A stretch of DNA of 64,000 nt, from positions 2,970,501 through 3,034,500 of the forward strand of contig NZ_CP011477.1 of NCBI RefSeq assembly GCF_001010805.1. The letters are read 5' to 3'. The position numbers and the translations under genes were made by a program. Each line of letters begins with the position of its first letter. Positions within the stretch are counted from its first letter, which is position 1. Positions 1-64,000 of the stretch are shown piece by piece. Origin of the DNA: Spongiibacter sp. IMCC21906. Lineage in GTDB: Bacteria > Pseudomonadota > Gammaproteobacteria > Pseudomonadales > Spongiibacteraceae. Under the pieces are notes generated by a model. The model was given only the letters and a program-made list of their open reading frames with translations, had not been told where the DNA came from and did no database searches.

Positions 1-379
1 TGCCAAAGCCTCCCCTGCCTTTGCTGTTGCTGTCGACGCCATGACCGGCATTCCCGGCAACGAGTTGATTGGTGCCGCCATTGCCGTGACCACCATCGCG
101 GGCCTAACCGGCTCAGCATCCGGCGGTCTATCCATCGCCCTGCCCGTCCTCGGTCCGTATTACATAGACCAAGGCGTCGACCCAGAGCAGTTGCACCGCA
201 TCTCGTCCATCTCCTCTGGCGCCCTGGATTCCCTACCCCATAACGGTTATATCGTGACCACCGTCCGAGCAATTTGTGGAGAAACCCATAAAAGTGCCTA
301 TTGGCCAATTGCCGCCTTAACCATGGCGGTCCCCGTGATAGGTTTAGTATTAGCTGTCGTACTTATGCAGTGGTTATAG
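1..379 (+). CDS. GntP-family gluconate/organic acid:H+ symporter, C-terminal part
   Basis: This is the 3' end of an inner-membrane permease; the reading frame is open from base 2, so the start lies outside the window. The visible 126 residues hold two hydrophobic segments and the family signature near the end: a serine-rich loop with SGALDSLPHNG, then TTVRAICGETHK, which is typical of GntP/GntT/DsdX transporters. The family couples uptake of gluconate or related hydroxy acids to protons. The substrate cannot be told from the C-terminus. A DUF2889 gene follows 53 bases downstream on the same strand. Confidence 0.85.
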   Translation, partial: AKASPAFAVAVDAMTGIPGNELIGAAIAVTTIAGLTGSASGGLSIALPVLGPYYIDQGVDPEQLHRISSISSGALDSLPHNGYIVTTVRAICGETHKSAYWPIAALTMAVPVIGLVLAVVLMQWL

Positions 380-432
380 GCAATATATGTACTGTTTACA
401 TTGATGTAAAAACTGAAAAAGGCGCCTAGCAA

Positions 433-1227
433 ATGCAGCTGACCCACATGCCGCTAAATCCTCACTACGGACAGGGGCAATTCACCAGAGCAATATTAAT
501 TCGTAATCTAAGCGCTCAAAAAGTGGAATTGGGCATGGAGGACCACGAACACGCCCTGCGTATTTATCTCAAGCACGACGGTGAGAATATTCTGACAGTC
601 TCAGGGCAGTGGATTCGCCACCCTATGGATATTTGTGCGGGTGCAGCCCAGGCGCTATCGAGTTGGAACGGGAGCCCGCTGTTAAAAGACTTACGCCAAT
701 CACGACGCACCCAAGACACGGCTCATCACTGCACGCATTTTATAGACATGCTGGACCTGGCATCGGTACACGCTTATCAACAGCGGCCAGAGGTGCATTA
801 TGCAGTAGTGGTAGATGACTCACCCGAGGGCAATGAAGCACCACAACTATGGCGCAACAAACAAAAAATACTCTCACTACAACTTGAGCAACATGAAGTA
901 TTTGTAGAACCCCGCCACTGGCGGGGTCGATCAGTTTACAAAGGCTTTCTCAAATGGGCTGCGGCCTCCCTGGAGGAAGCCGAATTTGAACTGGCTTACA
1001 TCGTTCAAAAAGCCATGTTTGTTGCCAGAAGTCAGCGCATTGATATCCCCACGGTTACCGGCAAAGCTGCTCGATTGTCGGGCCCCCCAGATAGCGTCTG
1101 TTATGCGTCCCAACCCGAGCGCTATGACACTGGCTTGCGGTTAAACAACAACCGGGACATATCATCCACCCCCAGCCAAATCCTCAAATTTATGGATTCG
1201 CCGCTAGCTGCGCAAAGTGATAACTAA
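433..1227 (+). CDS. DUF2889 domain protein
   Basis: This 264-residue soluble protein of unknown function matches the DUF2889 pattern by eye. Residues 20-115 have an acidic stretch, a histidine-containing strand (HALRIYL), a short P-M-D-I-C motif and then HHCTHFIDMLDLA, the Cys-Thr-His-containing motif that ends the domain. No signal peptide or membrane segment is seen. DUF2889 proteins often sit near acyl-CoA and lipid genes, but no biochemical role is established that I can name. An AAAGGCG stretch about 9 bases before the ATG is a fair ribosome site. The stop codon lies inside a strong hairpin. Confidence 0.65.
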   Translation: MQLTHMPLNPHYGQGQFTRAILIRNLSAQKVELGMEDHEHALRIYLKHDGENILTVSGQWIRHPMDICAGAAQALSSWNGSPLLKDLRQSRRTQDTAHHCTHFIDMLDLASVHAYQQRPEVHYAVVVDDSPEGNEAPQLWRNKQKILSLQLEQHEVFVEPRHWRGRSVYKGFLKWAAASLEEAEFELAYIVQKAMFVARSQRIDIPTVTGKAARLSGPPDSVCYASQPERYDTGLRLNNNRDISSTPSQILKFMDSPLAAQSDN

Positions 1228-1252
1228 AGAATCAGACCGACTGATTCTTTAG
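1224..1252. terminator. Bidirectional terminator hairpin
   Basis: A perfect 12-bp stem (CTAAAGAATCAG at 1224-1235, its complement at 1241-1252) closes a 5-base loop. It sits exactly where the DUF2889 gene (+) and a small membrane protein gene (-) converge, and both stop codons lie in the stem. A/T-rich outer pairs give short T tracts on both strands. It can be read as a shared terminator. Confidence 0.75.
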
Positions 1253-1483
1253 CGGCACCCAATGTACAACGCCAAACAACACACACAGCACAATACTTGT
1301 CAGCAAACCGCCCTGATAGCGTTTCAAATATTTGAAGCTTAAGGGTACTTCCATCAAATGAATAAGAAAAATAATAGCGAGCGCCTGTAAGATATAGCTT
1401 TGCACTGAAGCAAAGGCAGGAATAAAAGCCACCGTTAGCGCAATAACATAAGAGATGGCCATGATACTTTTCAGGCTTTTCAT
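1232..1483 (-). CDS. Small membrane protein, resembles DUF1145
   Basis: This is an 83-residue protein with three predicted membrane segments (about residues 7-25, 29-48 and 58-76). The middle one has an ILHLMEV-like pattern (FLIHLMEVPL) that recalls the small DUF1145/YhhL membrane proteins; this match is by eye and weak. The frame is open further upstream, but the ATG at 1483 has a GGAAA ribosome site 8 bases before it, and the upstream extension is not hydrophobic in a consistent way. Function unknown. It converges on the DUF2889 gene with a shared terminator. Confidence 0.5.
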   Translation of the reverse strand: MKSLKSIMAISYVIALTVAFIPAFASVQSYILQALAIIFLIHLMEVPLSFKYLKRYQGGLLTSIVLCVLFGVVHWVPLKNQSV

Positions 1484-1689
1484 TTTTTTTATTTTCCATT
1501 CATAAGTCAAAAGTGACGAGCAGCATAACGCTAAACAACGGAATAATGAAAGTACCCGCCGCAATTCCCACCTTGAGACAAAAACCCCATTTATTACAAG
1601 CATGCCCCCTGTCTCGATACCCAAAACAACAACATAAACCCCACTCAAAATACTGTACAAAAACACAGCATCATATTATTCTCGCCACC

Positions 1690-2757
1690 ATGGAAAAGCA
1701 TCAAGCAAGCAAAGTACTAAAAGGTCGAGGTAGCGCCTCGACAATGGAGGGGCGTTTCGCCATTCGCCGCATAGAGCTGGATGACAGCGGCGAGCCTCTA
1801 CACCACCCCCGTACCGAGCTTAGAGCAGAAACAGCCAAAAGCATTATTAGTCGCAACCAATCACCGGATATTCCGTTTAATCTTTCTGTAAACCCCTATA
1901 GAGGCTGTGAGCAGGGTTGTGTTTATTGCTTTGCCAGGCCCAGCCACGCCTACCTGGACTTGTCTCCGGGACTGGATTTTGAAACCAAAATCAGCGCTAA
2001 ACTCAATGCTCCAGAATGCTTTGAAGCAGAGCTGCGCAAAAAGAGTTATCGCTGCGAGAGTATCGCACTGGGCATCAACACCGACGCTTATCAGCCCGCC
2101 GAAAAACAGCTTGAAATTAGCCGTCAGCTGCTGGAAATAGCCCTTGCATTTCGGCAGCCTATTTCTATTGTCACTAAAAGCGCGTTGATCTTAAGAGACA
2201 AGGATTTGCTGGAAGAAATGGCCAAACACAGGCTGATTCATGTCGCTGTGAGTGTTACCACCCTCGACAATAACTTAAAGCGGATAATGGAGCCTCGCAC
2301 CGCATCTGCGGCCAGTCGGCTGCGGGTTATTTCTGAACTGAGGGATATTGGCGTACCGGTGAGTGTCTTAATTGCACCGGTGATTCCGCATATTAATGAC
2401 AGCGAAATGGAAGCCATTATTGAGGCCGTTGCTGATGCAGGCGCGGGGTCCGTTGCTTATATTTTATTGCGCCTGCCCCACGAACTTACTGAGATTTTTG
2501 TAGAGTGGCTGCATCAGCATTTTCCCCAGCGGGCAAACCACGTTATAAAACGCATTGAAGATATGCGAGGTGGCCGTTTATATCAAAGCCAGTTTGGCGA
2601 ACGTATGCGTGGCACGGGTATCTTTGCCGAACTCCTTCAACAGCGCTTTAAAATCGCCAGCCGCAAAGCAGGATTTACTGACAAAACCCTGCCTGCACTC
2701 GACTGCAGTCAATTTCAGGTGCCGTCTAAAGCAGGTGATCAACTGTCATTATTTTAA
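1690..2757 (+). CDS. Radical SAM protein, PA0069 family
   Basis: This 355-residue protein is of the PA0069/YgiQ-unrelated Rv2578c-like radical SAM family. The 4Fe-4S cluster motif CX3CX2C is at Cys73, Cys77 and Cys80 inside NPYRGCEQGCVYCFAR. Further family blocks follow: GINTDAYQP, the SIVTKSALILRD strand and an RLPHE motif near the C-terminal third. An open frame of 59 codons lies before it, but the start was set at 1690, because family members begin a few residues before a KGRGA/S motif, as here (KGRGSAS at 11-17). No strong ribosome site is visible there, so the start is uncertain. The substrate of this family is not known. Confidence 0.82.
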   Translation: MEKHQASKVLKGRGSASTMEGRFAIRRIELDDSGEPLHHPRTELRAETAKSIISRNQSPDIPFNLSVNPYRGCEQGCVYCFARPSHAYLDLSPGLDFETKISAKLNAPECFEAELRKKSYRCESIALGINTDAYQPAEKQLEISRQLLEIALAFRQPISIVTKSALILRDKDLLEEMAKHRLIHVAVSVTTLDNNLKRIMEPRTASAASRLRVISELRDIGVPVSVLIAPVIPHINDSEMEAIIEAVADAGAGSVAYILLRLPHELTEIFVEWLHQHFPQRANHVIKRIEDMRGGRLYQSQFGERMRGTGIFAELLQQRFKIASRKAGFTDKTLPALDCSQFQVPSKAGDQLSLF

Positions 2758-2761
2758 AGCT

Positions 2762-3877
2762 TTATTTCTTCAGTAGCTTGAGTGGAACCCGCTCTTCACG
2801 GCGAATATTGCCCTCGCTGTCGCGTAACTGTAAAGCAAGCAAGGTATCTCCATTGTCTACGCGAATTTCCACTACGCCAAAATTATCAAGCAGCAAATTA
2901 TTGCCACCTACCCGCAGCGCATTTGGCTCTTTGCTGGCGGGACTGTTCGAGGGCAAGGCCGAGTTCAATCCGCTGGAAGTCACCTCATATAACGGATAGT
3001 TTAAAGTCGAAGCCTGATAGCGAGAAATTTCCCCCAAGTGTCGGTCACCACTTAACAGCACCACAGCTTCTGCGCCGGTGTCTTTAATCAACTGAAAAAA
3101 CCGCCGCCGTTCTTGCGGGAAATTAGCCCATTTTTCAAAACAGTGTTCACTCGCAAGCAGTTGAATACTGGAGGCAATTAATCGTAAGTCTGCCGGTTTT
3201 TCCAACTCACTTTTAAGCCACTGCCACTGGGTCTCCCCCAGTACCGTTGCATCATCAGCGTTATTAGCAACAATCCCGGTAGGAGCACAAGCTCCGGCAG
3301 ACCGCTTTAAGGGACTGCGAAAACTGCGGGTATCCAGCAGAATCAACTGCACCGACAAGCCCGCACTGTTTACATATTGGCTGTGATACACACCGGGACC
3401 AAAGGCCTCACCCAAGCGGGACTCATCCAAGCCAAAAAACGCCGCAAAATACCCTTTTGATGCTTGCTTAAAAGGGTATTCAGCACCGCCATCATTCACG
3501 CCGTAATCGTGATCATCCCAAGTGGCGGCCAGATGTATATTTTGCTGCCGAACTGCAGCAGAAAACTGCTTAAAATCCGGATTGAACGCTAAATCACTGT
3601 ACGCAGAGCCAATACGCTGTGGCTCAGCTTGCTGACGATATGGGCCCACATCACTATAAACATTGTCACCCATAAATATAAACGCGTCCGGCTGGGCTTT
3701 AACGATACTCTTCAGTACCGGCTGCGGTGCCCACTGACGCAGGCAAGAACCGAAAGCAATTCTACCAATATCACCCTTCAACACAGGGTTTGAGGCAGTG
3801 CTTACCTTGCCAGAGTTACTTGAGCAGCCAACAATGGTTAGCAATACAGCGAGAGAAAACAGAAAAATTCGAAACAT
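2762..3877 (-). CDS. PhoD-like metallophosphoesterase lipoprotein
   Basis: This 371-residue predicted lipoprotein has a hydrophobic signal at residues 3-17 and a lipobox ending at Cys18 (IVGC). The mature part follows the alkaline phosphatase D pattern: GSC at 43-45, a metal-binding FMGDNVYSD around 68-76, and TWDDHDYGVND around 119-129, with later GDRH and NSALP blocks. PhoD enzymes hydrolyse phosphodiesters or phosphomonoesters using Fe/Ca and act outside the inner membrane; here it would be membrane-anchored in the periplasm. A GTG four codons earlier is possible, but the ATG at 3877 has a GGGGGCG site close upstream. It converges on the radical SAM gene with only 4 bases between. Confidence 0.8.
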   Translation of the reverse strand: MFRIFLFSLAVLLTIVGCSSNSGKVSTASNPVLKGDIGRIAFGSCLRQWAPQPVLKSIVKAQPDAFIFMGDNVYSDVGPYRQQAEPQRIGSAYSDLAFNPDFKQFSAAVRQQNIHLAATWDDHDYGVNDGGAEYPFKQASKGYFAAFFGLDESRLGEAFGPGVYHSQYVNSAGLSVQLILLDTRSFRSPLKRSAGACAPTGIVANNADDATVLGETQWQWLKSELEKPADLRLIASSIQLLASEHCFEKWANFPQERRRFFQLIKDTGAEAVVLLSGDRHLGEISRYQASTLNYPLYEVTSSGLNSALPSNSPASKEPNALRVGGNNLLLDNFGVVEIRVDNGDTLLALQLRDSEGNIRREERVPLKLLKK

Positions 3878-3937
3878 AAGCGCCCCCACATACGAGTTTC
3901 TCAGTGATAACAGCTAGCTATGACAAGGCGAAGACAG

Positions 3938-5056
3938 CTACCAAAGTAACTGTCCTATTCCAGTAAAACTGGCAATTAAGACTAAAACCGGGCAGCGACC
4001 AGATCGCAGCGCCCAAAAACCCAACACGGCCAACAGTGTGGCCAACCACCCTTCCGGGGCATGGCTGAGAACGGGGTTAATCCACGCCGCTATTAGCATT
4101 CCCACTGCCACTGCATTGACGCCAGCGATAGCCGCTTTAGGCTTAGATAGCTGACTCAGGGCATGCCAGCCAGGCTCAATCATTAAAAGCAATAAAAAAC
4201 CGGGCAGAAAAATAGCCACACACGCCAAGCCTGCCCCTGCCAAGGACGATTCTGGCCACATCTCCGCCCCCAAAAAACTGGCAAAGGAGAACATAGGGCC
4301 GGGCACGGCTTGGGCAGCGGCGTAACCGGATAAAAAATAATCTTGCTCGACCGCACCGGACAACAACGTTTCCAGTAAGGGCAACACCACGTGGCCGCCG
4401 CCAAACACTGCAGCGCCAACCTGATAAAATTGACTGAATAAGTGACCGGAAAAAACCAACGACGCCACCAGCAAGACCAAGAAAAGTCCACCACTGACTA
4501 CCGAGCTAAACGGGAACTGAAAGCGATATGCCCCACTATTTGCCGGCGCTCGCCAAGCCATGACAACTGCCGCCAACAGCAATAGGGAAAACTGGGTTAG
4601 CGGTGTCATTTGAACCAGTAACAATATCGCGCTCATCAGTGCCAGTACGCGGGTAGCGGCACTGCTACAAAACTGCTTGGCCATCGTGAAAATAGCATCC
4701 ACCACAACCACCACCGCCAGTAATTTAAGCCCCTGCACAGCGCCGCTTTCAAATAACGATAGATTCTGCCCGACCGTTGCAAACAGATACATCAGAAAAA
4801 AAGAAGGGAGGGTAAAACCGAGAAAGGCGAGCACACCACCCAAAGGGCCAGCGCGGTGACAGGCGATCGCAAAGCCTAATTGACTTGAACTGGGACCAGG
4901 TAAGAATTGGCAAAGAGCAAGTTTGGCAGCAAATTCATCGGCGCTGAGCCAGGCTTTCTGCTCGACAAATACCCGCCGAAAATAACCGATATGGGCAGCT
5001 GGGCCGCCAAAACTGATGCAACCCAAGCACAAAAATTGAACAAAAACCGCCAGCAA
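3938..5056 (-). CDS. chrA: Chromate transporter ChrA (two-domain form)
   Basis: This 372-residue inner-membrane protein is of the CHR family. Two homologous halves of about six membrane segments each are visible; the N-terminal half has SFGGPAAHIGYFRR (residues 16-29) and QFLPGPSSSQ (51-60), and the second half repeats the pattern with VFGGGHVVLPLLE and QAVPGPMFSFA. These are the diagnostic ChrA motifs for chromate/sulfate efflux. No ATG is available: the start is a TTG at 5056 preceded 8 bases upstream by GGGGAG, and a stop codon lies nine codons above it. No chrB regulator is seen nearby. Confidence 0.85.
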   Translation of the reverse strand: MLAVFVQFLCLGCISFGGPAAHIGYFRRVFVEQKAWLSADEFAAKLALCQFLPGPSSSQLGFAIACHRAGPLGGVLAFLGFTLPSFFLMYLFATVGQNLSLFESGAVQGLKLLAVVVVVDAIFTMAKQFCSSAATRVLALMSAILLLVQMTPLTQFSLLLLAAVVMAWRAPANSGAYRFQFPFSSVVSGGLFLVLLVASLVFSGHLFSQFYQVGAAVFGGGHVVLPLLETLLSGAVEQDYFLSGYAAAQAVPGPMFSFASFLGAEMWPESSLAGAGLACVAIFLPGFLLLLMIEPGWHALSQLSKPKAAIAGVNAVAVGMLIAAWINPVLSHAPEGWLATLLAVLGFWALRSGRCPVLVLIASFTGIGQLLW

Positions 5057-5127
5057 TTGTTTGCTCCCCGCGCTGCGTAATCAGTCAGCGCAAAGTATAG
5101 CGGTTTCTTATGACAGCAAAAACAGCC

Positions 5128-6894
5128 CTATTTAGTAGGGCGCTTCGCCTTACTGATAAAGCTACGACCATCGTTGGCCTTAGATCTCGCCTTCGCTTTT
5201 TTGTTTTTGGGATTGCCCCCAGGTTTTTTAGTCCGCGGCTTTTGGGGACGATCTGCCACATCGCTACCCTGATATACCGACGCCCGCAATTGTTGACCGG
5301 CGACCCATACGTCTTGCAACGCAGACAACACGTTATCAGACACATTGCCTGGCATTTCGACAGTGCTGAAATCCTTAAACAACTGGATACGACCAATTTC
5401 CTGGCCCGACAAGCCGGTTTCATTGGCGATGGCGCCAAGGATATTACCCGCACTTACACCGTGCTCACGGCCTACTTCAATACGGTAGCGATTCATATCG
5501 GCAGACATGCCACGCTTTTTCTCTGCCGATTTCTCGGTTCTAGGCGCCTCAGGGGCCATAAACAGCGGTTTGTCATCCTGAGCAAGAATAGCCAAGGCTG
5601 CGGCCATATCCAAAGGATCGGCGTCTTGCTGGGCGGCGTAATCGGTTAGCAATGATCGATACGCTTGCAAATGTGGCGACTGCATGGATTCTTGAATCTG
5701 CTGAAGAAAACGATCTTGACGCAGAGCATTGATGTTATCGGCGCTGGGCAGGGCCATTTCCTGAATGCTTTGACGCGTCGCTTTTTCAATGCTGTAAAGC
5801 ATGCGCTTTTCTCTGGGCGCGACAAACAGAATCGCATCACCCTGACGGCCAGCACGACCCGTTCGGCCTACCCGGTGCACATAGGCTTCAGTGTCATTGG
5901 GAATATCGTAGTTAATAACGTGGCTGATACGCTCAACATCCAGCCCCCGAGCAACCACATCGGTGGCTACCAGAATATCCAGCTTGCCAGATCGCAACTG
6001 CTCAACCGTGCGCTCGCGCTGGGTCTGGGCAACATCACCATTGAGGGGCGCCGCTGCAAACCCGCGGGCTTGTAGTTTTTCAGCCAACTCCGTGGTTTGC
6101 ACTTTGGTGCGCACAAAAATGATCATGCCGTCGAAAGCTTCCGCCTCAAGAATACGGGTCAGCGCGTCGAGCTTATTCGTGCCCCGAGCTAACCAGTACC
6201 GCTGGCGAATCGTCACCGCTGTGGTTGTTTTCGTTTTAATGGTGACCTGTTGGGGATCCGTCAAATAGGTATTGGCAATACGACGAATAGCCGGCGGCAT
6301 GGTTGCCGAAAACAAGGCGATTTGACGCTGCTCAGGCACTGCAGACAGAATCCACTCCACATCATCAATAAAACCCATGCGCAGCATTTCATCTGCCTCG
6401 TCCAAAACGAGGTGATTGAGTTCAGCTAGCGACAGCGTGCCCCGGCGCATATGGTCCATAACTCGGCCTGGTGTACCCACAACAACTTGGACACCACGTT
6501 TTAATGCTTGCAGCTGGCCACGATAATCGGCGCCGCCGTAAATAGGTAAAATTTGAAAGCCTGGCATATTCGTGGCGTATGTCTGAATGGCTTCAGCCAC
6601 CTGAATCGCCAATTCACGGGTTGGAGTCAACACCAGCGCTTGTACAGATTTACGACGAGACAAGTCCAAACGAGACAACAACGGCAAGGCAAAGGCCGCG
6701 GTTTTGCCCGTACCGGTTTGAGCCTGACCCAAAACGTCTTTGCCCTCTAACAACAATGGGATAGTAGCGGCTTGGATGGGTGACGGGCTTTCGTAGCCCA
6801 CCGCCTTCACCGCTGCCAGAACCTCAGGCCGTAGGTTCAGGTCGTCAAAAGTAAGATCGTCGCGAGCGTCCGCGGATTGGGATGGTGAAGACAT
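5128..6894 (-). CDS. deaD: DEAD-box ATP-dependent RNA helicase, DeaD/CsdA type
   Basis: This 588-residue cytoplasmic RNA helicase carries the Q motif near residues 34-41, Walker A AQTGTGKT at 58-65, PTREL at 91-95, DEAD at 165-168, SAT at 196-198, and the helicase C domain with HRVGRTGRAGR. It is followed by the extended C-terminus of CsdA/DeaD proteins: a DbpA-type RNA-binding fold (about 460-540) and a lysine/arginine-rich tail. Such enzymes help ribosome assembly and mRNA decay, mainly in the cold. The frame opens 12 codons further up; ATGs at 6900 and 6894 are both possible and neither has a strong ribosome site. Confidence 0.92.
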   Translation of the reverse strand: MSSPSQSADARDDLTFDDLNLRPEVLAAVKAVGYESPSPIQAATIPLLLEGKDVLGQAQTGTGKTAAFALPLLSRLDLSRRKSVQALVLTPTRELAIQVAEAIQTYATNMPGFQILPIYGGADYRGQLQALKRGVQVVVGTPGRVMDHMRRGTLSLAELNHLVLDEADEMLRMGFIDDVEWILSAVPEQRQIALFSATMPPAIRRIANTYLTDPQQVTIKTKTTTAVTIRQRYWLARGTNKLDALTRILEAEAFDGMIIFVRTKVQTTELAEKLQARGFAAAPLNGDVAQTQRERTVEQLRSGKLDILVATDVVARGLDVERISHVINYDIPNDTEAYVHRVGRTGRAGRQGDAILFVAPREKRMLYSIEKATRQSIQEMALPSADNINALRQDRFLQQIQESMQSPHLQAYRSLLTDYAAQQDADPLDMAAALAILAQDDKPLFMAPEAPRTEKSAEKKRGMSADMNRYRIEVGREHGVSAGNILGAIANETGLSGQEIGRIQLFKDFSTVEMPGNVSDNVLSALQDVWVAGQQLRASVYQGSDVADRPQKPRTKKPGGNPKNKKAKARSKANDGRSFISKAKRPTK

Positions 6895-7031
6895 TAGCAT
6901 TACCGTGGTATATCTGGAGCGCTGCCGCATTAGGCGATGGGCGGGCCAGGGAGTGTCGAAAAAGCAGATCGCGCATTATACGCGCTACTCCGGGCAATTA
7001 CCCTAAAAACCTGTGCGGTTTACGGTACTAT

Positions 7032-7067
7032 TACCTAGCAGCACCTAGAGCGAATACCTAGCAGCAC
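7032..7067. repeat. Direct repeat of 13 bases upstream of deaD
   Basis: TACCTAGCAGCAC occurs at 7032-7044 and again at 7055-7067, with partial CACCTAGAG similarity between. It lies in the 270-base gap that precedes the helicase gene. The role is unknown; it could be part of a binding site or a small duplication. Confidence 0.5.
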
Positions 7068-7163
7068 AATAAATCTGCCGTCTACTGTGGTCCCGTACCC
7101 AAAAAACACCGACTGTAATCCATAAATTGCTTTGTGTTTAATGACGTGCATTAACCCTGGGCA

Positions 7164-7445
7164 TCAACCACTGACCCAGCGAAACATCATGCAAGACCAA
7201 AGTAAATAGCTTACCAATGCCGCCGGATACGCTTTTTGCCCAATATCACTGCGGGCTAACTGCTGATGACCCGCATACACCAATGCCGCCGAAACCAATA
7301 GATGCAACAGCATTTGACTGGCCGCAGCCGGCCAAGCGTAAATCACGGTTTGAAAATGCAATGGACTTATTAGAGCCAACAACAAGAGCCCTAAATTGAG
7401 GTAGCCAAAACCAACAACAAATTTATAGTGCCAGATGCGTGTCAC
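7164..7445 (-). CDS. Small predicted membrane protein
   Basis: This is a 93-residue hypothetical protein with two or three hydrophobic segments (about 10-27, 40-58 and 73-88). It begins with GTG at 7445. No family is recognised. It follows the HlyIII gene on the same strand with an 87-base gap. Coding status rests only on the open frame and its consistent membrane character. Confidence 0.4.
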   Translation of the reverse strand: MTRIWHYKFVVGFGYLNLGLLLLALISPLHFQTVIYAWPAAASQMLLHLLVSAALVYAGHQQLARSDIGQKAYPAALVSYLLWSCMMFRWVSG

Positions 7446-7532
7446 CCCAAAGTTATCTGCGTTAAGTTATCTGCGGTAAGAGGTATAAACGGGTTAATAC
7501 ACGTTGTTCGGCCGCGTCGCTATACCATTTCG

Positions 7533-8150
7533 TTATGCCACATAAAGATACACCGTAAAAAAGTGACAAACACTGCCACCTAGCACCATCAAATGCCAAA
7601 TACCGTGAAAATGCGGCACTTTTTTATCAAACACATAAAAAATAATGCCCAGAGTATAAGCCACACCGCCGGACAGTAGCAGCGTGAAGCCCCCCTCTGG
7701 CAATGCGGCTATCAACGGTTTCATCAGTGCCAGCGACAACCAGCCCATTAAGAGGTAGATAATAATCGCCCACAGCCGCCGCTTTTCTTTTGGAAAAGAC
7801 TCAACCACCATCCCCAGAGCAGCCAAGCCCCAAATAATCCCAAACATCCACCAGCCAGACTCTCCTCTTAAAGTAACGAGCAAGAAGGGCGTGTAGGTAC
7901 CGGCGATCAGCAAGTAAATTGCCAAGTGGTCTAGCTGGCGGTATAGGGCTTTATGGGGCCCGCGAGTGGCGTGATATAGAGTAGAAAACAAGTAGAGCAT
8001 TAACAGGCTAATGCTATAAACAGTGAAGCTAACGGTCTTCCAAATTTCACCCTCTTGGAAAGCCGGAACCACCAACAATAAACCACCGCACAGCGCAGCA
8101 ACAGCGCCGAGCAAGTGAGTAATACTATTCAGTCGCTCACCTTTATACAC
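7533..8150 (-). CDS. Haemolysin III / PAQR-family membrane protein
   Basis: This 205-residue seven-helix inner-membrane protein has the conserved blocks of the HlyIII (YqfA, PAQR) family: N-terminal ERLNSITHLLGA, the first metal-ligand region STLYHATRG with a Ser-X3-His pattern, DHLAIYLLIAGTYTP, and the C-terminal HFHGIWHLMVLGGS where two histidines complete the metal site. The family is linked to membrane fluidity and fatty-acid sensing; its enzymatic activity in bacteria is not settled. Start is a GTG at 8150, immediately preceded by an in-frame stop one codon up, so no other start exists. Confidence 0.85.
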   Translation of the reverse strand: MYKGERLNSITHLLGAVAALCGGLLLVVPAFQEGEIWKTVSFTVYSISLLMLYLFSTLYHATRGPHKALYRQLDHLAIYLLIAGTYTPFLLVTLRGESGWWMFGIIWGLAALGMVVESFPKEKRRLWAIIIYLLMGWLSLALMKPLIAALPEGGFTLLLSGGVAYTLGIIFYVFDKKVPHFHGIWHLMVLGGSVCHFFTVYLYVA

Positions 8151-8244
8151 GAGTTACTCGCAGAGTTATTAATGGATAGGGGATGAGTTCAGCATAAAGG
8201 CACTTTTTATGCAAAAACAAAAACGGGCTGCAACCGCTTGCGCA

Positions 8245-8559
8245 CTAGGCTTTCTCGCGAAGTGGACTGGCACCTTCAAATAAAATTTCAACATGATTGG
8301 CGCCATTGGTGCAAACCACTTTGCGGATACGAATATTGCCAAGACGGCCATCTCTAAGCTTGATGCTGTATTCACTGTGCACAGCCTCAGCATCACTCAA
8401 ACCCAGATCGCGGTTTTTAGTTAAGTGAAGACAACCTCCCCAACTGGCAAACTTACGATCAGCGGTGACGTCATCACTGCTTGCACTGCTGATATACATG
8501 GGTACATCAGTCAATAGCTCTTCGTCATTTCTTAACACGCTGCCATGTGTCAAATCCAT
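8245..8559 (-). CDS. Hypothetical 104-residue protein
   Basis: No family is recognised. The product is polar and has no membrane segment. It contains a WGGCLHL segment near residue 40, and its C-terminal half (YSIKLRDGRLGNIRIRKVVC) looks like beta strands. The ATG at 8559 was chosen because an exceptionally strong ribosome site, GGAGGTGA, lies just 4 bases before it; the frame extends 29 codons further up without such a site. Strong translation signals argue that this is a real, possibly well-expressed small protein. Confidence 0.5.
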   Translation of the reverse strand: MDLTHGSVLRNDEELLTDVPMYISSASSDDVTADRKFASWGGCLHLTKNRDLGLSDAEAVHSEYSIKLRDGRLGNIRIRKVVCTNGANHVEILFEGASPLREKA

Positions 8560-9066
8560 TGACTCACCTCCACAATAACAATTGGATTTGTAATAACCAT
8601 CCTGGTTACCACCTGCCGATTCTGGCATTGCTTGCAGTATCTTCACGGTTACTGAGAACCCAAGGCTCTAGGCTCTAGACAACCGTCTGTCTACAAAGAG
8701 ACTGCGCTAAGAAAAGCAGCCGCTCCGACTCAACAAGCTATAAATGCGACAAAGTTAGCGCTTATCAGTTCCTAAGCAAGTTCCGGCACCCATCCAAATA
8801 GCTGATTACCGGCCCGGAGAACGCGCTTTTGTGAACCCCATCACAACTAACCATTATCGTTATAGTGTGTATTTTCTGCCAACTTCAGAGAATTAGCAAG
8901 AAAAACTCAAAAATAGCTATCCGTAAAAACCGCAGTCTTCGCTACTGTTTATTGCAACACCATCAATATTTACAAAAAGCGTAATACTGGTGCGGCTTTA
9001 GCGGCACTTTATAATCCCGTATGCTGTCTACCAGCGCAGCCCACCATTGTTTAAGGACGGATACAT
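8560..9066. other. Intergenic region, no gene seen
   Basis: About 500 bases separate the divergent hypothetical gene and the cardiolipin synthase. No convincing reading frame is found. A TATAAT at 9010-9015 is a candidate -10 box for the cls operon, about 50 bases before its start, but no good -35 element accompanies it. Confidence 0.4.
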
Positions 9067-10548
9067 TTGGCCGGAGAAGGTTCGTTGTCGACGATGCTAA
9101 ATTGGTTTAATGCCGATCTCGCCACCTTTGCGGCAGCGTTATATGCTCTGTTTTCAGTGCTGGGCATCTTATCCGCACTGGAGGCGATCCTAAAAACCCG
9201 TACCGCTCAGGGCGCGGCAGCATGGGCGATTGTATTGGTGGGTATGCCCATTGTGTTCGTGCCCCTCTATTGGGTGTTTGGCCGTCGCAAGTTTCGCGGC
9301 TACGCCATGGCCAAGCGCAGCGCCAATGCAGAAATCGCCCGCATTGCCCATAGCTTAGGCAATGATTTTGACGACTTTCGTCCAGAGGGTAGCGCCACCT
9401 ACCAAATGCGGGGATTAGAGCAGCTCACTGCCCTGCCCTTTAGCTGTGGCAATAGCGCTGAACTGCTCATTGACGGCGACCGGGCCTTCAATAATATGTT
9501 TGCCCATATCCGTAACGCTCAAGACTATATACTGCTTGAATATTATATTATTCGTGACGACAGTATCGGCCAGGAGCTCGCCGACTTACTCATAGAAAAG
9601 GCCGCTAGCGGCGTGGCGATATACTGCATTTACGACGAAATTGGCAGCTTTCAACTATCCCGACGCTACCTGCAAAAACTCCGCAAAGGCGGGATAAAGG
9701 TCACTGCTTTTAACAGCACCAAAGGTCTGGGAAACCGCCTGCAGCTGAATTTCAGAAACCACCGCAAAATTCTCATAGTCGACGGTAAATACTGCAGTAT
9801 TGGCGGCATGAATATTGGCGATGAATACCGCCACCGTCATCCAAAGCTAAGCCCGTGGCGAGACACCAGTCTCAGCATTAGCGGCCCAGCCATACAGGCC
9901 GTACAACTGGCCTTTGCAGAAGACTGGTATTGGGCCTGCGAAGAGTTGCCAACACTGAACTGGCAAGTCAAAGCCTGCGATGCCAGTCATCACGGCAGCA
10001 ATTACGATAGTTTGATTCTCGCCTCTGGACCCGCCGATACGGTTGATAGCTGCGCGCTGATGTTTCTTGATCTCATCCACCAAGCAAGAGACCGGCTCTG
10101 GATTGTCAGCCCTTACTTTGTTCCTGATGCACCGGTAATTCTCGCCTTGCAACTTGCCGCCATGCGGGGGGTGGATGTTCGGATTATGTTGCCCAAAAAT
10201 CCTGATAAATTACTCATACAGCTCTCTTCTTATTCGGCAATAAAAGAGACAATGGCAAAAGGCGTACAGTTTTATTACTACCAAAAAGGCTTTCTTCACC
10301 AAAAAGTCATGTTGGTAGATGAAGAATTGGCCATGGTCGGCACCGCCAATTTAGACAACCGCTCATTCAGGCTAAACTTTGAAATCTGTGCATTAATCCA
10401 TAACCGAGATTTTGCCATTAAAATGGAAACCATGCTGCAACACGACTTAGATGCCTGCCGTCAGCTACTGCCCAGAGAAGTCGCCAACTGGAGCTTTTTT
10501 CGACGACTGGTAAGTCGCTGCGCCTATCTATTTGCGCCGCTGCAATGA
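9067..10548 (+). CDS. cls: Cardiolipin synthase
   Basis: This is a phospholipase D-superfamily cardiolipin synthase of about 493 residues. Two N-terminal membrane segments (about 15-35 and 50-70) anchor it to the inner membrane. Two HKD motifs follow: HRKILIVD with His232, and HQKVMLVD with His411, each trailed by the GGMN or GTAN glycine/asparagine block. It joins two phosphatidylglycerols, or a related pair, into cardiolipin. The TTG at 9067 or an ATG at 9094 could be the start; AAGGA about 12 bases before the TTG favours the former slightly. Its stop codon overlaps the start of the pqiA-like gene (ATGA), so synthesis of the lipid enzyme is coupled to that of the transport proteins. Confidence 0.92.
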   Translation: MAGEGSLSTMLNWFNADLATFAAALYALFSVLGILSALEAILKTRTAQGAAAWAIVLVGMPIVFVPLYWVFGRRKFRGYAMAKRSANAEIARIAHSLGNDFDDFRPEGSATYQMRGLEQLTALPFSCGNSAELLIDGDRAFNNMFAHIRNAQDYILLEYYIIRDDSIGQELADLLIEKAASGVAIYCIYDEIGSFQLSRRYLQKLRKGGIKVTAFNSTKGLGNRLQLNFRNHRKILIVDGKYCSIGGMNIGDEYRHRHPKLSPWRDTSLSISGPAIQAVQLAFAEDWYWACEELPTLNWQVKACDASHHGSNYDSLILASGPADTVDSCALMFLDLIHQARDRLWIVSPYFVPDAPVILALQLAAMRGVDVRIMLPKNPDKLLIQLSSYSAIKETMAKGVQFYYYQKGFLHQKVMLVDEELAMVGTANLDNRSFRLNFEICALIHNRDFAIKMETMLQHDLDACRQLLPREVANWSFFRRLVSRCAYLFAPLQ

Positions 10549-11165
10549 CCCCCATCCGCCCAGACAAACTCTGCGCCTGCCCCGATTGCGACCTGTTGCT
10601 AGATGCCCTCGACGACAAGAGCAGAAATCAGCAACGCTGCCCCCGTTGCAACGCCCTGCTGCTAGCCGAACATAGAGGCCCCAGCAACCTCGCTTTAGCT
10701 GCGGCGGTCAGTGGTTTGATTCTGTTTGTGCCCGCAATAACCCTGCCCATCATGGAAGTAAATATGGTGGGCCGATATGGCAGTCACTCGCTGTTGAGTG
10801 GTATCGAGCGTCTGCTTATTGAAGGCGAAACGGCACTTTCTGTACTGGTTTTACTGTGCTCGATCGCCGCCCCTTTTTTACAGCTTTTTCTGACGGCGTT
10901 AATTTGCCTCTGTATCAACCGCCGTCGCTACCCCAATCATTTCCCCACCTTGCTTAAAGTCAGCCATTGGATGCAGGAATGGAGCATGCTGGAAGTCTTT
11001 GCCATGGGCGCATTGGTGGCGTATATCAAAATGATGGACCCCGGCGAAGTAAACCTGGCTAACGGCGCATGGTGCGTGGCCGGGCTGTTAATCTGTCTCA
11101 TTGTTACCAGCCAACACTTCCATCAACATAGTGCCTGGCGATATTGGTCGGAGCGCAACTCATGA
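10545..11165 (+). CDS. pqiA: PqiA/LetA-like membrane protein, N-terminal half
   Basis: This 206-residue protein corresponds to the first half of PqiA/YebS (LetA). It has a zinc-ribbon of two CX2C pairs (CPDC near residue 12, CPRC near 32), then four membrane segments. The block LPIMEVNMVGRYGSHSLLSGI is characteristic. In Escherichia coli the two halves form one protein of about 415 residues that works with an MCE protein in lipid movement across the envelope. Here the halves are separate genes. Both its start and stop overlap neighbours by ATGA, placing it in a tightly coupled operon. Confidence 0.88.
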   Translation: MTPIRPDKLCACPDCDLLLDALDDKSRNQQRCPRCNALLLAEHRGPSNLALAAAVSGLILFVPAITLPIMEVNMVGRYGSHSLLSGIERLLIEGETALSVLVLLCSIAAPFLQLFLTALICLCINRRRYPNHFPTLLKVSHWMQEWSMLEVFAMGALVAYIKMMDPGEVNLANGAWCVAGLLICLIVTSQHFHQHSAWRYWSERNS

Positions 11166-11779
11166 CAACGGCCAAAGAAATGGGGCTAGCCCGCTGCCAT
11201 CACTGCGGCCAGCTTAGCGAATTAATAGATACCGCCCCCGACCAACAAGCTCTTTGTCCTTGCTGCCATGGCGAACTGCATTTTCGCCAACCCCGAAGTC
11301 TCCAGCGTACTTGGGCATTCTCTTTAGCCGCCGTGGTAATGTTAATTCCGGCTAATGTGTTGCCTATTTTAACGGTGATTCATTTTGGCAAAGGCGAACC
11401 CGACACCATCATGTCGGGCATTATTGACCTCTGGCAATCAGGGCTATGGGTGATTTCCGCTATCGTTTTTATTGCCAGTATCCTCGTCCCCGTTATTAAG
11501 CTACTGGCCATTGTTTTACTTCTATTGGTGGTGCATTGGCGACTGCCCCTCAACAAGGCTCAATGTATTTTGCTGTATCGTTTTGTTCATTTTATTGGTC
11601 GCTGGTCCATGCTGGATTTATTCATGATTTCAATTCTGGTGACCTTGGTTCATCTCGGCAATATTGCCAATGTAGAGAGTGGCCCCGGAGCAACCGCCTT
11701 TGGCGCCGTGGTAGTGTTAACGATTTTTGCCGCCAACAGCTTTGACCCGCGATTGATTTGGGATTTAGAACATGAGTGA
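11162..11779 (+). CDS. pqiA: PqiA/LetA-like membrane protein, C-terminal half
   Basis: This 205-residue protein is homologous to the second half of PqiA/LetA. It has its own zinc ribbon (CHHC near 12, CPCC near 34), the VLPILTVIHFGKGEPDTIMSGI block and four membrane segments. The ATG at 11162 overlaps the previous stop, so this is a natural gene boundary and not a frameshift. The 3' end overlaps the MCE gene by 8 bases. It probably pairs with the preceding half to make the inner-membrane partner of the MCE tube. Confidence 0.88.
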   Translation: MTTAKEMGLARCHHCGQLSELIDTAPDQQALCPCCHGELHFRQPRSLQRTWAFSLAAVVMLIPANVLPILTVIHFGKGEPDTIMSGIIDLWQSGLWVISAIVFIASILVPVIKLLAIVLLLLVVHWRLPLNKAQCILLYRFVHFIGRWSMLDLFMISILVTLVHLGNIANVESGPGATAFGAVVVLTIFAANSFDPRLIWDLEHE

Positions 11780-14081
11780 AAACAACAGACACACTGCGGT
11801 AGTGAAACCCAAACGTGGTATTTCTGCGGTATGGCTACTACCCATTATCGCGCTGGGGATTGCGCTGTGGCTGCTCTATAAAGACATCACCAGTGCTGGT
11901 TTAGAAATCACCGTTTCGTTTGAAAACGGCAGCGGCATCTCTGCTGGCAAAACCCCGGTGATATATCAAGGCATTAATGTCGGCAAGGTCAGTCGTCTCA
12001 ACCTTGATGACGACCTCAGCGGCGTAACCGCAACCATTGAGCTGGACACTCAGATCACTCCGCTTATTAAAAAAAATACTGAGTTCTGGCTGGTCAAACC
12101 GCAAATTTCCCTGTCCGGCGTTTCGGGGCTAGACACTTTGGTCGCGGGCAACTACATCAGCTTCAAGCCCGGCGACGGTAAAGAGGCCGACCGCTTTACG
12201 GCTTTGCCAGAACCCCCGCCCTTTGCCAACAATGCCCCCGGTTTAAAGCTCATTCTTGAGGCAGAACAGCTAGGGTCCATTAGCATCGGCGCGCCGGTGC
12301 TCTTTCAGCAGATTGATGTGGGCGATGTAGAAGGCTATCAACTCAGTGAAAACGGCGTAGAAATCAATCTGCGTTTAGATCCTCAATACACCCATTTGGT
12401 AAACGAAAGCTCTCGGTTCTGGAATCATTCCGGCGTTAAAATTGAGGCTGGACTGCAGGGTATTAACCTTAATGCAGGCTCTATGGCCAGTATCATTGCC
12501 GGAGGTATCGCCTTCGACACCCCCAACAAACAAGCCGAAAAAACCAAAGACGGCCGTCGCTTTACCCTCTACGCCAACCAAGCCTTGGCCAGAGGAAGCC
12601 AATATATCGATATCCATTTTTACAAACCCGATGGCGTAAAAGCAGGCACCAAGGTCAGAATGGAAGGCATAGAAGTCGGTGAGGTAGAGTCCGTCAGTTT
12701 TACAGAAGATGACCCCACCCGTGGCGCCGATGCAAAAGTCCGTATCACCGCCCCAAACCAGCGCTACCTCAACGGCGAAACCCAGTTCTGGCTAGTCACA
12801 CCAGAGGTTTCGGCAAGTGGCATCAGTGGCCTGGATACCCTCATTGGCGGCCCCTATATCGCGATGAAAGTGAATGGCCAAAAAGGCGAGCCCTTAGTTG
12901 CCTACACCGCACTGAACAAACCACCACAAAGCCGCATACAAGCACCAGGCTTACGCTTACGGCTCCACGCCGAAGAACTACACTCGGCCCGAGAAGGCAC
13001 TAAAATATACTTCCGTAAAATCCCTGTGGGCCAGGTAGAAACCGTCGAGTTGACTCGCAAGGGTGTTGAACTGGAAATTTTTATACACCAGCGTTACCAA
13101 CATCTGGTGCACCGAGAATCGCAGTTTTGGAACGCCAGCGGTATTTCTATCAGCGGTGGCCTAAGCGGTTTGGATATTCAAGCAGAGTCTTTAAGCAGCA
13201 TTGTCGCCGGGGGCATTGCTTTTCATACCCCTGAAACAAAAACACCCCAAGCTGCGTGGGAAGGGCTGAAATACACCCTCTACCCCAATTACCAAAGCAC
13301 CTACGCTGAAGAAGGCGAGGATATTAGTATCCGTTTTGACACTGGCAATAGCGTTAACAAAGGTACCGAGCTGAAATATCAAGGGATCAAAGTTGGCGAG
13401 GTCAGTGCAGTTGAACTTAGCAGCGATATGGCTGGCGTTGTTGTGCGTGCACACTTGGTGCCCTCGGCCACAGCATTGGCTAAAGAAGGCAGTCAATTTT
13501 GGGTCGTCAAACCACAACTGGGGCTGGTGGGCACCAGCAACCTAGAAACATTGGTCACCGGCAGTTACATCAGTGTTCGTCCCGGCAGTGGCATGCCCAA
13601 GGACTACTTTACGGGTTTAAATAAACCCCCGGCCATGAAACAACCCAAAGACGGCTTAAACCTGGTGCTCAGTGCGGACCAGCGCGGCTCTATTAAAGAA
13701 GGGGTCAAAGTATTTTACCGAGACATTCCCGTGGGCGAAGTATTTGCCTACGAGCTGTCGGCAGATGCCAAAAAGACGCTTATCCATATCAATATTCAAC
13801 CTCGCTTTGCAGGCCTGGTTAGAAGCAATAGCGAATTCTGGAATTCCAGTGGCGTTGCCGTTAAGTTTGGTCTTTTTAGTGGCACGACCATTCGCAGCAA
13901 ATCATTAGAATCCTTATTGGAAGGCGGCATCGCCTTTGCCACCCCTAACGAAGACAGCATGGGCGGCATTGCCGCACAAGGCAGTCAATTTAAACTCCAC
14001 GGCTCAGTTGAGCCCGAATGGTTGCAATGGTCACCAAGTATTCACATCCCCAGCACAGAGGACACCGAGAACCGACGATAA
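11772..14081 (+). CDS. pqiB: Multi-domain MCE protein, PqiB/LetB type
   Basis: This 769-residue protein has one N-terminal membrane helix (about 19-36) and a periplasmic part built of six MCE repeats beginning near residues 43, 156, 262, 392, 498 and 627. Each repeat carries the marker V-x-Y/F-x-G/D-I-x-V-G-x-V, for example VIYQGINVGKV and VFYRDIPVGEV. E. coli PqiB has three such domains and LetB has seven; both form tubes or needles that carry lipids between the membranes. Six is intermediate. It follows two PqiA-half genes and cls in one overlapping unit. Confidence 0.9.
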   Translation: MSENNRHTAVVKPKRGISAVWLLPIIALGIALWLLYKDITSAGLEITVSFENGSGISAGKTPVIYQGINVGKVSRLNLDDDLSGVTATIELDTQITPLIKKNTEFWLVKPQISLSGVSGLDTLVAGNYISFKPGDGKEADRFTALPEPPPFANNAPGLKLILEAEQLGSISIGAPVLFQQIDVGDVEGYQLSENGVEINLRLDPQYTHLVNESSRFWNHSGVKIEAGLQGINLNAGSMASIIAGGIAFDTPNKQAEKTKDGRRFTLYANQALARGSQYIDIHFYKPDGVKAGTKVRMEGIEVGEVESVSFTEDDPTRGADAKVRITAPNQRYLNGETQFWLVTPEVSASGISGLDTLIGGPYIAMKVNGQKGEPLVAYTALNKPPQSRIQAPGLRLRLHAEELHSAREGTKIYFRKIPVGQVETVELTRKGVELEIFIHQRYQHLVHRESQFWNASGISISGGLSGLDIQAESLSSIVAGGIAFHTPETKTPQAAWEGLKYTLYPNYQSTYAEEGEDISIRFDTGNSVNKGTELKYQGIKVGEVSAVELSSDMAGVVVRAHLVPSATALAKEGSQFWVVKPQLGLVGTSNLETLVTGSYISVRPGSGMPKDYFTGLNKPPAMKQPKDGLNLVLSADQRGSIKEGVKVFYRDIPVGEVFAYELSADAKKTLIHINIQPRFAGLVRSNSEFWNSSGVAVKFGLFSGTTIRSKSLESLLEGGIAFATPNEDSMGGIAAQGSQFKLHGSVEPEWLQWSPSIHIPSTEDTENRR

Positions 14082-14200
14082 CGTTGATACTCGTACTAAC
14101 GCACAGCAACAACACACACCGGTATATCTGTCCGGCCAAACTCAGTATTATGGCCGACTGCATATAAGCTGTTGCCCCTTCTGCGCAAAGAGATTGCAAT

Positions 14201-15502
14201 TTGAGTACAAAAACCAAGCAAATATTCGGCGTTCTGCTAATTATCGCTATTGGCATCGTTATCGCAGCGGCATTGTATTGGTTGCGTCCTGCACCTGAGC
14301 AGGTCCACATTCAACAAGCCCCCTTGCTAGTGGATGTGGCCGTAGCAACCGAGCAATCGCTACGCATTCACGTTCGTTCCCAAGGTAGCGTCCAAGCCCG
14401 CACGGCGACTAATTTAGTGTCAGAAGTCGCGGGGAAAGTCGTGTCTCTTGCAGACGGTTTTGAAGCCGGCGCACTGGTACAAAAAGGCGATGTTCTGCTA
14501 CAGATAGATAACCGTAATTACCAAGCTCAACTAAAGCGCGCCGAAGCCGCCGTAGCCACCGCTGAAAGCAATCTTTCTCAAGAACAGGGCCGGAGCGCCG
14601 TTGCCAAGAACGATTATGAAAAGTATCCCCGCAGTAAAGTAACTAGCAGTGCCAAAGCGTTAGCACTGCGCCACCCCCAGCTCGCAGAAGCACAGGCGAA
14701 TCTCGATGCAGCACAAGCCGACTTATACAGCGCCCAAACCGATTTAGCCCGCACCACAATTCGAGCCCCCTATCGCGCCATTATCCGCAGCCGCAATGTG
14801 GATCTTGGGCAATACCTCACCGTTGGCGGCCAAGTGGGCGAACTGTTCTCGGTAGATCGCGCCGAAGTACGCTTACCGATAGCGGACTCCAAACTCGACT
14901 ACCTAAACCTGCCTGCATTAAGTGATGGCAGCGCCCAAAACAATGTTAACGATGATCCCGACAAAAATACCGACAACACCGTAAACAAGAATCAGAGCAC
15001 AGCGACACTGAGCGACGAACAAGGTCGGCAATGGCGTGCAACCATAGTCCGCAGCGAAGCCGTGTTAGATGAACGCAGTCGGGTGCTTTTTTTAGTGGCT
15101 AGAGTAGAAGACCCATACAGTTTGAATAGCGACACGCCCCTGCTTCGGGTCGGCAGCTTTGTCAACGCCAGTATTGAAGGTCGACTGTTTGAGAATTTAA
15201 TCGTCGTTCCTCGGCATATTTTGCGCACCGGCAATAAACTCTGGGTGGTCGACTCACAAGACCAATTGCAAAACCGCAGCGTGTCCATGCTGAAAACAGA
15301 CGGCGACTTTGTTTACATTACCGATGGCGTTCAAGCCGGTGAGCGTATTGCTCTTGCCGCACTTCCCAGCGCCATTGCGGGCAGCAAGGTCCGCATCCAC
15401 TCAGAGACTCCTAGCACCGAACTGATCGCCAATAACAAACGGAAAGCAAAAAATCAGCAGGACCCGAGGAATAATGACCACAGGGATACGCCATCCCGAT
15501 GA
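14201..15502 (+). CDS. RND efflux periplasmic adaptor (MFP) subunit
   Basis: This is a 433-residue membrane fusion protein. A single N-terminal membrane helix spans about residues 6-26, followed by the barrel-sandwich hybrid (SEVAGKVVSLADGFEAGALVQKGDVLLQID, shown by GxV and KGDVL blocks), a coiled coil rich in Ala/Gln (about 105-180), and a beta-barrel/membrane-proximal part. It links an RND pump to an outer-membrane channel. The proposed start is TTG at 14201, since no ATG in frame precedes the membrane helix. A short polar Asn/Asp-rich insertion lies near residues 245-270. The pump gene overlaps its stop by ATGA. Confidence 0.87.
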   Translation: MSTKTKQIFGVLLIIAIGIVIAAALYWLRPAPEQVHIQQAPLLVDVAVATEQSLRIHVRSQGSVQARTATNLVSEVAGKVVSLADGFEAGALVQKGDVLLQIDNRNYQAQLKRAEAAVATAESNLSQEQGRSAVAKNDYEKYPRSKVTSSAKALALRHPQLAEAQANLDAAQADLYSAQTDLARTTIRAPYRAIIRSRNVDLGQYLTVGGQVGELFSVDRAEVRLPIADSKLDYLNLPALSDGSAQNNVNDDPDKNTDNTVNKNQSTATLSDEQGRQWRATIVRSEAVLDERSRVLFLVARVEDPYSLNSDTPLLRVGSFVNASIEGRLFENLIVVPRHILRTGNKLWVVDSQDQLQNRSVSMLKTDGDFVYITDGVQAGERIALAALPSAIAGSKVRIHSETPSTELIANNKRKAKNQQDPRNNDHRDTPSR

Positions 15503-18500
15503 GTGAGGAGCGACTCAACACGCGTAAAGGTGTGATTCCTTGGTTTGCCCGCAACTCCGTTGCCGCCAACTTGTTGATGTTTGCCATTTTGCTGATTGGT
15601 CTGGGCTCAGCGTTTACTATTCAAAAAACCATTCAACCTGAATTCGAAATCAACGTTGTTCAAATCACCGTTATTTACCCCGGTGCCACACCAGAAGAAG
15701 TTGAGCGCGGCGTTATTCTTAAAATTGAAGAAGCTCTGGCCGACATCGATGCCATCAAAACCCTCGACGCCACCGCTGACGAATCACTGGCAACCCTGAA
15801 AGCAGAAATTTACGAAGACAATGATATTAATGTCGTGGTCGATGAAATTAAAAGTGCCATCGACGCTATCGTTAGCTTTCCCGCTGAAATAGAACGCCCC
15901 GTGGTCAAGCAGCTTGAGTTTAATAATCACACCATTGTGCTACAGCTCTACGGCAATCTGGACGAACGGGGCATGAAGGAGCTAGCCGAACAGCTAAAAC
16001 AAGAGCTACTGCAAAAAGACGATGTTGCTTTTGTCCAAATAAATGGCGCTAGAGACTTTGAGATTTCCATAGAAATTTCTGAGCATCGCCTGATGAAATA
16101 CCACCTCACCTTAGGCGAGGTGGCCGATGCCATCAGCAGAAGTTCACTGGATGTGCCCGCAGGCTCCTTGAGAACCGAAAATGGCAACATCATGCTCCGC
16201 ACCCGGGCTCAAGCCCGGCAACAGCAGGAGTTTGAAAACCTCATACTCATCAGCTACCCCGATGGCACCCGGCTAACCTTGGGCGATGTCGCGACGATTC
16301 GAGATGAGTTTGTCGAAGAAGATAGCTTCTCGTATTTCAACAGCCAGCCCAGCATTGGTATGCAGGTATTCAGCATTGGCAAGCAAGACTTGATTGACGT
16401 CTCCACCGCTGCCAAGGAGTTTGTCGCAGAGCAGCAAGGCCGTCTGCCGGAAGGGGTCAAGCTAGATCACTGGGCCGACATCAGCTATTACCTTGAAGGC
16501 CGTATGGACATGATGCTGAAAAACCTCAGCATGGGTGCGCTGCTGGTTTTTATCGTGCTGGGTATGTTCCTCAATATCAAACTGGCCTTTTGGGTGATGG
16601 TCGGGCTGCCCATCTGCTTTCTGGGCACCTTTGCACTGATGCCTACCGTCGGCATTACCCTCAATATGCTCAGCCTGTTTGGCTTTATTCTGGTGCTGGG
16701 GATTGTCGTCGACGACGCCATTATTATTGGCGAAAGCGCCTATTCTGAAGCGGAAAAATACGGCCATTCCAAAGACAGTGTTATTCGTGGTGCTTTGCGA
16801 GTCGCCACGCCGGCTACCTTTGGCGTGCTAACCACCATCATGGCCTTCTCGCCTACACTATTTTCAGACGGTGCCTTTTCACCGTTTCCAGAATCTGTAG
16901 GCTGGGTCGTCATACTCTGTCTTGGGTTTTCGCTATTGGAATCCAAATGGATCCTACCCGCTCACCTTGCCCACAGCCGTCCTGCCACCGGCGCAATCTG
17001 GCAAAAACTCGACCGCTTACCCAAGGCTTGTAATGGCTGGCTGAATAATTTTGTTGAGCGCCGTTATCGACCCTTTATCCACCGCGCCATCAAACAACGT
17101 TATATCACCGGTGCCATCTTTACCGCCATGTTGATCATCACTACGGGCTTGATTGCTGGAGGCATTGTGCGTTTTGTTTTTATCCCGGAAGTCCCCAGCG
17201 ACTTCCTGCAAGCAAAACTGGAGATGGTGGAAGGCAGTGCCGACGCCCAAACCCGCCAGGCCTTTGAACAGATAGACAATGCATTGCGGGACATTGATCA
17301 AGCCTACCAATCAGAGCATGCCAATAACGAAGAAAAGCACCTGTTCAAACACGTGGCGGCCTACGGTAGCCAAGGTCGCTTAGTGAACTTTATGGTAGAA
17401 CTGAGCAAGAATGAAAACCGGGATATTGATGGCAACGAAATCGCCAGGCGCTGGCGTGAAGCCATCGGCGAAATTCCCGGTGCCCGAGTGTTATCCGTTA
17501 GCGCCGCCGATCAGACGACGGGGCCAGCCATTTCGATCAAGCTCGCCAGCAATAATCCCCGCGAACTGGAACTGGCTGGCAGACGCTTTGAAGAAGCACT
17601 GACTCATTACAAAGGCGTCTACGATATTCGCAACAGTGCCAGCGCCGTGCGAGACGAAATTGTCTTAGAGTTAAAACCCAGTGCAGAAAACCTCGGGCTC
17701 TCAGCGGCGGTGCTGGGACGACAGGTTCGCAATGCCTTTTATGGCGCCGAAGCCCAACGCGTGCAGCGCGGCAACAACGAAGTAAAAGTGATGGTGCGCT
17801 ATCCTCGCGATGAACGCAAAGCCATTTCTGACCTGCAAAATATGTATATACGCGGCAGCGAAGGCGATTTCATTCCCCTCAGTGCCGTCGCCAATGTGCA
17901 CATCGAGCCTGGCTACAGTAAAACCACCCGGGTTGACGGTGAGCGCGCGCTGACCATTACCGCCGAAGTCGATAAAGAAACAACCCAGCCCACTAGCGTC
18001 ACCAGTTCCGTTATTGCAGACGTTTCTGAGCAACTAAAAGCCGATGCCCCCAGCGTATCGGTCTCACTTAGCGGTGAAAGCGAAGAAACGGGCAAATTAT
18101 TTAGCAGCTTAATGCAGGGCTTCGCTATTGCCCTATTGGGTATTTTTGGTCTGCTGGCAGTCCCCCTGCGCTCGTATCTGCAACCGCTGATTATTATGGG
18201 CGTTATCCCTTTTGGCATTATTGGCGCGGTATGCGGCCATCTGTTCTTAGATATGGCATTCAGCATGATGTCATTTTTCGGCATCATCGCCTTATCCGGT
18301 GTCGTGGTGAATGACAGCTTGATTATGGTGGACTTTATCAACGCCGCCATCGCCAGAGGCGAACCTTTGCATAAAGCCGTGGTGGACGCGGGGTGTAGCC
18401 GCTTCAGGGCTATCTTGCTAACCTCCCTCACCACCTTTTTTGGCTTGCTACCCATGCTGCTGGAAGATAGCCTTCAAGCCCAGTTTGTCATTCCCATGGC

Positions 18501-18648
18501 GGTGTCTTTAGGCTTTGGTATTGTCTTCGCCACCGTGATCACACTGATCCTGATTCCCTGTTTGTATATTGTACTTGACGATTTTAAATCCCTAGCAGGG
18601 AAAGGCGTCGAAGAAAATCAAGCAAACCAAGCAGAAACGTCCCCCTAA
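15499..18648 (+). CDS. RND efflux permease (AcrB/HAE1-like)
   Basis: This 1049-residue inner-membrane pump has twelve expected membrane helices in two repeats. The first helix is at about 18-36, and the proton-relay pair Asp405-Asp406 lies in GIVVDDAIIIGES, equivalent to AcrB 407/408. The two large periplasmic loops and the second-half GVVVNDSLIMVD block are present. Sequence details (NSVAANLLM, TIQPEFEINVVQITVIYPGA) match the branch of HAE1-like pumps often found beside lipid or cell-envelope genes. No outer-membrane factor is encoded nearby. It is translationally coupled to the adaptor. Confidence 0.92.
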   Translation: MSEERLNTRKGVIPWFARNSVAANLLMFAILLIGLGSAFTIQKTIQPEFEINVVQITVIYPGATPEEVERGVILKIEEALADIDAIKTLDATADESLATLKAEIYEDNDINVVVDEIKSAIDAIVSFPAEIERPVVKQLEFNNHTIVLQLYGNLDERGMKELAEQLKQELLQKDDVAFVQINGARDFEISIEISEHRLMKYHLTLGEVADAISRSSLDVPAGSLRTENGNIMLRTRAQARQQQEFENLILISYPDGTRLTLGDVATIRDEFVEEDSFSYFNSQPSIGMQVFSIGKQDLIDVSTAAKEFVAEQQGRLPEGVKLDHWADISYYLEGRMDMMLKNLSMGALLVFIVLGMFLNIKLAFWVMVGLPICFLGTFALMPTVGITLNMLSLFGFILVLGIVVDDAIIIGESAYSEAEKYGHSKDSVIRGALRVATPATFGVLTTIMAFSPTLFSDGAFSPFPESVGWVVILCLGFSLLESKWILPAHLAHSRPATGAIWQKLDRLPKACNGWLNNFVERRYRPFIHRAIKQRYITGAIFTAMLIITTGLIAGGIVRFVFIPEVPSDFLQAKLEMVEGSADAQTRQAFEQIDNALRDIDQAYQSEHANNEEKHLFKHVAAYGSQGRLVNFMVELSKNENRDIDGNEIARRWREAIGEIPGARVLSVSAADQTTGPAISIKLASNNPRELELAGRRFEEALTHYKGVYDIRNSASAVRDEIVLELKPSAENLGLSAAVLGRQVRNAFYGAEAQRVQRGNNEVKVMVRYPRDERKAISDLQNMYIRGSEGDFIPLSAVANVHIEPGYSKTTRVDGERALTITAEVDKETTQPTSVTSSVIADVSEQLKADAPSVSVSLSGESEETGKLFSSLMQGFAIALLGIFGLLAVPLRSYLQPLIIMGVIPFGIIGAVCGHLFLDMAFSMMSFFGIIALSGVVVNDSLIMVDFINAAIARGEPLHKAVVDAGCSRFRAILLTSLTTFFGLLPMLLEDSLQAQFVIPMAVSLGFGIVFATVITLILIPCLYIVLDDFKSLAGKGVEENQANQAETSP

Positions 18649-18677
18649 AAAAGTCAGCGCACTGTATTGACGCCCTA

Positions 18678-19052
18678 TTAAGGCCAAAAAATAATTGCGA
18701 TGAGTAGCGCTGCCACAAACCGAGAAATCAACAACATCGCCGCGCTATAGTCTGCTATATCCTTAGGCCTTGTGAACGCCAACTCTGCGCTGCCCAGCAA
18801 TACCTCAGCAACGCCATTGACAAGCTGAGCAAGCCAACAAAGCCCAAGGGCAATCACAAGCAAAGCCCACTCCACTCCATCAAGCCCCACTAACACCGCC
18901 AAGCCCAGCGCGGCCAAACTCAACAACCCGAGCAGCTTCCCCGCGAGTCCTTGCATTAGCAATAGACTTATCCCATTTAAACCACTGTTTACGCTCATCT
19001 GCACACCTTGCCCAAAACTTCCATATTTAGAGCGTTTTGTTTGCTTAGCCAT
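18678..19052 (-). CDS. Small predicted membrane protein
   Basis: This 124-residue hypothetical protein has a basic N-terminus and three or four hydrophobic segments (about 38-56, 60-78 and 103-122), the last ending the protein with FWP. No family is recognised. It converges on the RND pump gene and diverges from glpE with a 39-base gap to it. No clear ribosome site is seen. Confidence 0.45.
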   Translation of the reverse strand: MAKQTKRSKYGSFGQGVQMSVNSGLNGISLLLMQGLAGKLLGLLSLAALGLAVLVGLDGVEWALLVIALGLCWLAQLVNGVAEVLLGSAELAFTRPKDIADYSAAMLLISRFVAALLIAIIFWP

Positions 19053-19091
19053 CGCGATACCATGTCCTTTTAATTATTGGAATATCACCCC

Positions 19092-19412
19092 ATGCCTGCT
19101 TTTAAACGAATTTCCCCACAACAGGCTCAAGAACTGATCAGTACCGGCGGCCAATTGGTAGACATCCGCGATGAACAGTCTTACCAAATGGCTCATATCC
19201 CAAATTCAGTTCATCTCGGCAATCATAACCTGCAAGCCTTCGTCGACAGCACAGACCCTGAAAAAGCCTTGATCGTGGTGTGCTACCACGGCAACAGCAG
19301 CCAAAGCGCCGCGCAATATTTTGCCGATCAAAATTTTAGTGAAGTGTATAGCATGGACGGCGGCTTTGAACTCTGGCGGCAAATTTATCCCGACCAAAAT
19401 GAAAGCACATAG
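19092..19412 (+). CDS. glpE: Thiosulfate sulfurtransferase GlpE
   Basis: This 106-residue single-domain rhodanese carries the active-site loop CYHGNSS with Cys64, exactly as in E. coli GlpE, and the family block VYSMDGGFELW near the C-terminus. It transfers sulfane sulfur from thiosulfate to cyanide or to protein thiols in the cytoplasm. The ATG at 19092 gives the usual family length; an ATG five codons earlier is possible. Confidence 0.92.
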   Translation: MPAFKRISPQQAQELISTGGQLVDIRDEQSYQMAHIPNSVHLGNHNLQAFVDSTDPEKALIVVCYHGNSSQSAAQYFADQNFSEVYSMDGGFELWRQIYPDQNEST

Positions 19413-19597
19413 CACTGTTAGCAAAAGCGACTCAACACGATAATGATGAATGCGCCGACTGTCATCGCTCCCGATTCAAATCTAAGAACGCGTTATAAGA
19501 CAGACGCATTTTACGTAATAGCGCCATCAAGCTCATTACAGGCAGCACTCCGGTGAACAAGACCAAAAGAAATGCGCCAAGCCTTTTGACGCGCGCG

Positions 19598-19924
19598 CTA
19601 AGCGACGTTCTCTTCGTAGGCCGCTAGAGGAATCCGCATTGAATTCGATGCAATACCAGGGTTACTGATCATTTCACCGTGGCTGCTGTCATCAAGTAAA
19701 TAGACATTGCGGCAACCTGCCGGGGCCAACAATCGACGCATTTCACTCATTTTGGCTCGACAAAGAGGTGTATTGGGCAGTTCGTAGACGCGCAATACAT
19801 GAGCACCAAGTACCACCGAGGCAACATATAAGCCGCCTTCGAGAGAATGGATAATGACCTCGTCGACAGGCAATGCTGCCAATTGATCTAGAAAGACTAG
19901 CGATTTATTTTTTTTGTTTAACAT
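19598..19924 (-). CDS. Small protein, resembles DUF6482
   Basis: This 108-residue soluble protein has the pattern DEVIIHSLEGGLYVASVVLGAHVLRVYE followed by an RxLLA block and a C-terminal DSSHGEMI segment. This resembles the small DUF6482 proteins of pseudomonads (SLEGG-Y motif and a late D/H-E-M motif), a match made by eye. Role unknown. Its ATG at 19924 has a GGAGGAAAATT ribosome site. About 250 bases without genes lie between it and the divergent crotonase gene. Confidence 0.5.
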   Translation of the reverse strand: MLNKKNKSLVFLDQLAALPVDEVIIHSLEGGLYVASVVLGAHVLRVYELPNTPLCRAKMSEMRRLLAPAGCRNVYLLDDSSHGEMISNPGIASNSMRIPLAAYEENVA

Positions 19925-20174
19925 AATTTTCCTCCAGCTACCTGTATAGAGGACAACATTTAGGTGTTATGAGTTTCCTAAAACACCGACTTCTGAAAGA
20001 TGCCGACTTGCGCTCAGCACCTGCTACGCGACCTTTCGCGCCTTACCGGGGTTATATATACAATTAGTGTGCCGACAAGAGACAGTGCAGGTAGACTTAC
20101 TTAACTTTGTAAGTATCCTTTGACATAAATCAGCTAACGCCGAGGCTATTAAAGACGGTTTTCAGGAGATCGCC

Positions 20175-20990
20175 ATGTTAGAGCAGCCCTCTCTGCAAGA
20201 TGCGACACTAACGCATCGTAATGGCTACGCCATTTGCGAATTTCAACGAGACGATGTTCGTAATGCCCTTACCGGTACTGCACTCATAGAGGACATCTGC
20301 GCTGTTTTGGACTGGGCCAACAGCGACATCCGCATTGCCTGTGTCATTTTTACCGGTCAGGGCAGCGCCTTCAGCTCCGGCGGCAATATTAAAGAGATGG
20401 CGGAGCAACGCGGTATGTTTGGTGGCTCTCCTGCGGAAATAAGCGAGGCCTATCGCAAGGGTATACAGCGTATGAGCCGAGCGGTATTTAATGCCGAGGT
20501 TGTCACTATCGCCGCCGTTAACGGCGCAGCGGTAGGGGCGGGATTTGATATGTGCTGCATGTGCGATTTACGCATTGGCTGTGAGGCCACCCGCTTTGGC
20601 GAGACTTTTGTAAATTTAGGCATTATTCCAGGAGATGGCGGCGCGTGGTTTTTACAGCGTTTAGTGGGCTACCAACGGGCTGCTGAACTGACCTTTAGTG
20701 GCCGTATTATCGATAGCCAAGAAGCACGGAACCTGGGGCTCTTGCTGGAGTGTGTCGACAAGGATCAATTATTGGCAACGGCAGAAAATTATGCGGCCAG
20801 CTATGCCAGTAAGCCGCCGCTGGCACTGAGGCAAAGCAAACGCTTAATGAGGGTCGCCCAGCGCCAAGAACTCGATGACTTTCTGGATCTTTGCGCCGAT
20901 GTTCAAGCCCAGTGCCATCACACTCAAGATCACCAGCGTGCGCTACACGCCTTTCTTAACAAAGAGCCTGCCCACTTTAAGGGAGACTAG
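20175..20990 (+). CDS. Crotonase-family enoyl-CoA hydratase/isomerase, atypical active site
   Basis: This 271-residue protein has the crotonase fold: the first oxyanion-hole segment SAFSSGGNIKEM (about 64-75) and the second AAVNGAAVGAGFDMCCMCDLR (about 113-133). Of the two catalytic glutamates of rat mitochondrial hydratase, the first (in GGGCE) is Asp125 here, and the second (in the QPE segment) aligns with Phe145 in FGETF. A classical syn-hydration is therefore unlikely; an isomerase, hydrolase or other crotonase reaction is possible. AGGAGA lies 6 bases before the ATG. It converges on the spoVR gene, overlapping its stop by 4 bases. Confidence 0.85.
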   Translation: MLEQPSLQDATLTHRNGYAICEFQRDDVRNALTGTALIEDICAVLDWANSDIRIACVIFTGQGSAFSSGGNIKEMAEQRGMFGGSPAEISEAYRKGIQRMSRAVFNAEVVTIAAVNGAAVGAGFDMCCMCDLRIGCEATRFGETFVNLGIIPGDGGAWFLQRLVGYQRAAELTFSGRIIDSQEARNLGLLLECVDKDQLLATAENYAASYASKPPLALRQSKRLMRVAQRQELDDFLDLCADVQAQCHHTQDHQRALHAFLNKEPAHFKGD

Positions 20991-22504
20991 TGACTCACTG
21001 GATTGACTTCGATTTTATCGACCAAGCCAGCCTCGTCATCCACAATTTCCATAGTGACTTTAAAGCCCCACAAGTAGCAGAGGTGTTTCATCACCTCTTT
21101 GGCCTCATCAGACAGAGGCCGCTCCTTGAGGCGGTTATAACGCAGGACCAGTGAACGGTCCGTCATATGCTCATAGCGTACAATTTGAATATCGGGCACC
21201 AACATATCCCGGTTGTACTGTTTGGAAAGCGTGCGGCGCACTTCCCGATATCCATCTTCATTATGAATCGCGTCGATACGCAAATGATCCTCTTTATGCT
21301 TGTCCGAAATAGCAAAGAGATGAAATTCGCGAATCAGCTTGGGTGACAAGTATTGATTAATAAAGGACTCATCCTTGTAGTTGCGCATGGCAAAGTCCAT
21401 CACTTGTCGCCAGTCCTTACCGGCAATATCCGGAAACCACTCCCTATCTTCATCATCGGGCGCTTCACAGATCCGGCGAATATCCTTCATCATCGCAAAA
21501 CCCAGCGCATAGGGATTAATCCCAGAATAAGCGGGATGATCATAACCGGGCTGCATCACCACATTGGTATGGGACTGCAATACCTCAAACATAAAACCAT
21601 CGTCCACCAACCCCCGGTCGTACAAGGCATTAAGCAAGGTGTAATGCCAAAAGGTCGCCCACCCTTCGTTCATCACTTTAGTAAGGCCTTGGGGATAAAA
21701 GTACTGGGCCAGCTTGCGCACAATGCGAACAATTTCCCGCTGCCACGGCTCTAACGTTGGCGAGTACTTTTCAATAAAGTACAGCATGTTTTCCTGAGGC
21801 TCTGGCGGAAAAACCTGCCTGGATGGCATCTTTTCTTTTTTCTGCGCTTTGTTTTCTGGCAACGTCCGCCAAATATCATCAAATTGCTTCCAGGCCTGTT
21901 CATCTCGGTTGTGCTGACGCTGTAATTCCTCTGTTGCCGATAATGGTGATGGCCGGTGAAACCGGTCTACGCCGTGGTCCATCAAGGCGTGGCAGGCATC
22001 TAGCATTTCCTCAACGCGGGATTCACCATAACGCTGTTCGCAGTCAAAAATATATTTGCGGGCAAAGACCATGTAATCAACAATACCGTCGGCGCTGGTC
22101 CACTGCCTAAAAAGATAATTGCCTTTAAAAAAAGAATTGTGGCCATAGCAGGCATGGGCAATCACCAGTGCCTGCATGGGCATGCTGTTATCTTCCATTA
22201 AATAAGCAATACAAGGATCGGAATTGATCACAAGCTCATAAGCCAAGCCCCGCATACCTCGACGGTAGGCCTCTTCATTGCGAATAAACTCTTTGCCATA
22301 ACTCCAATGTGCATAACTGATAGGCAGACCGACCGAAGCATAGGCATCCAGCATTTGCTCTGAGGCGATCACCTCTATTTGGTTGGGATAAGTATCAAGG
22401 CCATATTCTTTGGCCAATTTGCTGATCTCGCGATCGTATTCCTGCAACAACTCAAAATTCCAATCCCCACCTCGAGAGAGGATGCGTTCTTTTGCGTCAC
22501 TCAT
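20987..22504 (-). CDS. spoVR: SpoVR-family protein (YcgB)
   Basis: This 505-residue cytoplasmic protein is of the SpoVR/YcgB family, with typical blocks ARKYIFDCEQRYG, the histidine/glutamate-rich HACYGHNSFFKGN and MNEGWATFWHYTLLN, and HAYSGINPYALGF-like residues (HPAYSGINPYALG). Its biochemical role is unknown. In many proteobacteria it is stationary-phase induced and forms an operon with yeaH and prkA, as here: its ATG overlaps the stop of the DUF444 gene by ATGA. Confidence 0.93.
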   Translation of the reverse strand: MSDAKERILSRGGDWNFELLQEYDREISKLAKEYGLDTYPNQIEVIASEQMLDAYASVGLPISYAHWSYGKEFIRNEEAYRRGMRGLAYELVINSDPCIAYLMEDNSMPMQALVIAHACYGHNSFFKGNYLFRQWTSADGIVDYMVFARKYIFDCEQRYGESRVEEMLDACHALMDHGVDRFHRPSPLSATEELQRQHNRDEQAWKQFDDIWRTLPENKAQKKEKMPSRQVFPPEPQENMLYFIEKYSPTLEPWQREIVRIVRKLAQYFYPQGLTKVMNEGWATFWHYTLLNALYDRGLVDDGFMFEVLQSHTNVVMQPGYDHPAYSGINPYALGFAMMKDIRRICEAPDDEDREWFPDIAGKDWRQVMDFAMRNYKDESFINQYLSPKLIREFHLFAISDKHKEDHLRIDAIHNEDGYREVRRTLSKQYNRDMLVPDIQIVRYEHMTDRSLVLRYNRLKERPLSDEAKEVMKHLCYLWGFKVTMEIVDDEAGLVDKIEVNPVSH

Positions 22505-23724
22505 GCAGTCTCCCTCTGAAACAGCTCTCTTAACACCGGATATACATCACTGCGATGCAAAACAGTGCTCATGGCAAAGCTCTCGTGCTGAATCTGACTA
22601 TAGGCCGACCCCAATGGCGTAAGGCTGCTCATGCTGTCAGGTATCTCCACATAGGCAAAGTAACGACAGGAGGGCAAAATATCTTTGCTCAAGCGCGCAG
22701 CGCTACGCTGAGGATCGCTACCAAAGGCATCGCCATCAGAGACTTGCGCGCCGTAGATATTCCAACTGGCGGGGTCGTAGCGTTCATCCATAATTTCAAT
22801 CATCAAGTTCAATGCCGACATCACAACGGTGCCGCCAGTTTGAGGGTCGTGAAAAAATGAATGCTCGTCTACTTCTTCTGCATTAGAGGTGTGACGAATA
22901 AACACCAGTTCTACCTGCTCATATTTTCGGTTGAGAAACATATACAGCAAGGTGAAAAAGCGTTTGGCGAGATCTTTCTTTTGCTCTGACATGGATGCAG
23001 ACACATCCATTAAACAAAACATAACGGCGCGACTTATCGGTTTGGGTTCTTTCACTTTGTGACGAAAACGCAGATCGTATTCGTCCAAAAAAGGAATACG
23101 TTCAATACGGGACTTGAGGGCAGCAATGTCCTCTTCGCTGCCCTCGTTTTCCTCTAACTCCCGGAGCTGCCGCTTTAATGGCGCCTTTAATGCGATCCGC
23201 CGGGCCATGGCGTTCTCTAAAGACCGTTTTACCGACAGGTTGGCGGGCACACCGCTGGGGGTATAACCCGCTCGACGAAATTTAAACTGATTACTGTCGC
23301 CCAATACAGTTCGGGCCAGGCGGGGCAATTCCAGGTCGTCAAAGAACAGGTTCATAAACTCTTCTTTAGAGAGTGTGAACATGAAGTTATCTTCACCACC
23401 GCCGCCTTCGCCGCCGCCCCCATCTCCAGAGCCGCCGCCACCGCCACCTTGGGGTTTTTCTATTAAGTCACCGGGGGAAAAGCTGTGATTACCGGGATGG
23501 ACCATATCCCGGTCGCCGCCTTTGCCAACGCGAAACTTGGGTTCAGAAATATCCTTGGTCGGAATACCCACTTCCCCACCCCGCGACATATCGGTGATGG
23601 AGCGATCTGAAACAATATCTGCCACAGATCGTCGCAATTGGGATTTATAACGCCTGATAAAACGCTGGCGATTAGTCGCGTTTTTGTTGCGATCATTCAG
23701 GCGGCGGTCAATGATCATTGACAT
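22501..23724 (-). CDS. yeaH: DUF444 protein YeaH/YhbH
   Basis: This 407-residue protein has the DUF444 layout: an N-terminal basic part (residues 1-60), a glycine-rich low-complexity stretch at about 88-112, and a C-terminal von Willebrand A-like domain opening with CLMDVSASMSEQ, which supplies the metal-site DxSxS. It is the middle gene of the prkA-yeaH-spoVR stress operon. It is thought to be a partner or target of the PrkA kinase, but the mechanism is not established. A 27-base gap separates it from prkA. Confidence 0.93.
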   Translation of the reverse strand: MSMIIDRRLNDRNKNATNRQRFIRRYKSQLRRSVADIVSDRSITDMSRGGEVGIPTKDISEPKFRVGKGGDRDMVHPGNHSFSPGDLIEKPQGGGGGGSGDGGGGEGGGGEDNFMFTLSKEEFMNLFFDDLELPRLARTVLGDSNQFKFRRAGYTPSGVPANLSVKRSLENAMARRIALKAPLKRQLRELEENEGSEEDIAALKSRIERIPFLDEYDLRFRHKVKEPKPISRAVMFCLMDVSASMSEQKKDLAKRFFTLLYMFLNRKYEQVELVFIRHTSNAEEVDEHSFFHDPQTGGTVVMSALNLMIEIMDERYDPASWNIYGAQVSDGDAFGSDPQRSAARLSKDILPSCRYFAYVEIPDSMSSLTPLGSAYSQIQHESFAMSTVLHRSDVYPVLRELFQRETA

Positions 23725-23751
23725 AATTCGCCCCTTGATTCAGTGATTGTT

Positions 23752-25674
23752 TTAGCCTGCTTTCCTAACCCGAAGATACCACTCAGAGAGCAGCCGAACC
23801 TGCTTGGGTGTATAGCCTTTCTCAACCATACGGGTCACAAAGTTTTCGTGCTTCTGTTTATCTTCCACAGAGGCTTTGGCATTAAACGAAATCACTGGCA
23901 ACAGTTCTTCGGTGCTTGAGAACATTTTCTTCTCAATCACTTCTCGCAGCTTCTCGTAGCTGGTCCAGCTGGGATTCCGCCCCTCATTTTGCGCTCTGGC
24001 TCGAAGCACAAAATTCACCGTTTCATTACGGAAATCCTTGGGATTGGCGATGCCCGCAGGCTTCTCGATTTTCTCCAGTTCGCTGTTCAAAGTGGAGCGA
24101 TCAAAAATCGCACCGGTTTCTGGGTCGCGATAATCCTCATCTTGAATCCAGTAATCGGCAAAGGTCACATAGCGATCAAAGATGTTTTGGCCGTATTCTG
24201 CATAGGACTCCAGATACGCCGTTTGAATTTCCTTACCCACATATTCGGCATAACGAACCGCCAGCCAGCCTTTGATAAATTCCAAATATTGACGCTGCAT
24301 ATCTTCGGGCAATTGTTCCCGCATAATGCGCTGTTCCAACACATACATCAGATGCACCGGGTTGGCGGCAATCTCAGAATTGTCGTAATTGAATACCGCA
24401 GACAACACCTTGAAGGCAAACCGGGTAGACATGCCATTCATGCCTTCATCAATACCGGCATAATCCCGATACTCTTGATAAGACTTGGCGGCGGGATCGG
24501 TGTCTTTCAGCGATTCGCCGTCATACACCCGCATTTTGGAATAAATACTGGAATTTTCTGGCTCCTTAAGCCGGGTCAGCACCGAGAACTGAGCCAACAT
24601 TTCCATGGTACCGGGGGCACAATTGGCATCGGCCAAGGAGCTACCACGTAGCAGTTTCTCGTAGATTTTAACTTCTTCAGAAACCTGCAGACAGTAAGGC
24701 ACTTTGACGATATAAACTCGGTCAAGAAAGGCCTCATTATGCTTATTGTTTCTAAAGCTCTGCCACTCAGACTCATTGGAGTGGGCCAAAATCACGCCTT
24801 GAAAGGGAATCGCAGAAAAGCCTTCAGTGCCCTTATAGTTGCCCTCTTGCGTTGCCGTCAGCAAGGGATGCAGCATTTTAATGGGCGCTTTGAACATCTC
24901 GACAAATTCAAGCATGCCCTGATTCGCCAAGCACAAGCCACCGGAGTAAGAGTAGGCATCGGGGTCGTCCTGAGCGTAGGCTTCCAGCTTGCGGATATCG
25001 ACCTTGCCCACCAAGGTAGATATATCCTGGTTGTTTTCGTCACCGGGCTCCGTTTTGGTAACGGCAATTTGTTTAAGCACGGATGGTTGAATTTTCACCA
25101 CCCGGAACTGGCTCATATCGCCTTCGTATTCCTGCATGCGTTTAATCGCCCACGGCGAGGAAATGCCGGTGAGGTAGCGAGAAGGAATGCCATACTCTTC
25201 TTCAAGCTGGGGGCCGTCGCGCAGCGGATCAAAAAGCCCCAAAGGTGATTCATTGATGGGGGAATCTTTAATCGCGTAGATTGGATAGGCTTCCATCAAT
25301 TTTTTCAGGCGTTCGGCAATCGACGATTTACCGCCACCGACAGGGCCTAGAAGATAGAGCACCTGTTTCTTTTCTTCCAAACCTTGGGCGGCATGTCGAA
25401 AGAAAGCCACAATCTGGGAGATCACGTCTTCCAGACCATAAAATTCAGCAAATGCGGGATAACGGGGAATAACCCGATTTGAAAAAATACGCGACAAGCG
25501 TGGGTCGTTGCGCGTATCTATAAGCTCTGGCTCGCCAATGGCAGCCAGCATACGCTCTGCCGGGGTGGCATAAACCATTGGGTCGCTGCGACAAAGGTCG
25601 AGATAGTCCTCAAGGGACATTTCCTCTTCTTGGCCCCTGAGGTATTGCTCTCGGATGTTCTCTAAGATGCCCAT
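23752..25674 (-). CDS. prkA: PrkA serine protein kinase (YeaG)
   Basis: This 640-residue protein has an N-terminal AAA-type module with Walker A GPVGGGKSS at about 110-118 and a C-terminal PrkA domain related to eukaryotic-like kinase folds. Blocks such as VDIRKLEAYAQDDPDAYSYSGGLC and AHSNESEW are typical. In E. coli, YeaG is induced under nitrogen starvation and stationary phase; recent work on PrkA also suggests AAA+ or protease-like behaviour, so the word kinase should be taken with care. The ATG at 25674 has AGGA shortly before it. It is the first gene of the operon. Confidence 0.93.
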   Translation of the reverse strand: MGILENIREQYLRGQEEEMSLEDYLDLCRSDPMVYATPAERMLAAIGEPELIDTRNDPRLSRIFSNRVIPRYPAFAEFYGLEDVISQIVAFFRHAAQGLEEKKQVLYLLGPVGGGKSSIAERLKKLMEAYPIYAIKDSPINESPLGLFDPLRDGPQLEEEYGIPSRYLTGISSPWAIKRMQEYEGDMSQFRVVKIQPSVLKQIAVTKTEPGDENNQDISTLVGKVDIRKLEAYAQDDPDAYSYSGGLCLANQGMLEFVEMFKAPIKMLHPLLTATQEGNYKGTEGFSAIPFQGVILAHSNESEWQSFRNNKHNEAFLDRVYIVKVPYCLQVSEEVKIYEKLLRGSSLADANCAPGTMEMLAQFSVLTRLKEPENSSIYSKMRVYDGESLKDTDPAAKSYQEYRDYAGIDEGMNGMSTRFAFKVLSAVFNYDNSEIAANPVHLMYVLEQRIMREQLPEDMQRQYLEFIKGWLAVRYAEYVGKEIQTAYLESYAEYGQNIFDRYVTFADYWIQDEDYRDPETGAIFDRSTLNSELEKIEKPAGIANPKDFRNETVNFVLRARAQNEGRNPSWTSYEKLREVIEKKMFSSTEELLPVISFNAKASVEDKQKHENFVTRMVEKGYTPKQVRLLSEWYLRVRKAG

Positions 25675-26112
25675 TCCTGCAATCTCCTTCTGTGCTACTA
25701 CGCAATAAAGCGATAAGAAAAAAGGTGGAGAGAATGTTCAAAAATCCGTTCGACTTGTCTTTACTCTACTCTGATACGTACACCGCATCCAGTTCGATTG
25801 CACCTTTACTTGGCGAATAGTTCTGTGAATACCCCAGTAAAGAGTGACGCGAATAAACGGCGTAAAAGTAAAACTATCTCAGCCCCTTCCTTATGATCAT
25901 CATTCGCTGGGCAGCAGGAAACTATCTTGGAATATGCCTACATCGTTAGCGCTATTACTTAGCTTCGGTAACGAGAACCCAACGTGATAGAGCGTCACTG
26001 TCGACGAACAAGCTCCAAAAATTTGCAAAATTTGCTTCCACAAAACACGTTGCAAAGTTAGTGCCTAAGCGACCATTTTGAAAAGATTTGTAATGTAAGG
26101 CTGGGATCAGCC
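25675..26112. other. Intergenic region upstream of prkA, no gene seen
   Basis: About 440 bases hold no credible reading frame on either strand. The region must carry the prkA operon promoter. No convincing sigma-70 or sigma-S hexamer pair could be assigned by eye. Confidence 0.4.
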
Positions 26113-26727
26113 TCACATACCGTGGGGATAATCGCCGATATCCAAAGCGCCAGAACGGCGCGCGGGCGCCAGGGCTGCGGCGTAGGTGCAGAGCATCGCC
26201 AAACCAAAATTCATACGCGAACTCAGGTAATTATGGCTGCGTTCATCATTATTTTCGGCGTTGTCGTTAAACACCTTTTCAACCCGGCGCACAATTAAAT
26301 GCTCCGGTATGTAGCAGATCCGGCTGTTCTTGTAACTGCTACTCCGCAATTCTGCCACCGGATACGTGCCACCCTCGCCAGCCGATACGCCAATAATATA
26401 AGCCGGTTTATTAGCCAACTCGCCATTCGCGCAAAGCAAAAACAGGTTCTTCAACCCGGCAGGCACCATGCCGCTCCACTCGGGAGAAATCACCACAAAA
26501 CCATCGCAACGACTCAGCTCCGACATCAGTGGTGTTAATTCTGCCTGCCAGTCCTCGGTGTTTTCCCAAACACCCTCATCCCACAGCGGCAGCGGATTGC
26601 CCGCAAGATCAAAGGTGAATACCGACTGACACTCCGTCATTGCGGTCAGTTTTGCGGCAACGCTTCGGGCCACTTTACTACTTTGGGAATGCTGTCGATG
26701 ACTGCCAACAATAATACCTATTTTCAT
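26113..26727 (-). CDS. NADPH-dependent FMN reductase family protein
   Basis: This 204-residue flavodoxin-fold oxidoreductase begins MKIGIIVGSHRQHSQSSKVA, the FMN phosphate-binding loop, and has VISPEWSGMVPAGLKNLF (about 95-112), the block found in chromate/quinone reductase-like members. It probably reduces flavin or a small substrate with NADPH. The start at 26727 shares one base with the stop of the SDR gene and has a GGAGA site; the longer upstream frame is an artefact. The tight overlap with the SDR and PTPS-like genes suggests one pathway. Confidence 0.85.
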   Translation of the reverse strand: MKIGIIVGSHRQHSQSSKVARSVAAKLTAMTECQSVFTFDLAGNPLPLWDEGVWENTEDWQAELTPLMSELSRCDGFVVISPEWSGMVPAGLKNLFLLCANGELANKPAYIIGVSAGEGGTYPVAELRSSSYKNSRICYIPEHLIVRRVEKVFNDNAENNDERSHNYLSSRMNFGLAMLCTYAAALAPARRSGALDIGDYPHGM

Positions 26728-27431
26728 TAATTCTCCACCTGTCCCAGATTGGCATGAATCACCGAGCCATTGATCACTGGATTCGTCGCGCAAAACCAAA
26801 TACTGTCGGCAATTTCCACGGGTGAAATCAGTCGACCCTGGGTCACCATACCGGTGATTGCGGCCAGCACCTCCTGATTGCCGCCAATTTGGCTGCGCAG
26901 CATATCAGTGTCAGTAAAACCGGGGCAGACACAGGCGCTGTGAATACCCTTGCCGTTTAAATCCTGGACGGTGGCTTTCATCAAACCAATAACCGCGTGC
27001 TTGCTGGCCACATATGACGTGGTGCCAGCAACGGCTTTTTCGCTGAGCGTTGAACCAATATAAATAACCGCAGACCCCCGCTTCATTTCGGGAATCAATA
27101 AGCGGTTCAGCTCCTGGGGCGCGACCAGATTAATCTGCAACACATGACGGAAATTGTCTGCCGCCAGATCAGTGACTTTATCAAACTCCTGGCGGGCGGC
27201 ATTGTGAAGCAGCACCACTTCTGAGGCATTGGCGACAAGCTCTAACAGTTGCTGGCGACAAGCTTGCAACCAGTCCAACTGAGCCATATCTGCGCCAATG
27301 TGAAGGGCATTTTGCAGCGGTGTCGGCCGGCGGGAAATATTCACCACCTGATAGCCCTCGGCCTGAAACCGCTCCGCTGCCGCAAGACCAATGCCCTGAC
27401 TTCCGCCGGTAACAATCAAAAGCTTAGTCAT
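26727..27431 (-). CDS. Short-chain dehydrogenase/reductase (SDR)
   Basis: This 234-residue classical SDR has the NADP-binding TGGSQGIG at residues 8-15, an NAA-type motif replaced by HNAA near 84-87, the catalytic Ser in YIGSTLSEKAV, and YVASKH with the catalytic Tyr and Lys. The ATG at 27431 has a very strong GGGGAGG ribosome site and overlaps the PTPS-like stop (ATGA). Given that neighbour, a role in reducing a pterin side chain, as sepiapterin reductase does, is a reasonable hypothesis but is not shown by the sequence. Confidence 0.88.
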   Translation of the reverse strand: MTKLLIVTGGSQGIGLAAAERFQAEGYQVVNISRRPTPLQNALHIGADMAQLDWLQACRQQLLELVANASEVVLLHNAARQEFDKVTDLAADNFRHVLQINLVAPQELNRLLIPEMKRGSAVIYIGSTLSEKAVAGTTSYVASKHAVIGLMKATVQDLNGKGIHSACVCPGFTDTDMLRSQIGGNQEVLAAITGMVTQGRLISPVEIADSIWFCATNPVINGSVIHANLGQVEN

Positions 27432-27952
27432 AGCACCTCCCCGGCATTGCGTTGCCAACTGGCCGAACCCCACTGTCCCGGTCCCGAGGAAACTTTCATA
27501 ATCAACTCGCTAATTTCATTGCCTTCGATAAAAGGTGCATCTTCGAGCAAGCGTTCCAGTAAATAGCGGGCAAATTCCTCAACCGTAGTATTGCGAATAG
27601 GCAGTACCAGCGTATCTGAGCAAAGAAAGCGCATCTCTTCGCCATTAAAATCGGCGCGATAGTAGTTGCCCTCTTTGTTGACCTGCAAATACGGCGACTC
27701 TCCCGGCAGCAACGTGTATTCATCTATCGACGCACAGAGCGCTCGTAAACGCGTTTTAATTTCCACATAGCTAAAGCACATGCCGTTGTCGCCCACTTCG
27801 GCAGTAAGCAGCAGGCTAACTTTAAAATTGTGACCGTGGAGACGCTCCCGATCCGTGGCGGAAAAAATCGTAAAATGCGCCCCTGAAAACTTCAGGTCCT
27901 CTTTGCAAATTTCGATACAGGTCTGGCTTTGTAAAGGCATTGTAGAAGGCAT
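27428..27952 (-). CDS. Divergent 6-pyruvoyl-tetrahydropterin synthase/QueD homologue
   Basis: This 174-residue protein has the T-fold of PTPS/QueD enzymes. The zinc triad is intact: His26 (in GAHF), His39 and His41 (in RLHGH). However, the QueD catalytic cysteine position (CxxxHGH) is Arg35 here, with Glu36 next to it (EX2HGH, a pattern described for PTPS-III enzymes), the His of the Asp-His pair is Glu78, and the glutamate that anchors the pterin ring in the C-terminal VKE block seems absent (KVSSGPGQWG). An insertion of about 25 residues lies near 85-110. It likely acts on a pterin or similar ring but not as a standard QueD. It heads a three-gene overlapping operon. Confidence 0.8.
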   Translation of the reverse strand: MPSTMPLQSQTCIEICKEDLKFSGAHFTIFSATDRERLHGHNFKVSLLLTAEVGDNGMCFSYVEIKTRLRALCASIDEYTLLPGESPYLQVNKEGNYYRADFNGEEMRFLCSDTLVLPIRNTTVEEFARYLLERLLEDAPFIEGNEISELIMKVSSGPGQWGSASWQRNAGEVL

Positions 27953-28045
27953 GTCCTTTTATCATTCTGGCTGTAAATCTTAAAGCAGAGCCTTACAGCA
28001 TCACAACCGTAAACGAGCCGCTTTATACCTGCGAGTAAAAACCGG

Positions 28046-28579
28046 CTACGATTCAAGCGCAGCCAGTACGGCGGCACAGACTGCAGTTTCATCTTTGTCT
28101 TTGCAATCTATCGTCACATCCGCCCACTGACGATACAACGGCATTCGCTGGGCAAACACCTCGTTAATCCCCGTCCCCGGCTCGGCGGCAATTCCCCGCA
28201 ACGCAAAATTGCTCAGGCGCGACGTCAATTCACTCAAGGGCACATTGAGAAACACCAGTGGCCCAAAGCGCCGCAGGTGCGCCATCGCTTTGTCGCTGTA
28301 TACGGCGCTCCCCCCGGTGGCGACCACCTGCTGAGTAAAATCACCCTTTAAAATCACCGCCTCTTCTATCTGCCGAAGGCGCCGGTAGCCTTGCTGATCA
28401 ACAATGTCTTGCAGGGAGCAACCGGCATCATTCGCCAGCAAATCATCAGTATCGACTAACGGCCACTGACGTTTTTCAGCCAGCAGGCGGCCAACAGTGC
28501 TTTTGCCAGCACCAGGCATACCAATCAGTACAATAGCACTGAGCGATTGAGAGGGGTTTTCTGTACAAGAGGAAGACAT
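28046..28579 (-). CDS. Shikimate kinase-like P-loop kinase
   Basis: This 177-residue protein has Walker A GMPGAGKST at about 20-28, the shikimate-binding DTDDLLAN near 43-50, and ATGGSAVYS (about 87-95) in place of the usual GGG block of AroK. It would phosphorylate shikimate or a related alcohol. Because aroK is normally next to aroB and this gene is alone, it may be a second shikimate kinase or a kinase for another small molecule. AGGGTGA precedes the ATG closely. It is separated from the mmsB gene upstream by a terminator. Confidence 0.82.
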   Translation of the reverse strand: MSSSCTENPSQSLSAIVLIGMPGAGKSTVGRLLAEKRQWPLVDTDDLLANDAGCSLQDIVDQQGYRRLRQIEEAVILKGDFTQQVVATGGSAVYSDKAMAHLRRFGPLVFLNVPLSELTSRLSNFALRGIAAEPGTGINEVFAQRMPLYRQWADVTIDCKDKDETAVCAAVLAALES

Positions 28580-28629
28580 TCACTCACCCTGCCACACTTT
28601 ACGGCGTAGCAATATAAGAGTCGCAACAT

Positions 28630-28662
28630 AAAAAAGGCAGCGCTCCGAAGAAACGCTGCCCC
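28630..28662 (-). terminator. Rho-independent terminator of the isobutyryl-CoA operon
   Basis: Read on the minus strand, GGCAGCG (revcomp of 28654-28660) pairs with CGCTGCC (revcomp of 28636-28642) around an 11-base loop and is followed by a run of six T. It lies about 30 bases after the stop of the 3-hydroxyisobutyrate dehydrogenase gene, the last gene of the operon. Confidence 0.85.
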
Positions 28663-28693
28663 AAAATAATAAAACCGGGTAGGAAATTGCGAC

Positions 28694-29581
28694 TTACTCG
28701 CCCTGAAATGATTCCAGAATAGCCGAGAAATCACGCTGACCATTACCTTTAGAGGCAAAAGACGCGTACAGGCTACGGGCCAAAGACCCCATTGGCACGG
28801 CACTTTGGGTTGTCAGGCTGTTTTCCATTGCCAAACCCAAGTCCTTTAACATCAACTGCACCATAAAACCGGGCTTGTAATCGTTAGAGGCTGGAGCCGT
28901 TTCCATTACACCGGGGTAAGGGTTGTAGACTTCTAGCGACCAGTTGCGACCCGAACTGTTCAGCATGATCTCTGACAGTACTTTGGGGTCCAGGCCATTG
29001 TTCGCACCCAGTTGCAGCGCTTCTGCGGTACCCACCATGTGGATCGCCAACAGCATGTTGTTACACATTTTGGCAATCTGGCCAGCACCGTGATCACCCG
29101 CATGAAAGATATTTTTACCCATACCTTCCAAAATCTTTTTACCGCGCTCAAAGCCCGCTTCGCTACCACCGCACATAAATGCCAAGGTGCCTGCTTGCGC
29201 CGCTTTAACACCACCAGAAACGGGCGTATCCAGCATTTCAAGGCCGCGAGCCGCTGCCGCCTCGCCCACTTTGCGCGCGGTGTCAGCGTCAATGGTGCTG
29301 CTATCTAAAAAGATGGTGCCCTCTGCAGCTTTGGCTATCAGACCTTCGTCACCCAAATACAAACCGGCAACATGCTTACCTGCTGGCAGCATAGTAATAA
29401 CGGTATCCGCAGCTGCGAGTGCTTCAAGAGCAGAACTGGCCTTGCTGGCACCTTCTGCAACGACCGCGTCCATTGCCGCGTCAACCAAATCAAAAACCGT
29501 TACCGAGTGGCCGGCTTTTACCAGATTGACGGCCATTGGGCCGCCCATATTGCCCAAGCCGATAAATGCAACATTTGCCAT
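28694..29581 (-). CDS. mmsB: 3-hydroxyisobutyrate dehydrogenase
   Basis: This 295-residue NAD-dependent dehydrogenase is of the beta-hydroxyacid family. It has the N-terminal Rossmann motif FIGLGNMGGPMA at 5-16, the substrate-binding TPVSGGVKAAQAGTL block near 116-130, and the catalytic lysine in GAGQIAKMCNN (about 165-175). It oxidises 3-hydroxyisobutyrate to methylmalonate semialdehyde in valine breakdown. The ATG at 29581 has an AGGTGA site. It is the last gene of the operon, before a clear terminator. Confidence 0.93.
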   Translation of the reverse strand: MANVAFIGLGNMGGPMAVNLVKAGHSVTVFDLVDAAMDAVVAEGASKASSALEALAAADTVITMLPAGKHVAGLYLGDEGLIAKAAEGTIFLDSSTIDADTARKVGEAAAARGLEMLDTPVSGGVKAAQAGTLAFMCGGSEAGFERGKKILEGMGKNIFHAGDHGAGQIAKMCNNMLLAIHMVGTAEALQLGANNGLDPKVLSEIMLNSSGRNWSLEVYNPYPGVMETAPASNDYKPGFMVQLMLKDLGLAMENSLTTQSAVPMGSLARSLYASFASKGNGQRDFSAILESFQGE

Positions 29582-29668
29582 GATATTCACCTGTTTATTG
29601 TCTTGCGAAACGCTGCAACAGGCACGGGCCGGTTGCAGTCACTATTTAATGGCGAAAACGCCAAACCC

Positions 29669-30793
29669 TTACAAATCAGCCAGCGGTGACTCTTCCCACG
29701 GTGACTCAAACATTCTGGCCAGTTCCTCAGCAGGAATCTCAGCCGCAGTGGCGTACTTCCACGCTGGATTTCTGTCTTTATCAATCAATAAAGCCCGGAC
29801 ACCCTCGGCAAACTCGGTGCCACGGACAATCTGAGTAGACAGGGCCAGTTCGCCTTTAAACACTTCTTTGAGGCTGGCGCCATGGGTGCGGCGCAGCTGC
29901 TCGATAATAATACGGGCACTTAATGGCGAGCCAGCTTTGAGAGCGGCAGCCGCTTTTTGAACCCATGTATTATCACTTTCGGCATTGGCAATCGCCTCAA
30001 TCACGGCAACATCGTCACCGGCCTGACACAGCGCATCAATTTCCGCTGCCGCGGCTTCAACATTGCCAGCCGGTATATTGGCTGCACAGCGATCGGTAAA
30101 GCCTTTGAGCAAATCCAAAACACGCTCGTGATTATCGGCCACGCCAGTCGACCATGCGGTATCAGCCAGTGCATCCAGCACTTCTTCCTGGTACTGATGC
30201 TCAATAAAGCCTTCTGCAGACTTCAGATACAGCGCATCCGCAGCATTAAAGTTGGCCCCGGTTAACGCCAGGAACAAGCCTTTGTTTTCTGGCATGCGAT
30301 TAAGGAAATAACTGCCGCCAACATCCGGGTACAAACCAATAGTGACTTCAGGCATGGCCAGACGGGTTTTTTCCGTCACCACGCGATAGCTGCCAGCGGC
30401 GTAAACACCCATGCCGCCACCCATCACGATGCCATGCCCCCAAACGATCACCGGCTTATCAAATTGGTGCAGGGCATAATCAACCCGGTACTCAACCTCA
30501 AAAAAGGACTCCGCATATTCGCAAGGACCACCGGGTTGCTCAACAGCAGAGCGGTACAGCGCCTGCACATCGCCCCCGGCACACAACGCCTTCTCACCCG
30601 CGCTTTTAATAAAAACACAGGCAATATCACTGCGATCACGCCACTCTTTCAGCTTGGCCTGCATCAACTCAACCATGTTCAAGGTCAGCGAATTGAGCGT
30701 TTTGGGAACGTTGAGGGTAATTACCCCCACCGCCGGACCGCTGGCAGAGCGGCGTTCTTCAAATAGAACTTCGTCTTTCAGCTCTTCAGACAT
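29669..30793 (-). CDS. 3-hydroxyisobutyryl-CoA hydrolase
   Basis: This 374-residue crotonase-superfamily protein is longer than hydratases and matches the HIBCH family: GGDVQALY (oxyanion hole 1), GHGIVMGGGMGVYAAGSYRVVTEKTRLAMPE with the catalytic glutamate, and IGLYPDVGGSYFL with the hydrolase aspartate. It releases free 3-hydroxyisobutyrate from its CoA ester, the step between the preceding hydratase and the following dehydrogenase. The ATG at 30793 shares one base with the stop of the hydratase gene. Confidence 0.92.
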   Translation of the reverse strand: MSEELKDEVLFEERRSASGPAVGVITLNVPKTLNSLTLNMVELMQAKLKEWRDRSDIACVFIKSAGEKALCAGGDVQALYRSAVEQPGGPCEYAESFFEVEYRVDYALHQFDKPVIVWGHGIVMGGGMGVYAAGSYRVVTEKTRLAMPEVTIGLYPDVGGSYFLNRMPENKGLFLALTGANFNAADALYLKSAEGFIEHQYQEEVLDALADTAWSTGVADNHERVLDLLKGFTDRCAANIPAGNVEAAAAEIDALCQAGDDVAVIEAIANAESDNTWVQKAAAALKAGSPLSARIIIEQLRRTHGASLKEVFKGELALSTQIVRGTEFAEGVRALLIDKDRNPAWKYATAAEIPAEELARMFESPWEESPLADL

Positions 30794-31584
30794 TAGGCAT
30801 TCTTCCATTCCGGGCTGCGTTTCTCGAGAAAGGCATTGACACCTTCTTTTTGATCAGCAGTATCAAACAGTTCAACAAACAATTCCCGCTCCAACATTAA
30901 ACCTTTGGGGATGGTTTCTTCCCGAGCCTGGTGTACCAGTGTTTTACACATGGTGACCGCTACAGGGCTCTGCTGGGCAACCTGCGCCGCCAACTTCAAC
31001 GCCACCTCTTTTGCCGTACCAGTGGGCACAACCTCTTCTACTAAGCCAATTTCCAAGGCTTTAGCGGCTTTCAAACGCTCACCACAAAGAATGACACGCT
31101 TGGCCCAACCGGTGCCCACCAGCTGGTGTAAGCGCTGGGTACCGCCTGCACAGGGCAGCAATCCCACTTTGGCTTCAGGCAGTGCCATTTGCGCATGTTC
31201 TTCTGCAATACGAATATCGCAAGCCAGCGCGCACTCCAGACCACCGCCCATCGCAAAGCCGTTTACTGCAGCAATTGAGACGCCACGGAAATCGGCCAGC
31301 GTTTCAAATGCCTGACCAAACTTAACGCCCATGTCGTAGGCCACTTTTTTGTCGCCAGCGGCAAACAATTTCAGGTCTGCGCCCGCTGAAAAGAATTTTT
31401 CACCGGCACCGGTAATGACCAGCGCGTAAATATTTTTGTCGGCATTCAGGTTGTTAACCAGTGTTTTTAAACCCGTCAGAGATTCCACATCCCAGGTATT
31501 TGCGCCTGGGTTGTCGATGGTGACCAGGGCGGTGTGCTCGATGATCTCAACTTTTAATTTTTCTGTAGGACTATAGCTGCTCAT
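30793..31584 (-). CDS. Enoyl-CoA hydratase (methacrylyl-CoA hydratase role)
   Basis: This 263-residue crotonase has both catalytic glutamates present, in GGGLECALACDIR and in LPEAKVGLLPCAGGTQRL. In this operon it would hydrate methacrylyl-CoA to 3-hydroxyisobutyryl-CoA. The N-terminal part is typical for the family (NPGANTWDVESL). Its ATG overlaps the stop of the acyl-CoA dehydrogenase gene (ATGA), and its stop touches the hydrolase start. Confidence 0.93.
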   Translation of the reverse strand: MSSYSPTEKLKVEIIEHTALVTIDNPGANTWDVESLTGLKTLVNNLNADKNIYALVITGAGEKFFSAGADLKLFAAGDKKVAYDMGVKFGQAFETLADFRGVSIAAVNGFAMGGGLECALACDIRIAEEHAQMALPEAKVGLLPCAGGTQRLHQLVGTGWAKRVILCGERLKAAKALEIGLVEEVVPTGTAKEVALKLAAQVAQQSPVAVTMCKTLVHQAREETIPKGLMLERELFVELFDTADQKEGVNAFLEKRSPEWKNA

Positions 31585-32747
31585 TTAACAACCTCCAGTG
31601 AACCTTCCATTAATAGACGGCGGCCAATAATGACCCGCATGATTTCATTGGTGCCTTCCAGAATCTGGTGAACGCGGTTATCGCGAACATGGCGCTCCAA
31701 TGGGTACTCCTTAATGTAACCATAGCCACCGTGCAATTGCAGGGCGTCGTTACAAATATCAAAGCAGACATCGGTAACAAAGCGCTTGGCCATCGCGCAG
31801 TATGTTGTCGCTTCGGGGTCTTTGTTGTCCAGTTTAAAGGCCGCCAGACGCACCATCTGCCGAGACGCCACCAGCTGGGTCGCCATATCTGCCAGTTTGA
31901 ACTGGGTATTTTGAAAACCAGCAATCGCCTGCCCAAACTGCTTGCGCTCTTTTACGTACTCCACCGCGGTTTCTAAAGCCGCTTGAGCGGTGCCGATGGA
32001 GCAGGTCGCAATATTGATACGACCACCATCCAGCCCTTTCATGGCAATTTTAAAACCTTCACCTTCGCTACCCAGCATCGCACTGGCCGGTACAACCACG
32101 TCTTCAAAGGTGACGGCACGAGTAGGCTGACTGTTCCAACCCATTTTCTCTTCTTTTTTGCCGTAGCTAATGCCATCGGCATCGGCGGGAATAGCAAAGG
32201 CACTGATACCCCGAGCACCCGAGTCGGCATCGCCAGTACGCAGCATGGCTACCAGCACATCCGTATCGCCAGCACCAGAAATAAACATTTTGCTGCCGTT
32301 AACAATGTAGTTGTCGCCGTCTTTTTTGGCAGTGCTGCGCAAATTACCCGCATCAGAACCCGCGCCGGGCTCCGTCAGGCAGTAAGACGCCAGCTTCTCA
32401 CCGGTCACCAGCTCAGGGCACCATTTCTCGATGGTCTCGGTGTTGCCGTAGGCACCGATCATGCTGGTTGCCATATTGTGAATGGTTAAAAAAGCTGCCG
32501 TAGAGGTACAGCCTCTGGCCAGCTCTTCAACAATGACGCTGGTATCCAGGCGGCTCATACCAAGGCCACCCGCCTCTTCTGGCGTGTACAGCCCCATAAA
32601 GCCCAGTTCGCCAGCAGCTTTCAAGGCGTCTTTAGGGAAAATATGTTCCGCATCCCACTCGGCAGCATTCGGCATAAAAACACCCTCGGCAAAGGAGCGG
32701 GCACTTTCAGCGTAGGCCTTCTGATCTTCAGTAAGATTAAAGTCCAT
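31581..32747 (-). CDS. Acyl-CoA dehydrogenase (isobutyryl-CoA dehydrogenase type)
   Basis: This 388-residue FAD enzyme has the acyl-CoA dehydrogenase fold: CLTEPGAGSDAGN (about 117-129), the KMFISGAGDTDV block, and the C-terminal LHGGYGYIKEYPLERHVRDNRVHQILEGTNEIM region, whose LEGT supplies the catalytic glutamate position. Its length and place in the operon fit the isobutyryl-CoA or 2-methylbutyryl-CoA enzyme, which makes methacrylyl-CoA. It follows the aldehyde dehydrogenase by 91 bases holding a hairpin. Confidence 0.92.
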   Translation of the reverse strand: MDFNLTEDQKAYAESARSFAEGVFMPNAAEWDAEHIFPKDALKAAGELGFMGLYTPEEAGGLGMSRLDTSVIVEELARGCTSTAAFLTIHNMATSMIGAYGNTETIEKWCPELVTGEKLASYCLTEPGAGSDAGNLRSTAKKDGDNYIVNGSKMFISGAGDTDVLVAMLRTGDADSGARGISAFAIPADADGISYGKKEEKMGWNSQPTRAVTFEDVVVPASAMLGSEGEGFKIAMKGLDGGRINIATCSIGTAQAALETAVEYVKERKQFGQAIAGFQNTQFKLADMATQLVASRQMVRLAAFKLDNKDPEATTYCAMAKRFVTDVCFDICNDALQLHGGYGYIKEYPLERHVRDNRVHQILEGTNEIMRVIIGRRLLMEGSLEVVK

Positions 32748-32795
32748 AACAGTCTCTTGTGTTATTGGCGTTTTTCATCACGCTTGTAATGACAG

Positions 32796-32824
32796 GCAGC
32801 CGCACCCAAACGGGAAGCGGCTGC
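32796..32824 (-). terminator. Hairpin between aldehyde and acyl-CoA dehydrogenase genes
   Basis: GCAGCCGC at 32796-32803 pairs with GCGGCTGC at 32817-32824, a perfect 8-bp stem with a 13-base loop. No T tract follows on the minus strand. It may be an RNA-processing or partial termination site that sets different levels for the first gene and the rest of the operon. Confidence 0.35.
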
Positions 32825-32838
32825 TGCGAAAGGCAGGA

Positions 32839-34257
32839 TTACTTCTGTTTAGCAATGGCGCTGGCGAACAGAACCTCATCCGCTGGCAACTCTTTGTTCA
32901 CTGCCAACGGCTTGGATATCCAAGTGACGTTGATCAGGTCTTCCCAGGTGATGTTGTTGTTGGTGGCGTTACCACCCCAGCTACCACAACCCAACGAGAA
33001 GGTTTGACGCATACCATTCCAGACGTTACCGCTGTTTGACGGTGCCTGAGGCTGGTTCACCATCACCCGTGAGGTTTTAGTAGCAAAAGCAAACTTCAGG
33101 ATATGGTCGTCGTTGTAAGAGTAGATACCACAGCTATGGCCTTGGCCTTGATACGCCTGAATTTCATTGGTCAGCGCAATGGCGCCATCAATGTCTTTCA
33201 CCGTGTAAAAAGCCATGACCACTGACATTTTCTCACCGGAGAAGGGATGAGCAGGGCCTGCACCCGTTTCAGGTACAATTAAGAAAGTGCGGTCATCAGC
33301 CATTTCGATACCCGCCATTTCGGCCAGTACGGTTGCTGGCTGGGCAACAATACGCGAGGCGATGTGGCCGTCTTCCCAGATAATGCCTTGCAGCTTGGCC
33401 TTCTCTTCTTCGTTACAAATGTAACCGCCTTGAGCAACCAGCTTTTCCAACAACTCGTCTTTAATAGACTCAAAGGCGATAACCGCGTTGTCAGAAGAAC
33501 ACGATGCAGCCAGATCCAGTGTTTTAGAGATGCGAATCTTCTCAGCAGCCTCGTCCAGATTAGCGCTGTCATCAACGGTGATCACCGCGTTGCCCGCGCC
33601 CACGCCCAACGCAGGGGTGCCGCTTGAGTAGGCAGACTTAACCATTGGCGCACCGCCCGTGGCCAGAATACGGTCACACTGCTTCATCAGCTCGCCAGTC
33701 AGCTCCATAGACGGGCTGTCGATAGAAATCACCAAATCTTCTGGCGCGCCACAAGCTTTCAGCGCTTCACGCATCAGGTCGCAGATCATTTTGTTGGTCA
33801 GCTTAGAGCGTGGGTGCGGCGCAATAATAATGGAGTTGCGGCCTTTTACAGCAGAGATCGACTTGATCACGGGGGTTGCTTCAGGGTTAGTACACGGCGT
33901 CAATGCACCGATCACACCCACTGGCTTAGCAATTTTGACGATATTGCGTTCTTTGTCTTCAGCAATCACGCCCACGGATTTGTCGTTGATAATGTCAAAC
34001 AATGCCGCACGGGTTTTTTTGAAGATCTTCAGGTACTTACCTTCGTAGTTACCCAGTTGCGTTTCTTCAACGGTGAATTGCGCGATCTTTTCTGCCACGT
34101 CTTGTTGGGCCACAGCCCATACCATCGCAGTGATCAGCTCGTCGACCTGCTCCTGAGTGTAGTTCTCAATTTGGGCTTGCGCCTTGCGCGAACGCTCAAT
34201 TAACGCAGCAATGGTTTTTGCTTCTTCAGTAGCGGCAACAGCAGCTTCAGCAGCCAT
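32839..34257 (-). CDS. CoA-acylating aldehyde dehydrogenase, AdhE-N/SauS type
   Basis: This 472-residue enzyme is homologous to the aldehyde dehydrogenase half of AdhE and to acylating enzymes such as SauS and EutE. Markers are PCTNPEATPVIKS (about 121-133), ATGGAPMVKSAYSSG (199-213), GVGAGNAVI, the catalytic Cys253 in AASCSSDNA, and the C-terminal LGCGSWGGN. It makes an acyl-CoA from an aldehyde, CoA and NAD(P). It is not the MmsA family usually found in this place. Isobutyraldehyde is a plausible substrate, because isobutyryl-CoA would feed the next enzyme; methylmalonate semialdehyde is another. GGGAGAA precedes the ATG. Confidence 0.88.
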   Translation of the reverse strand: MAAEAAVAATEEAKTIAALIERSRKAQAQIENYTQEQVDELITAMVWAVAQQDVAEKIAQFTVEETQLGNYEGKYLKIFKKTRAALFDIINDKSVGVIAEDKERNIVKIAKPVGVIGALTPCTNPEATPVIKSISAVKGRNSIIIAPHPRSKLTNKMICDLMREALKACGAPEDLVISIDSPSMELTGELMKQCDRILATGGAPMVKSAYSSGTPALGVGAGNAVITVDDSANLDEAAEKIRISKTLDLAASCSSDNAVIAFESIKDELLEKLVAQGGYICNEEEKAKLQGIIWEDGHIASRIVAQPATVLAEMAGIEMADDRTFLIVPETGAGPAHPFSGEKMSVVMAFYTVKDIDGAIALTNEIQAYQGQGHSCGIYSYNDDHILKFAFATKTSRVMVNQPQAPSNSGNVWNGMRQTFSLGCGSWGGNATNNNITWEDLINVTWISKPLAVNKELPADEVLFASAIAKQK

Positions 34258-34344
34258 AGTGATTTTCTCCCATTTATGATTTTAGGATCAGTGGCTGTCC
34301 GGCCATTCCGGGCGGCCTTTTAAAAAAGGACATTATCTAAGCAC

Positions 34345-34392
34345 ATAGTCCACCTGGGGTGGATTGATTATCTTGCCGAGTTGATGGACTAT
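34345..34392. promoter_or_regulatory. Inverted repeats between the aldehyde dehydrogenase and AraC genes
   Basis: ATAGTCCA at 34345-34352 and its exact complement TGGACTAT at 34385-34392 flank a second dyad, TCCACC-3-GGTGGA at 34349-34363. They lie in the 207-base divergent gap and could be the binding sites of the AraC-type regulator, which typically recognises half-sites near the -35 box. No experimental site is known to me for comparison. Confidence 0.4.
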
Positions 34393-34464
34393 ATTGCGAT
34401 TAGTTTATCGTTATTTCTATATTATTGGGTATAACAACATTTTCCTATATTACAGATACTTATA

Positions 34465-35340
34465 ATGGCCATTACCTCTGACTGGCCCCTCCCTCCAGAG
34501 GGTATCCGCTTTCTGACGCCGCAATTTATCGTCACCCAGCTGGCCGAGCATCCTCTCTCGCAAGGTCTCTATCCGGTCGCCATGGGATATTACCCCGCCG
34601 CCTACGGCCACCAAATGGCCAGACGCCAAAACAACAACTATCTGCTCATCTACTGTACTGCGGGCAAAGGCACCTTGACCAGTGATGACCGCAAATATCA
34701 GATTAGCAGCGGTGATCTGATATTGCTTGAACGGGATCACGCCCACAGCTACCAAGCCGACAAAAATGACCCTTGGACCATTTACTGGCTGCATTACGAC
34801 GGTAAGCTAGCAGACGACTTCTACCATCACACCCACATTACCACCCCGGTACTCAATATTGGTGTGCAGCCCAGAATTGTGCGGATTTTTGATGGCCTCT
34901 CGGAGCTGCGGCGCAGCACCTATCAATTAGCCGAGTTTATTCAAGGCAGCCATCAGTTGCAGGCCATGCTGAGCTATATGGCCTTACTGGTCCGCCAACA
35001 ACGCCCCCAAAGCGGCAAAGCTTTGGACTGGGAGCGACTCCGCGCCATTATGCAGGAGCATATCCACGGCCAGCTCAACCTGGATGCACTGGCAGCCAGC
35101 GCAAAATTATCCAAATATCACTTCACCAAAAAGTTTAAGGCTCTTAGTGGTCAATCGCCTATTCAGTATTTTATTAATATGAAAATCCAACGCGCCTGCT
35201 ACCTGCTGGACAGCACCGGCCAATCGGTGAAACAAGTTGCGTCCTCGGTGGGCTACGACGACGCCTATTATTTCTCGCGCTTATTTAAAAAGGTAATTGG
35301 ACTATCGCCAAGCGAATACCGCGTGCATCGCCGGGGTTGA
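34465..35340 (+). CDS. mmsR: AraC-family regulator, MmsR-like
   Basis: This 291-residue protein has an N-terminal cupin-like effector domain (about 35-140, with YCTAGKGTL and ISSGDLILLERDHAHSY) and a C-terminal double helix-turn-helix (about 190-290) with LDALAASAKLSKYHFTKKFKALSG and YDDAYYFSRLFKKVIGLSPSEYR. It is divergently placed from the operon it probably controls, as mmsR is from mmsAB in pseudomonads. It would respond to a valine-pathway intermediate or a related aldehyde/alcohol. The start at the ATG 34465 lacks a strong ribosome site. Confidence 0.8.
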   Translation: MAITSDWPLPPEGIRFLTPQFIVTQLAEHPLSQGLYPVAMGYYPAAYGHQMARRQNNNYLLIYCTAGKGTLTSDDRKYQISSGDLILLERDHAHSYQADKNDPWTIYWLHYDGKLADDFYHHTHITTPVLNIGVQPRIVRIFDGLSELRRSTYQLAEFIQGSHQLQAMLSYMALLVRQQRPQSGKALDWERLRAIMQEHIHGQLNLDALAASAKLSKYHFTKKFKALSGQSPIQYFINMKIQRACYLLDSTGQSVKQVASSVGYDDAYYFSRLFKKVIGLSPSEYRVHRRG

Positions 35341-35449
35341 GATTCCAACGGGCATTGGGCAGTATCGCGACAACAAGCATTTAATCTTTTGCAAACCAGC
35401 TTTGCACAGCCCTTTCTTTTTACCCACTATTTTATCGAGGTAAACCGCA

Positions 35450-36076
35450 ATGAAGTTGACCAGTACTGCTATTCAAGACCAGCAATTTATGCCCGCCGAT
35501 TATTGCGCCGGGCTTCCCCACGAAACCGATCACGCCACCCTTGGCCCAAACAAAAACCCACCCTTGGCCTGGAGCGATCTACCTGAAGGCACCAAATCAT
35601 TAGTTTTGCTTTGCGTAGACCGAAGCGTTCCCTCCGCAGGCGACGATGTAAACCAAGAAGGTAAAGAAGTCCCCGCCGAACTGCCCCGGGTAGATTTTTA
35701 TCACTGGGTCATGGTCGACCTATCCCCCAGCGTATCCGCCATTGAAGAAGGTCAGTTTTCTGATGGTTTTACCCCCGGCGGCAAACAAGGCCCCGACGGT
35801 CCGCTCTCAACGCGCCACGGCATAAACAATTATCGGGAGTGGTTTGGTGACGACCCGGATATGGGCGGCAAGTACTTTGGTTATGACGGTCCCTTCCCAC
35901 CCTGGAACGACTCCATCATGCATCACTACGATTTTGTATTGTATGCACTGGATGTGGAACGTTGTGCCGTGGAAGGAGAATTTACTGGCGACGAAGTTTT
36001 AGAAGCAATTGAGGGACATGTACTGGATTCTGCCAAACTATCAGTGCAGTACACCCTTAATCCTCGCCTGCGATAA
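35450..36076 (+). CDS. PEBP/YbhB-like (Raf kinase inhibitor-like) protein
   Basis: This 208-residue protein of the phosphatidylethanolamine-binding protein family has NKNPPLAWSDLPEGTKSLVLLCVD (about 34-57), FYHWVMVDLSP (about 82-93) and a C-terminal YDFVLYALD. It is longer than E. coli YbhB by insertions around 58-80 and 115-150. No signal peptide is visible, so it is probably cytoplasmic. The ligand is unknown. GAGGT lies a few bases before the ATG. Confidence 0.85.
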   Translation: MKLTSTAIQDQQFMPADYCAGLPHETDHATLGPNKNPPLAWSDLPEGTKSLVLLCVDRSVPSAGDDVNQEGKEVPAELPRVDFYHWVMVDLSPSVSAIEEGQFSDGFTPGGKQGPDGPLSTRHGINNYREWFGDDPDMGGKYFGYDGPFPPWNDSIMHHYDFVLYALDVERCAVEGEFTGDEVLEAIEGHVLDSAKLSVQYTLNPRLR

Positions 36077-36112
36077 ACCGCAAGTCGACAAGCGGCTATA
36101 AAAACCAACTAA

Positions 36113-36148
36113 CATAGCCCAACCCACATCGCTGTGGTCTGGGCTATG
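36113..36148. terminator. Hairpin between convergent genes
   Basis: CATAGCCCA at 36113-36121 is complementary to TGGGCTATG at 36140-36148, and an imperfect inner stem (CCACA with TGTGG) extends it. It lies between the ends of the PEBP (+) and MaoC (-) genes. No long T tract is present, so terminator function is a guess. Confidence 0.5.
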
Positions 36149-36191
36149 ACGGTCTGGGGCAGCGCTAATTCATTTGGTGTTTGGTGAGCGC

Positions 36192-37037
36192 TTAGGCTTT
36201 TAGCGCGACAAAACCATCATTAATCGCCAGTTTTTCACGCTCTTTAACAAAGGCGCGGAAGGCGATACCGCCCTCAACTTTCCAGGCTTCAACTTTCAGT
36301 GTTTCACCGGGAAAAACCGGGGAGCTAAACCGCAGATTGAGCGACCCCATTTTTGCAGGATCATAATTCAGGGCTTGGCGGACAATAGAGAGGCCACAAA
36401 TGCCGTAGGCACAGAGTCCTTGCAGAATCGGCGCCGGGAAACCGGCTTTTTTAGCCAGTTCAGGGTCAGCATGAATCGGGTTACGGTCACCATTTAAACG
36501 ATAAAACAACGCCGCGCGCTCATCGATCAACACTTCATCGACAAAATCTGCAGCCGTTTCTGGTACCGCGGCCATAGCGACTGGGGTATCACCAAAACTG
36601 CCACAACCCCCATCACCCCGTAAAAAATACGTGGACAACACCGAGCAAAGCAGTTCGCCACTACCATTATCGTAGAGGTCTTTGGCAAAATACATCAGCG
36701 CGCCTTTATCCGCCCCCTTGTCCAGCACTGCGTCAACGCGATACTCGCCACGAATTTCACCTTCGGCAGGAATATCCTGATAAAAAACAATGCGCTGCTC
36801 GCCGTGCAGCAACTTCACCAAATTTATTTCAAACTTCTTATCTGCTAGCCACAAACCGGGGTGCGCTAAGACTGCCGCCATACTGGGCAATGCTTTGAGG
36901 TTTTTCTCAAAGACAAAATCCAGCTCTTCAGCATCCTGCCCTGCACCCAAACTCAGGGCATAAAGCATCGTGTCCTTATCGGTGTAATTGACTACAATTG
37001 GCTCAAACTTGTGGTCGCGAAGCGCATCTAGATTCAT
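36192..37037 (-). CDS. MaoC-like (R)-enoyl-CoA hydratase 2 family protein
   Basis: This 281-residue double hot-dog protein is of the MaoC/HSD17B4 hydratase family. The C-terminal half has the hydratase 2 motif YRLNGDRNPIHADPELAKKAGFP (from about residue 182), with the catalytic Asp and His, then LQGLCAYGI. The N-terminal half is the degenerate hot dog that binds the acyl chain. It hydrates trans-2-enoyl-CoA to (R)-3-hydroxyacyl-CoA in fatty acid or sterol side-chain breakdown. AAGGAAA precedes the ATG. Confidence 0.9.
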   Translation of the reverse strand: MNLDALRDHKFEPIVVNYTDKDTMLYALSLGAGQDAEELDFVFEKNLKALPSMAAVLAHPGLWLADKKFEINLVKLLHGEQRIVFYQDIPAEGEIRGEYRVDAVLDKGADKGALMYFAKDLYDNGSGELLCSVLSTYFLRGDGGCGSFGDTPVAMAAVPETAADFVDEVLIDERAALFYRLNGDRNPIHADPELAKKAGFPAPILQGLCAYGICGLSIVRQALNYDPAKMGSLNLRFSSPVFPGETLKVEAWKVEGGIAFRAFVKEREKLAINDGFVALKA

Positions 37038-37204
37038 GTCGATTTCCTTAAACCCTGTTGCCTGAGAGCGTCATCAAAGCAAGAAGCGCGTCTCACACAA
37101 GGGAAAAACTGTTTTAGAGAATGCAACAGCTTAGGAAATTAGCTAATGGTTCGCAAGCGTAATTTATGCTTAGCTACCAATAGCCAGCAACTTAGATACG
37201 AGGG

Positions 37205-37924
37205 CTACCGAACTGGGTCGGCCAGAATTTCCTGAACAAAGGCGGGTAATTCAACACTGGCCAAACCATAACGTTTTTCCGCAAACAAAGACTCCGTTGC
37301 CGAAGGCTCCAAGTTAATTTCAACGGTGTCTGCACCAACGCTCCGGGCAACTTCCACAAAACCTGCTGCTGGGTAGACATTACCGGAGGTTCCCACCGAG
37401 ATAAAAAGCTCACAACCCTCCAGCGCCGCATAAATTTGGTTCATGTATAAGGGCATTTCGCCAAACCAGACCACATGGGGACGCAAGCTCTGACGCATGC
37501 CACAACAGGCGCAGCGGCTCTGCTCGTTAATATCGCCGTCAATTTCATATATGCGATCAGTATAAGCACAGCGCATTTTGAGCAGCTCACCATGCATATG
37601 AAGCACATTTCCAGAACCGGCTCGCTCGTGAAGATTATCAATGTTTTGGGTAACCAAAAGCAGATTGCCGTTTAACCGTGCCTCCAGCTCGGCAAGCGCT
37701 TTATGAGCAGGGTTAGGCGCCACCTCAAAGCCAAGCAATTGGCGACGACGACTATTATAAAATTGATGCACCAGCTCCGGGTTGGCGGCAAACCCTTCGG
37801 GCGTTGCCACATCTTCCACTCGATGCTCTTCCCAAAGGCCATCGCTGGCCCGAAAGGTTTTGATGCCAGACTCTGCAGAAATCCCGGCACCGGTTAACAC
37901 AACAATATTTTTGTACTGCGACAT
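37205..37924 (-). CDS. cobB: NAD-dependent protein deacylase, sirtuin CobB
   Basis: This 239-residue class III sirtuin shows [14 protein letters not shown] (12-25), [12 protein letters not shown] (about 92-103) and the catalytic histidine in HMHGEL. Tyr56 and Arg59 in FYNSRRR match the pair that lets E. coli CobB remove succinyl groups as well as acetyl groups. The zinc site is the reduced CobB form with a CACC motif. It probably reverses acylation of metabolic enzymes, which fits the many acyl-CoA genes around it. Confidence 0.92.
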
Positions 37925-37944
37925 AAAAGACCCTTTAGGCTTAC

Positions 37945-38388
37945 TTAAAACCAGGGCCGATTCCCGGTCACATACGTCTGTTCAAATTCGGCATCAGACT
38001 TAATGAGGTAAAGAATAAATTCCACAAACGCGATAATGCTAATAACAAGCGAGGGCAAACCCAGCAGCACAAACCCCAGCAAAAAAACCACCAACATAAT
38101 CACGCCTTGCTTGTTGTAGCCCAAATAAAATTTATGGGCTCCAAAGGCACCAAGAAAAAGGGCAAACAGAGCCGCAGCAACTTTTTTGGATGATGCAGTC
38201 GCTAGCGACAAATCGGGATATACACCTTGAGCCTTATCGCCTTCAACCACAAAATCCACGGCCACCCCTGCCCGTGCCGGGCTACCACCTTTCCACTCAG
38301 AAGCGTCAAAGTTATAGCGACCCCCGTCATTGCCAGAAATGACGCCCTGGGCCGTTTGTTCAGAAAAATCCAGTATCGTCCCTTTCAT
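37945..38388 (-). CDS. Cold-shock-like domain fused to TM2 membrane domain
   Basis: This 147-residue protein has an N-terminal OB-like part (about 1-58: [22 protein letters not shown], with the K/G-x-V-x-x-F pattern of cold-shock domains in a divergent form) followed by a TM2 domain (about 66-130) with [16 protein letters not shown] and two membrane helices. It is probably anchored in the inner membrane with the OB-like part in the cytoplasm. Role unknown. It lies 20 bases upstream of cobB on the same strand and may be cotranscribed with it. Confidence 0.75.
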
Positions 38389-38458
38389 TTACATTGCATC
38401 CTGATGTTATTAACCCAGCACCGAGGGTAGCCCGGTGACAAAACCTTTTAAAGCCTGC

Positions 38459-38956
38459 TCACAGTTTCTTTTCCCAGAACAGAGCCTTCCCTGCAGCTGG
38501 ATCAAGGGCATAATCAGTAAAACCAAATCGCCGATAGGCCTGCTGGGCTATGTGGTTTTCTGACAACACCTCTAAGGTGAGCTTGCAATATCCTGTCGCG
38601 ACAGCCCGCTCTTCCAAGCTGGCCAGTAAGCGTTGAGCCAGACCACGACCACGTAACCCAGGCAACACAATCACATCATGGATATTAAATAACGGCTTAC
38701 ACTGAAAAGTAGAAAAACCAGTAAAGGCTGTAAGCAAAGCCACGCCTCGGTCACCCTCCATTGCCAGTAAAGTGATTGCGCCAGGGATTTTTGCCAACTC
38801 GCTGCAGAGCGTATCCCGCACCGCATCGGACAGGGCCTGACCGCCTCCCATTGGGTCTTTCGCGTAGCAGTCCATAAGACCAACTATGGCTTTGCAATGC
38901 ACCGCATTATGATAGTCAGCACGAATAATTGAAAAAGCATTTATATTACTGATCAA
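38459..38956 (-). CDS. GNAT-family N-acetyltransferase
   Basis: This 165-residue protein has the GNAT acetyl-CoA site: the beta-4 VIVLPGLRGRGLAQRLLASLEE block (about 101-121, R/Q-x-x-G-x-G/A) and a C-terminal LSENHIAQQAYRRFGF typical of the fold. The substrate is unknown. The start is TTG at 38956, supported by AGAGGA 7 bases before it; no ATG occurs before the core domain. Confidence 0.85.
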   Translation of the reverse strand: MISNINAFSIIRADYHNAVHCKAIVGLMDCYAKDPMGGGQALSDAVRDTLCSELAKIPGAITLLAMEGDRGVALLTAFTGFSTFQCKPLFNIHDVIVLPGLRGRGLAQRLLASLEERAVATGYCKLTLEVLSENHIAQQAYRRFGFTDYALDPAAGKALFWEKKL

Positions 38957-39173
38957 AACTTAATCCTCTACCCCTGTTTCTATCTCTTACACTTCTCGAC
39001 ATATCCATCCCCCTCAATATTTGCGCCCCGCCATCACATGCCTACCCTGTCACATAACAGGGAATTGACCGAGCTGACAGCAGCAAAACCGTCTCAGCTG
39101 ACATAGGCGGGCAATATTAGAAGCACGTATACTTTGGATGTGAGATATGAATACATAATCCGAGATAATAACA

Positions 39174-40976
39174 ATGCCTAACGCACGCTTTTCCTTATTT
39201 GCCACGACTCTTTTTGCAGTCCTGCTCACTGCCTGCGGTGGAAGCTCCAGCTCCGGTGGCAGTAACGCGCCCGACCAAGAGGAAAATACGAGCTTGCAGC
39301 ACCAAAACGGCAGCGGCACCGCCGAAAACAAAAACCACTTTGATCAAATCATTCCCGCCGCAGATGGCGAGGATATTGCCTTTAGCGTATTTGTGCCAGA
39401 CAACCCCAGCGGCAAGGCTGTGCCCCTCGTTATTCACAGCCACGGTTTTGGTTTGTCTCGAATCAAAGATTTCGAAAACCAAGACCCGGTACAAGGCTTT
39501 ACCAGTAGCGATGTCTCTGGCGATGTTGCGGGGCGGTCTTGGTTGGAAGAAGGCTATTACGTCATTAGCTTTGACCAGCGCGGCTTTGGCGACAGCGGGG
39601 GTGACATTACGGTGATGGATCCCGACTTAGATTGCGATAACGTTTCCCGTATTATCGACTGGGCCGAGGCCAATTTGAGTAACCTGGGTTATCGCGACAG
39701 TGATCCCGCAATTGGCGCCATTGGCCTGTCTTATGGCGGCGGCTTTCAAACGGTATGCTCCAGCGTCGACACGCGCTTTGACGCGCTGGTGCCCATGGCA
39801 ACCTGGAGTCACCTGCCCTATAGCCTTTATCCAGGCAATACCCCCAAAAATATTTGGCTAGACCTGCTTGCGGTGGCTTCCATGGGCAACCTCGCTCCGT
39901 ATCTAAACCAAGCGCTGCTTGAAGCAACCACCACTGGCGATATCAATGACGATGCCATTACTAAATTAGCCGGGCATAGCCCACGCTCATTCTGTCAAGG
40001 CGAGATGGGGCGCAGCTCATCCAGCGCCGACGCATTATTTATTCAAGGCAGTCACGATGTGTTATTCAATATTAACGAGGCTGTCGAAAACTACGAATGC
40101 TGGAAAGCGCAAGGACTGGACACTCACCTATTAATACAGCGCGACGGTCACATTCTGCCGGGATTGCAAACCGCTGGTGATCAAATTTTATTTGGCACCG
40201 ACGCCACCTTGTACTGCAATGGCGACAGCTTCGATACCCGCGACGTGGCAATGGACTTTTTACGCAGCAAACTCAGTGGCGACGCCGCCACCTTTGCCCT
40301 ACCCGATATCTGTTTTAGCTTGGCAAGTGAACAAAGCGGCCAGACCTTTAACGAGGTGCCCCGTGGCGGCGAAATCATGACGCTACCGTCATCTCAGGTT
40401 ATTCCCGGTGGCTTGAACAGCCTCGTCACATTATTACAGAACCTGCCGCTGGATACGCTCCTCACCACCTTGCAAACCCTGCCACCCCAAGTCCTGAGCC
40501 TGCTCCAACAGGTATTGGCTGGCTTAGCTGATCCCGCCTCGCTGGCTGACTCCGCCGGGGATATCGTGAACCTGCTGCCCGCTGACTTACTTCGTCAGCT
40601 CACCGCCCCACCCCAGTTTATTCCGCTGCAAACCATTGCCACCCCATCAACGTTGGCGGGTATTCCCTTGGCATCACTTGAGCTCAGTGGTGGCAACGGC
40701 GATGGCAACACCTTGTATGTCGGTTTAGGCCGCATTGCCGCCAGCGGCAGCGATGCAGTTTTGATTAATGATCAAGTATTGCCAGTAACAGGCACCGGTA
40801 CAAAATTACTGGAAATGAATGGCGTTTCTCAACAACTGGAAGTGGGTGACGAACTTGGACTCATTGTTTACGGCTTTCACCCTTACTTCATCCACGGCGC
40901 CTCGTTGGCTCAACCGCCTTTACCCCTGGAAGTGAATGGTGAAATTGATATTCCGATTGCCCAAGGCAATCAATAA
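39174..40976 (+). CDS. Alpha/beta-hydrolase lipoprotein
   Basis: This 600-residue predicted lipoprotein has a signal of about 20 residues with a lipobox LLTAC (Cys21), then a Ser/Gly linker. The catalytic domain (about 55-375) has HSHGFGLS, SFDQRGFGDSGG, and the nucleophile elbow GLSYGGG with Ser186; SHDVLFN and a late HILPG supply likely Asp and His. The C-terminal 200 residues hold a leucine-rich helical stretch (about 405-470) and a beta-rich end similar to the lid/jelly-roll part of X-Pro peptidase/CocE-type acylases. It is probably an esterase facing the periplasm or the outside. Substrate unknown. Confidence 0.8.
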   Translation: MPNARFSLFATTLFAVLLTACGGSSSSGGSNAPDQEENTSLQHQNGSGTAENKNHFDQIIPAADGEDIAFSVFVPDNPSGKAVPLVIHSHGFGLSRIKDFENQDPVQGFTSSDVSGDVAGRSWLEEGYYVISFDQRGFGDSGGDITVMDPDLDCDNVSRIIDWAEANLSNLGYRDSDPAIGAIGLSYGGGFQTVCSSVDTRFDALVPMATWSHLPYSLYPGNTPKNIWLDLLAVASMGNLAPYLNQALLEATTTGDINDDAITKLAGHSPRSFCQGEMGRSSSSADALFIQGSHDVLFNINEAVENYECWKAQGLDTHLLIQRDGHILPGLQTAGDQILFGTDATLYCNGDSFDTRDVAMDFLRSKLSGDAATFALPDICFSLASEQSGQTFNEVPRGGEIMTLPSSQVIPGGLNSLVTLLQNLPLDTLLTTLQTLPPQVLSLLQQVLAGLADPASLADSAGDIVNLLPADLLRQLTAPPQFIPLQTIATPSTLAGIPLASLELSGGNGDGNTLYVGLGRIAASGSDAVLINDQVLPVTGTGTKLLEMNGVSQQLEVGDELGLIVYGFHPYFIHGASLAQPPLPLEVNGEIDIPIAQGNQ

Positions 40977-41019
40977 GCAGGGCCTTGCTCCCTGCTATAC
41001 CAAGACCAACTCAATATCT

Positions 41020-41208
41020 TTAATAAACGCCAGCAACCCATGCCAATATCAAGCTGGTGCCAGTAAGCGCTGAAACCATAATGGCCAGAATAAAGAGCAG
41101 TTTTAACGGCCGAAACGGTTTGCGTTCGGTTTCGTTGTAACCGCTTTTTAAAAACTGATCGACCCGGGCCTGATCTTCTGGATAGAGTTTGTTGTGCTCG
41201 TTTTCCAT
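41020..41208 (-). CDS. DUF3094 small membrane protein
   Basis: This 62-residue protein matches the DUF3094 pattern: L-x-PEDQARVDQFLKSGYNETERKPFRPLKLL followed by one membrane helix (about 40-58). Such proteins are common in Pseudomonas and relatives, and their role is unknown. GAGGTGAT lies 7 bases before the ATG. The longer overlapping frame on this strand is not coding. Confidence 0.82.
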   Translation of the reverse strand: MENEHNKLYPEDQARVDQFLKSGYNETERKPFRPLKLLFILAIMVSALTGTSLILAWVAGVY

Positions 41209-41374
41209 TTAATATCACCTCAATATTCGCCCCGCCATTATAACGCATTGGCAGCGAAGACGGCGTAAATTTCAATTATTGAGGCCTCGGCGAAAGGGAG
41301 CAAGCTGCTTGATAAGCGGCTTCAGCAGAACACCCCCACCGCCAAGGACGCCGCGGGGGAGTCTGTATTTGCGA

Positions 41375-43171
41375 TCAGCCTTGAATAAAAGCGTCGGCGG
41401 GAATAGCCATCAGACTACCGCTGCCATTGCGAATAGACTCGCTTAACCCCGTGGCTTGTGGCAACAAATGCTGCACAAAGAAACGGGCGGTATGCAGTTT
41501 GGATTGATCAAAGGCTTCGCCTTGCTGGCTGTCACCGCTTAAAACCGTTTTGCACTGCAAGGCCCACATATAGGCGTATAACGTTAAGCCCATAACATTC
41601 AGATACTCCACCGACGCAGCACCCACCGCATTAGCATCCCCGGCCGAAGCTTGCTCCAGCACATAGTCGGTGACGGATTCCAGATTATCCGCGGCAGCGA
41701 GCATAGGCTGTAAAAACTCATCCAACCCCGCCACGCTGTCGTTCTCCGCCGCAAAACCCCGGATGTCGGCCAACAGGGGTGTCAAGTATTTGCCACCATT
41801 GCTGGCAATTTTACGACCCATTAAATCCAGCGCCTGAATACCATTGGTGCCTTCGTAAATTTGGCTGATGCGAACATCTCTTACCAGCTGCTCCATGCCC
41901 CACTCTTTGACATAGCCATGGCCACCAAAGATTTGTTGACCCAGCACGGTGCCTTCAAAACCTTTATCGGTAAGAAATGCTTTGGCCACTGGCGTTAGCA
42001 ATTCCACCAACGCCGCCCCCTTGGCCTGCTGTTCGCCACTGGCATATTTCGCGGTATCCAGCTGTTTACCCACATACACAGCAAAGGCACGACCCGCTTC
42101 AACATACGCTTTTTGAGTTAACAACATACGCCGCACATCGGGATGAACCACCAAGGGATCGGCAGCCGCATCTGGGTTTTGCACACCACTGGGCGAGCGG
42201 CTCTGGGTGCGATCAAGGGCATATTCAGCAGACCACTGATACGCCGTCTGAGCAGCACTCAAACCTTGTATACCCACCGATAAGCGCTCGTAGTTCATCA
42301 TGGTAAACATGGCCTGAAGGCCCCGGTTCACTTCCCCTACGAGATAGCCCCGGGCGCCATCAAAATTCAGTACGCAGGTGGCCGAGGCATTAATTCCCAT
42401 TTTGTGTTCAATGCTGCCACAAGTCACCCCGTTGGCATCACCCAGACTGCCGTCGTCGTTCACTTGAATTTTTGGCACCAGAAATAAGGAAATACCTTTT
42501 GAGCCCGCGGGAGCATCTGGCAACTTGGCCAACACCAAATGGATAATATTTTCCGTCAGGTCTTGGTCACCACCTGTAATAAAAATTTTGGTCCCACTGA
42601 CGGCATAACTGCCGTCGGCTTGGGGCTCGGCCTTGGTTCTGATCATGCCTAGATCGGTACCGGCATGGGCCTCGGTTAAACACATCGCCCCCGCCCATTT
42701 GCCGCTATACATATTCGGCAAATATTTATCTTTCAGGGCTTGGCTGGCGTGGTTCGCTATCGCCAACGCTGCGCCAGAGGTCAAAGTTAAATACAAACCC
42801 ATGGCAATATTGGCGGAATAGAGCATCTCCTCAAACAACAGAATCAGCATTTTGGGCATATTCTGAGCGCCGTATTGCTCCTCGCCTGACAGACCGCCCC
42901 AACCGCCTTCGGCCAGTTGCTTAAACGCTTCTGGATAACCTGCCGGAGTGGTCACCACGCCATCGTTCCACTTAACCCCTTCGGCATCGCCGCTTTGACT
43001 CAGTGGTGCGATTAGCCCTTCGTTGATTTTGGCGCTCTCTTCCAAAATCGCATCCGCTAATTCGCGATTGACATCGCCAAGCGCAGCAAATTCTTGCCAA
43101 AATTCTTCCGCCTTGAATACCTCATGCAATACAAACTGCATGTCACGTAACGGTGCTTTGTAATCAGGCAT
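41375..43171 (-). CDS. Acyl-CoA dehydrogenase, DmdC/FadE 600-residue type
   Basis: This 598-residue enzyme starts MPDYKAPLRDMQFVLHEV, a hallmark of the large acyl-CoA dehydrogenases that include DmdC and the Pseudomonas PA0506-0508 group. CLTEAHAGTDLGMIRTKA (about 163-180), GTKIFITGGD, and the C-terminal QIFGGHGYVKEWGMEQLVRD with IYEGTNGIQ (catalytic Glu) are present, plus the extra C-terminal domain. It probably oxidises medium- or long-chain acyl-CoA. It is a paralogue of the next gene upstream and is separated from it by a terminator. GGAGG lies before the ATG. Confidence 0.92.
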   Translation of the reverse strand: MPDYKAPLRDMQFVLHEVFKAEEFWQEFAALGDVNRELADAILEESAKINEGLIAPLSQSGDAEGVKWNDGVVTTPAGYPEAFKQLAEGGWGGLSGEEQYGAQNMPKMLILLFEEMLYSANIAMGLYLTLTSGAALAIANHASQALKDKYLPNMYSGKWAGAMCLTEAHAGTDLGMIRTKAEPQADGSYAVSGTKIFITGGDQDLTENIIHLVLAKLPDAPAGSKGISLFLVPKIQVNDDGSLGDANGVTCGSIEHKMGINASATCVLNFDGARGYLVGEVNRGLQAMFTMMNYERLSVGIQGLSAAQTAYQWSAEYALDRTQSRSPSGVQNPDAAADPLVVHPDVRRMLLTQKAYVEAGRAFAVYVGKQLDTAKYASGEQQAKGAALVELLTPVAKAFLTDKGFEGTVLGQQIFGGHGYVKEWGMEQLVRDVRISQIYEGTNGIQALDLMGRKIASNGGKYLTPLLADIRGFAAENDSVAGLDEFLQPMLAAADNLESVTDYVLEQASAGDANAVGAASVEYLNVMGLTLYAYMWALQCKTVLSGDSQQGEAFDQSKLHTARFFVQHLLPQATGLSESIRNGSGSLMAIPADAFIQG

Positions 43172-43206
43172 GGTGCCTCCAGATATCCGGGTAAAAATAG
43201 TGTAGA

Positions 43207-43232
43207 AAAAAATCCGGCATTAGCTGCCGGAT
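43207..43232 (-). terminator. Rho-independent terminator between paralogous acyl-CoA dehydrogenase genes
   Basis: On the minus strand ATCCGGC pairs with GCCGGAT (43226-43232 with 43212-43218) around a short loop and is followed by a run of T. It ends the transcript of the upstream paralogue (43252-45039). The downstream paralogue must have its own promoter in the remaining gap or depend on read-through. Confidence 0.8.
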
Positions 43233-43251
43233 AAAGTCCCAACTCTTAGCT

Positions 43252-45039
43252 TTAAAACACAAAGGCTTCTTCAGGTATCGCCATCAAACTATCTGCTCCA
43301 TTGAGCATAGCTAATTTGTGAGATTCTGTACGCGGCAACAAGCGTTGGAAATAAAACTGCGCCGTTTGTACCTTGGTTTTAAAGAAGGCGTCATCTCTGT
43401 TTTCGTCCAGGGCCACCGCCGCCATTCTGGCCCACATAAAGCCCAGCGCGATGTAACCCGAATACATCAGGTAATCTACCGACGCGGCGCCAACTTCATC
43501 CGGGTTTTGCATGGCCTTTTCACCTAGCTTTGCAGTGACCTCACCCCATTCCTGGTTCAGCTTCGCCAAGGGAGTCACAAACTCGGCCATCTCTGGACGA
43601 TGCGCCTGCGACTGACAAAACTTATGAATGATTTTAGTAAATGCCTGTAGCTGCTTACCACCGCTGCCCATTACCTTACGGCCTAACAGGTCCAGTGCCT
43701 GAATGCCGGTAGTGCCTTCGTACAACGTCGAGATACGCAAGTCCCGAACAATCTGCTCCATACCCCACTCGGCAATATAACCGTGACCGCCATAGACCTG
43801 CATACCGTAATTAGCAGATTCCAAACCCGTTTCAGTCACAAAGGCCTTGGCTATTGGGGTCAGTAATTCAGACAGATTTTCGGCATTGCTTCTGGCATCT
43901 TCATCGTCAGAGAAGTACGACACATCAATCAACTGCGCAGCCCAATAAATAAACGCTCGGCTACCTTCGGCCAAGGCTTTTTGAGTAAGCAACATGCGCC
44001 GCACATCAGGGTGAACAATCAAAGCATCGGCTGGGCCATCTGGATTTTTCGGGCCGGTCAGCGACCGCATTTGCAAACGCTCGCGGGCATAGGTCAGTGC
44101 ACCTTGAAATGCCAGCTCACCCGACGCCAAACCCTGCAAGGCAGTACCAAGACGAGCGGAGTTCATCATATGAAACATGGCATTCAGGCCACGGTTTTCT
44201 TCGCCCACCAAAAAGCCGGTAGCGCCATCAAAGTTCATTACGCAGGTTGCGGAGGCTTTAATCCCCATCTTGTGTTCGATGCTGCCACAATGCACACCAT
44301 TGCGTTCGCCCACATCACCCTTGCTGTCCGGCACAAATTTAGGCACCAAAAACAGGGAAATACCTTTGGTCCCCATAGGGGCGCCTTCGACTCGGGCCAA
44401 CACCAAATGGATAATGTTCTCCATCATGTCGTGTTCACCACCCGAGATAAAAATCTTGGTACCAGTGATGCGATAGCTACCGTCAGCTTGGGTTTCTGCT
44501 TTGGTACGCAAAATACCCAAGTCCGAGCCACAATGCGGCTCAGTCAAACACATGGTGCCACCCCAGGTGCCATCCACCATTTTTGGCAAATACGCTTGCT
44601 GCAGAGACTCATCCGCATAGTTTTCCAGCAGCCTTGCTGCCGACTGGGACAACCCCGTGTACATACCCCAAGACCAGTTAGCAGAGCTCACCATCTCGCT
44701 CATCACCAAGCCTAAAGAGTTTGGCAAGCCTTGACCGCCAAACGCCGTGCTGGCGGTCATAGAAGGCCAGCCACCTTCGGCATATTGTTGGTAGGCTTCT
44801 TTAAAGCCTTTGGGCGTAGTCACGCCGTCTTCGCTCCAGGTACAACCTTCTTGATCGCCGGTCTGGTTCAACGGTGACAATACGTTTTCAGAAAACTTGG
44901 CGCCTTCATCAATAATGGCGTCGAGTAAGTCTTCACTCACTTCTTCACGCTTGGCCAGGTTTGCATAGTGGTCGTTGCAGTTCAGCACATTTTTAAGAAC
45001 GAAGTGGATATCGCGTAATGGAGCTTTGTATTGCGGCAT
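43252..45039 (-). CDS. Acyl-CoA dehydrogenase, DmdC/FadE 600-residue type
   Basis: This 595-residue paralogue of the neighbouring dehydrogenase begins MPQYKAPLRDIHFVLKNVLN. Motifs are CLTEPHCGSDLGILRTKA, GTKIFISGGEHDMMENIIH, QVYGGHGYIAEWGMEQIVRD and LYEGTTGIQ with the catalytic glutamate. The ATG at 45039 has AGAGGA 8 bases upstream and matches the family start; 20 extra codons above it are spurious. A good extended -10 promoter and a palindrome precede it. Substrate chain length cannot be told. Confidence 0.92.
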   Translation of the reverse strand: MPQYKAPLRDIHFVLKNVLNCNDHYANLAKREEVSEDLLDAIIDEGAKFSENVLSPLNQTGDQEGCTWSEDGVTTPKGFKEAYQQYAEGGWPSMTASTAFGGQGLPNSLGLVMSEMVSSANWSWGMYTGLSQSAARLLENYADESLQQAYLPKMVDGTWGGTMCLTEPHCGSDLGILRTKAETQADGSYRITGTKIFISGGEHDMMENIIHLVLARVEGAPMGTKGISLFLVPKFVPDSKGDVGERNGVHCGSIEHKMGIKASATCVMNFDGATGFLVGEENRGLNAMFHMMNSARLGTALQGLASGELAFQGALTYARERLQMRSLTGPKNPDGPADALIVHPDVRRMLLTQKALAEGSRAFIYWAAQLIDVSYFSDDEDARSNAENLSELLTPIAKAFVTETGLESANYGMQVYGGHGYIAEWGMEQIVRDLRISTLYEGTTGIQALDLLGRKVMGSGGKQLQAFTKIIHKFCQSQAHRPEMAEFVTPLAKLNQEWGEVTAKLGEKAMQNPDEVGAASVDYLMYSGYIALGFMWARMAAVALDENRDDAFFKTKVQTAQFYFQRLLPRTESHKLAMLNGADSLMAIPEEAFVF

Positions 45040-45076
45040 GATAAATCCTCTTTCCAAAAGCGGCCGATGTCCTCGA

Positions 45077-45125
45077 CCGTCAATGTTGACGGTGAACACT
45101 ATAACAGGGAATTTACGCCTGACAA
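45077..45125 (-). promoter_or_regulatory. Promoter and palindromic operator of the acyl-CoA dehydrogenase gene
   Basis: On the minus strand TTGTCA (45120-45125) and TATAGT (45098-45103) are 16 bases apart, and the -10 is extended (TG one base before it). Directly downstream, around the expected transcription start, CCGTCAA-TG-TTGACGG at 45077-45092 is a perfect 7+2+7 inverted repeat. A repressor bound there would block the promoter. The regulator is not identified. Confidence 0.6.
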
Positions 45126-45262
45126 GACTGTATGGATCATTTTTTATGTCACTTGAGTCAATTCAAAGCCGCCAATGATTAGGAAACATCAGCGGCAAAG
45201 GCAGGTCCCAATACCACGTACCCTCATCCTCAACCCCACGTTAGCAGCAGAGTAAGGACACG

Positions 45263-46297
45263 ATGAACAAATCACTTAACACCACCCGAACCGTGCTAAT
45301 TCTGCTGATTGGCGTTTTTATCATTGCCAGGCTGGCCCTGCCCGAGTATGCAAAACATGTTATCAATCAACAGCTTGGAAATTTAAAAGAGTATCGTGGC
45401 CACGTAGAAGATGTGAGTTTGGCCATCTGGCGAGGCGCTTATTCAGTGCAGGGTGTGATGATTGAAAAACGGGACGGCCATGCCCAGGCACCGCTTTTTA
45501 TCAGCAATGAAATCGACTTCTCCCTCGACTGGTCATCACTACTGCATGGCGAAGTCCTTGCCGATATCCGCTTTGTCGGCCCGGAAATTAATTTTGTTGA
45601 CCAGAAAAAAGACGGCGACCAGACCGGTAAAGATCAGGATTGGCGAGAAGTGGTAAAAAGCCTGGTACCCATCACCATCAACACCTTTCAAATTCAAAGC
45701 GGCGCCATTCATTTCCGCAATTTCGCGTCATCACCACCGGTTAATTTACAACTCTCCGAGCTGGATATCGTCGTCAGCAATCTGACCAATGCCGACCGCG
45801 GCAAAAAAGCACAACAAGCGCGAATCGATGGCAGCGGCAAAATGCTAGATCACGCGCCGTTTGAGGTTTACGGTATTCTCGACCCCTTGGGAAATCTGGA
45901 AAATTTTGATATCAATCTGCGGATCAGTGATATCGATTTGCGCCGCGCCAATACCTTGACCAAAGCCTACGCCAATTTCGATTTTCAATCCGGTCATGGC
46001 GATTTTGTTATGGAATTGCGGGCGCGGGACGGCAACCTCAGCGGCTACGCAAAGCCCCTGCTCAACGACGTGGATATTATCGACTGGGAAGAAGCTAAAG
46101 AATTAAGCGCACCGTGGGAGGGTTTTGTCGCTGCGGTAAGCTGGCTGCTAAGCAATCACGACAAAGAGCGCATCGCCAGCAAAATTGAAATAAAAGGCGA
46201 GCTACAGCAACAAGACGTTAGCACCTGGCAAGCCTTTACATCCATACTGCGAAACGCATTTATCCAAGCCTACGAAGCGCGGTTCGACAATAGCTAA
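45263..46297 (+). CDS. DUF748/AsmA-like envelope protein
   Basis: This 344-residue protein has one N-terminal membrane helix (about 9-27), and the rest resembles DUF748 proteins: LPEYAKHVINQQL, the GAYSVQGVMIEK block and IDFSLDWSSLLHGEVLADI. DUF748 belongs to the AsmA-like group, long periplasmic beta proteins implicated in envelope lipid movement. This member is short, about a third of the large ones. It diverges from the acyl-CoA dehydrogenase gene. AAGGA lies just before the ATG. Confidence 0.75.
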   Translation: MNKSLNTTRTVLILLIGVFIIARLALPEYAKHVINQQLGNLKEYRGHVEDVSLAIWRGAYSVQGVMIEKRDGHAQAPLFISNEIDFSLDWSSLLHGEVLADIRFVGPEINFVDQKKDGDQTGKDQDWREVVKSLVPITINTFQIQSGAIHFRNFASSPPVNLQLSELDIVVSNLTNADRGKKAQQARIDGSGKMLDHAPFEVYGILDPLGNLENFDINLRISDIDLRRANTLTKAYANFDFQSGHGDFVMELRARDGNLSGYAKPLLNDVDIIDWEEAKELSAPWEGFVAAVSWLLSNHDKERIASKIEIKGELQQQDVSTWQAFTSILRNAFIQAYEARFDNS

Positions 46298-46301
46298 GTG
46301 A

Positions 46302-46994
46302 TTAATCAGACAATAGGGATAAATTTAAATACTTTGCTGCTGTTGCAAAATCAGTCGGCTTGTCTAAACGGGGGATAATGCCTAAGCACGGCGCTTTTAG
46401 CATCTCAGCAAGACTTTGAATATTCTCTTCAAAACAGCTCATATCCGCATCGACTTGGTTGGCCACCCAACCCACCAAAGGCAAGCCGTCTCGAGCAATG
46501 GCCCCAGCAGTTAGCAGGGCATGGTTAAGACAACCCAGTTTCATACCAACAACCAAAATCACGGGTATTTGCAACTCAACCGCCAAGTCCGCCATCGTTT
46601 CACGCATATTGATTGGCACTCGCCAGCCTCCGGCGCCTTCAATCAAGCGCAGGTCCGCTGGCTTCATTAAGGCCCCCCGGCAATATCCCGCCAACTGCGA
46701 CGCGCTCACCCGTCGTCCCTCTTTGGCCGCCGCAATATGTGGTGACACCGGCGCATCAAACAACACCGGATTCACTTGGGCATAAGGCAACGCTTCGGTC
46801 ATTTCCTGAGAAAGCAGCACTGCATCTCGGTTGACCAGCCCTTCCAGGCCTTGTTCTGATCCTGCGGCAACCGGCTTTAATGCCAAGGTCTTCAAGCCTT
46901 GCTGCTTTGCTGCATTTAACAGCGCACAGGTCACCAAGGTTTTACCTGCATCGGTGTCCGTGCCGGTTATAAAGTAATTTTTTTGCTTTGCCAT
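46302..46994 (-). CDS. bioD: Dethiobiotin synthetase
   Basis: This 230-residue ATP-dependent carboxylase closes the ureido ring of dethiobiotin from 7,8-diaminopelargonate and CO2. The P-loop GTDTDAGKTLVT is at about 11-22, KPVAAGSE follows near 40, and EGAGGWRVPIN near 120 is the family block. It is the last gene of the biotin operon, 23 bases after the fused bioHC. It converges on the DUF748 gene with 4 bases between. Confidence 0.95.
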   Translation of the reverse strand: MAKQKNYFITGTDTDAGKTLVTCALLNAAKQQGLKTLALKPVAAGSEQGLEGLVNRDAVLLSQEMTEALPYAQVNPVLFDAPVSPHIAAAKEGRRVSASQLAGYCRGALMKPADLRLIEGAGGWRVPINMRETMADLAVELQIPVILVVGMKLGCLNHALLTAGAIARDGLPLVGWVANQVDADMSCFEENIQSLAEMLKAPCLGIIPRLDKPTDFATAAKYLNLSLLSD

Positions 46995-47017
46995 TTAGGC
47001 CATCTCTAAAATAACGA

Positions 47018-48634
47018 TCAAATTATGTCTTTATATAAACACAGATACCAAACCTGATAACTCGCAGGAAGTGTGCCCTCTGCTTCTCTAAAACGCTCAT
47101 AGGCTTGGGTTAAAGCCTGAATACGGCGACGCCCCGTTAAACCATCAGGTCGGCCACCGTTGACATTATGAGCACCCAGTTTTTTTAATTCTCGGGTCAA
47201 ATCACTGAGTTTAGCGTAGCGTACAATCTCTTGCTGTTCCTGCCAGCTTGCCACCGACAAACCACTTTGTTGCACAGCCTGCTCCAGTACCTCACGCGCG
47301 CTAAATTGATTGACATGCACATAGCTGTCAACGCTCTGCCAGGCCTGCCGTAATTCTCTAAGCGTCTCCGGCCCCAAGGTGGCAATATACGCCGAGCCAC
47401 CGGGTTTAAGAACGCGCTCAATTTCTTGGCAAACCGCAGAGAAATTTTCGCACCACTGCAAAGACAGGCTAGAAAAGATGCCATCGACACTTTCATCTGC
47501 CAACGGCAAATCTTCCGCATCGCCACACAGCCAATAATCGGCATGCTCAACATGTTTGGACTTGGCATACCCAAGCATCCCTTCTGCCAAATCTGCCGCA
47601 ATTAACGGACCCGTCACCCGCTGCCGGAGTGCTGCCAGGCTGTAGCCTGTGCCACACCCTAAATCCATCATGCTTGGGAGGCTATCCGCCACCTTCGTAA
47701 AAAGCGTATCTGCCACCCGGCGTTGCAAATCGGCCACGCTGTCATAGCTGGCAGCTGCCCGACTAAAAGACTTGGCGACATCTTTTTTATCAAACTGACG
47801 TGGATCTGCAAACGTGATTAAATTTTGTTTTTGCAAGAACGCCAGCACGATTTTAATAAACGCTGCCGGCTGGGATAAAAATAGTAAATGCCCCACCCCG
47901 CTCATAAGCTCCACGTGATGCGACGCAAAGTTTTTCTGAAAAGCAGTGGCCGCACTCGCCGGAACCAGCGCATCGTTTTCAGCAAAAATGTGCAGGCAAG
48001 GCATATCTAGCTGCGACAAATATTCACTGTTATTCATCTCGCTCAAACACTGCAATGCCCACATTAAATTATCGGCACTGAGCTGATCACTCATATCCAG
48101 ATAATCAATCTGCTGCTGTAATGGCTTAGCTTGGGGGTCGCCATAACACTGCAAGGTGTTAAACCGCTTTAAACCGCGTGAAGTATTGACAGCCACGGCG
48201 GCCGCAAAGCGTTGGTAGGTGGCATCTGCCATAGCCTCGGGCCAAGATGCGGTGGCAGTAAATCGTGCATTGGCCGCCACGCCAACCAGCGCCAACACCC
48301 GCTCAGGATAACGACCCGCAATCCGCGCCGCCAACATGCCACCCAACGACCAACCCAGATAAATGGCCTGGGCTGGTAGCACCGGAATGAGCTGATCAAT
48401 CAACGCATCCGGGTCGGCGTAAGCTGCCATCGATCGGCTTGCACCAAAGCCCGGTAAGTCAATCAAGGTGATATTAAAATAACGACGCAGCTCGGGCAGC
48501 AGGCTCCGCCAAATCGACGAATCACTGCCCCAGCCATGGAGCAAAACCAGCTCTACCGCCGCAATATTCGTTGAGCACAAACGCTCACGATATAAGCCAG
48601 ACAAACGTGGTGTAGACAATAACGGCTCGGACAT
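47018..48634 (-). CDS. bioHC: Fused BioH-BioC: pimeloyl-ACP methyl esterase and malonyl-ACP methyltransferase
   Basis: This 538-residue two-domain protein has an N-terminal alpha/beta hydrolase that matches BioH: LLHGWGSDSSIW (31-42), nucleophile Ser96 in GWSLGGM, Asp221 in FAENDALVP and His249 in GVGHLLFL. From about residue 280 it is BioC: KKDVAKSFSRAAASYD, SAM-binding DLGCGTG (324-330), and LSLQWCENF. BioC methylates malonyl-ACP to start pimeloyl synthesis, and BioH removes the methyl at the end, so one chain carries the first and last steps. The ATG at 48634 shares one base with the bioF stop. The frame is continuous with no sign of error. Confidence 0.93.
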   Translation of the reverse strand: MSEPLLSTPRLSGLYRERLCSTNIAAVELVLLHGWGSDSSIWRSLLPELRRYFNITLIDLPGFGASRSMAAYADPDALIDQLIPVLPAQAIYLGWSLGGMLAARIAGRYPERVLALVGVAANARFTATASWPEAMADATYQRFAAAVAVNTSRGLKRFNTLQCYGDPQAKPLQQQIDYLDMSDQLSADNLMWALQCLSEMNNSEYLSQLDMPCLHIFAENDALVPASAATAFQKNFASHHVELMSGVGHLLFLSQPAAFIKIVLAFLQKQNLITFADPRQFDKKDVAKSFSRAAASYDSVADLQRRVADTLFTKVADSLPSMMDLGCGTGYSLAALRQRVTGPLIAADLAEGMLGYAKSKHVEHADYWLCGDAEDLPLADESVDGIFSSLSLQWCENFSAVCQEIERVLKPGGSAYIATLGPETLRELRQAWQSVDSYVHVNQFSAREVLEQAVQQSGLSVASWQEQQEIVRYAKLSDLTRELKKLGAHNVNGGRPDGLTGRRRIQALTQAYERFREAEGTLPASYQVWYLCLYKDII

Positions 48635-49809
48635 TAGCGGGAAAGTTCTCCCGGCCACACCGCTGCCAGTGTCGATAACAACTGGTCTACATTGGCGTCA
48701 CTGTGAGCAGCAGACAGGGTAATGCGTAACCTTGCCGTACCATCTGGCACCGTGGGCGGACGAATTGCCGAGATTAATATGCCCTGCGCTTCGAGCGCTC
48801 TACTGATCGCCATTGCCTGGGCATCATCGCCGACCAGCAAAGGCTGAATCGCCGTGGGCGAGGTCATTAACGGTAGCCCCAATTCCGCCGCGCCGGTGCG
48901 AAAACGCTGAATCAAACCTTGCAGGTGACTGCGCCGCCAGCTTTCTTCCTGCACCACCTCTAACGACGCCAAGGTGGCGGCCGCAATGGCTGGAGGAATA
49001 GCCGTGGTGTAAATATAGGGCCGGGCAAATTGAATCAGACTTTCTATCAGGGTCTCACTGCCGGCAATAAAAGCACCGTAGCTGCCAATGGCTTTGCCCA
49101 AGGTGCCCATTAAGACGGGCAACTGTTGTTGATCAAGACCAAAGTGTTCTGCGCTGCCGCCGCCATGCTCACCCAGCACACCAAAGCCGTGGGCGTCGTC
49201 GGCCATCAACCAGGCATTATGTTGTTGGGCAATTGCCGCCAACTCGACCAAAGGGGCAGCATCACCGTCCATGCTAAACACCGAATCAACCACAATCAGT
49301 CGATTGCCTTCTTCGGGCAGTTTGCGCAAGCGGCGTTGCAAATCATCAAGATCATTATGCTGAAAACGCTGGAAACGCGCACCGCTAAGTAATCCGGCAT
49401 CAAGGAGAGAGGCGTGGTTCAGGCGATCTTCTATAACATGATCGCCCCGGCCAATTAAGGCGGCGACCGCGCCAAGATTTGCCATGTATCCCGTAGAAAA
49501 CAACAAGGCTCGATCTCGCCCGGTTATCTCGGCGAGGCGCTCTTCCAAACGGTGGTGTAAAACAGAATGACCGCTGACCAAATGCGAGGCGCCACTGCCA
49601 ACACCAAAATTTTTGGCGGCAATCGTCATCGCATCAATCAGCTTGGGATGATTAGCCAGACCCAGATAGTCGTTACTGCAAAACTGCAGCATGTTTTTAC
49701 CGTCTATCTCGATCCGTGAATCTTGAGCAGATTCCAACACCCGACGTTGACGATAGCGACTCTGTTCCCGGCGCGCTGTCAGCCGGCGCTGCAGGGCCCG
49801 TTCCAACAT
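48634..49809 (-). CDS. bioF: 8-amino-7-oxononanoate synthase
   Basis: This 391-residue PLP enzyme condenses pimeloyl-ACP (or CoA) with alanine. It shows [13 protein letters not shown] near 43-55, [10 protein letters not shown] near 72-81, [13 protein letters not shown] with the cofactor-binding aspartate, and the lysine of the Schiff base in [12 protein letters not shown]. It lies 6 bases downstream of bioB and touches the bioHC start. Confidence 0.95.
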
Positions 49810-49815
49810 GAGGAA

Positions 49816-50874
49816 TTACGCAGTCGCGTCGTAGAAAAATGAGTCGTTGCGCATTTTTTCCACTTCGGCCAACAAAGCCTCGCCCTGCGCTTCATCGTCG
49901 TGCTCGACACCGCGCTCTTCGGGCTTGATACCCAAGCGGTCAAACAGTTGCAGATCTTTATTGGCTTCGGGATTGGGGGTGGTCAGCAATTTTTCACCGT
50001 AGAAAATGGAGTTTGCACCGGCAAAATACGCCAGCGCATGCATTTCTTGGTTCATTGACTCGCGACCTGCCGACAGACGCACATGGGACTGGGGCATCAA
50101 TATTCTCGCCACTGCAATGGTGCGGATAAAGTCAAAGGGGTCGAGGTCTTCGACCTGATCCAACGGCGTGCCCTCTACTTTTACCAGCATATTAATGGGC
50201 ACACTCTCGGGGTGCGCTGGCAAATTAGCTAATTGCAATAACAAGCCCACTCGATCTCGAACAGACTCGCCCATACCGACAATACCGCCGCTGCACACTT
50301 TAATACCGGCATCGCGAACATGGCCCAGTGTCGTCAGTCGATCCTGATACGTTCGGGTAGTGATAATTTCGCCGTAGAATTCTGGCGAGGTATCCAGATT
50401 GTGGTTGTAGTAATCCAGCCCCGCTTCAGACAGCTCGGCAGCTTGTTCGTCGGTGAGCATTCCCAAGGTCATGCAGGTTTCCAGCCCCATTTCCTTAACG
50501 CCTTTAACCATAGCCGTGACATAGGGCATGTCTTTTTTCTTGGGAGAACGCCAAGCAGCACCCATACAAAAACGCGTAGAACCCTGTGCCTTGGCGGCTT
50601 TCGCCTCGGCCAGTACTTTTTCTACTTCCATGAGCTTTTCTTTTTCTAGCCCCGTGTCGTAGCGATTACTCTGGGGGCAGTATTTGCAGTCTTCCGGGCA
50701 AGCGCCGGTTTTAATCGACAGCAAGGTGCTCACTTGCACACTGTTGGGGTCAAAATTGGCTCGGTGCACCGTCTGCGCCTGAAACAACAGGTCGTTAAAT
50801 GGCTGCTCAAACAGGGCCTGAACTTCTTCAGGTGTCCAGTCGGTACGAATGGCAGTGGCGGATGACAGACTCAT
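49816..50874 (-). CDS. bioB: Biotin synthase
   Basis: This 352-residue radical SAM enzyme inserts sulfur into dethiobiotin. The SAM cluster motif CX3CX2C is Cys59, Cys63 and Cys66 ([11 protein letters not shown]), and the GGIVGMGES and RLSAGRESM blocks, with the arginine near the second cluster, are present. The ATG at 50874 has AAGGGA 9 bases upstream; a GTG ten codons earlier is less likely. It is the first gene of the operon bioB-bioF-bioHC-bioD, driven by the promoter and BirA operator described separately. No bioA is present here. Confidence 0.96.
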
Positions 50875-50924
50875 GCGAAATTTCCCTTTGGGTGCTACAG
50901 ACACTATCTTTAAAGCAAAGCGAT

Positions 50925-50952
50925 ATCATATCGCCCCAAATTCCACTGTCAA
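50925..50952 (-). promoter_or_regulatory. Sigma-70 promoter of the biotin operon
   Basis: On the minus strand TTGACA (50947-50952) and TATGAT (50925-50930) are separated by 16 bases, a near-consensus promoter about 50 bases before the bioB start. The -35 box lies inside the left half-site of the BirA operator. Confidence 0.8.
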
Positions 50953-50977
50953 CCTGCAAGGATGCTTATGGTTAACA
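50947..50977. promoter_or_regulatory. BirA (biotin repressor) operator
   Basis: TGTCAACC at 50947-50954 and GGTTAACA at 50970-50977 are inverted half-sites with a 15-base spacer and one mismatch. This is the layout of the known BirA operator (TGTAAACC, 15-16 bases, GGTTTACA). It covers the -35 box of the bioB promoter on one strand and the ribosome site and start codon of comF on the other. The biotinyl-adenylate-loaded BirA dimer would repress bioB and may affect comF. Confidence 0.85.
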
Positions 50978-51684
50978 GCGCCTGTTTTTCTTCATCGTTG
51001 CTGCAGCGGTTTTTCCCCAGTCGCTGCCTCATTTGTCAGCTGCCAAGCCGCCGTAGCAGGGAGCTTTGTGTAGATTGCGAAGCCGACTTGCCTTGGCTGG
51101 GCGCCCGCTGTCGCCAATGCGCGTTGCCACTCCCCCGGGGCAGCTCCGCGTTACTTTGTGGCAAATGTGTGAGCAAGCCACCCGCGTTTTCACGTTGTCT
51201 GTGTCCACTGCGCTACGACTTTCCCGTAGACCGACTGATCACGGGCTTTAAACACCATCGCCAGTTCACCCATGCAGCGCTGCTAGCCCAGTTATGGATA
51301 GAGGCCACCGCAGACCTCATTGGCGACCCATCACCCGATATCATTATGCCGGTGCCTCTACATTGGCGGCGACGCTTTCAGCGGGGCTACAACCAATCAG
51401 AGTTGCTCGCCAAGTGGTGGTCAGATGCACTGCACATTCCCATATTAAACGCCCTTCGCCGCCACCGCGCCACCCCATCGCAGCAAGGCTTATCGGCCAA
51501 ACAGCGGCGCAGAAATTTGTATAAGGCTTTTATCCTTTGCAAGCCTGAACAAATACAAGGCAAACATATCGCGCTGGTAGACGATGTGCTCACCACAGGC
51601 GCGACAGCCCATAGCCTGGCCGCTATACTGGCCCGCAATGGTGCCCGCCAAATTGATATTTGGTGTCTGGCGCGCACCCCTTAA
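50968..51684 (+). CDS. comF: ComF-family phosphoribosyltransferase-like protein
   Basis: This 238-residue protein has an N-terminal zinc-ribbon region with four CX2C pairs (CLIC, CVDC, CRQC and CGKC between about residues 20 and 70) and a C-terminal PRTase domain with the PRPP loop IALVDDVLTTGATA near 195-208. ComF proteins take part in DNA uptake and use during competence; the bacterial role outside competent species is unclear. AAGGA lies 5 bases before the ATG at 50968; another ATG at 50962 is possible. Both lie inside the BirA operator. Confidence 0.88.
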   Translation: MVNSACFSSSLLQRFFPSRCLICQLPSRRSRELCVDCEADLPWLGARCRQCALPLPRGSSALLCGKCVSKPPAFSRCLCPLRYDFPVDRLITGFKHHRQFTHAALLAQLWIEATADLIGDPSPDIIMPVPLHWRRRFQRGYNQSELLAKWWSDALHIPILNALRRHRATPSQQGLSAKQRRRNLYKAFILCKPEQIQGKHIALVDDVLTTGATAHSLAAILARNGARQIDIWCLARTP

Positions 51685-51703
51685 ACCGATTGAAGGAGGC
51701 TCA

Positions 51704-52741
51704 ATGGGACGTCTTTTTTTGCTCCTGATGCTGAGCATCATTCCCAGCTTGCCCACACTAGCTGCAGAACAAGTCCTCAAGTTTGATGCTCGCTTACACA
51801 ATTACGACTACCCTTTTCCGGTGCAGTTTTTTGGTTTTAAGTCCCAAGGACAACAGCTTGAAATGGCCTACGGCTATCTCAAGGGCAAAAACAACATGCC
51901 TACCATTACGCTACTCCACGGCAAAAACTTTAATGCCGCCTATTGGCAGCAAACCGCCAGCGCCTTAAACACGCTGGGCTATAACGTGGTGATGCCCGAC
52001 CAAATTGGTTTTGGCAAATCGTCCAAACCCGTCAATTATCAATATTCCTTTGCCGCCTTGGCGCAAAATACCCGCCAATTGCTGGACTCATTACAGATAG
52101 AAAAAAGCATCATCCTCGGCCACTCTATGGGGGGCATGTTAGCCAGCCGTTTTGCCCTGCTCTACCCCCAGCACAGCAGCCAGCTGATTTTGCTCAACCC
52201 CATTGGTTTAGAGAATTACCTGCATTATGTGCAGTACAAAGATCCCGCTTTTTTCTACCAAAACGAGCGCCAACTCACTGCTGAAAAAATCCGTCAGTAC
52301 CAGCAGAAAAACTACTATGACGGCGCTTGGACTGCTAAATACGAGGCCCTAACCACGCCGCTGATAGGCTGGATACAAGGCCCGGATGCCGAGCAAATGG
52401 CGCAGGTTAGCGCCCGCAGCTACGATATGATTTTCACCCAACCTGTAATCACCGAATTTAAAGACCTGCAAGTGCCCACTACCCTCATTTTAGGTACCCG
52501 CGACCGCACTGGCCCCGGCCGAAATTGGAAAAAACCCGGTGTCACCCATGAGCTTGGCCGCTACGACAAGCTGGGCAAGCGCGTTCAAGAACTGCGCCCG
52601 GAAACAACATTAATTGAACTTAGCGATCTGGGGCATTTACCCCATATCGAAGCCTTTCCTCGATTTATAAAGGCCCTTCAACAAGCTCTCTCTGTAAACC
52701 AAGAACAAAGCCTGCCAGCCCATGAGCAAGCTGCACCTTGA
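51704..52741 (+). CDS. Secreted alpha/beta hydrolase
   Basis: This 345-residue hydrolase has an N-terminal signal peptide (about 1-20, MGRLFLLLMLSIIPSLPTLA). The core shows LLHGKNFNAAYW, PDQIGFGKSSKP, the nucleophile elbow GHSMGGM and a late DLGHLPHIE histidine, the pattern of meta-cleavage hydrolases and lactonases. It should act in the periplasm. AAGGAGG stands 5 bases before the ATG. The stop codon overlaps the TTG start of modB (TTGA), so it is translated together with the molybdate transporter. Confidence 0.85.
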   Translation: MGRLFLLLMLSIIPSLPTLAAEQVLKFDARLHNYDYPFPVQFFGFKSQGQQLEMAYGYLKGKNNMPTITLLHGKNFNAAYWQQTASALNTLGYNVVMPDQIGFGKSSKPVNYQYSFAALAQNTRQLLDSLQIEKSIILGHSMGGMLASRFALLYPQHSSQLILLNPIGLENYLHYVQYKDPAFFYQNERQLTAEKIRQYQQKNYYDGAWTAKYEALTTPLIGWIQGPDAEQMAQVSARSYDMIFTQPVITEFKDLQVPTTLILGTRDRTGPGRNWKKPGVTHELGRYDKLGKRVQELRPETTLIELSDLGHLPHIEAFPRFIKALQQALSVNQEQSLPAHEQAAP

Positions 52742-53418
52742 GCGCCCAAGACTGGCAAGCCGTCATACTTACCCTGCAATTGGCAGGGGTGACTACGCTG
52801 ATATTACTGATACTGGGCACTCCCTTGGCGTGGTGGCTGGCCAATAGCCGCTGGCGAGGCAAAGCCGTGCTTGAGGCCGTGGTCGCGCTACCCTTGGTGC
52901 TACCCCCCACCGTGCTGGGTTTTTACCTGCTGATTGCCTTTGCGCCCGATTCACCGATAGCCCAACTATGGCAAAGTCTGACCGGTCAGCGCTTGTCTTT
53001 TAGTTTTAGTGGTTTGGTAATTGCCTCGGTGCTGTATTCATTACCCTTTGTGGTTCAACCTCTGCAAAGTGCGTTTCAGCAACTGCCAAAATCCCTACTG
53101 GAAACCGCCGCCACCCTCGGCGCCTCACCCTTGAACCGGTTTTTTAGTCTGGTGTTGCCCATGACCCGCAGCAGCTTTTTAGTTGCCATTACGCTGGGCT
53201 TTGCCCACACCGTGGGTGAATTTGGCGTTGTATTAATGATTGGCGGCAATATCCCCGGCGAGACGCAAGTGATCTCTATCGCGCTCTACGACCGGGTGGA
53301 ATCGCTACAATATGAAGCCGCCCACTATATGGCTGGCGGCCTCATACTCTTCTCACTGCTAGTACTGTCGCTGGTATATAGCCTAAATCGCCATCGCAGC
53401 TTGGGGAGAAGTGCATGA
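52738..53418 (+). CDS. modB: Molybdate ABC transporter permease
   Basis: This 226-residue inner-membrane permease has five or six membrane segments. The EAA-loop region (LLETAATLGASPLNRFFSLVLPM, about 120-142) contacts the ATPase, and AHTVGEFGVVLMIGGNIPGETQ is a ModB signature. The start is a TTG overlapping the hydrolase stop, and its own end overlaps modC. The periplasmic binding protein ModA is not encoded here. Confidence 0.9.
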   Translation: MSAQDWQAVILTLQLAGVTTLILLILGTPLAWWLANSRWRGKAVLEAVVALPLVLPPTVLGFYLLIAFAPDSPIAQLWQSLTGQRLSFSFSGLVIASVLYSLPFVVQPLQSAFQQLPKSLLETAATLGASPLNRFFSLVLPMTRSSFLVAITLGFAHTVGEFGVVLMIGGNIPGETQVISIALYDRVESLQYEAAHYMAGGLILFSLLVLSLVYSLNRHRSLGRSA

Positions 53419-54512
53419 GTTTGCTCATCTCCCTCGCGTTACAGCATGGCGACTTCAATTTAGAGGTTGATGCCGCTCTGCCCAGCAGCGGCATCAGCGC
53501 CATTTGTGGTCACAGCGGCAGCGGCAAAACCACTTTGCTACGCTGTATTGCCGGGCTGGATAAAGCCCCCCAAGGGCTCATTCAATTTAAGGGCCAAGAC
53601 TGGCAAAGCGGCAGTCGCTGCCTGCCCGCAGAAAAGCGGGGTGTGGGCATGGTCTTTCAAGATGCTCGACTCTTTTCCCATCTCAATGTGCGGGGCAATT
53701 TAAACTATGCCCGTCGTCGGGCCTTTCAAAAATCAGGCCCCAGTCACGATGAGGTTTGCCATTGGCTGGATATTCGCCAGCTGTTAAACCGCCCCATCGA
53801 CAAACTTTCTGGCGGTGAAAAAAAGCGGGTCGCGATTGCCCGCGCCCTACTCCGTCACCCGCAAATATTGCTGATGGACGAGCCCCTGGCCGGTTTACAT
53901 GACAGCGCTCGCGACGAGATGCTCAGCCTGCTTGAGGGCCTCCCCCAGCATCTGGACATTCCGATTATTTACGTAAGCCACAGTTTTCAAGAAGTAAGCC
54001 GTTTGGCTGAGCAGGTTCTATTACTGGACAATGGCGACGTGCTGGCTCAAGACGATATTATTGCGCTGTGCTCACGCCTGGATTTACCTCTGGCACAACA
54101 ACAAGATGCTGGCGCGATATTGCAGGCCACGCTGGATAAGCACGACCAACACTTTAACCTCAGCAGGGTAAAGCTAGACCAACAACATTATTTAGACTTG
54201 GCCGAAATTCGCGGCGACATCGGCAGCCCCTTGCGGGTGTTTGTGCCGGCTCGAGATGTCAGCATCAGCCTTGAAGCACCCAGCAACAGCTCAATACTCA
54301 ACCGCCTATCCTGTACCATCGACACCATCAAAGCCGCTGGCGCTGCCCAAGTATTGCTACGGCTACGAATAGACGATGGCGAAAAAACACAGTTTTTGCT
54401 GGCCAAAATCACCCGAAAATCCTGCGAGCAACTCGCATTAAAGGAAAATATGAACGTTTTCGCCCAGATCAAAAGTGTCGCCCTCGTGAATCAAATGGGG
54501 TGGGGACAATGA
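53415..54512 (+). CDS. modC: Molybdate ABC transporter ATPase
   Basis: This 365-residue ATPase has Walker A CGHSGSGKTT (31-40), the signature LSGGEKKRVAIARAL (about 133-147), Walker B LLMDEPLAGL and the H-loop VSHSF, then a C-terminal MOP/TOBE domain (about 290-355) that senses molybdate. It powers molybdate import. This would serve the molybdenum hydroxylase encoded just downstream. It overlaps modB and srkA by ATGA. Confidence 0.92.
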   Translation: MSLLISLALQHGDFNLEVDAALPSSGISAICGHSGSGKTTLLRCIAGLDKAPQGLIQFKGQDWQSGSRCLPAEKRGVGMVFQDARLFSHLNVRGNLNYARRRAFQKSGPSHDEVCHWLDIRQLLNRPIDKLSGGEKKRVAIARALLRHPQILLMDEPLAGLHDSARDEMLSLLEGLPQHLDIPIIYVSHSFQEVSRLAEQVLLLDNGDVLAQDDIIALCSRLDLPLAQQQDAGAILQATLDKHDQHFNLSRVKLDQQHYLDLAEIRGDIGSPLRVFVPARDVSISLEAPSNSSILNRLSCTIDTIKAAGAAQVLLRLRIDDGEKTQFLLAKITRKSCEQLALKENMNVFAQIKSVALVNQMGWGQ

Positions 54513-55501
54513 GCGACAGTCAGCGAGAAGGCTTTACCAACCTCAACCCAGACCGGGTCATTGATGCCGTAGAAAGCCAAGGATTTCTCAGTGATTTACG
54601 GGTGTTTGCCTTAAACAGCTATGAGAATCGCGTCTACCAGTTTGGCCTTGAAGAAGCCGAACCCGTAGTGGTGAAATTTTACCGGCCCGCGCGCTGGAGC
54701 AATGAACAAATACTGGAAGAACACCGCTTTACTCAACAGTTATTTGATACCGAAATTCCTGTTATTCCCCCTTGGCAAAATGACGATGGCGACACCCTGT
54801 TCCATTTTGAGGGCTACCGCTTTGCCGTTTACCCCCGCCGTGGCGGCCACGCGCCAGCACTCGATGACATGGACAACCTTTTTCAGCTGGGCAGATTATT
54901 TGGCCGACTGCATCTGATGAGTAGCAGTGAAGACTTTGTGCACCGCCCAACATTGGATGCCAATAGCTTTGGCCACCAAAGCCGCCAATACCTTTTAGAA
55001 AACGATTTTCTGCCAGACTCCCTAAAAGAAGCCTACTCCGGTCTTAGCCGAGATGTATTAGCATTGGTCGATCAGCGTTTTGATCAGTCGCCAGCTCGAC
55101 AGTTGCGGGCCCATGGCGACGGCCACGTTGGCAATATCCTCTGGCGAGGCGAAGAAACCTGGTTGGTTGATTTTGACGACAGCCGCACCGCCCCCGCCAT
55201 TCAAGACCTGTGGATGTTTCTGTCTGGCGACGGCGATGCCCAGCAAAGGGCATTATTAGAACTGGTAGAGGGCTACGAAGAGTTTTTTGAGTTTAATCCA
55301 CGGGAGCTGACCTTAATCGAGCCCCTTAGAAGCCTGCGTATTATGCACCACGCCGCGTGGCTGGCTAAACGCTGGCAAGACCCTGCTTTTCCTAAAGCCT
55401 TCCCCTGGTTTAATACCGAGCGCTATTGGGGTGAACATATTCTGCAACTTCGCGAGCAGCTTTCTGCCCTGCAAGAACCGCCATTGCGACTGCCCTTTTA
55501 G
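54509..55501 (+). CDS. srkA: Stress response kinase A (SrkA/RdoA, YihE)
   Basis: This 330-residue Ser/Thr kinase is of the choline-kinase-like fold. It shows SYENRVYQFG and VVKFYRP in the nucleotide-binding lobe, the catalytic HGDGHVGNILW and the metal-binding LVDFDDS. In E. coli it counters stress-induced death through the MazEF/Cpx context and is often next to dsbA. Here it is coupled to modC by an ATGA overlap, an unusual partner. The ATG at 54509 fits the family start; one three codons earlier is less likely. Confidence 0.92.
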   Translation: MSDSQREGFTNLNPDRVIDAVESQGFLSDLRVFALNSYENRVYQFGLEEAEPVVVKFYRPARWSNEQILEEHRFTQQLFDTEIPVIPPWQNDDGDTLFHFEGYRFAVYPRRGGHAPALDDMDNLFQLGRLFGRLHLMSSSEDFVHRPTLDANSFGHQSRQYLLENDFLPDSLKEAYSGLSRDVLALVDQRFDQSPARQLRAHGDGHVGNILWRGEETWLVDFDDSRTAPAIQDLWMFLSGDGDAQQRALLELVEGYEEFFEFNPRELTLIEPLRSLRIMHHAAWLAKRWQDPAFPKAFPWFNTERYWGEHILQLREQLSALQEPPLRLPF

Positions 55502-55589
55502 TGGTCGCCATCACAATTCTCACCTTTGCCACATCCACCCAGGTTACAACCCCGTAACAAGCTCTTGTACAAAGTATCACTTCGGCGCA

Positions 55590-55612
55590 AAATGTAGTCA
55601 TTGAATACATTT
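55590..55612. promoter_or_regulatory. Inverted repeat upstream of the isoquinoline oxidoreductase operon
   Basis: AAATGTA (55590-55596) and TACATTT (55606-55612) form a perfect 7-bp inverted repeat with a 9-base spacer, 43 bases before the start of the Fe-S subunit gene. It could be an operator. No regulator can be assigned. Confidence 0.35.
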
Positions 55613-55654
55613 GTTCGAAATATCAATAATAGCAATAACAGCTGAGAAGAATTT

Positions 55655-56113
55655 ATGTTCACCATCCAAGTTAACGGTGTCGATCACACCGTGGATGTGC
55701 CCGAAGACAAACCACTGCTATGGGTACTGCGGGAAAACATCAAGCTCACCGGCACTAAATTTGGTTGCGGCCAAGCACTATGCGGCGCCTGTACCGTACA
55801 TCTCGATGGCCAGCCCACCCGCTCCTGCGTACTGCCTATTTCTGCAGTAGGTCAAAAACGGGTGGACACCATAGAGATCATCGGCAGCGACCGGGTTGGT
55901 GAATTAGTACAAAGCGCTTGGCGAGATATGAATATCCCCCAATGTGGTTACTGTCAGTCTGGGCAAATTATGGCCGCAACTGCGCTACTCCAAAACAATT
56001 CAGCTCCCAACGACCAAGATATCAACGAAGCCATGTCAGGCAACATTTGCCGTTGCGGCACCTACAAGCGCATCCGTCGCGCCATTCATAAAATTGCTGA
56101 CGAGCAGCTTTAA
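55655..56113 (+). CDS. iorA: Isoquinoline 1-oxidoreductase-type 2Fe-2S subunit
   Basis: This 152-residue small subunit of a molybdenum hydroxylase has a plant-type 2Fe-2S site with Cys38, Cys43, Cys46 and Cys58 ([16 protein letters not shown]) and a second 2Fe-2S site with Cys97, Cys100, Cys132 and Cys134 (CGYCQSGQ and CRCG). It passes electrons from the molybdenum subunit encoded 9 bases downstream. No FAD subunit is present, as in the IorAB group. The actual substrate may be an aldehyde or N-heterocycle. Confidence 0.9.
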
Positions 56114-56122
56114 GGGGTCGTT

Positions 56123-58351
56123 ATGAAAATAAATACAGAATTAAATCGCCGCGAATTTTTACGTATAACGGCCCTGGCGGGCGGCGGTTTGCTCGTAGCC
56201 TGTGGCGGAGGCGGTAGTGGTGGCAGCCAAACCGCAGACGACAATGGCGGCCCTGGTGTGGGAAACGGCGGCGAAGCTAGTACCCCGGCAGAAGAGTATG
56301 ACGTTGGCGCGTTTATGCGTATCGATACCGACAATCAGGTCACCATATTAGTTGGCGCTGCCGAAATTGGCCAAGGCGCCTTAACCTCCTTACCGATGAT
56401 TGTGGCAGAAGAACTCGATGCTGACTGGAGCAAAGTTAGATCAGAACTTTCGCCAGTAGCCCCCCGGTTCAACAACCCCTACTACGTTGGCGCCCTGCAA
56501 TTTACCGTCGCCAGCTCAGTGGTAAGAGGCTATTTTGAACCCCAACGAAAAGTCGGCGCGGCCGTTAGACAGATGATGGTGAATGCCGCCGCCAAACGCT
56601 GGAATGTCAACGCCGACAGTCTTCGAACTGAATCTGGCATGGTCATCGACGAAGCTAATGGTCGCAGCACCAGCTACGGCGAACTGGCCAGCGCCGCTGC
56701 CCAAGAACCTATCCCCTTTAATCCTCGTTTAAAATCCCCTGACGACTACCGCATTATTGGCAAATCCAAGCAACGCTTGGATGTTAATGGCAAAGTTGAT
56801 GGCAGCTTTCAATACGGCATCGATGTCGACATTCCTGACATGCTCACTGCGATCATCGTCAGACCACCACGTTTTGGTGGCCAAGCTCTCAACTATGACC
56901 GCAATACCGTGATGGCCGTCCCCGGCGTGGTAGATGTGATAACCATTTTAGGCGGTGTTGCCATTGTCGCAGAAGATTACTGGTCGGCAACAAAAGGCCG
57001 CCAAGCATTACAAGTCAACTGGGCCGAATTACTAGCAGGTCGCACGGACTCACAAGCCCAGCGCAACGAATACGGATTTAAGCTTAATCTTCCCGGTGTG
57101 CCGCTTAGAATCGACGGCTCCACACTGTTAGCCAATACCTTTGCCAAAGAAGTTATCAGCGAAGATTATTACTTCCCCTATCAAGCCCATGCTGCCATGG
57201 AGCCTCTTAACGTCGTTATAGACTACCGAGGCAACAGCGCCGATATTTGGACCGGCACCCAGTCCCCCACTGTCGACAAAATTATTGCCTCCACTATTCT
57301 CGGTCTTCTTCCTGGCCAGCTTAATTTTCATGTCATGCCCGCGGGTGGTGGCTTTGGTCGCCGAGGCAACTTGCTCGCCGATTTTGTACGAGACGCCGCC
57401 TTGGTCGCCAAAGTCATCCAGCGGCCACTAAAACTCATCTGGAGCCGTGAAGACGATATGAAAGGCGGTTTTTATCGTCCCGCCGCCATGGTCAGAGTAT
57501 CTGCCGGTCTTAACGATGCCGGTGAAATCATCTCTTGGAGCCACAGGGCCATTACCCAAGACGTAACCGCAGCACTGTACACAGAAGAACTCACCGACTT
57601 ATTACTAGACTTTAAGCTGCCCGCACTCACAGACCTCACCGACTTAGAAAACGGCATGCCCTACGATATCGACAATGTGCTGGTCGATTTTCACCTTACC
57701 GTCAAACCCAACATGCCTGCACTGTGGATGCGCTCGGTAAATAAGTACACCGACGTTTTCGCCCAAGAAACCCTCATTGACAAAGTGGCCCAGCAAGCCG
57801 CACAAGACCCTTACCAATTTCGCCGCGGCATGCTCACCAACAAGCCCCGCCATCGGGCCGTACTCGACGCCGTCGCCCAAGCCGCCAACTGGGGCTCGCC
57901 ACCCTCCGGCCAATTCCAAGGTATTGCGATCATGGGTCACTGGGGCAGCTTTGTCGCTCAAGTGGTCGAGGTTTCCGTCGACAGCCAACGCCGTTTAACG
58001 GTTCATCGTGTTGTCACCGCCGCCGACTGCGGCACGGCAATCAACCCAGATTTGGTAATTGCCCAATTGGAGTCCGCCGTTATTTTCGCTTTATCCAGCG
58101 TGTTATTTGGTGAAATTGAACTAGTAGACGGTGTTGTTCAACAAAATAATTTTGACGACTACCCGGTGGTGAGAATGTACCAAGCACCCGAGATGGAAAC
58201 CGTATTGGTTAATAGCGGCGACAACCCAGGCGGCGTTGGCGAGCTGGGTGTGCCCTGTGTCGGCCCGGCATTATGTAACGCGATTTTTGCCGCCACCGGC
58301 GAGCTGATTACCGAGCTGCCACTAAAAAACCTCAATTTTGATATCGCCTAG
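56123..58351 (+). CDS. iorB: Isoquinoline 1-oxidoreductase-type molybdopterin subunit
   Basis: This 742-residue large subunit has an N-terminal Tat motif RREFLRI (9-15) followed by a hydrophobic stretch and a lipobox-like LLVAC (Cys27) with a Gly/Ser-rich linker, so it is probably exported folded and perhaps lipid-anchored in the periplasm. The molybdenum-cofactor blocks include GAAEIGQG, GGGFGRRG, and GVGELGVP with the catalytic Glu707. It hydroxylates an aldehyde or N-heteroaromatic compound using water. The electrons would go through IorA to the cytochrome encoded next. Confidence 0.9.
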   Translation: MKINTELNRREFLRITALAGGGLLVACGGGGSGGSQTADDNGGPGVGNGGEASTPAEEYDVGAFMRIDTDNQVTILVGAAEIGQGALTSLPMIVAEELDADWSKVRSELSPVAPRFNNPYYVGALQFTVASSVVRGYFEPQRKVGAAVRQMMVNAAAKRWNVNADSLRTESGMVIDEANGRSTSYGELASAAAQEPIPFNPRLKSPDDYRIIGKSKQRLDVNGKVDGSFQYGIDVDIPDMLTAIIVRPPRFGGQALNYDRNTVMAVPGVVDVITILGGVAIVAEDYWSATKGRQALQVNWAELLAGRTDSQAQRNEYGFKLNLPGVPLRIDGSTLLANTFAKEVISEDYYFPYQAHAAMEPLNVVIDYRGNSADIWTGTQSPTVDKIIASTILGLLPGQLNFHVMPAGGGFGRRGNLLADFVRDAALVAKVIQRPLKLIWSREDDMKGGFYRPAAMVRVSAGLNDAGEIISWSHRAITQDVTAALYTEELTDLLLDFKLPALTDLTDLENGMPYDIDNVLVDFHLTVKPNMPALWMRSVNKYTDVFAQETLIDKVAQQAAQDPYQFRRGMLTNKPRHRAVLDAVAQAANWGSPPSGQFQGIAIMGHWGSFVAQVVEVSVDSQRRLTVHRVVTAADCGTAINPDLVIAQLESAVIFALSSVLFGEIELVDGVVQQNNFDDYPVVRMYQAPEMETVLVNSGDNPGGVGELGVPCVGPALCNAIFAATGELITELPLKNLNFDIA

Positions 58352-58363
58352 GAGGCAGTCGTT

Positions 58364-58903
58364 ATGAAAACAGTCTCAGCGCCTTTTTGTACGGTGATAT
58401 CTGGCATAATTTTATGCTTAGCCTCCTTCGCCACCCAAGCGCAATCGCCGCTTTTTCAACCTTTATATGACGTGCTCACCCACCCCCGCTGTTTAAACTG
58501 CCATACCAATACTGAGTTTCCTCGTCAGGGTGACGAAAGAAAACGTCACGCTCAACTTGTTGTAAGAGGTCCCGATAATCACGGCGCAGAAACCCTGCAA
58601 TGCAGTGCTTGCCATCAAGACAAAAACGTCGCAGACGACGCTGTACCCGGCGCACCCCACTGGGCATTGGCACCGTTAAGCATGGGCTGGGAAGGACTTA
58701 ATGCAGTTGAGTTATGTCAGGCCGTTAAAGATCGGCGTAAAAATGGTGACCGCAGCCTGGACGATCTCTTCCATCACATGTCAGAAGACGCGCTTGTGTT
58801 GTGGGGGTGGTCTCCCGGCAAGGGCCGCACACTGCCACCCCTTAGCCAGCCCGAATTCGTCCAAGCACTGCAAACATGGGTAGACGCGGGTGGCCCCTGC
58901 TGA
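58364..58903 (+). CDS. Periplasmic dihaem cytochrome c-like subunit
   Basis: This 179-residue protein has a signal peptide (about 1-26, ending TQA) and two haem c motifs, CLNCH (43-47) and CSACH (80-84). Histidine and methionine residues that could be distal ligands follow (HHMSEDA). It is the third gene of the ior operon, 12 bases after iorB with an AGGAGGC ribosome site, and would take electrons from the molybdoenzyme to the respiratory chain. Similar proteins are annotated as isoquinoline oxidoreductase subunits. Confidence 0.85.
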   Translation: MKTVSAPFCTVISGIILCLASFATQAQSPLFQPLYDVLTHPRCLNCHTNTEFPRQGDERKRHAQLVVRGPDNHGAETLQCSACHQDKNVADDAVPGAPHWALAPLSMGWEGLNAVELCQAVKDRRKNGDRSLDDLFHHMSEDALVLWGWSPGKGRTLPPLSQPEFVQALQTWVDAGGPC

Positions 58904-58919
58904 AATACAACACCGGGTC

Positions 58920-59513
58920 TTAAGAAAGGCTCTCTTTAAAATGCGCCATAAGCCCTTCTACCGTATTGATAGTTTTGACTTCAGGGGTCAAAAATTCCGC
59001 AAAACGGCGCATGTCATCGCCTAAAATGGCACTGCAATAAAAACTGTAGGCGTATTTTTGCGCATTCAATTTAGGACGATACTCAGCTATTAAATTTAGC
59101 AGGGTATTAAAAGAGTCAATAATCCGTTGCTGAATTAGCGTTTCAGTATCAAAGGCGGCGGCATCCGTCAGCCATCGTAATATCAAGCGCCGAATCACCG
59201 GATCACGATCCAGCACAATGAGAAAAGATTCTGCATAACTAAATAATCGCCGCTGGGCAGATAAGCTGACGTCCGTCTCCGCCTGTTCATCTACCCACGC
59301 CAGCGCTGTATCCACACGATTCGACACACTCTGCAAATAAACATCTTCTTTGCCATTAAAATGATCGTACAACGCGCCCTTAGTTAGCTTACAAGCCTTG
59401 GCCAACTGATCCATGCTGGTTGCCGCATAACCCTTATCAGAAAATAGCTGTGCAGCCACGTTCATAATGTGTGCTTTGGTTTTTAACCGTTTACTGCCTA
59501 AACCCTCTGTCAT
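58920..59513 (-). CDS. TetR-family transcriptional repressor
   Basis: This 197-residue regulator has an N-terminal helix-turn-helix (about 18-60): IMNVAAQLFSDKGYAATSMDQLAKACKLTKGALYDHFNGKEDVY is the classic TetR block, shown here by the ATSMDQLA and GALYDHF core. The helical C-terminal domain would bind a hydrophobic ligand such as an acyl-CoA or fatty acid. It faces the FadL-like gene across two palindromes at 59641-59683 that are its likely operators. The ATG at 59513 was chosen over one seven codons up. Confidence 0.88.
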   Translation of the reverse strand: MTEGLGSKRLKTKAHIMNVAAQLFSDKGYAATSMDQLAKACKLTKGALYDHFNGKEDVYLQSVSNRVDTALAWVDEQAETDVSLSAQRRLFSYAESFLIVLDRDPVIRRLILRWLTDAAAFDTETLIQQRIIDSFNTLLNLIAEYRPKLNAQKYAYSFYCSAILGDDMRRFAEFLTPEVKTINTVEGLMAHFKESLS

Positions 59514-59640
59514 GTTGACAATACCGCTCCACACTATGCTGTTTGACTATGCAATTTCATTATGCAATTTCACTGCGCCATCCCAATGTTTACCGGCCAC
59601 AGTATGCCGTGACGAGCTTGCAAAGCAAAAGTATTGCATA

Positions 59641-59683
59641 AATATACCGATCGGTATATTGTTCAAAAACCTACCGATCGGTA
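59641..59683. promoter_or_regulatory. Two palindromic TetR operators
   Basis: AATATACCGATCGGTATATT at 59641-59660 is a perfect 20-bp palindrome. A second copy of its core, TACCGATCGGTA, lies at 59672-59683. The centres are 27 bases apart. They sit just before the fadL-like ATG and about 130 bases from the tetR start, fitting repression of the porin and possibly autoregulation. Confidence 0.8.
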
Positions 59684-59690
59684 TATAGAC

Positions 59691-61037
59691 ATGCACACCA
59701 ATAATCAAATAAAAAATAATACCCTTCCACCCTTACGGAAGAGCTTCGGCTCTGCCTTTTTTTACATTTTCTGTGTGCTGGCGCTGCTACTCCCCGGCAC
59801 CAGCTTTGCCGGTGTCGGCATACTGCCCATTGGTTTTGGCAGTCAATCTTACGCCCGCAGCGGCACCGACATCGCCTACTCTTCTGACCCAATGAGTTTG
59901 AATAACAACCCAGCAGGTATCGCGCAAATTGATCGCCCAGAGTTAAACCTCATCATCGAGCCCAATATTATCTATGGCGTCAGGCATCAAGACTCCCTGG
60001 GCAATAATAAAAACTCAGACAATGACCTTGTGGTTTTAGTGAGTGGCGGTTGGGCAACGCCCTTGGCATCAAACCCCAACATTGTGGTGGGTTTAGGCTT
60101 GTTCACCCAAGGTGGGGTTGGCTACGACTACCCAGACCTGAAAACTGATTTTGACAACCGAGACGACTTACTCGCCCTTTTTGGTGTTTTTCGCCTCGCC
60201 CCCGCCATTGCATGGAATATAAACGAGCGACTGCGAGTTGGCCTGTCGGCGTCAATCAATTACTCCCAAGCCGAGCAAGAAGTCTTCCCTGACACCTCAG
60301 TACTGGCAGCCGAACCCTTTTTTGGACTAAAACTCAACGACCTCAGCGGCACCAGCTTGTCGTGGCGAATCGGATTGCAATATGACCTCAGTGATCAGCT
60401 GACCGTAGGATTCAACTACAGCGAACAAACCGACCTCAAGCTGGACGGCGGCAATGCCGAAGTGAACTACAGCGCCTTGGGCATTGGTAAAATCGACTAC
60501 CAAAACGCCCGGATTACCGGGCTTTCCTTACCCCGAGAAATCGGCATTGGCTTCGCGTGGCAGGCAACCCCAAAGCTCTCAATTGGCGCCGACCTGAACT
60601 GGTATGAATGGAGTGAGTCGCTAGGTAATATCCGCAGTGAACTCACCAACCCAAACTACACTGCAGCCGAAGATGGCCCGCCTATTCCCGACCAAATAAC
60701 GGTAATAACAGACTTTGGTGGGCAGGATAATTTCTCCAAGTCAGTCTCTGCCGACTACTTAATAAACGAGCGCAACCAGCTGTTTTTAGGCCTCCAACAC
60801 ACCAACAACGTTATCACCAAAGCAGCCACCAGCCCATTAACTAACTTGTTAGGAAAATGGCATTTAAGCATCGGCCTAGAGCACCAATTCACCTCAAACT
60901 GGCATGCCACCGTAGTTTACGCCCATGCCCTGCAAGAACAGAGAGACTACCAAAATACCCAGTTTCCACTCGGTAACGAATCCCGAGAAAGTTACAGCGC
61001 CTATAACCTGGTTTTTGAAGTTGGTTACCGTTGGTAG
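59691..61037 (+). CDS. FadL/OmpP1/TodX-family outer membrane transporter
   Basis: This 448-residue outer-membrane beta barrel has a signal peptide (about 10-40 from the ATG at 59691, ending SFA), then the N-terminal plug region with SDPMSLNNNPAGIA, the NPAG block of the FadL family, and a C-terminal aromatic residue (GYRW) suited to barrel assembly. It imports long-chain fatty acids or other hydrophobic compounds. The operators end 8 bases before this ATG, leaving no room for a usual ribosome site, so the start could be a leaderless one or could lie at an alternative upstream position. Confidence 0.85.
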   Translation: MHTNNQIKNNTLPPLRKSFGSAFFYIFCVLALLLPGTSFAGVGILPIGFGSQSYARSGTDIAYSSDPMSLNNNPAGIAQIDRPELNLIIEPNIIYGVRHQDSLGNNKNSDNDLVVLVSGGWATPLASNPNIVVGLGLFTQGGVGYDYPDLKTDFDNRDDLLALFGVFRLAPAIAWNINERLRVGLSASINYSQAEQEVFPDTSVLAAEPFFGLKLNDLSGTSLSWRIGLQYDLSDQLTVGFNYSEQTDLKLDGGNAEVNYSALGIGKIDYQNARITGLSLPREIGIGFAWQATPKLSIGADLNWYEWSESLGNIRSELTNPNYTAAEDGPPIPDQITVITDFGGQDNFSKSVSADYLINERNQLFLGLQHTNNVITKAATSPLTNLLGKWHLSIGLEHQFTSNWHATVVYAHALQEQRDYQNTQFPLGNESRESYSAYNLVFEVGYRW

Positions 61038-61054
61038 TGGTGTATATAGAGAGC

Positions 61055-61113
61055 GAAACCAATGGGGTCAGAAACCAATGGGGGCAGGAAACCAATGGAA
61101 CCAATGGGGTCAG
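61055..61113. repeat. Tandem repeats at the left end of the RAYT element
   Basis: Four head-to-tail copies of a 16-17-base unit GAAACCAATGGGG(T/G)CAG occur at 61055-61071, 61071-61087, 61088-61098 (truncated) and 61099-61113. The last runs into the terminal inverted repeat. They look like iterations of the element's own end. Confidence 0.8.
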
Positions 61114-61900
61114 AGTCATTGATTTTGGTTTTCTCGGAATACTGCTGACTTCCTATCCCCGCCTCTCCCCAAAGGCGCTGACCGTCGCCCGGTTTTAGCT
61201 TCAATCTGCGCCCTAAAACGATCACTACCCAAAACCCACGCTTTGTTTGTGGCTTCACGTATCGCCGTCAAGTCACGCTCAGGCATCCTGCCCCGAAACA
61301 ACGCGCGGTAGGCGCTCTGCCGCTCCTCATCTGCTTTACCCAACTGGATATATAACTCATGTGGCGTCAACAGCTGAATGGACTTGCCCAAAGCATTACC
61401 TTGATAACTAGACCAAGGGTACTCCGATGCATGCACCACCATGCCAGCCCGCACGGGATTCAATTCAATATAGCGATACACAGTCAACAAGTAATTTTCA
61501 GCATCCACCAAGGTCGATTTATAACGGCCCTCCCACAGCGTACCGGTGCGAGCATAGGTGTAATTGAAATACTGAACATACTTGCGCCCCTGCGCCTGCA
61601 TCATACGGCTGACCCCATGCTCATCGCTGGGCGTAACCAGAAGATGAACATGATTCGTCATCAATACAAAAGCGTGAACGGCAACGCGATATTTTTCTGC
61701 AGCATCCTTGAGAAAGGACAAATAGGCCTTGTAATCAGCCTCATTAAAAAAGCAGGGTTCTCGGTTATTACCACGTTGAATAATATGCTGGGAACAGCCG
61801 GGTAAATAAAGTCTTGGTAAGCGGGCCATAGCACTTCTCCATACAACTTAAACCAAGACTATAGTGCTGAGATAGAAAAATCAATGACTCTGACCCCATT
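61103..61900. mobile_element. RAYT (Y1 transposase) element with 24-bp terminal inverted repeats
   Basis: A perfect 24-bp inverted repeat bounds the element: 61103-61126 and its exact complement 61877-61900, with core GGGGTCAGAGTCA. It encloses a single transposase gene, and the transposase stop codon lies inside the left repeat. The right end interrupts a small gene. Repeats with this core are common at RAYT loci. Confidence 0.8.
61116..61829 (-). CDS. REP-associated tyrosine transposase (RAYT, Y1/IS200-like)
   Basis: This 237-residue HUH nuclease has the metal-binding His60-X-His62 in TNHVHLLV, the N-terminal LPGCSQHIIQRGNNRE typical of RAYTs, and TGTLWEGRYKSTLVD followed by YRYIELNPVRAGMV, the region around the catalytic tyrosine. 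It nicks single-stranded hairpin DNA. The frame is complete, so the enzyme may be active. It lies within 24-bp inverted repeats on both sides. Confidence 0.92.
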   Translation of the reverse strand: MARLPRLYLPGCSQHIIQRGNNREPCFFNEADYKAYLSFLKDAAEKYRVAVHAFVLMTNHVHLLVTPSDEHGVSRMMQAQGRKYVQYFNYTYARTGTLWEGRYKSTLVDAENYLLTVYRYIELNPVRAGMVVHASEYPWSSYQGNALGKSIQLLTPHELYIQLGKADEERQSAYRALFRGRMPERDLTAIREATNKAWVLGSDRFRAQIEAKTGRRSAPLGRGGDRKSAVFRENQNQ

Positions 61901-62092
61901 GATTGCTTCTGAACCATCAAGTCTATGTTCATCGCTGTGCTTTGAAAACTCGGCAAAGGAACTCAACCTCAATGCTCCAGTTTCAAAGAACGCGTCTACA
62001 TACTGCTTCTCAAGGTAGCGGTACAGATATGGGCGCCTGATCCTCCACTCACTACCAAACTGTACAGAAATTGCAGGTTGCGGCTTGCTCAT
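61859..62092 (-). pseudogene. Gene fragment cut by the RAYT element
   Basis: The first 65 or so codons, MSKPQPAISVQFGSEWRIRRPYLYRYLEKQYVDAFFETGALRLSSFAEFS and on to the RLDGSE block, look like the N-terminus of a longer hypothetical protein; the last 13 codons are read from the inverted repeat of the transposon. The reading is therefore truncated at 61900. An AGGA site 8 bases before the ATG supports original coding. It is preceded by an attC-like hairpin, so it may have been an integron cassette gene. Confidence 0.6.
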
Positions 62093-62100
62093 TATAGATT

Positions 62101-62240
62101 CCTAAAGCCCCACGCCAGGGGCAGACAAAATGGAGCGAATTTTTGTGCGACACTGAGCGCAGCGAATGCACAAAAAGGCGCGGAGTTTTGGCTGTCCCGC
62201 CGCGCTTTTTAGCGGCAACTGCGCGTACTTGTTATGAGCT
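62101..62240 (-). other. Candidate integron attC-like recombination hairpin
   Basis: Two 31-base arms (62118-62148 and 62168-62198) are complementary at 23 of 31 positions, with unpaired bases clustered in the middle, enclosing a 19-base loop. The element sits just after the stop of a small orphan gene and just before the ATG of the next, as attC sites do. On the minus strand it opens with CTCATAAC, the exact complement of GTTATGAG at 62599-62606, where the same cassette would begin. The far end (GGGGCTTTAGG) is a poor match to the GTTRRRY core. Confidence 0.4.
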
Positions 62241-62265
62241 TTACTAAATTTGACTTCACCCGGCC

Positions 62266-62547
62266 TTAATCCACTTGCCCCTTATAGGCGCCGTAAATGC
62301 AACTGATAGCGCTTACCGAAACGCCTACAGCAAGGGCAACCAAAATACTGGATAAATCCACGTTGTTACTTTCGTAGCCTATACGAGACACTACGAATTC
62401 ATTGATAAAATATAAGACCGCCACGAAAGACAAGCCGAAGACTGCACCTAACGAACCCGCCTTACCAAAGCCAACTTTGTGATTCCTGCAATATCCCGAC
62501 AAAATTTGCAGGGAAACTACGAATGTAATTACAACCGCGTAGCGCAT
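62266..62547 (-). CDS. Orphan small membrane protein, cassette-like
   Basis: This 93-residue protein has three hydrophobic segments (about 2-18, 29-48 and 66-84). It has no recognised family. GGAGG lies 11 bases before the ATG at 62547; an ATG six codons earlier is possible. Its size, orphan nature and position upstream of the attC-like hairpin fit an integron gene cassette. Confidence 0.5.
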   Translation of the reverse strand: MRYAVVITFVVSLQILSGYCRNHKVGFGKAGSLGAVFGLSFVAVLYFINEFVVSRIGYESNNVDLSSILVALAVGVSVSAISCIYGAYKGQVD

Positions 62548-62625
62548 TATATGGTCAGCCTCCATTGGTTACGCTTTTCCTCGCTCTTCACTCGCAAACT
62601 CATAACAGCTAATTCAACATCAAAA

Positions 62626-62645
62626 TGACGTGTTTAAACACGTCA
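62626..62645. repeat. Perfect 20-bp palindrome
   Basis: TGACGTGTTTAAACACGTCA is its own reverse complement. It lies upstream of the cassette-like gene and abuts a repeat of transposon-end type. It could be a regulator site or an element end. Confidence 0.6.
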
Positions 62646-62766
62646 ATCTGACATCTATCCACGAAAGGTTTTTTAAATTCATTGGCTATCCCTTTGTTTA
62701 TTCATCGAATTCCTTTCTTAAGCTGTGCCACTCACCCGGCCAAAGGCATCAATTTGACACCTATCC
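62644..62766. repeat. Pair of direct repeats of transposon-end type
   Basis: CAATCTGACATCTATCC at 62644-62660 and CAATTTGACACCTATCC at 62750-62766 match at 15 of 17 bases. The TGACACCTATCC core is often seen at the borders of Y1-transposase insertions. The 90 bases between and those up to 62914 hold no gene. Confidence 0.5.
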
Positions 62767-62914
62767 TTGCAGACACTGCAGAACCGGCTAACACTGTATA
62801 AAACCACCACAGCACAAGGAGTGTGCCATAGTTTCTGCTTTTATCGGGGAGATTACCCGGTGCAACCGCTTTGCCGTTAATACTGTTTCACCTACGCACA
62901 AACTGACGTCATTT

Positions 62915-63186
62915 CTATTGATACTGCTGCTGATACCTGCGCTGATGAAACAACAGCGCCCACGCTATACGAACTAGTTTATTCGCTAACGCAACGACCA
63001 CAATATTCCGATGTCGCCCTCCCGGCAACGAATCTAACCACAACGTAACACTTCGCTTTGGATTCATGTGCCGCAAAACCGCTCGAGCATCATGGATTAA
63101 CATTCGTCCCGGTAGGCATCACCGTGCTTACTTATCCCTAACAGCCCTTGTGTACCACCGTTAGAATGTTGTCTTGTCGTGGTCAA
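62915..63186 (-). pseudogene. IS110-family transposase remnant, frameshifted
   Basis: On the minus strand, 63186 to about 63106 reads as a C-terminal IS110/IS1111 transposase segment (TRQHSNGGTQGLLGISKHGD), then after a frameshift near 63104 it continues as MLIHDARAVLRHMN and NIVVVALANKLVRIAWALL to the stop at 62915. These are the conserved blocks of the C-terminal domain of the family. The first two thirds of the gene are missing. It is a decayed insertion sequence. Confidence 0.8.
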
Positions 63187-63374
63187 CTCAAGCTTACAAA
63201 CTGAGCTTAATGCTTAATCACAAAAAAACACAGCCCTTGTTTAGCCATCATTTCCAAGGGTATTACACAGCCAAATAGCTCTCATGTACTTGACTGTGCA
63301 GTATGCAGGTAGAGGCAGCCCGCTGGATGCACTTAAGTATTAGGGGCTTGCGGCGGTCTTATTCAAAGCGATAA

Positions 63375-64000
63375 CTATACGGTGTTACTAAACGGCACAA
63401 CCTCATCTGCTGTTAAGGCTTTGAGTAAGCCTTCCTGTATAGCGGTTGCCACCATTTCGCCAGACTCATTATAAAAATGTCCCATTACCTGGGACCGCTG
63501 TCCGTAGGCATTGGGGCTGGTCACATCAAACAGGTGCCAGTGATTCAGATTAATGGGGCGATGAATCCACATGGCGTGGTTAAGGCTGGCAAACTGAAAA
63601 GGCTTGATCTCAATTTGAGAGCGGTAGGGAAGCGTGGCGGTACGCAAAAAATTGTGGTCGCTGATATACGCCAGCAATATCCGTTGCAAATTTTGGTCTG
63701 TTGCCAGGGGATATTTGGCTCGTACCCACATTTTTTGGGCCGCAGGGCGATCACGGCTTTCGATGTAGGACGGCATTTCCTGACAGCGAAACTCAAGAAT
63801 ATTATTGGTGACCAAAAAATCGTACAGCCCCATTTGGTTTCGGGCGGCAAAATCGGCCTTATAGGACGCAAGGTCTCTAAGGTTTTCTGGTCCCACGGTA
63901 TTATCACAATGCTGCTGCCGTTCTAAGCCATCAGCCTCAATATGAAAAGAGCCTTCTAGACTTAGCAGCTTTTTGCCGCCCTGCTCCGCCAGCACCCGCC
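63375..64000 (-). CDS. tesB: Acyl-CoA thioesterase II, C-terminal part
   Basis: The window ends inside this gene; the frame stays open to base 64000, so about 208 residues of the C-terminal part are seen. The second hot-dog domain is clear: LLAYISDHNFLRTATLPY with the catalytic aspartate, FASLNHAMWIHRPINLNHWHLFDVTSP, and the late ATAIQEGLLK with the catalytic glutamine. TesB cleaves medium- and long-chain acyl-CoAs. It is the first clearly intact gene after the mobile region. Confidence 0.9.
   Translation of the reverse strand, partial: RVLAEQGGKKLLSLEGSFHIEADGLERQQHCDNTVGPENLRDLASYKADFAARNQMGLYDFLVTNNILEFRCQEMPSYIESRDRPAAQKMWVRAKYPLATDQNLQRILLAYISDHNFLRTATLPYRSQIEIKPFQFASLNHAMWIHRPINLNHWHLFDVTSPNAYGQRSQVMGHFYNESGEMVATAIQEGLLKALTADEVVPFSNTV

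Follow-up and report, generated by a model that had tools for sequence, protein, structure and literature searches.

A cardiolipin synthase gene heads a putative LetAB-type phospholipid transport operon in Spongiibacter

Introduction

In Spongiibacter sp. IMCC21906, the gene for a predicted cardiolipin synthase (Cls) lies directly upstream of genes for a split LetA/PqiA membrane protein and an MCE protein, which raises the question of whether the lipid made by the first product is the one that the others transport. An initial annotation had suggested that the locus is a dedicated system for cardiolipin or a related lipid whose translationally coupled genes probably fix the proportion of synthase to transporter, and had taken the operon as a pointer to the transporter's substrate. 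We analyzed the locus within a window of 64,000 nucleotides (contig NZ_CP011477.1, positions 2,970,501 to 3,034,500), whose numbering is used for all coordinates, and followed it through related genomes.

Results

Four genes on the forward strand make up the locus: cls (9067..10548), the genes for a first and a second LetA/PqiA half, pqiA1 (10545..11165) and pqiA2 (11162..11779), and a six-MCE LetB-like gene (11772..14081). Their order, strand and coordinates had been annotated correctly, as had the three overlaps: an ATGA shared by the cls stop and the pqiA1 start (10545..10548), a second ATGA between pqiA1 and pqiA2 (11162..11165), and 8 bases shared by pqiA2 and the MCE gene (11772..11779). 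The cls product (493 aa, from a TTG start) exceeds the cut-off of the equivalog model TIGR04265 (373.2 against 290), matches PF13091 at 156.4 bits as well as PF00614, and has a hydrophobic N-terminus on inspection of its sequence. It also contains two HKD motifs, HRKILIVD at 232 (H232) and HQKVMLVD at 411 (H411), and these motifs together with the model score predict the activity of a bacterial ClsA-type cardiolipin synthase. No second PLD-type cardiolipin synthase was found in the genome, a result for which the genome's other PLDc_2 protein, an unscanned 710-aa frame, was judged by its 701-aa counterpart in a genome of the sister genus (G018), a polyphosphate kinase.

The products of pqiA1 (206 aa) and pqiA2 (205 aa) each contain a PqiA domain with two CxxC pairs and score 134.6 and 178.8 bits, respectively, against PF04403 (cut-off 23.8). 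Neither reaches the cut-off of 260.35 for TIGR00155, the whole-protein PqiA/YebS model, with scores of 94.2 and 208.6; each covers half of the model, as halves should. Among solved structures, the pqiA2 product comes closest to the second half of E. coli LetA (chain A of 9n8w, YebS; 196.8 bits). A split PqiA is common, occurring at 37 of 56 other PqiA loci as judged by open frames. The 769-aa MCE protein has six PF02470 stretches arranged as three dyads, in which domains 1, 3 and 5 are alike and domains 2, 4 and 6 are alike, and among solved structures it matches LetB (YebT) at 462.7 bits and PqiB at 153.5 bits. It also passes the NCBIfam PqiB equivalog model (599.5 against a cut-off of 525) in three stretches, a score that is probably a sum over the repeated domains. 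Because the type IV MCE architecture is described in the available text of PMC5561183 as seven MCE domains in tandem, we call this six-domain protein a LetB homologue and do not file it as type IV. Long MCE frames (766-1051 aa) occur at 9 of the 56 other PqiA loci, leaving aside two loci (L116 and L137) whose frames are long only through an open frame that overruns the pqiA gene.

No other MCE protein was found in the genome. Searches with positive E. coli controls gave no MlaE permease in the 21 genomes of the family, this one included, which sets the genome apart from those with a Mla system, and no match to PqiC (DUF330, PF03886) in the genome itself. The locus resembles E. coli LetAB (YebST) in having LetA-type membrane proteins upstream of a multi-MCE LetB homologue and no PqiC, in that both LetA/PqiA domains bear CxxC pairs and have their genes immediately before the MCE gene, and in its closest solved relatives, LetB and the second half of LetA. 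It differs in that the two LetA domains are on separate proteins, that the MCE domains number six and not seven, and that cls stands at the head of the operon. With E. coli PqiABC it shares the PqiA and MCE families and a passing score on the PqiB model, but PqiC was not found, there are six MCE domains versus three, and the match to solved PqiB is far weaker than that to LetB. Family membership thus predicts a LetAB-type hexameric, envelope-spanning tunnel that moves phospholipids.

The linkage of cls to pqiA is not peculiar to this strain, as it is present in all 18 genomes sampled from the genus, and the pairing of the genes within the genus exceeds chance. The 17 relatives carry Cls proteins 63-75% identical to that of the window. 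In a tree of 68 rows, built after removal of duplicates, of overlapping loci and of frames that were weak or short, the 18 proteins of the genus form one clade (support 100/100) among the Cls of the order's other families, indicating a single origin. We also considered a horizontal origin from Verrucomicrobia, hinted at by one locus with 54% identity whose record carries a Verrucomicrobiaceae title (L042). A 2000-base piece of that locus occurs exactly in L156, which belongs to a genome placed in the window's own order (G320), and the idea was set aside.

The spacing of the genes is conserved less strictly than their order. In 16 of the 17 relatives, 4 to 30 bases separate the cls stop from the nearest ATG or GTG downstream, and in the remaining one (L047) about 90 bases do, so that by nearest start the gap is at most 30 bases in 17 of the 18 genomes. 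In-frame starts further upstream, inside cls, are present in some relatives (ATG at -61 in L046 and L049, GTG at -29 in L050 and L054). If the nearest start applies, IMCC21906 is the only one of the 18 genomes in which cls and pqiA1 overlap, and the proposal that translational coupling holds synthase and transporter in fixed proportion is not supported. Within the transporter, pqiA1 and pqiA2 overlap by 4 bases in 15 of the 17 genus relatives and abut in 2, and pqiA2 overlaps the MCE gene by 8 bases in 14 of 17. Both overlaps are kept in the sister genus (3/3 loci each), where none of the three transporter loci has cls.

Conservation of the linkage has to be weighed against that of the surroundings. 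Apparently unrelated flanking genes are retained almost equally among the 17 relatives (hlyIII in 14, a DEAD-box helicase gene in 16 and an RND pair in 17), and therefore the kept position of cls is by itself no proof of selection. Together with the unconserved ATGA overlap, this would fit a neutral history in which cls arrived upstream of letAB once, in the ancestor of the genus, and stayed there through slow rearrangement with no regulatory or biochemical link. We consider such a history unlikely, though still worth carrying forward: the short gap by nearest start persists in 17 of 18 genomes despite the divergence of the Cls proteins, and the promoter of the genome's only PLD-type Cls should matter to the cell. 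A search for promoters and terminators yielded consensus matches no more frequent than in shuffled sequences.

Outside the family, we scanned 56 PqiA loci for Cls with a separate profile (10 from order-level relatives and 46 from a sample of the class with E under 1e-40, own loci excluded; the set leaves aside isolated PqiA-like matches of lower significance and a pair in G211 interrupted by a stop, and several loci end at contig ends). A single locus, in G287 (L082), has a Cls neighbor, and the other 55 have no Cls in the fetched stretch. There, cls belongs to another Cls branch and comes after a pqiABC operon on the same strand, at a distance of about 200 bases. It thus shares with our locus a Cls beside an MCE transporter, but the MCE protein has 548 aa, a lipoprotein-like putative pqiC is present, and cls follows the operon instead of preceding pqiA. 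We sought a second conserved linkage in the family of G287 and did not find one in 54 genomes, 11 of them with a Cls match (G287 included), within flanks of up to 1.5 kb. Among the Cls relatives outside the genus, taken from the strongest matches listed in the class and order samples, none stood beside pqiA in the loci examined; in the order sample, the surroundings examined were those of the 30 top-scoring Cls loci, in the majority over 1.5-kb flanks and in five cases also over wider stretches. Across 274 genomes, the presence of Cls (E <= 1e-20) is independent of that of PqiA (E under 1e-40; 25/45 vs 122/229, p = 0.87, uncorrected for relatedness). A general link between cls and pqi genes thus finds no backing, and the linkage is a genus trait that is scarce in the other lineages sampled. 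A single recurrence in 56 loci also fits neutral placement.

The same survey bears on the reading of the locus as a dedicated conduit, in which the LetA pair would receive cardiolipin from Cls, and LetB, with its six domains, would selectively deliver this lipid to the outer membrane. The place of cls at the head of the operon in 18/18 genus genomes speaks for it, as does the one independent case in G287. Additionally, the available text of PMC12436622 reports less cardiolipin in the outer-membrane vesicles of Brucella mpc mutants, and that of PMC7790496 has the authors of the MlaFEDB structure considering cardiolipin a possible substrate. The sister genus argues otherwise. G018, a genome that is 99% complete, retains the tunnel, with an MCE protein 62% identical to that of the window, but in it we recognized no cardiolipin synthase, finding neither a PLD-type Cls nor a third CDP-alcohol phosphotransferase. 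The independence of Cls and PqiA, the 55 PqiA loci without Cls and the failure of the G287 linkage to recur in its family weigh on the same side, and we judge a dedicated conduit to be quite improbable. Nor does cls itself look dedicated, being the only PLD-type one found in its genome and having relatives outside the genus that, in the loci examined, are never beside pqiA.

Discussion

We regard it as fairly likely that the locus encodes a LetAB-type phospholipid tunnel whose operon is headed by the genome's single, ordinary Cls, and that the link between the two is regulatory. Close gene spacing suggests that cls, letA1, letA2 and letB would be carried on one transcript, although the gap of about 90 bases in one relative (L047) counts against an operon. 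By analogy with their families, Cls would convert phosphatidylglycerol to cardiolipin in the inner membrane, the LetA pair would load phospholipids out of that membrane, and a LetB hexamer would form the tunnel to the outer membrane. Tunnel capacity and cardiolipin content would then shift together under the same envelope conditions. Phospholipids in general would most likely be the cargo, cardiolipin being at most one of them. Such a broad substrate range agrees with the phosphatidylglycerol (PG) and phosphatidylethanolamine (PE) found bound to MlaD, PqiB and YebT, as given in the available text of PMC5561183.

Of the earlier interpretation, the fixed gene order in the genus and the likely co-transcription of cls with the transporter genes survive; the dedicated cardiolipin conduit is not supported. 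Nor does the operon point to the substrate: in the sister genus the tunnel persists with no cls next to it, and in the near-complete G018 with no recognizable Cls at all. The arrangement of the genes is suggestive of joint regulation but is no demonstration that the tunnel carries cardiolipin. The Mpc system of Brucella abortus is comparable as an MCE system whose loss lowers the cardiolipin of outer-membrane vesicles, but it is described as a Mla-Pqi chimera, and the available text of PMC12436622 does not mention cls in its operon. We searched titles and abstract openings of the open-licence PMC literature and found no report of a cls-letAB gene arrangement.

In a genus in which no Mla permease was found, one could also imagine that a LetAB-type tunnel became the export route for cardiolipin, that operon coupling to the sole Cls sets the cardiolipin level of the outer membrane, and that the sister genus represents the ancestral, cardiolipin-free use of the tunnel. 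This scenario is a long shot. The genus and its sister genus provide a natural comparison: in the one, the tunnel has the sole Cls in its operon, and in the other, a tunnel with 62% identity belongs to a genome that has no recognizable cardiolipin synthase. Such a pair makes possible a specific test of cardiolipin dependence in close relatives.

The MCE gene is followed on the same strand by genes for an RND periplasmic adaptor (14201..15502; TIGR01730, 140.9 against a cut-off of 94.9) and an RND (ACR_tran) pump (15499..18648), which overlap by 4 bases and which the initial annotation of the locus had left unmentioned. They are a possible extension of the operon that is not needed for the finding, and they occupy the same position (14201-18648 in the window) in all 17 genus relatives.

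Organization of the cls-pqiA-MCE locus

In the 3.48-Mb Spongiibacter genome, where the window is G000:C1:2970501-3034500, four forward-strand genes follow one another: cls (9067-10548), two genes for PqiA halves (10545-11165 and 11162-11779) and an MCE gene (11772-14081). Reading frames confirmed this order and its overlaps as first described, and each gene is supported by Pfam and NCBIfam. The Cls sequence matches PLDc_2 in Pfam and TIGR04265 in NCBIfam (373.2 bits against a cut-off of 290), and it has both HKD motifs. Each PqiA half matches PF04403 and has two CxxC pairs; singly, neither half scores highly enough for the whole-protein model TIGR00155 (94.2 and 208.6 against a cut-off of 260.35). 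The MCE protein has six PF02470 stretches, which are the sole matches to that family in the genome. Domains 1, 3 and 5 are 34-45% identical to one another and domains 2, 4 and 6 are 38-46% identical, whereas pairs drawn across the two sets reach 23-35%. Judged by similarity, the six domains are three predicted dyads, that is, a two-domain unit repeated three times. An RND adaptor and pump (14201-18648) start on the same strand 119 bases past the MCE gene, and the pair lies on the same strand in all 17 genus relatives; it is possibly an extension of the operon.

The transporter most closely resembles LetAB. The MCE protein scores 462.7 bits with solved LetB (YebT) and 153.5 bits with solved PqiB, and PqiA half 2 scores 196.8 bits with the second half of LetA (YebS). 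Although the MCE protein also exceeds the cut-off of the NCBIfam PqiB model (599.5 against 525), it does so over three stretches, and we read this as one model's score added up over repeated domains. A search of the genome for PqiC (PF03886) found none. Because the type IV architecture, as described in the accessible text of PMC5561183, has seven MCE domains in tandem and the window protein has six, we regard the latter as a LetB homologue of different domain number. As judged by open frames, 37 of 56 other PqiA loci outside the window's family encode PqiA as separate halves, 17 encode a fused protein and two fit neither form. MCE frames of 766-1051 aa occur at nine of these loci; frames alone gave 11, and we rejected L116 and L137, where the frame merely overruns the pqiA gene.

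Conservation of the linkage within the genus

In all 18 genus genomes, cls lies immediately upstream of pqiA1, pqiA2 and the MCE gene, in unchanged order. The Cls proteins of the 17 relatives are 63-75% identical to that of the window, and the 18 form one clade with 100/100 support in a 68-row tree that includes Cls from other families of the order. The link is not exceptional within its block, however, because neighbors that have no obvious connection with it are retained almost as frequently: hlyIII in 14/17 relatives, a 133-aa frame and a DEAD-box helicase gene each in 16/17, and the RND pair in 17/17.

The overlaps had been taken to imply that all four proteins are likely made in fixed proportion, and this argument fits the transporter subunits but not Cls, because only the overlaps among the transporter genes are conserved. 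The 4-base pqiA1/pqiA2 overlap is present in 15 of the 17 relatives (the genes abut in the other two) and at all three sister-genus loci, and the 8-base pqiA2/MCE overlap is kept in 14 relatives and, again, at all three sister-genus loci. By nearest start, cls and pqiA1 overlap in the window genome only; the nearest ATG or GTG of pqiA1 lies 4 to 30 bases beyond the cls stop in 16 relatives and about 90 in L047. These assignments are provisional, since some relatives have in-frame starts further upstream (ATG at -61 in L046 and L049, GTG at -29 in L050 and L054, TTG in others). Consensus scans for promoters and terminators gave no excess over shuffled sequence (7 against a mean of 6.8, and 8 against 9.6).

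The likeliest history is a single event in the genus ancestor that put the housekeeping Cls at the front of a LetAB-type operon, where it would share the operon's expression. A regulatory link between cls and the transporter is likely.

The linkage outside the genus

The initial annotation had called for a search for co-conservation; the linkage is found throughout the genus and is rare beyond it. The sister genus has the transporter genes without an adjacent cls at 3/3 loci, and only one of the 56 wider PqiA loci, L082 of genome G287, has Cls in the fetched stretch. That locus (L082:7946-13086) has pqiA, an MCE gene, a lipoprotein-like gene that we read as pqiC, and then cls about 200 bases downstream; it differs from the window in gene order and its Cls comes from another branch, although the strand is likewise shared. 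It is a pqiABC-like operon followed by cls in a single distant genome. Cls matches occur in 11 of 54 genomes of the G287 family, G287 included, with every other match at 36% identity or less, and apart from G287 itself their flanks (up to 1.5 kb) have no relatives of PqiA, PqiB or PqiC. No PqiA or MCE gene adjoins Cls in flanks of up to 1.5 kb at 29 loci outside the genus (L013-L041) or at 18 more (L095-L112), nor is one near Cls at 15 wider loci (L042, L043, L074-L081, L156-L160), many of which repeat places already counted, L042 and L156 being one locus.

Across a class sample of 274 genomes, Cls (E <= 1e-20) is present in 25 of the 45 genomes that have a strong PqiA match (E below 1e-40) and in 122 of the 229 that lack one (Fisher p = 0.87, on raw genome counts that ignore kinship). 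Excluding the window's own genome leaves 24/44 and p = 1.0. Among open-licence PMC papers retrieved for cls or cardiolipin with pqiA, pqiB, LetA/LetB, YebS/YebT or MCE, no title or abstract opening describes the window's gene arrangement.

Three Cls records deserve mention in their own right. The L042/L156 sequence, from a metagenome-assembled genome (MAG) record titled Verrucomicrobiaceae (JAQGNY010000052.1), is shared with G320, which is placed in the window's order, and the title looks wrong. The L043 Cls, from a MAG labelled Prosthecobacter debontii, groups in the tree among Cls of the window's class, reflecting either transfer or misbinning. In G186, a 2.0-Mb genome, a Cls-like sequence (G186:C1:1963579-1964982) is interrupted by three in-frame stops and looks like a decayed gene.

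Cardiolipin synthesis and the transported substrate

The arrangement had also been read as suggesting a dedicated system that delivers cardiolipin, or a related lipid, to the outer membrane, and as a pointer to the transporter's substrate. The substrate reading does not follow, and a cardiolipin-specific conduit is possible but disfavored. The sister-genus genome G018 (99% complete) retains the tunnel, with an MCE protein 62% identical to the window's, yet has no recognizable cardiolipin synthase, which argues against an obligate conduit for cardiolipin. Searching G018 with the window Cls gave no match, and its sole PLDc_2 protein is a polyphosphate kinase. It has two CDP-alcohol phosphotransferases, one of them PgsA (TIGR00560, 190.2 against 109.1) and the other a 292-aa frame; this PgsA matches the CDP-type ClsA model weakly (93.4 against a cut-off of 240), as does that of the window genome (91.0). 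The argument rests on one near-complete genome, in which an unrecognized synthase is possible. Also in the sister genus, G020 (70% complete) has PLDc_2 only as a 701-aa frame, and a distant Cls, at 29% identity, is encoded elsewhere in G019.

The window Cls is the single match to its own query in its genome, and each of the 17 relatives likewise has one. The only other PLDc_2 protein there is a 710-aa frame, whose 701-aa counterpart in G018 is the polyphosphate kinase. The genome has two CDP-alcohol phosphotransferases: PgsA, by TIGR00560, and a 299-aa frame whose 297-aa counterpart in G019 is PssA.

MlaE was not found in any of the 21 genomes of the family, the window's included, by a search that was positive for the E. 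coli control and found it in 7/17 other genomes of the order. The tunnel is nonetheless not the sole candidate phospholipid route, because YhdP is present in all three genomes examined (the window's own, G014 and G018). Accessible portions of the literature report PG and PE bound to MlaD, PqiB and YebT (PMC5561183), reduced cardiolipin in outer-membrane vesicles of Brucella Mpc mutants (PMC12436622) and, from the authors of an MlaFEDB structure, discussion of cardiolipin as a possible substrate (PMC7790496). In E. coli, according to the available text of PMC11226057, cold sensitivity in a yhdP fadR mutant is suppressed when cardiolipin is lowered, which links cardiolipin genetically to a different intermembrane route.
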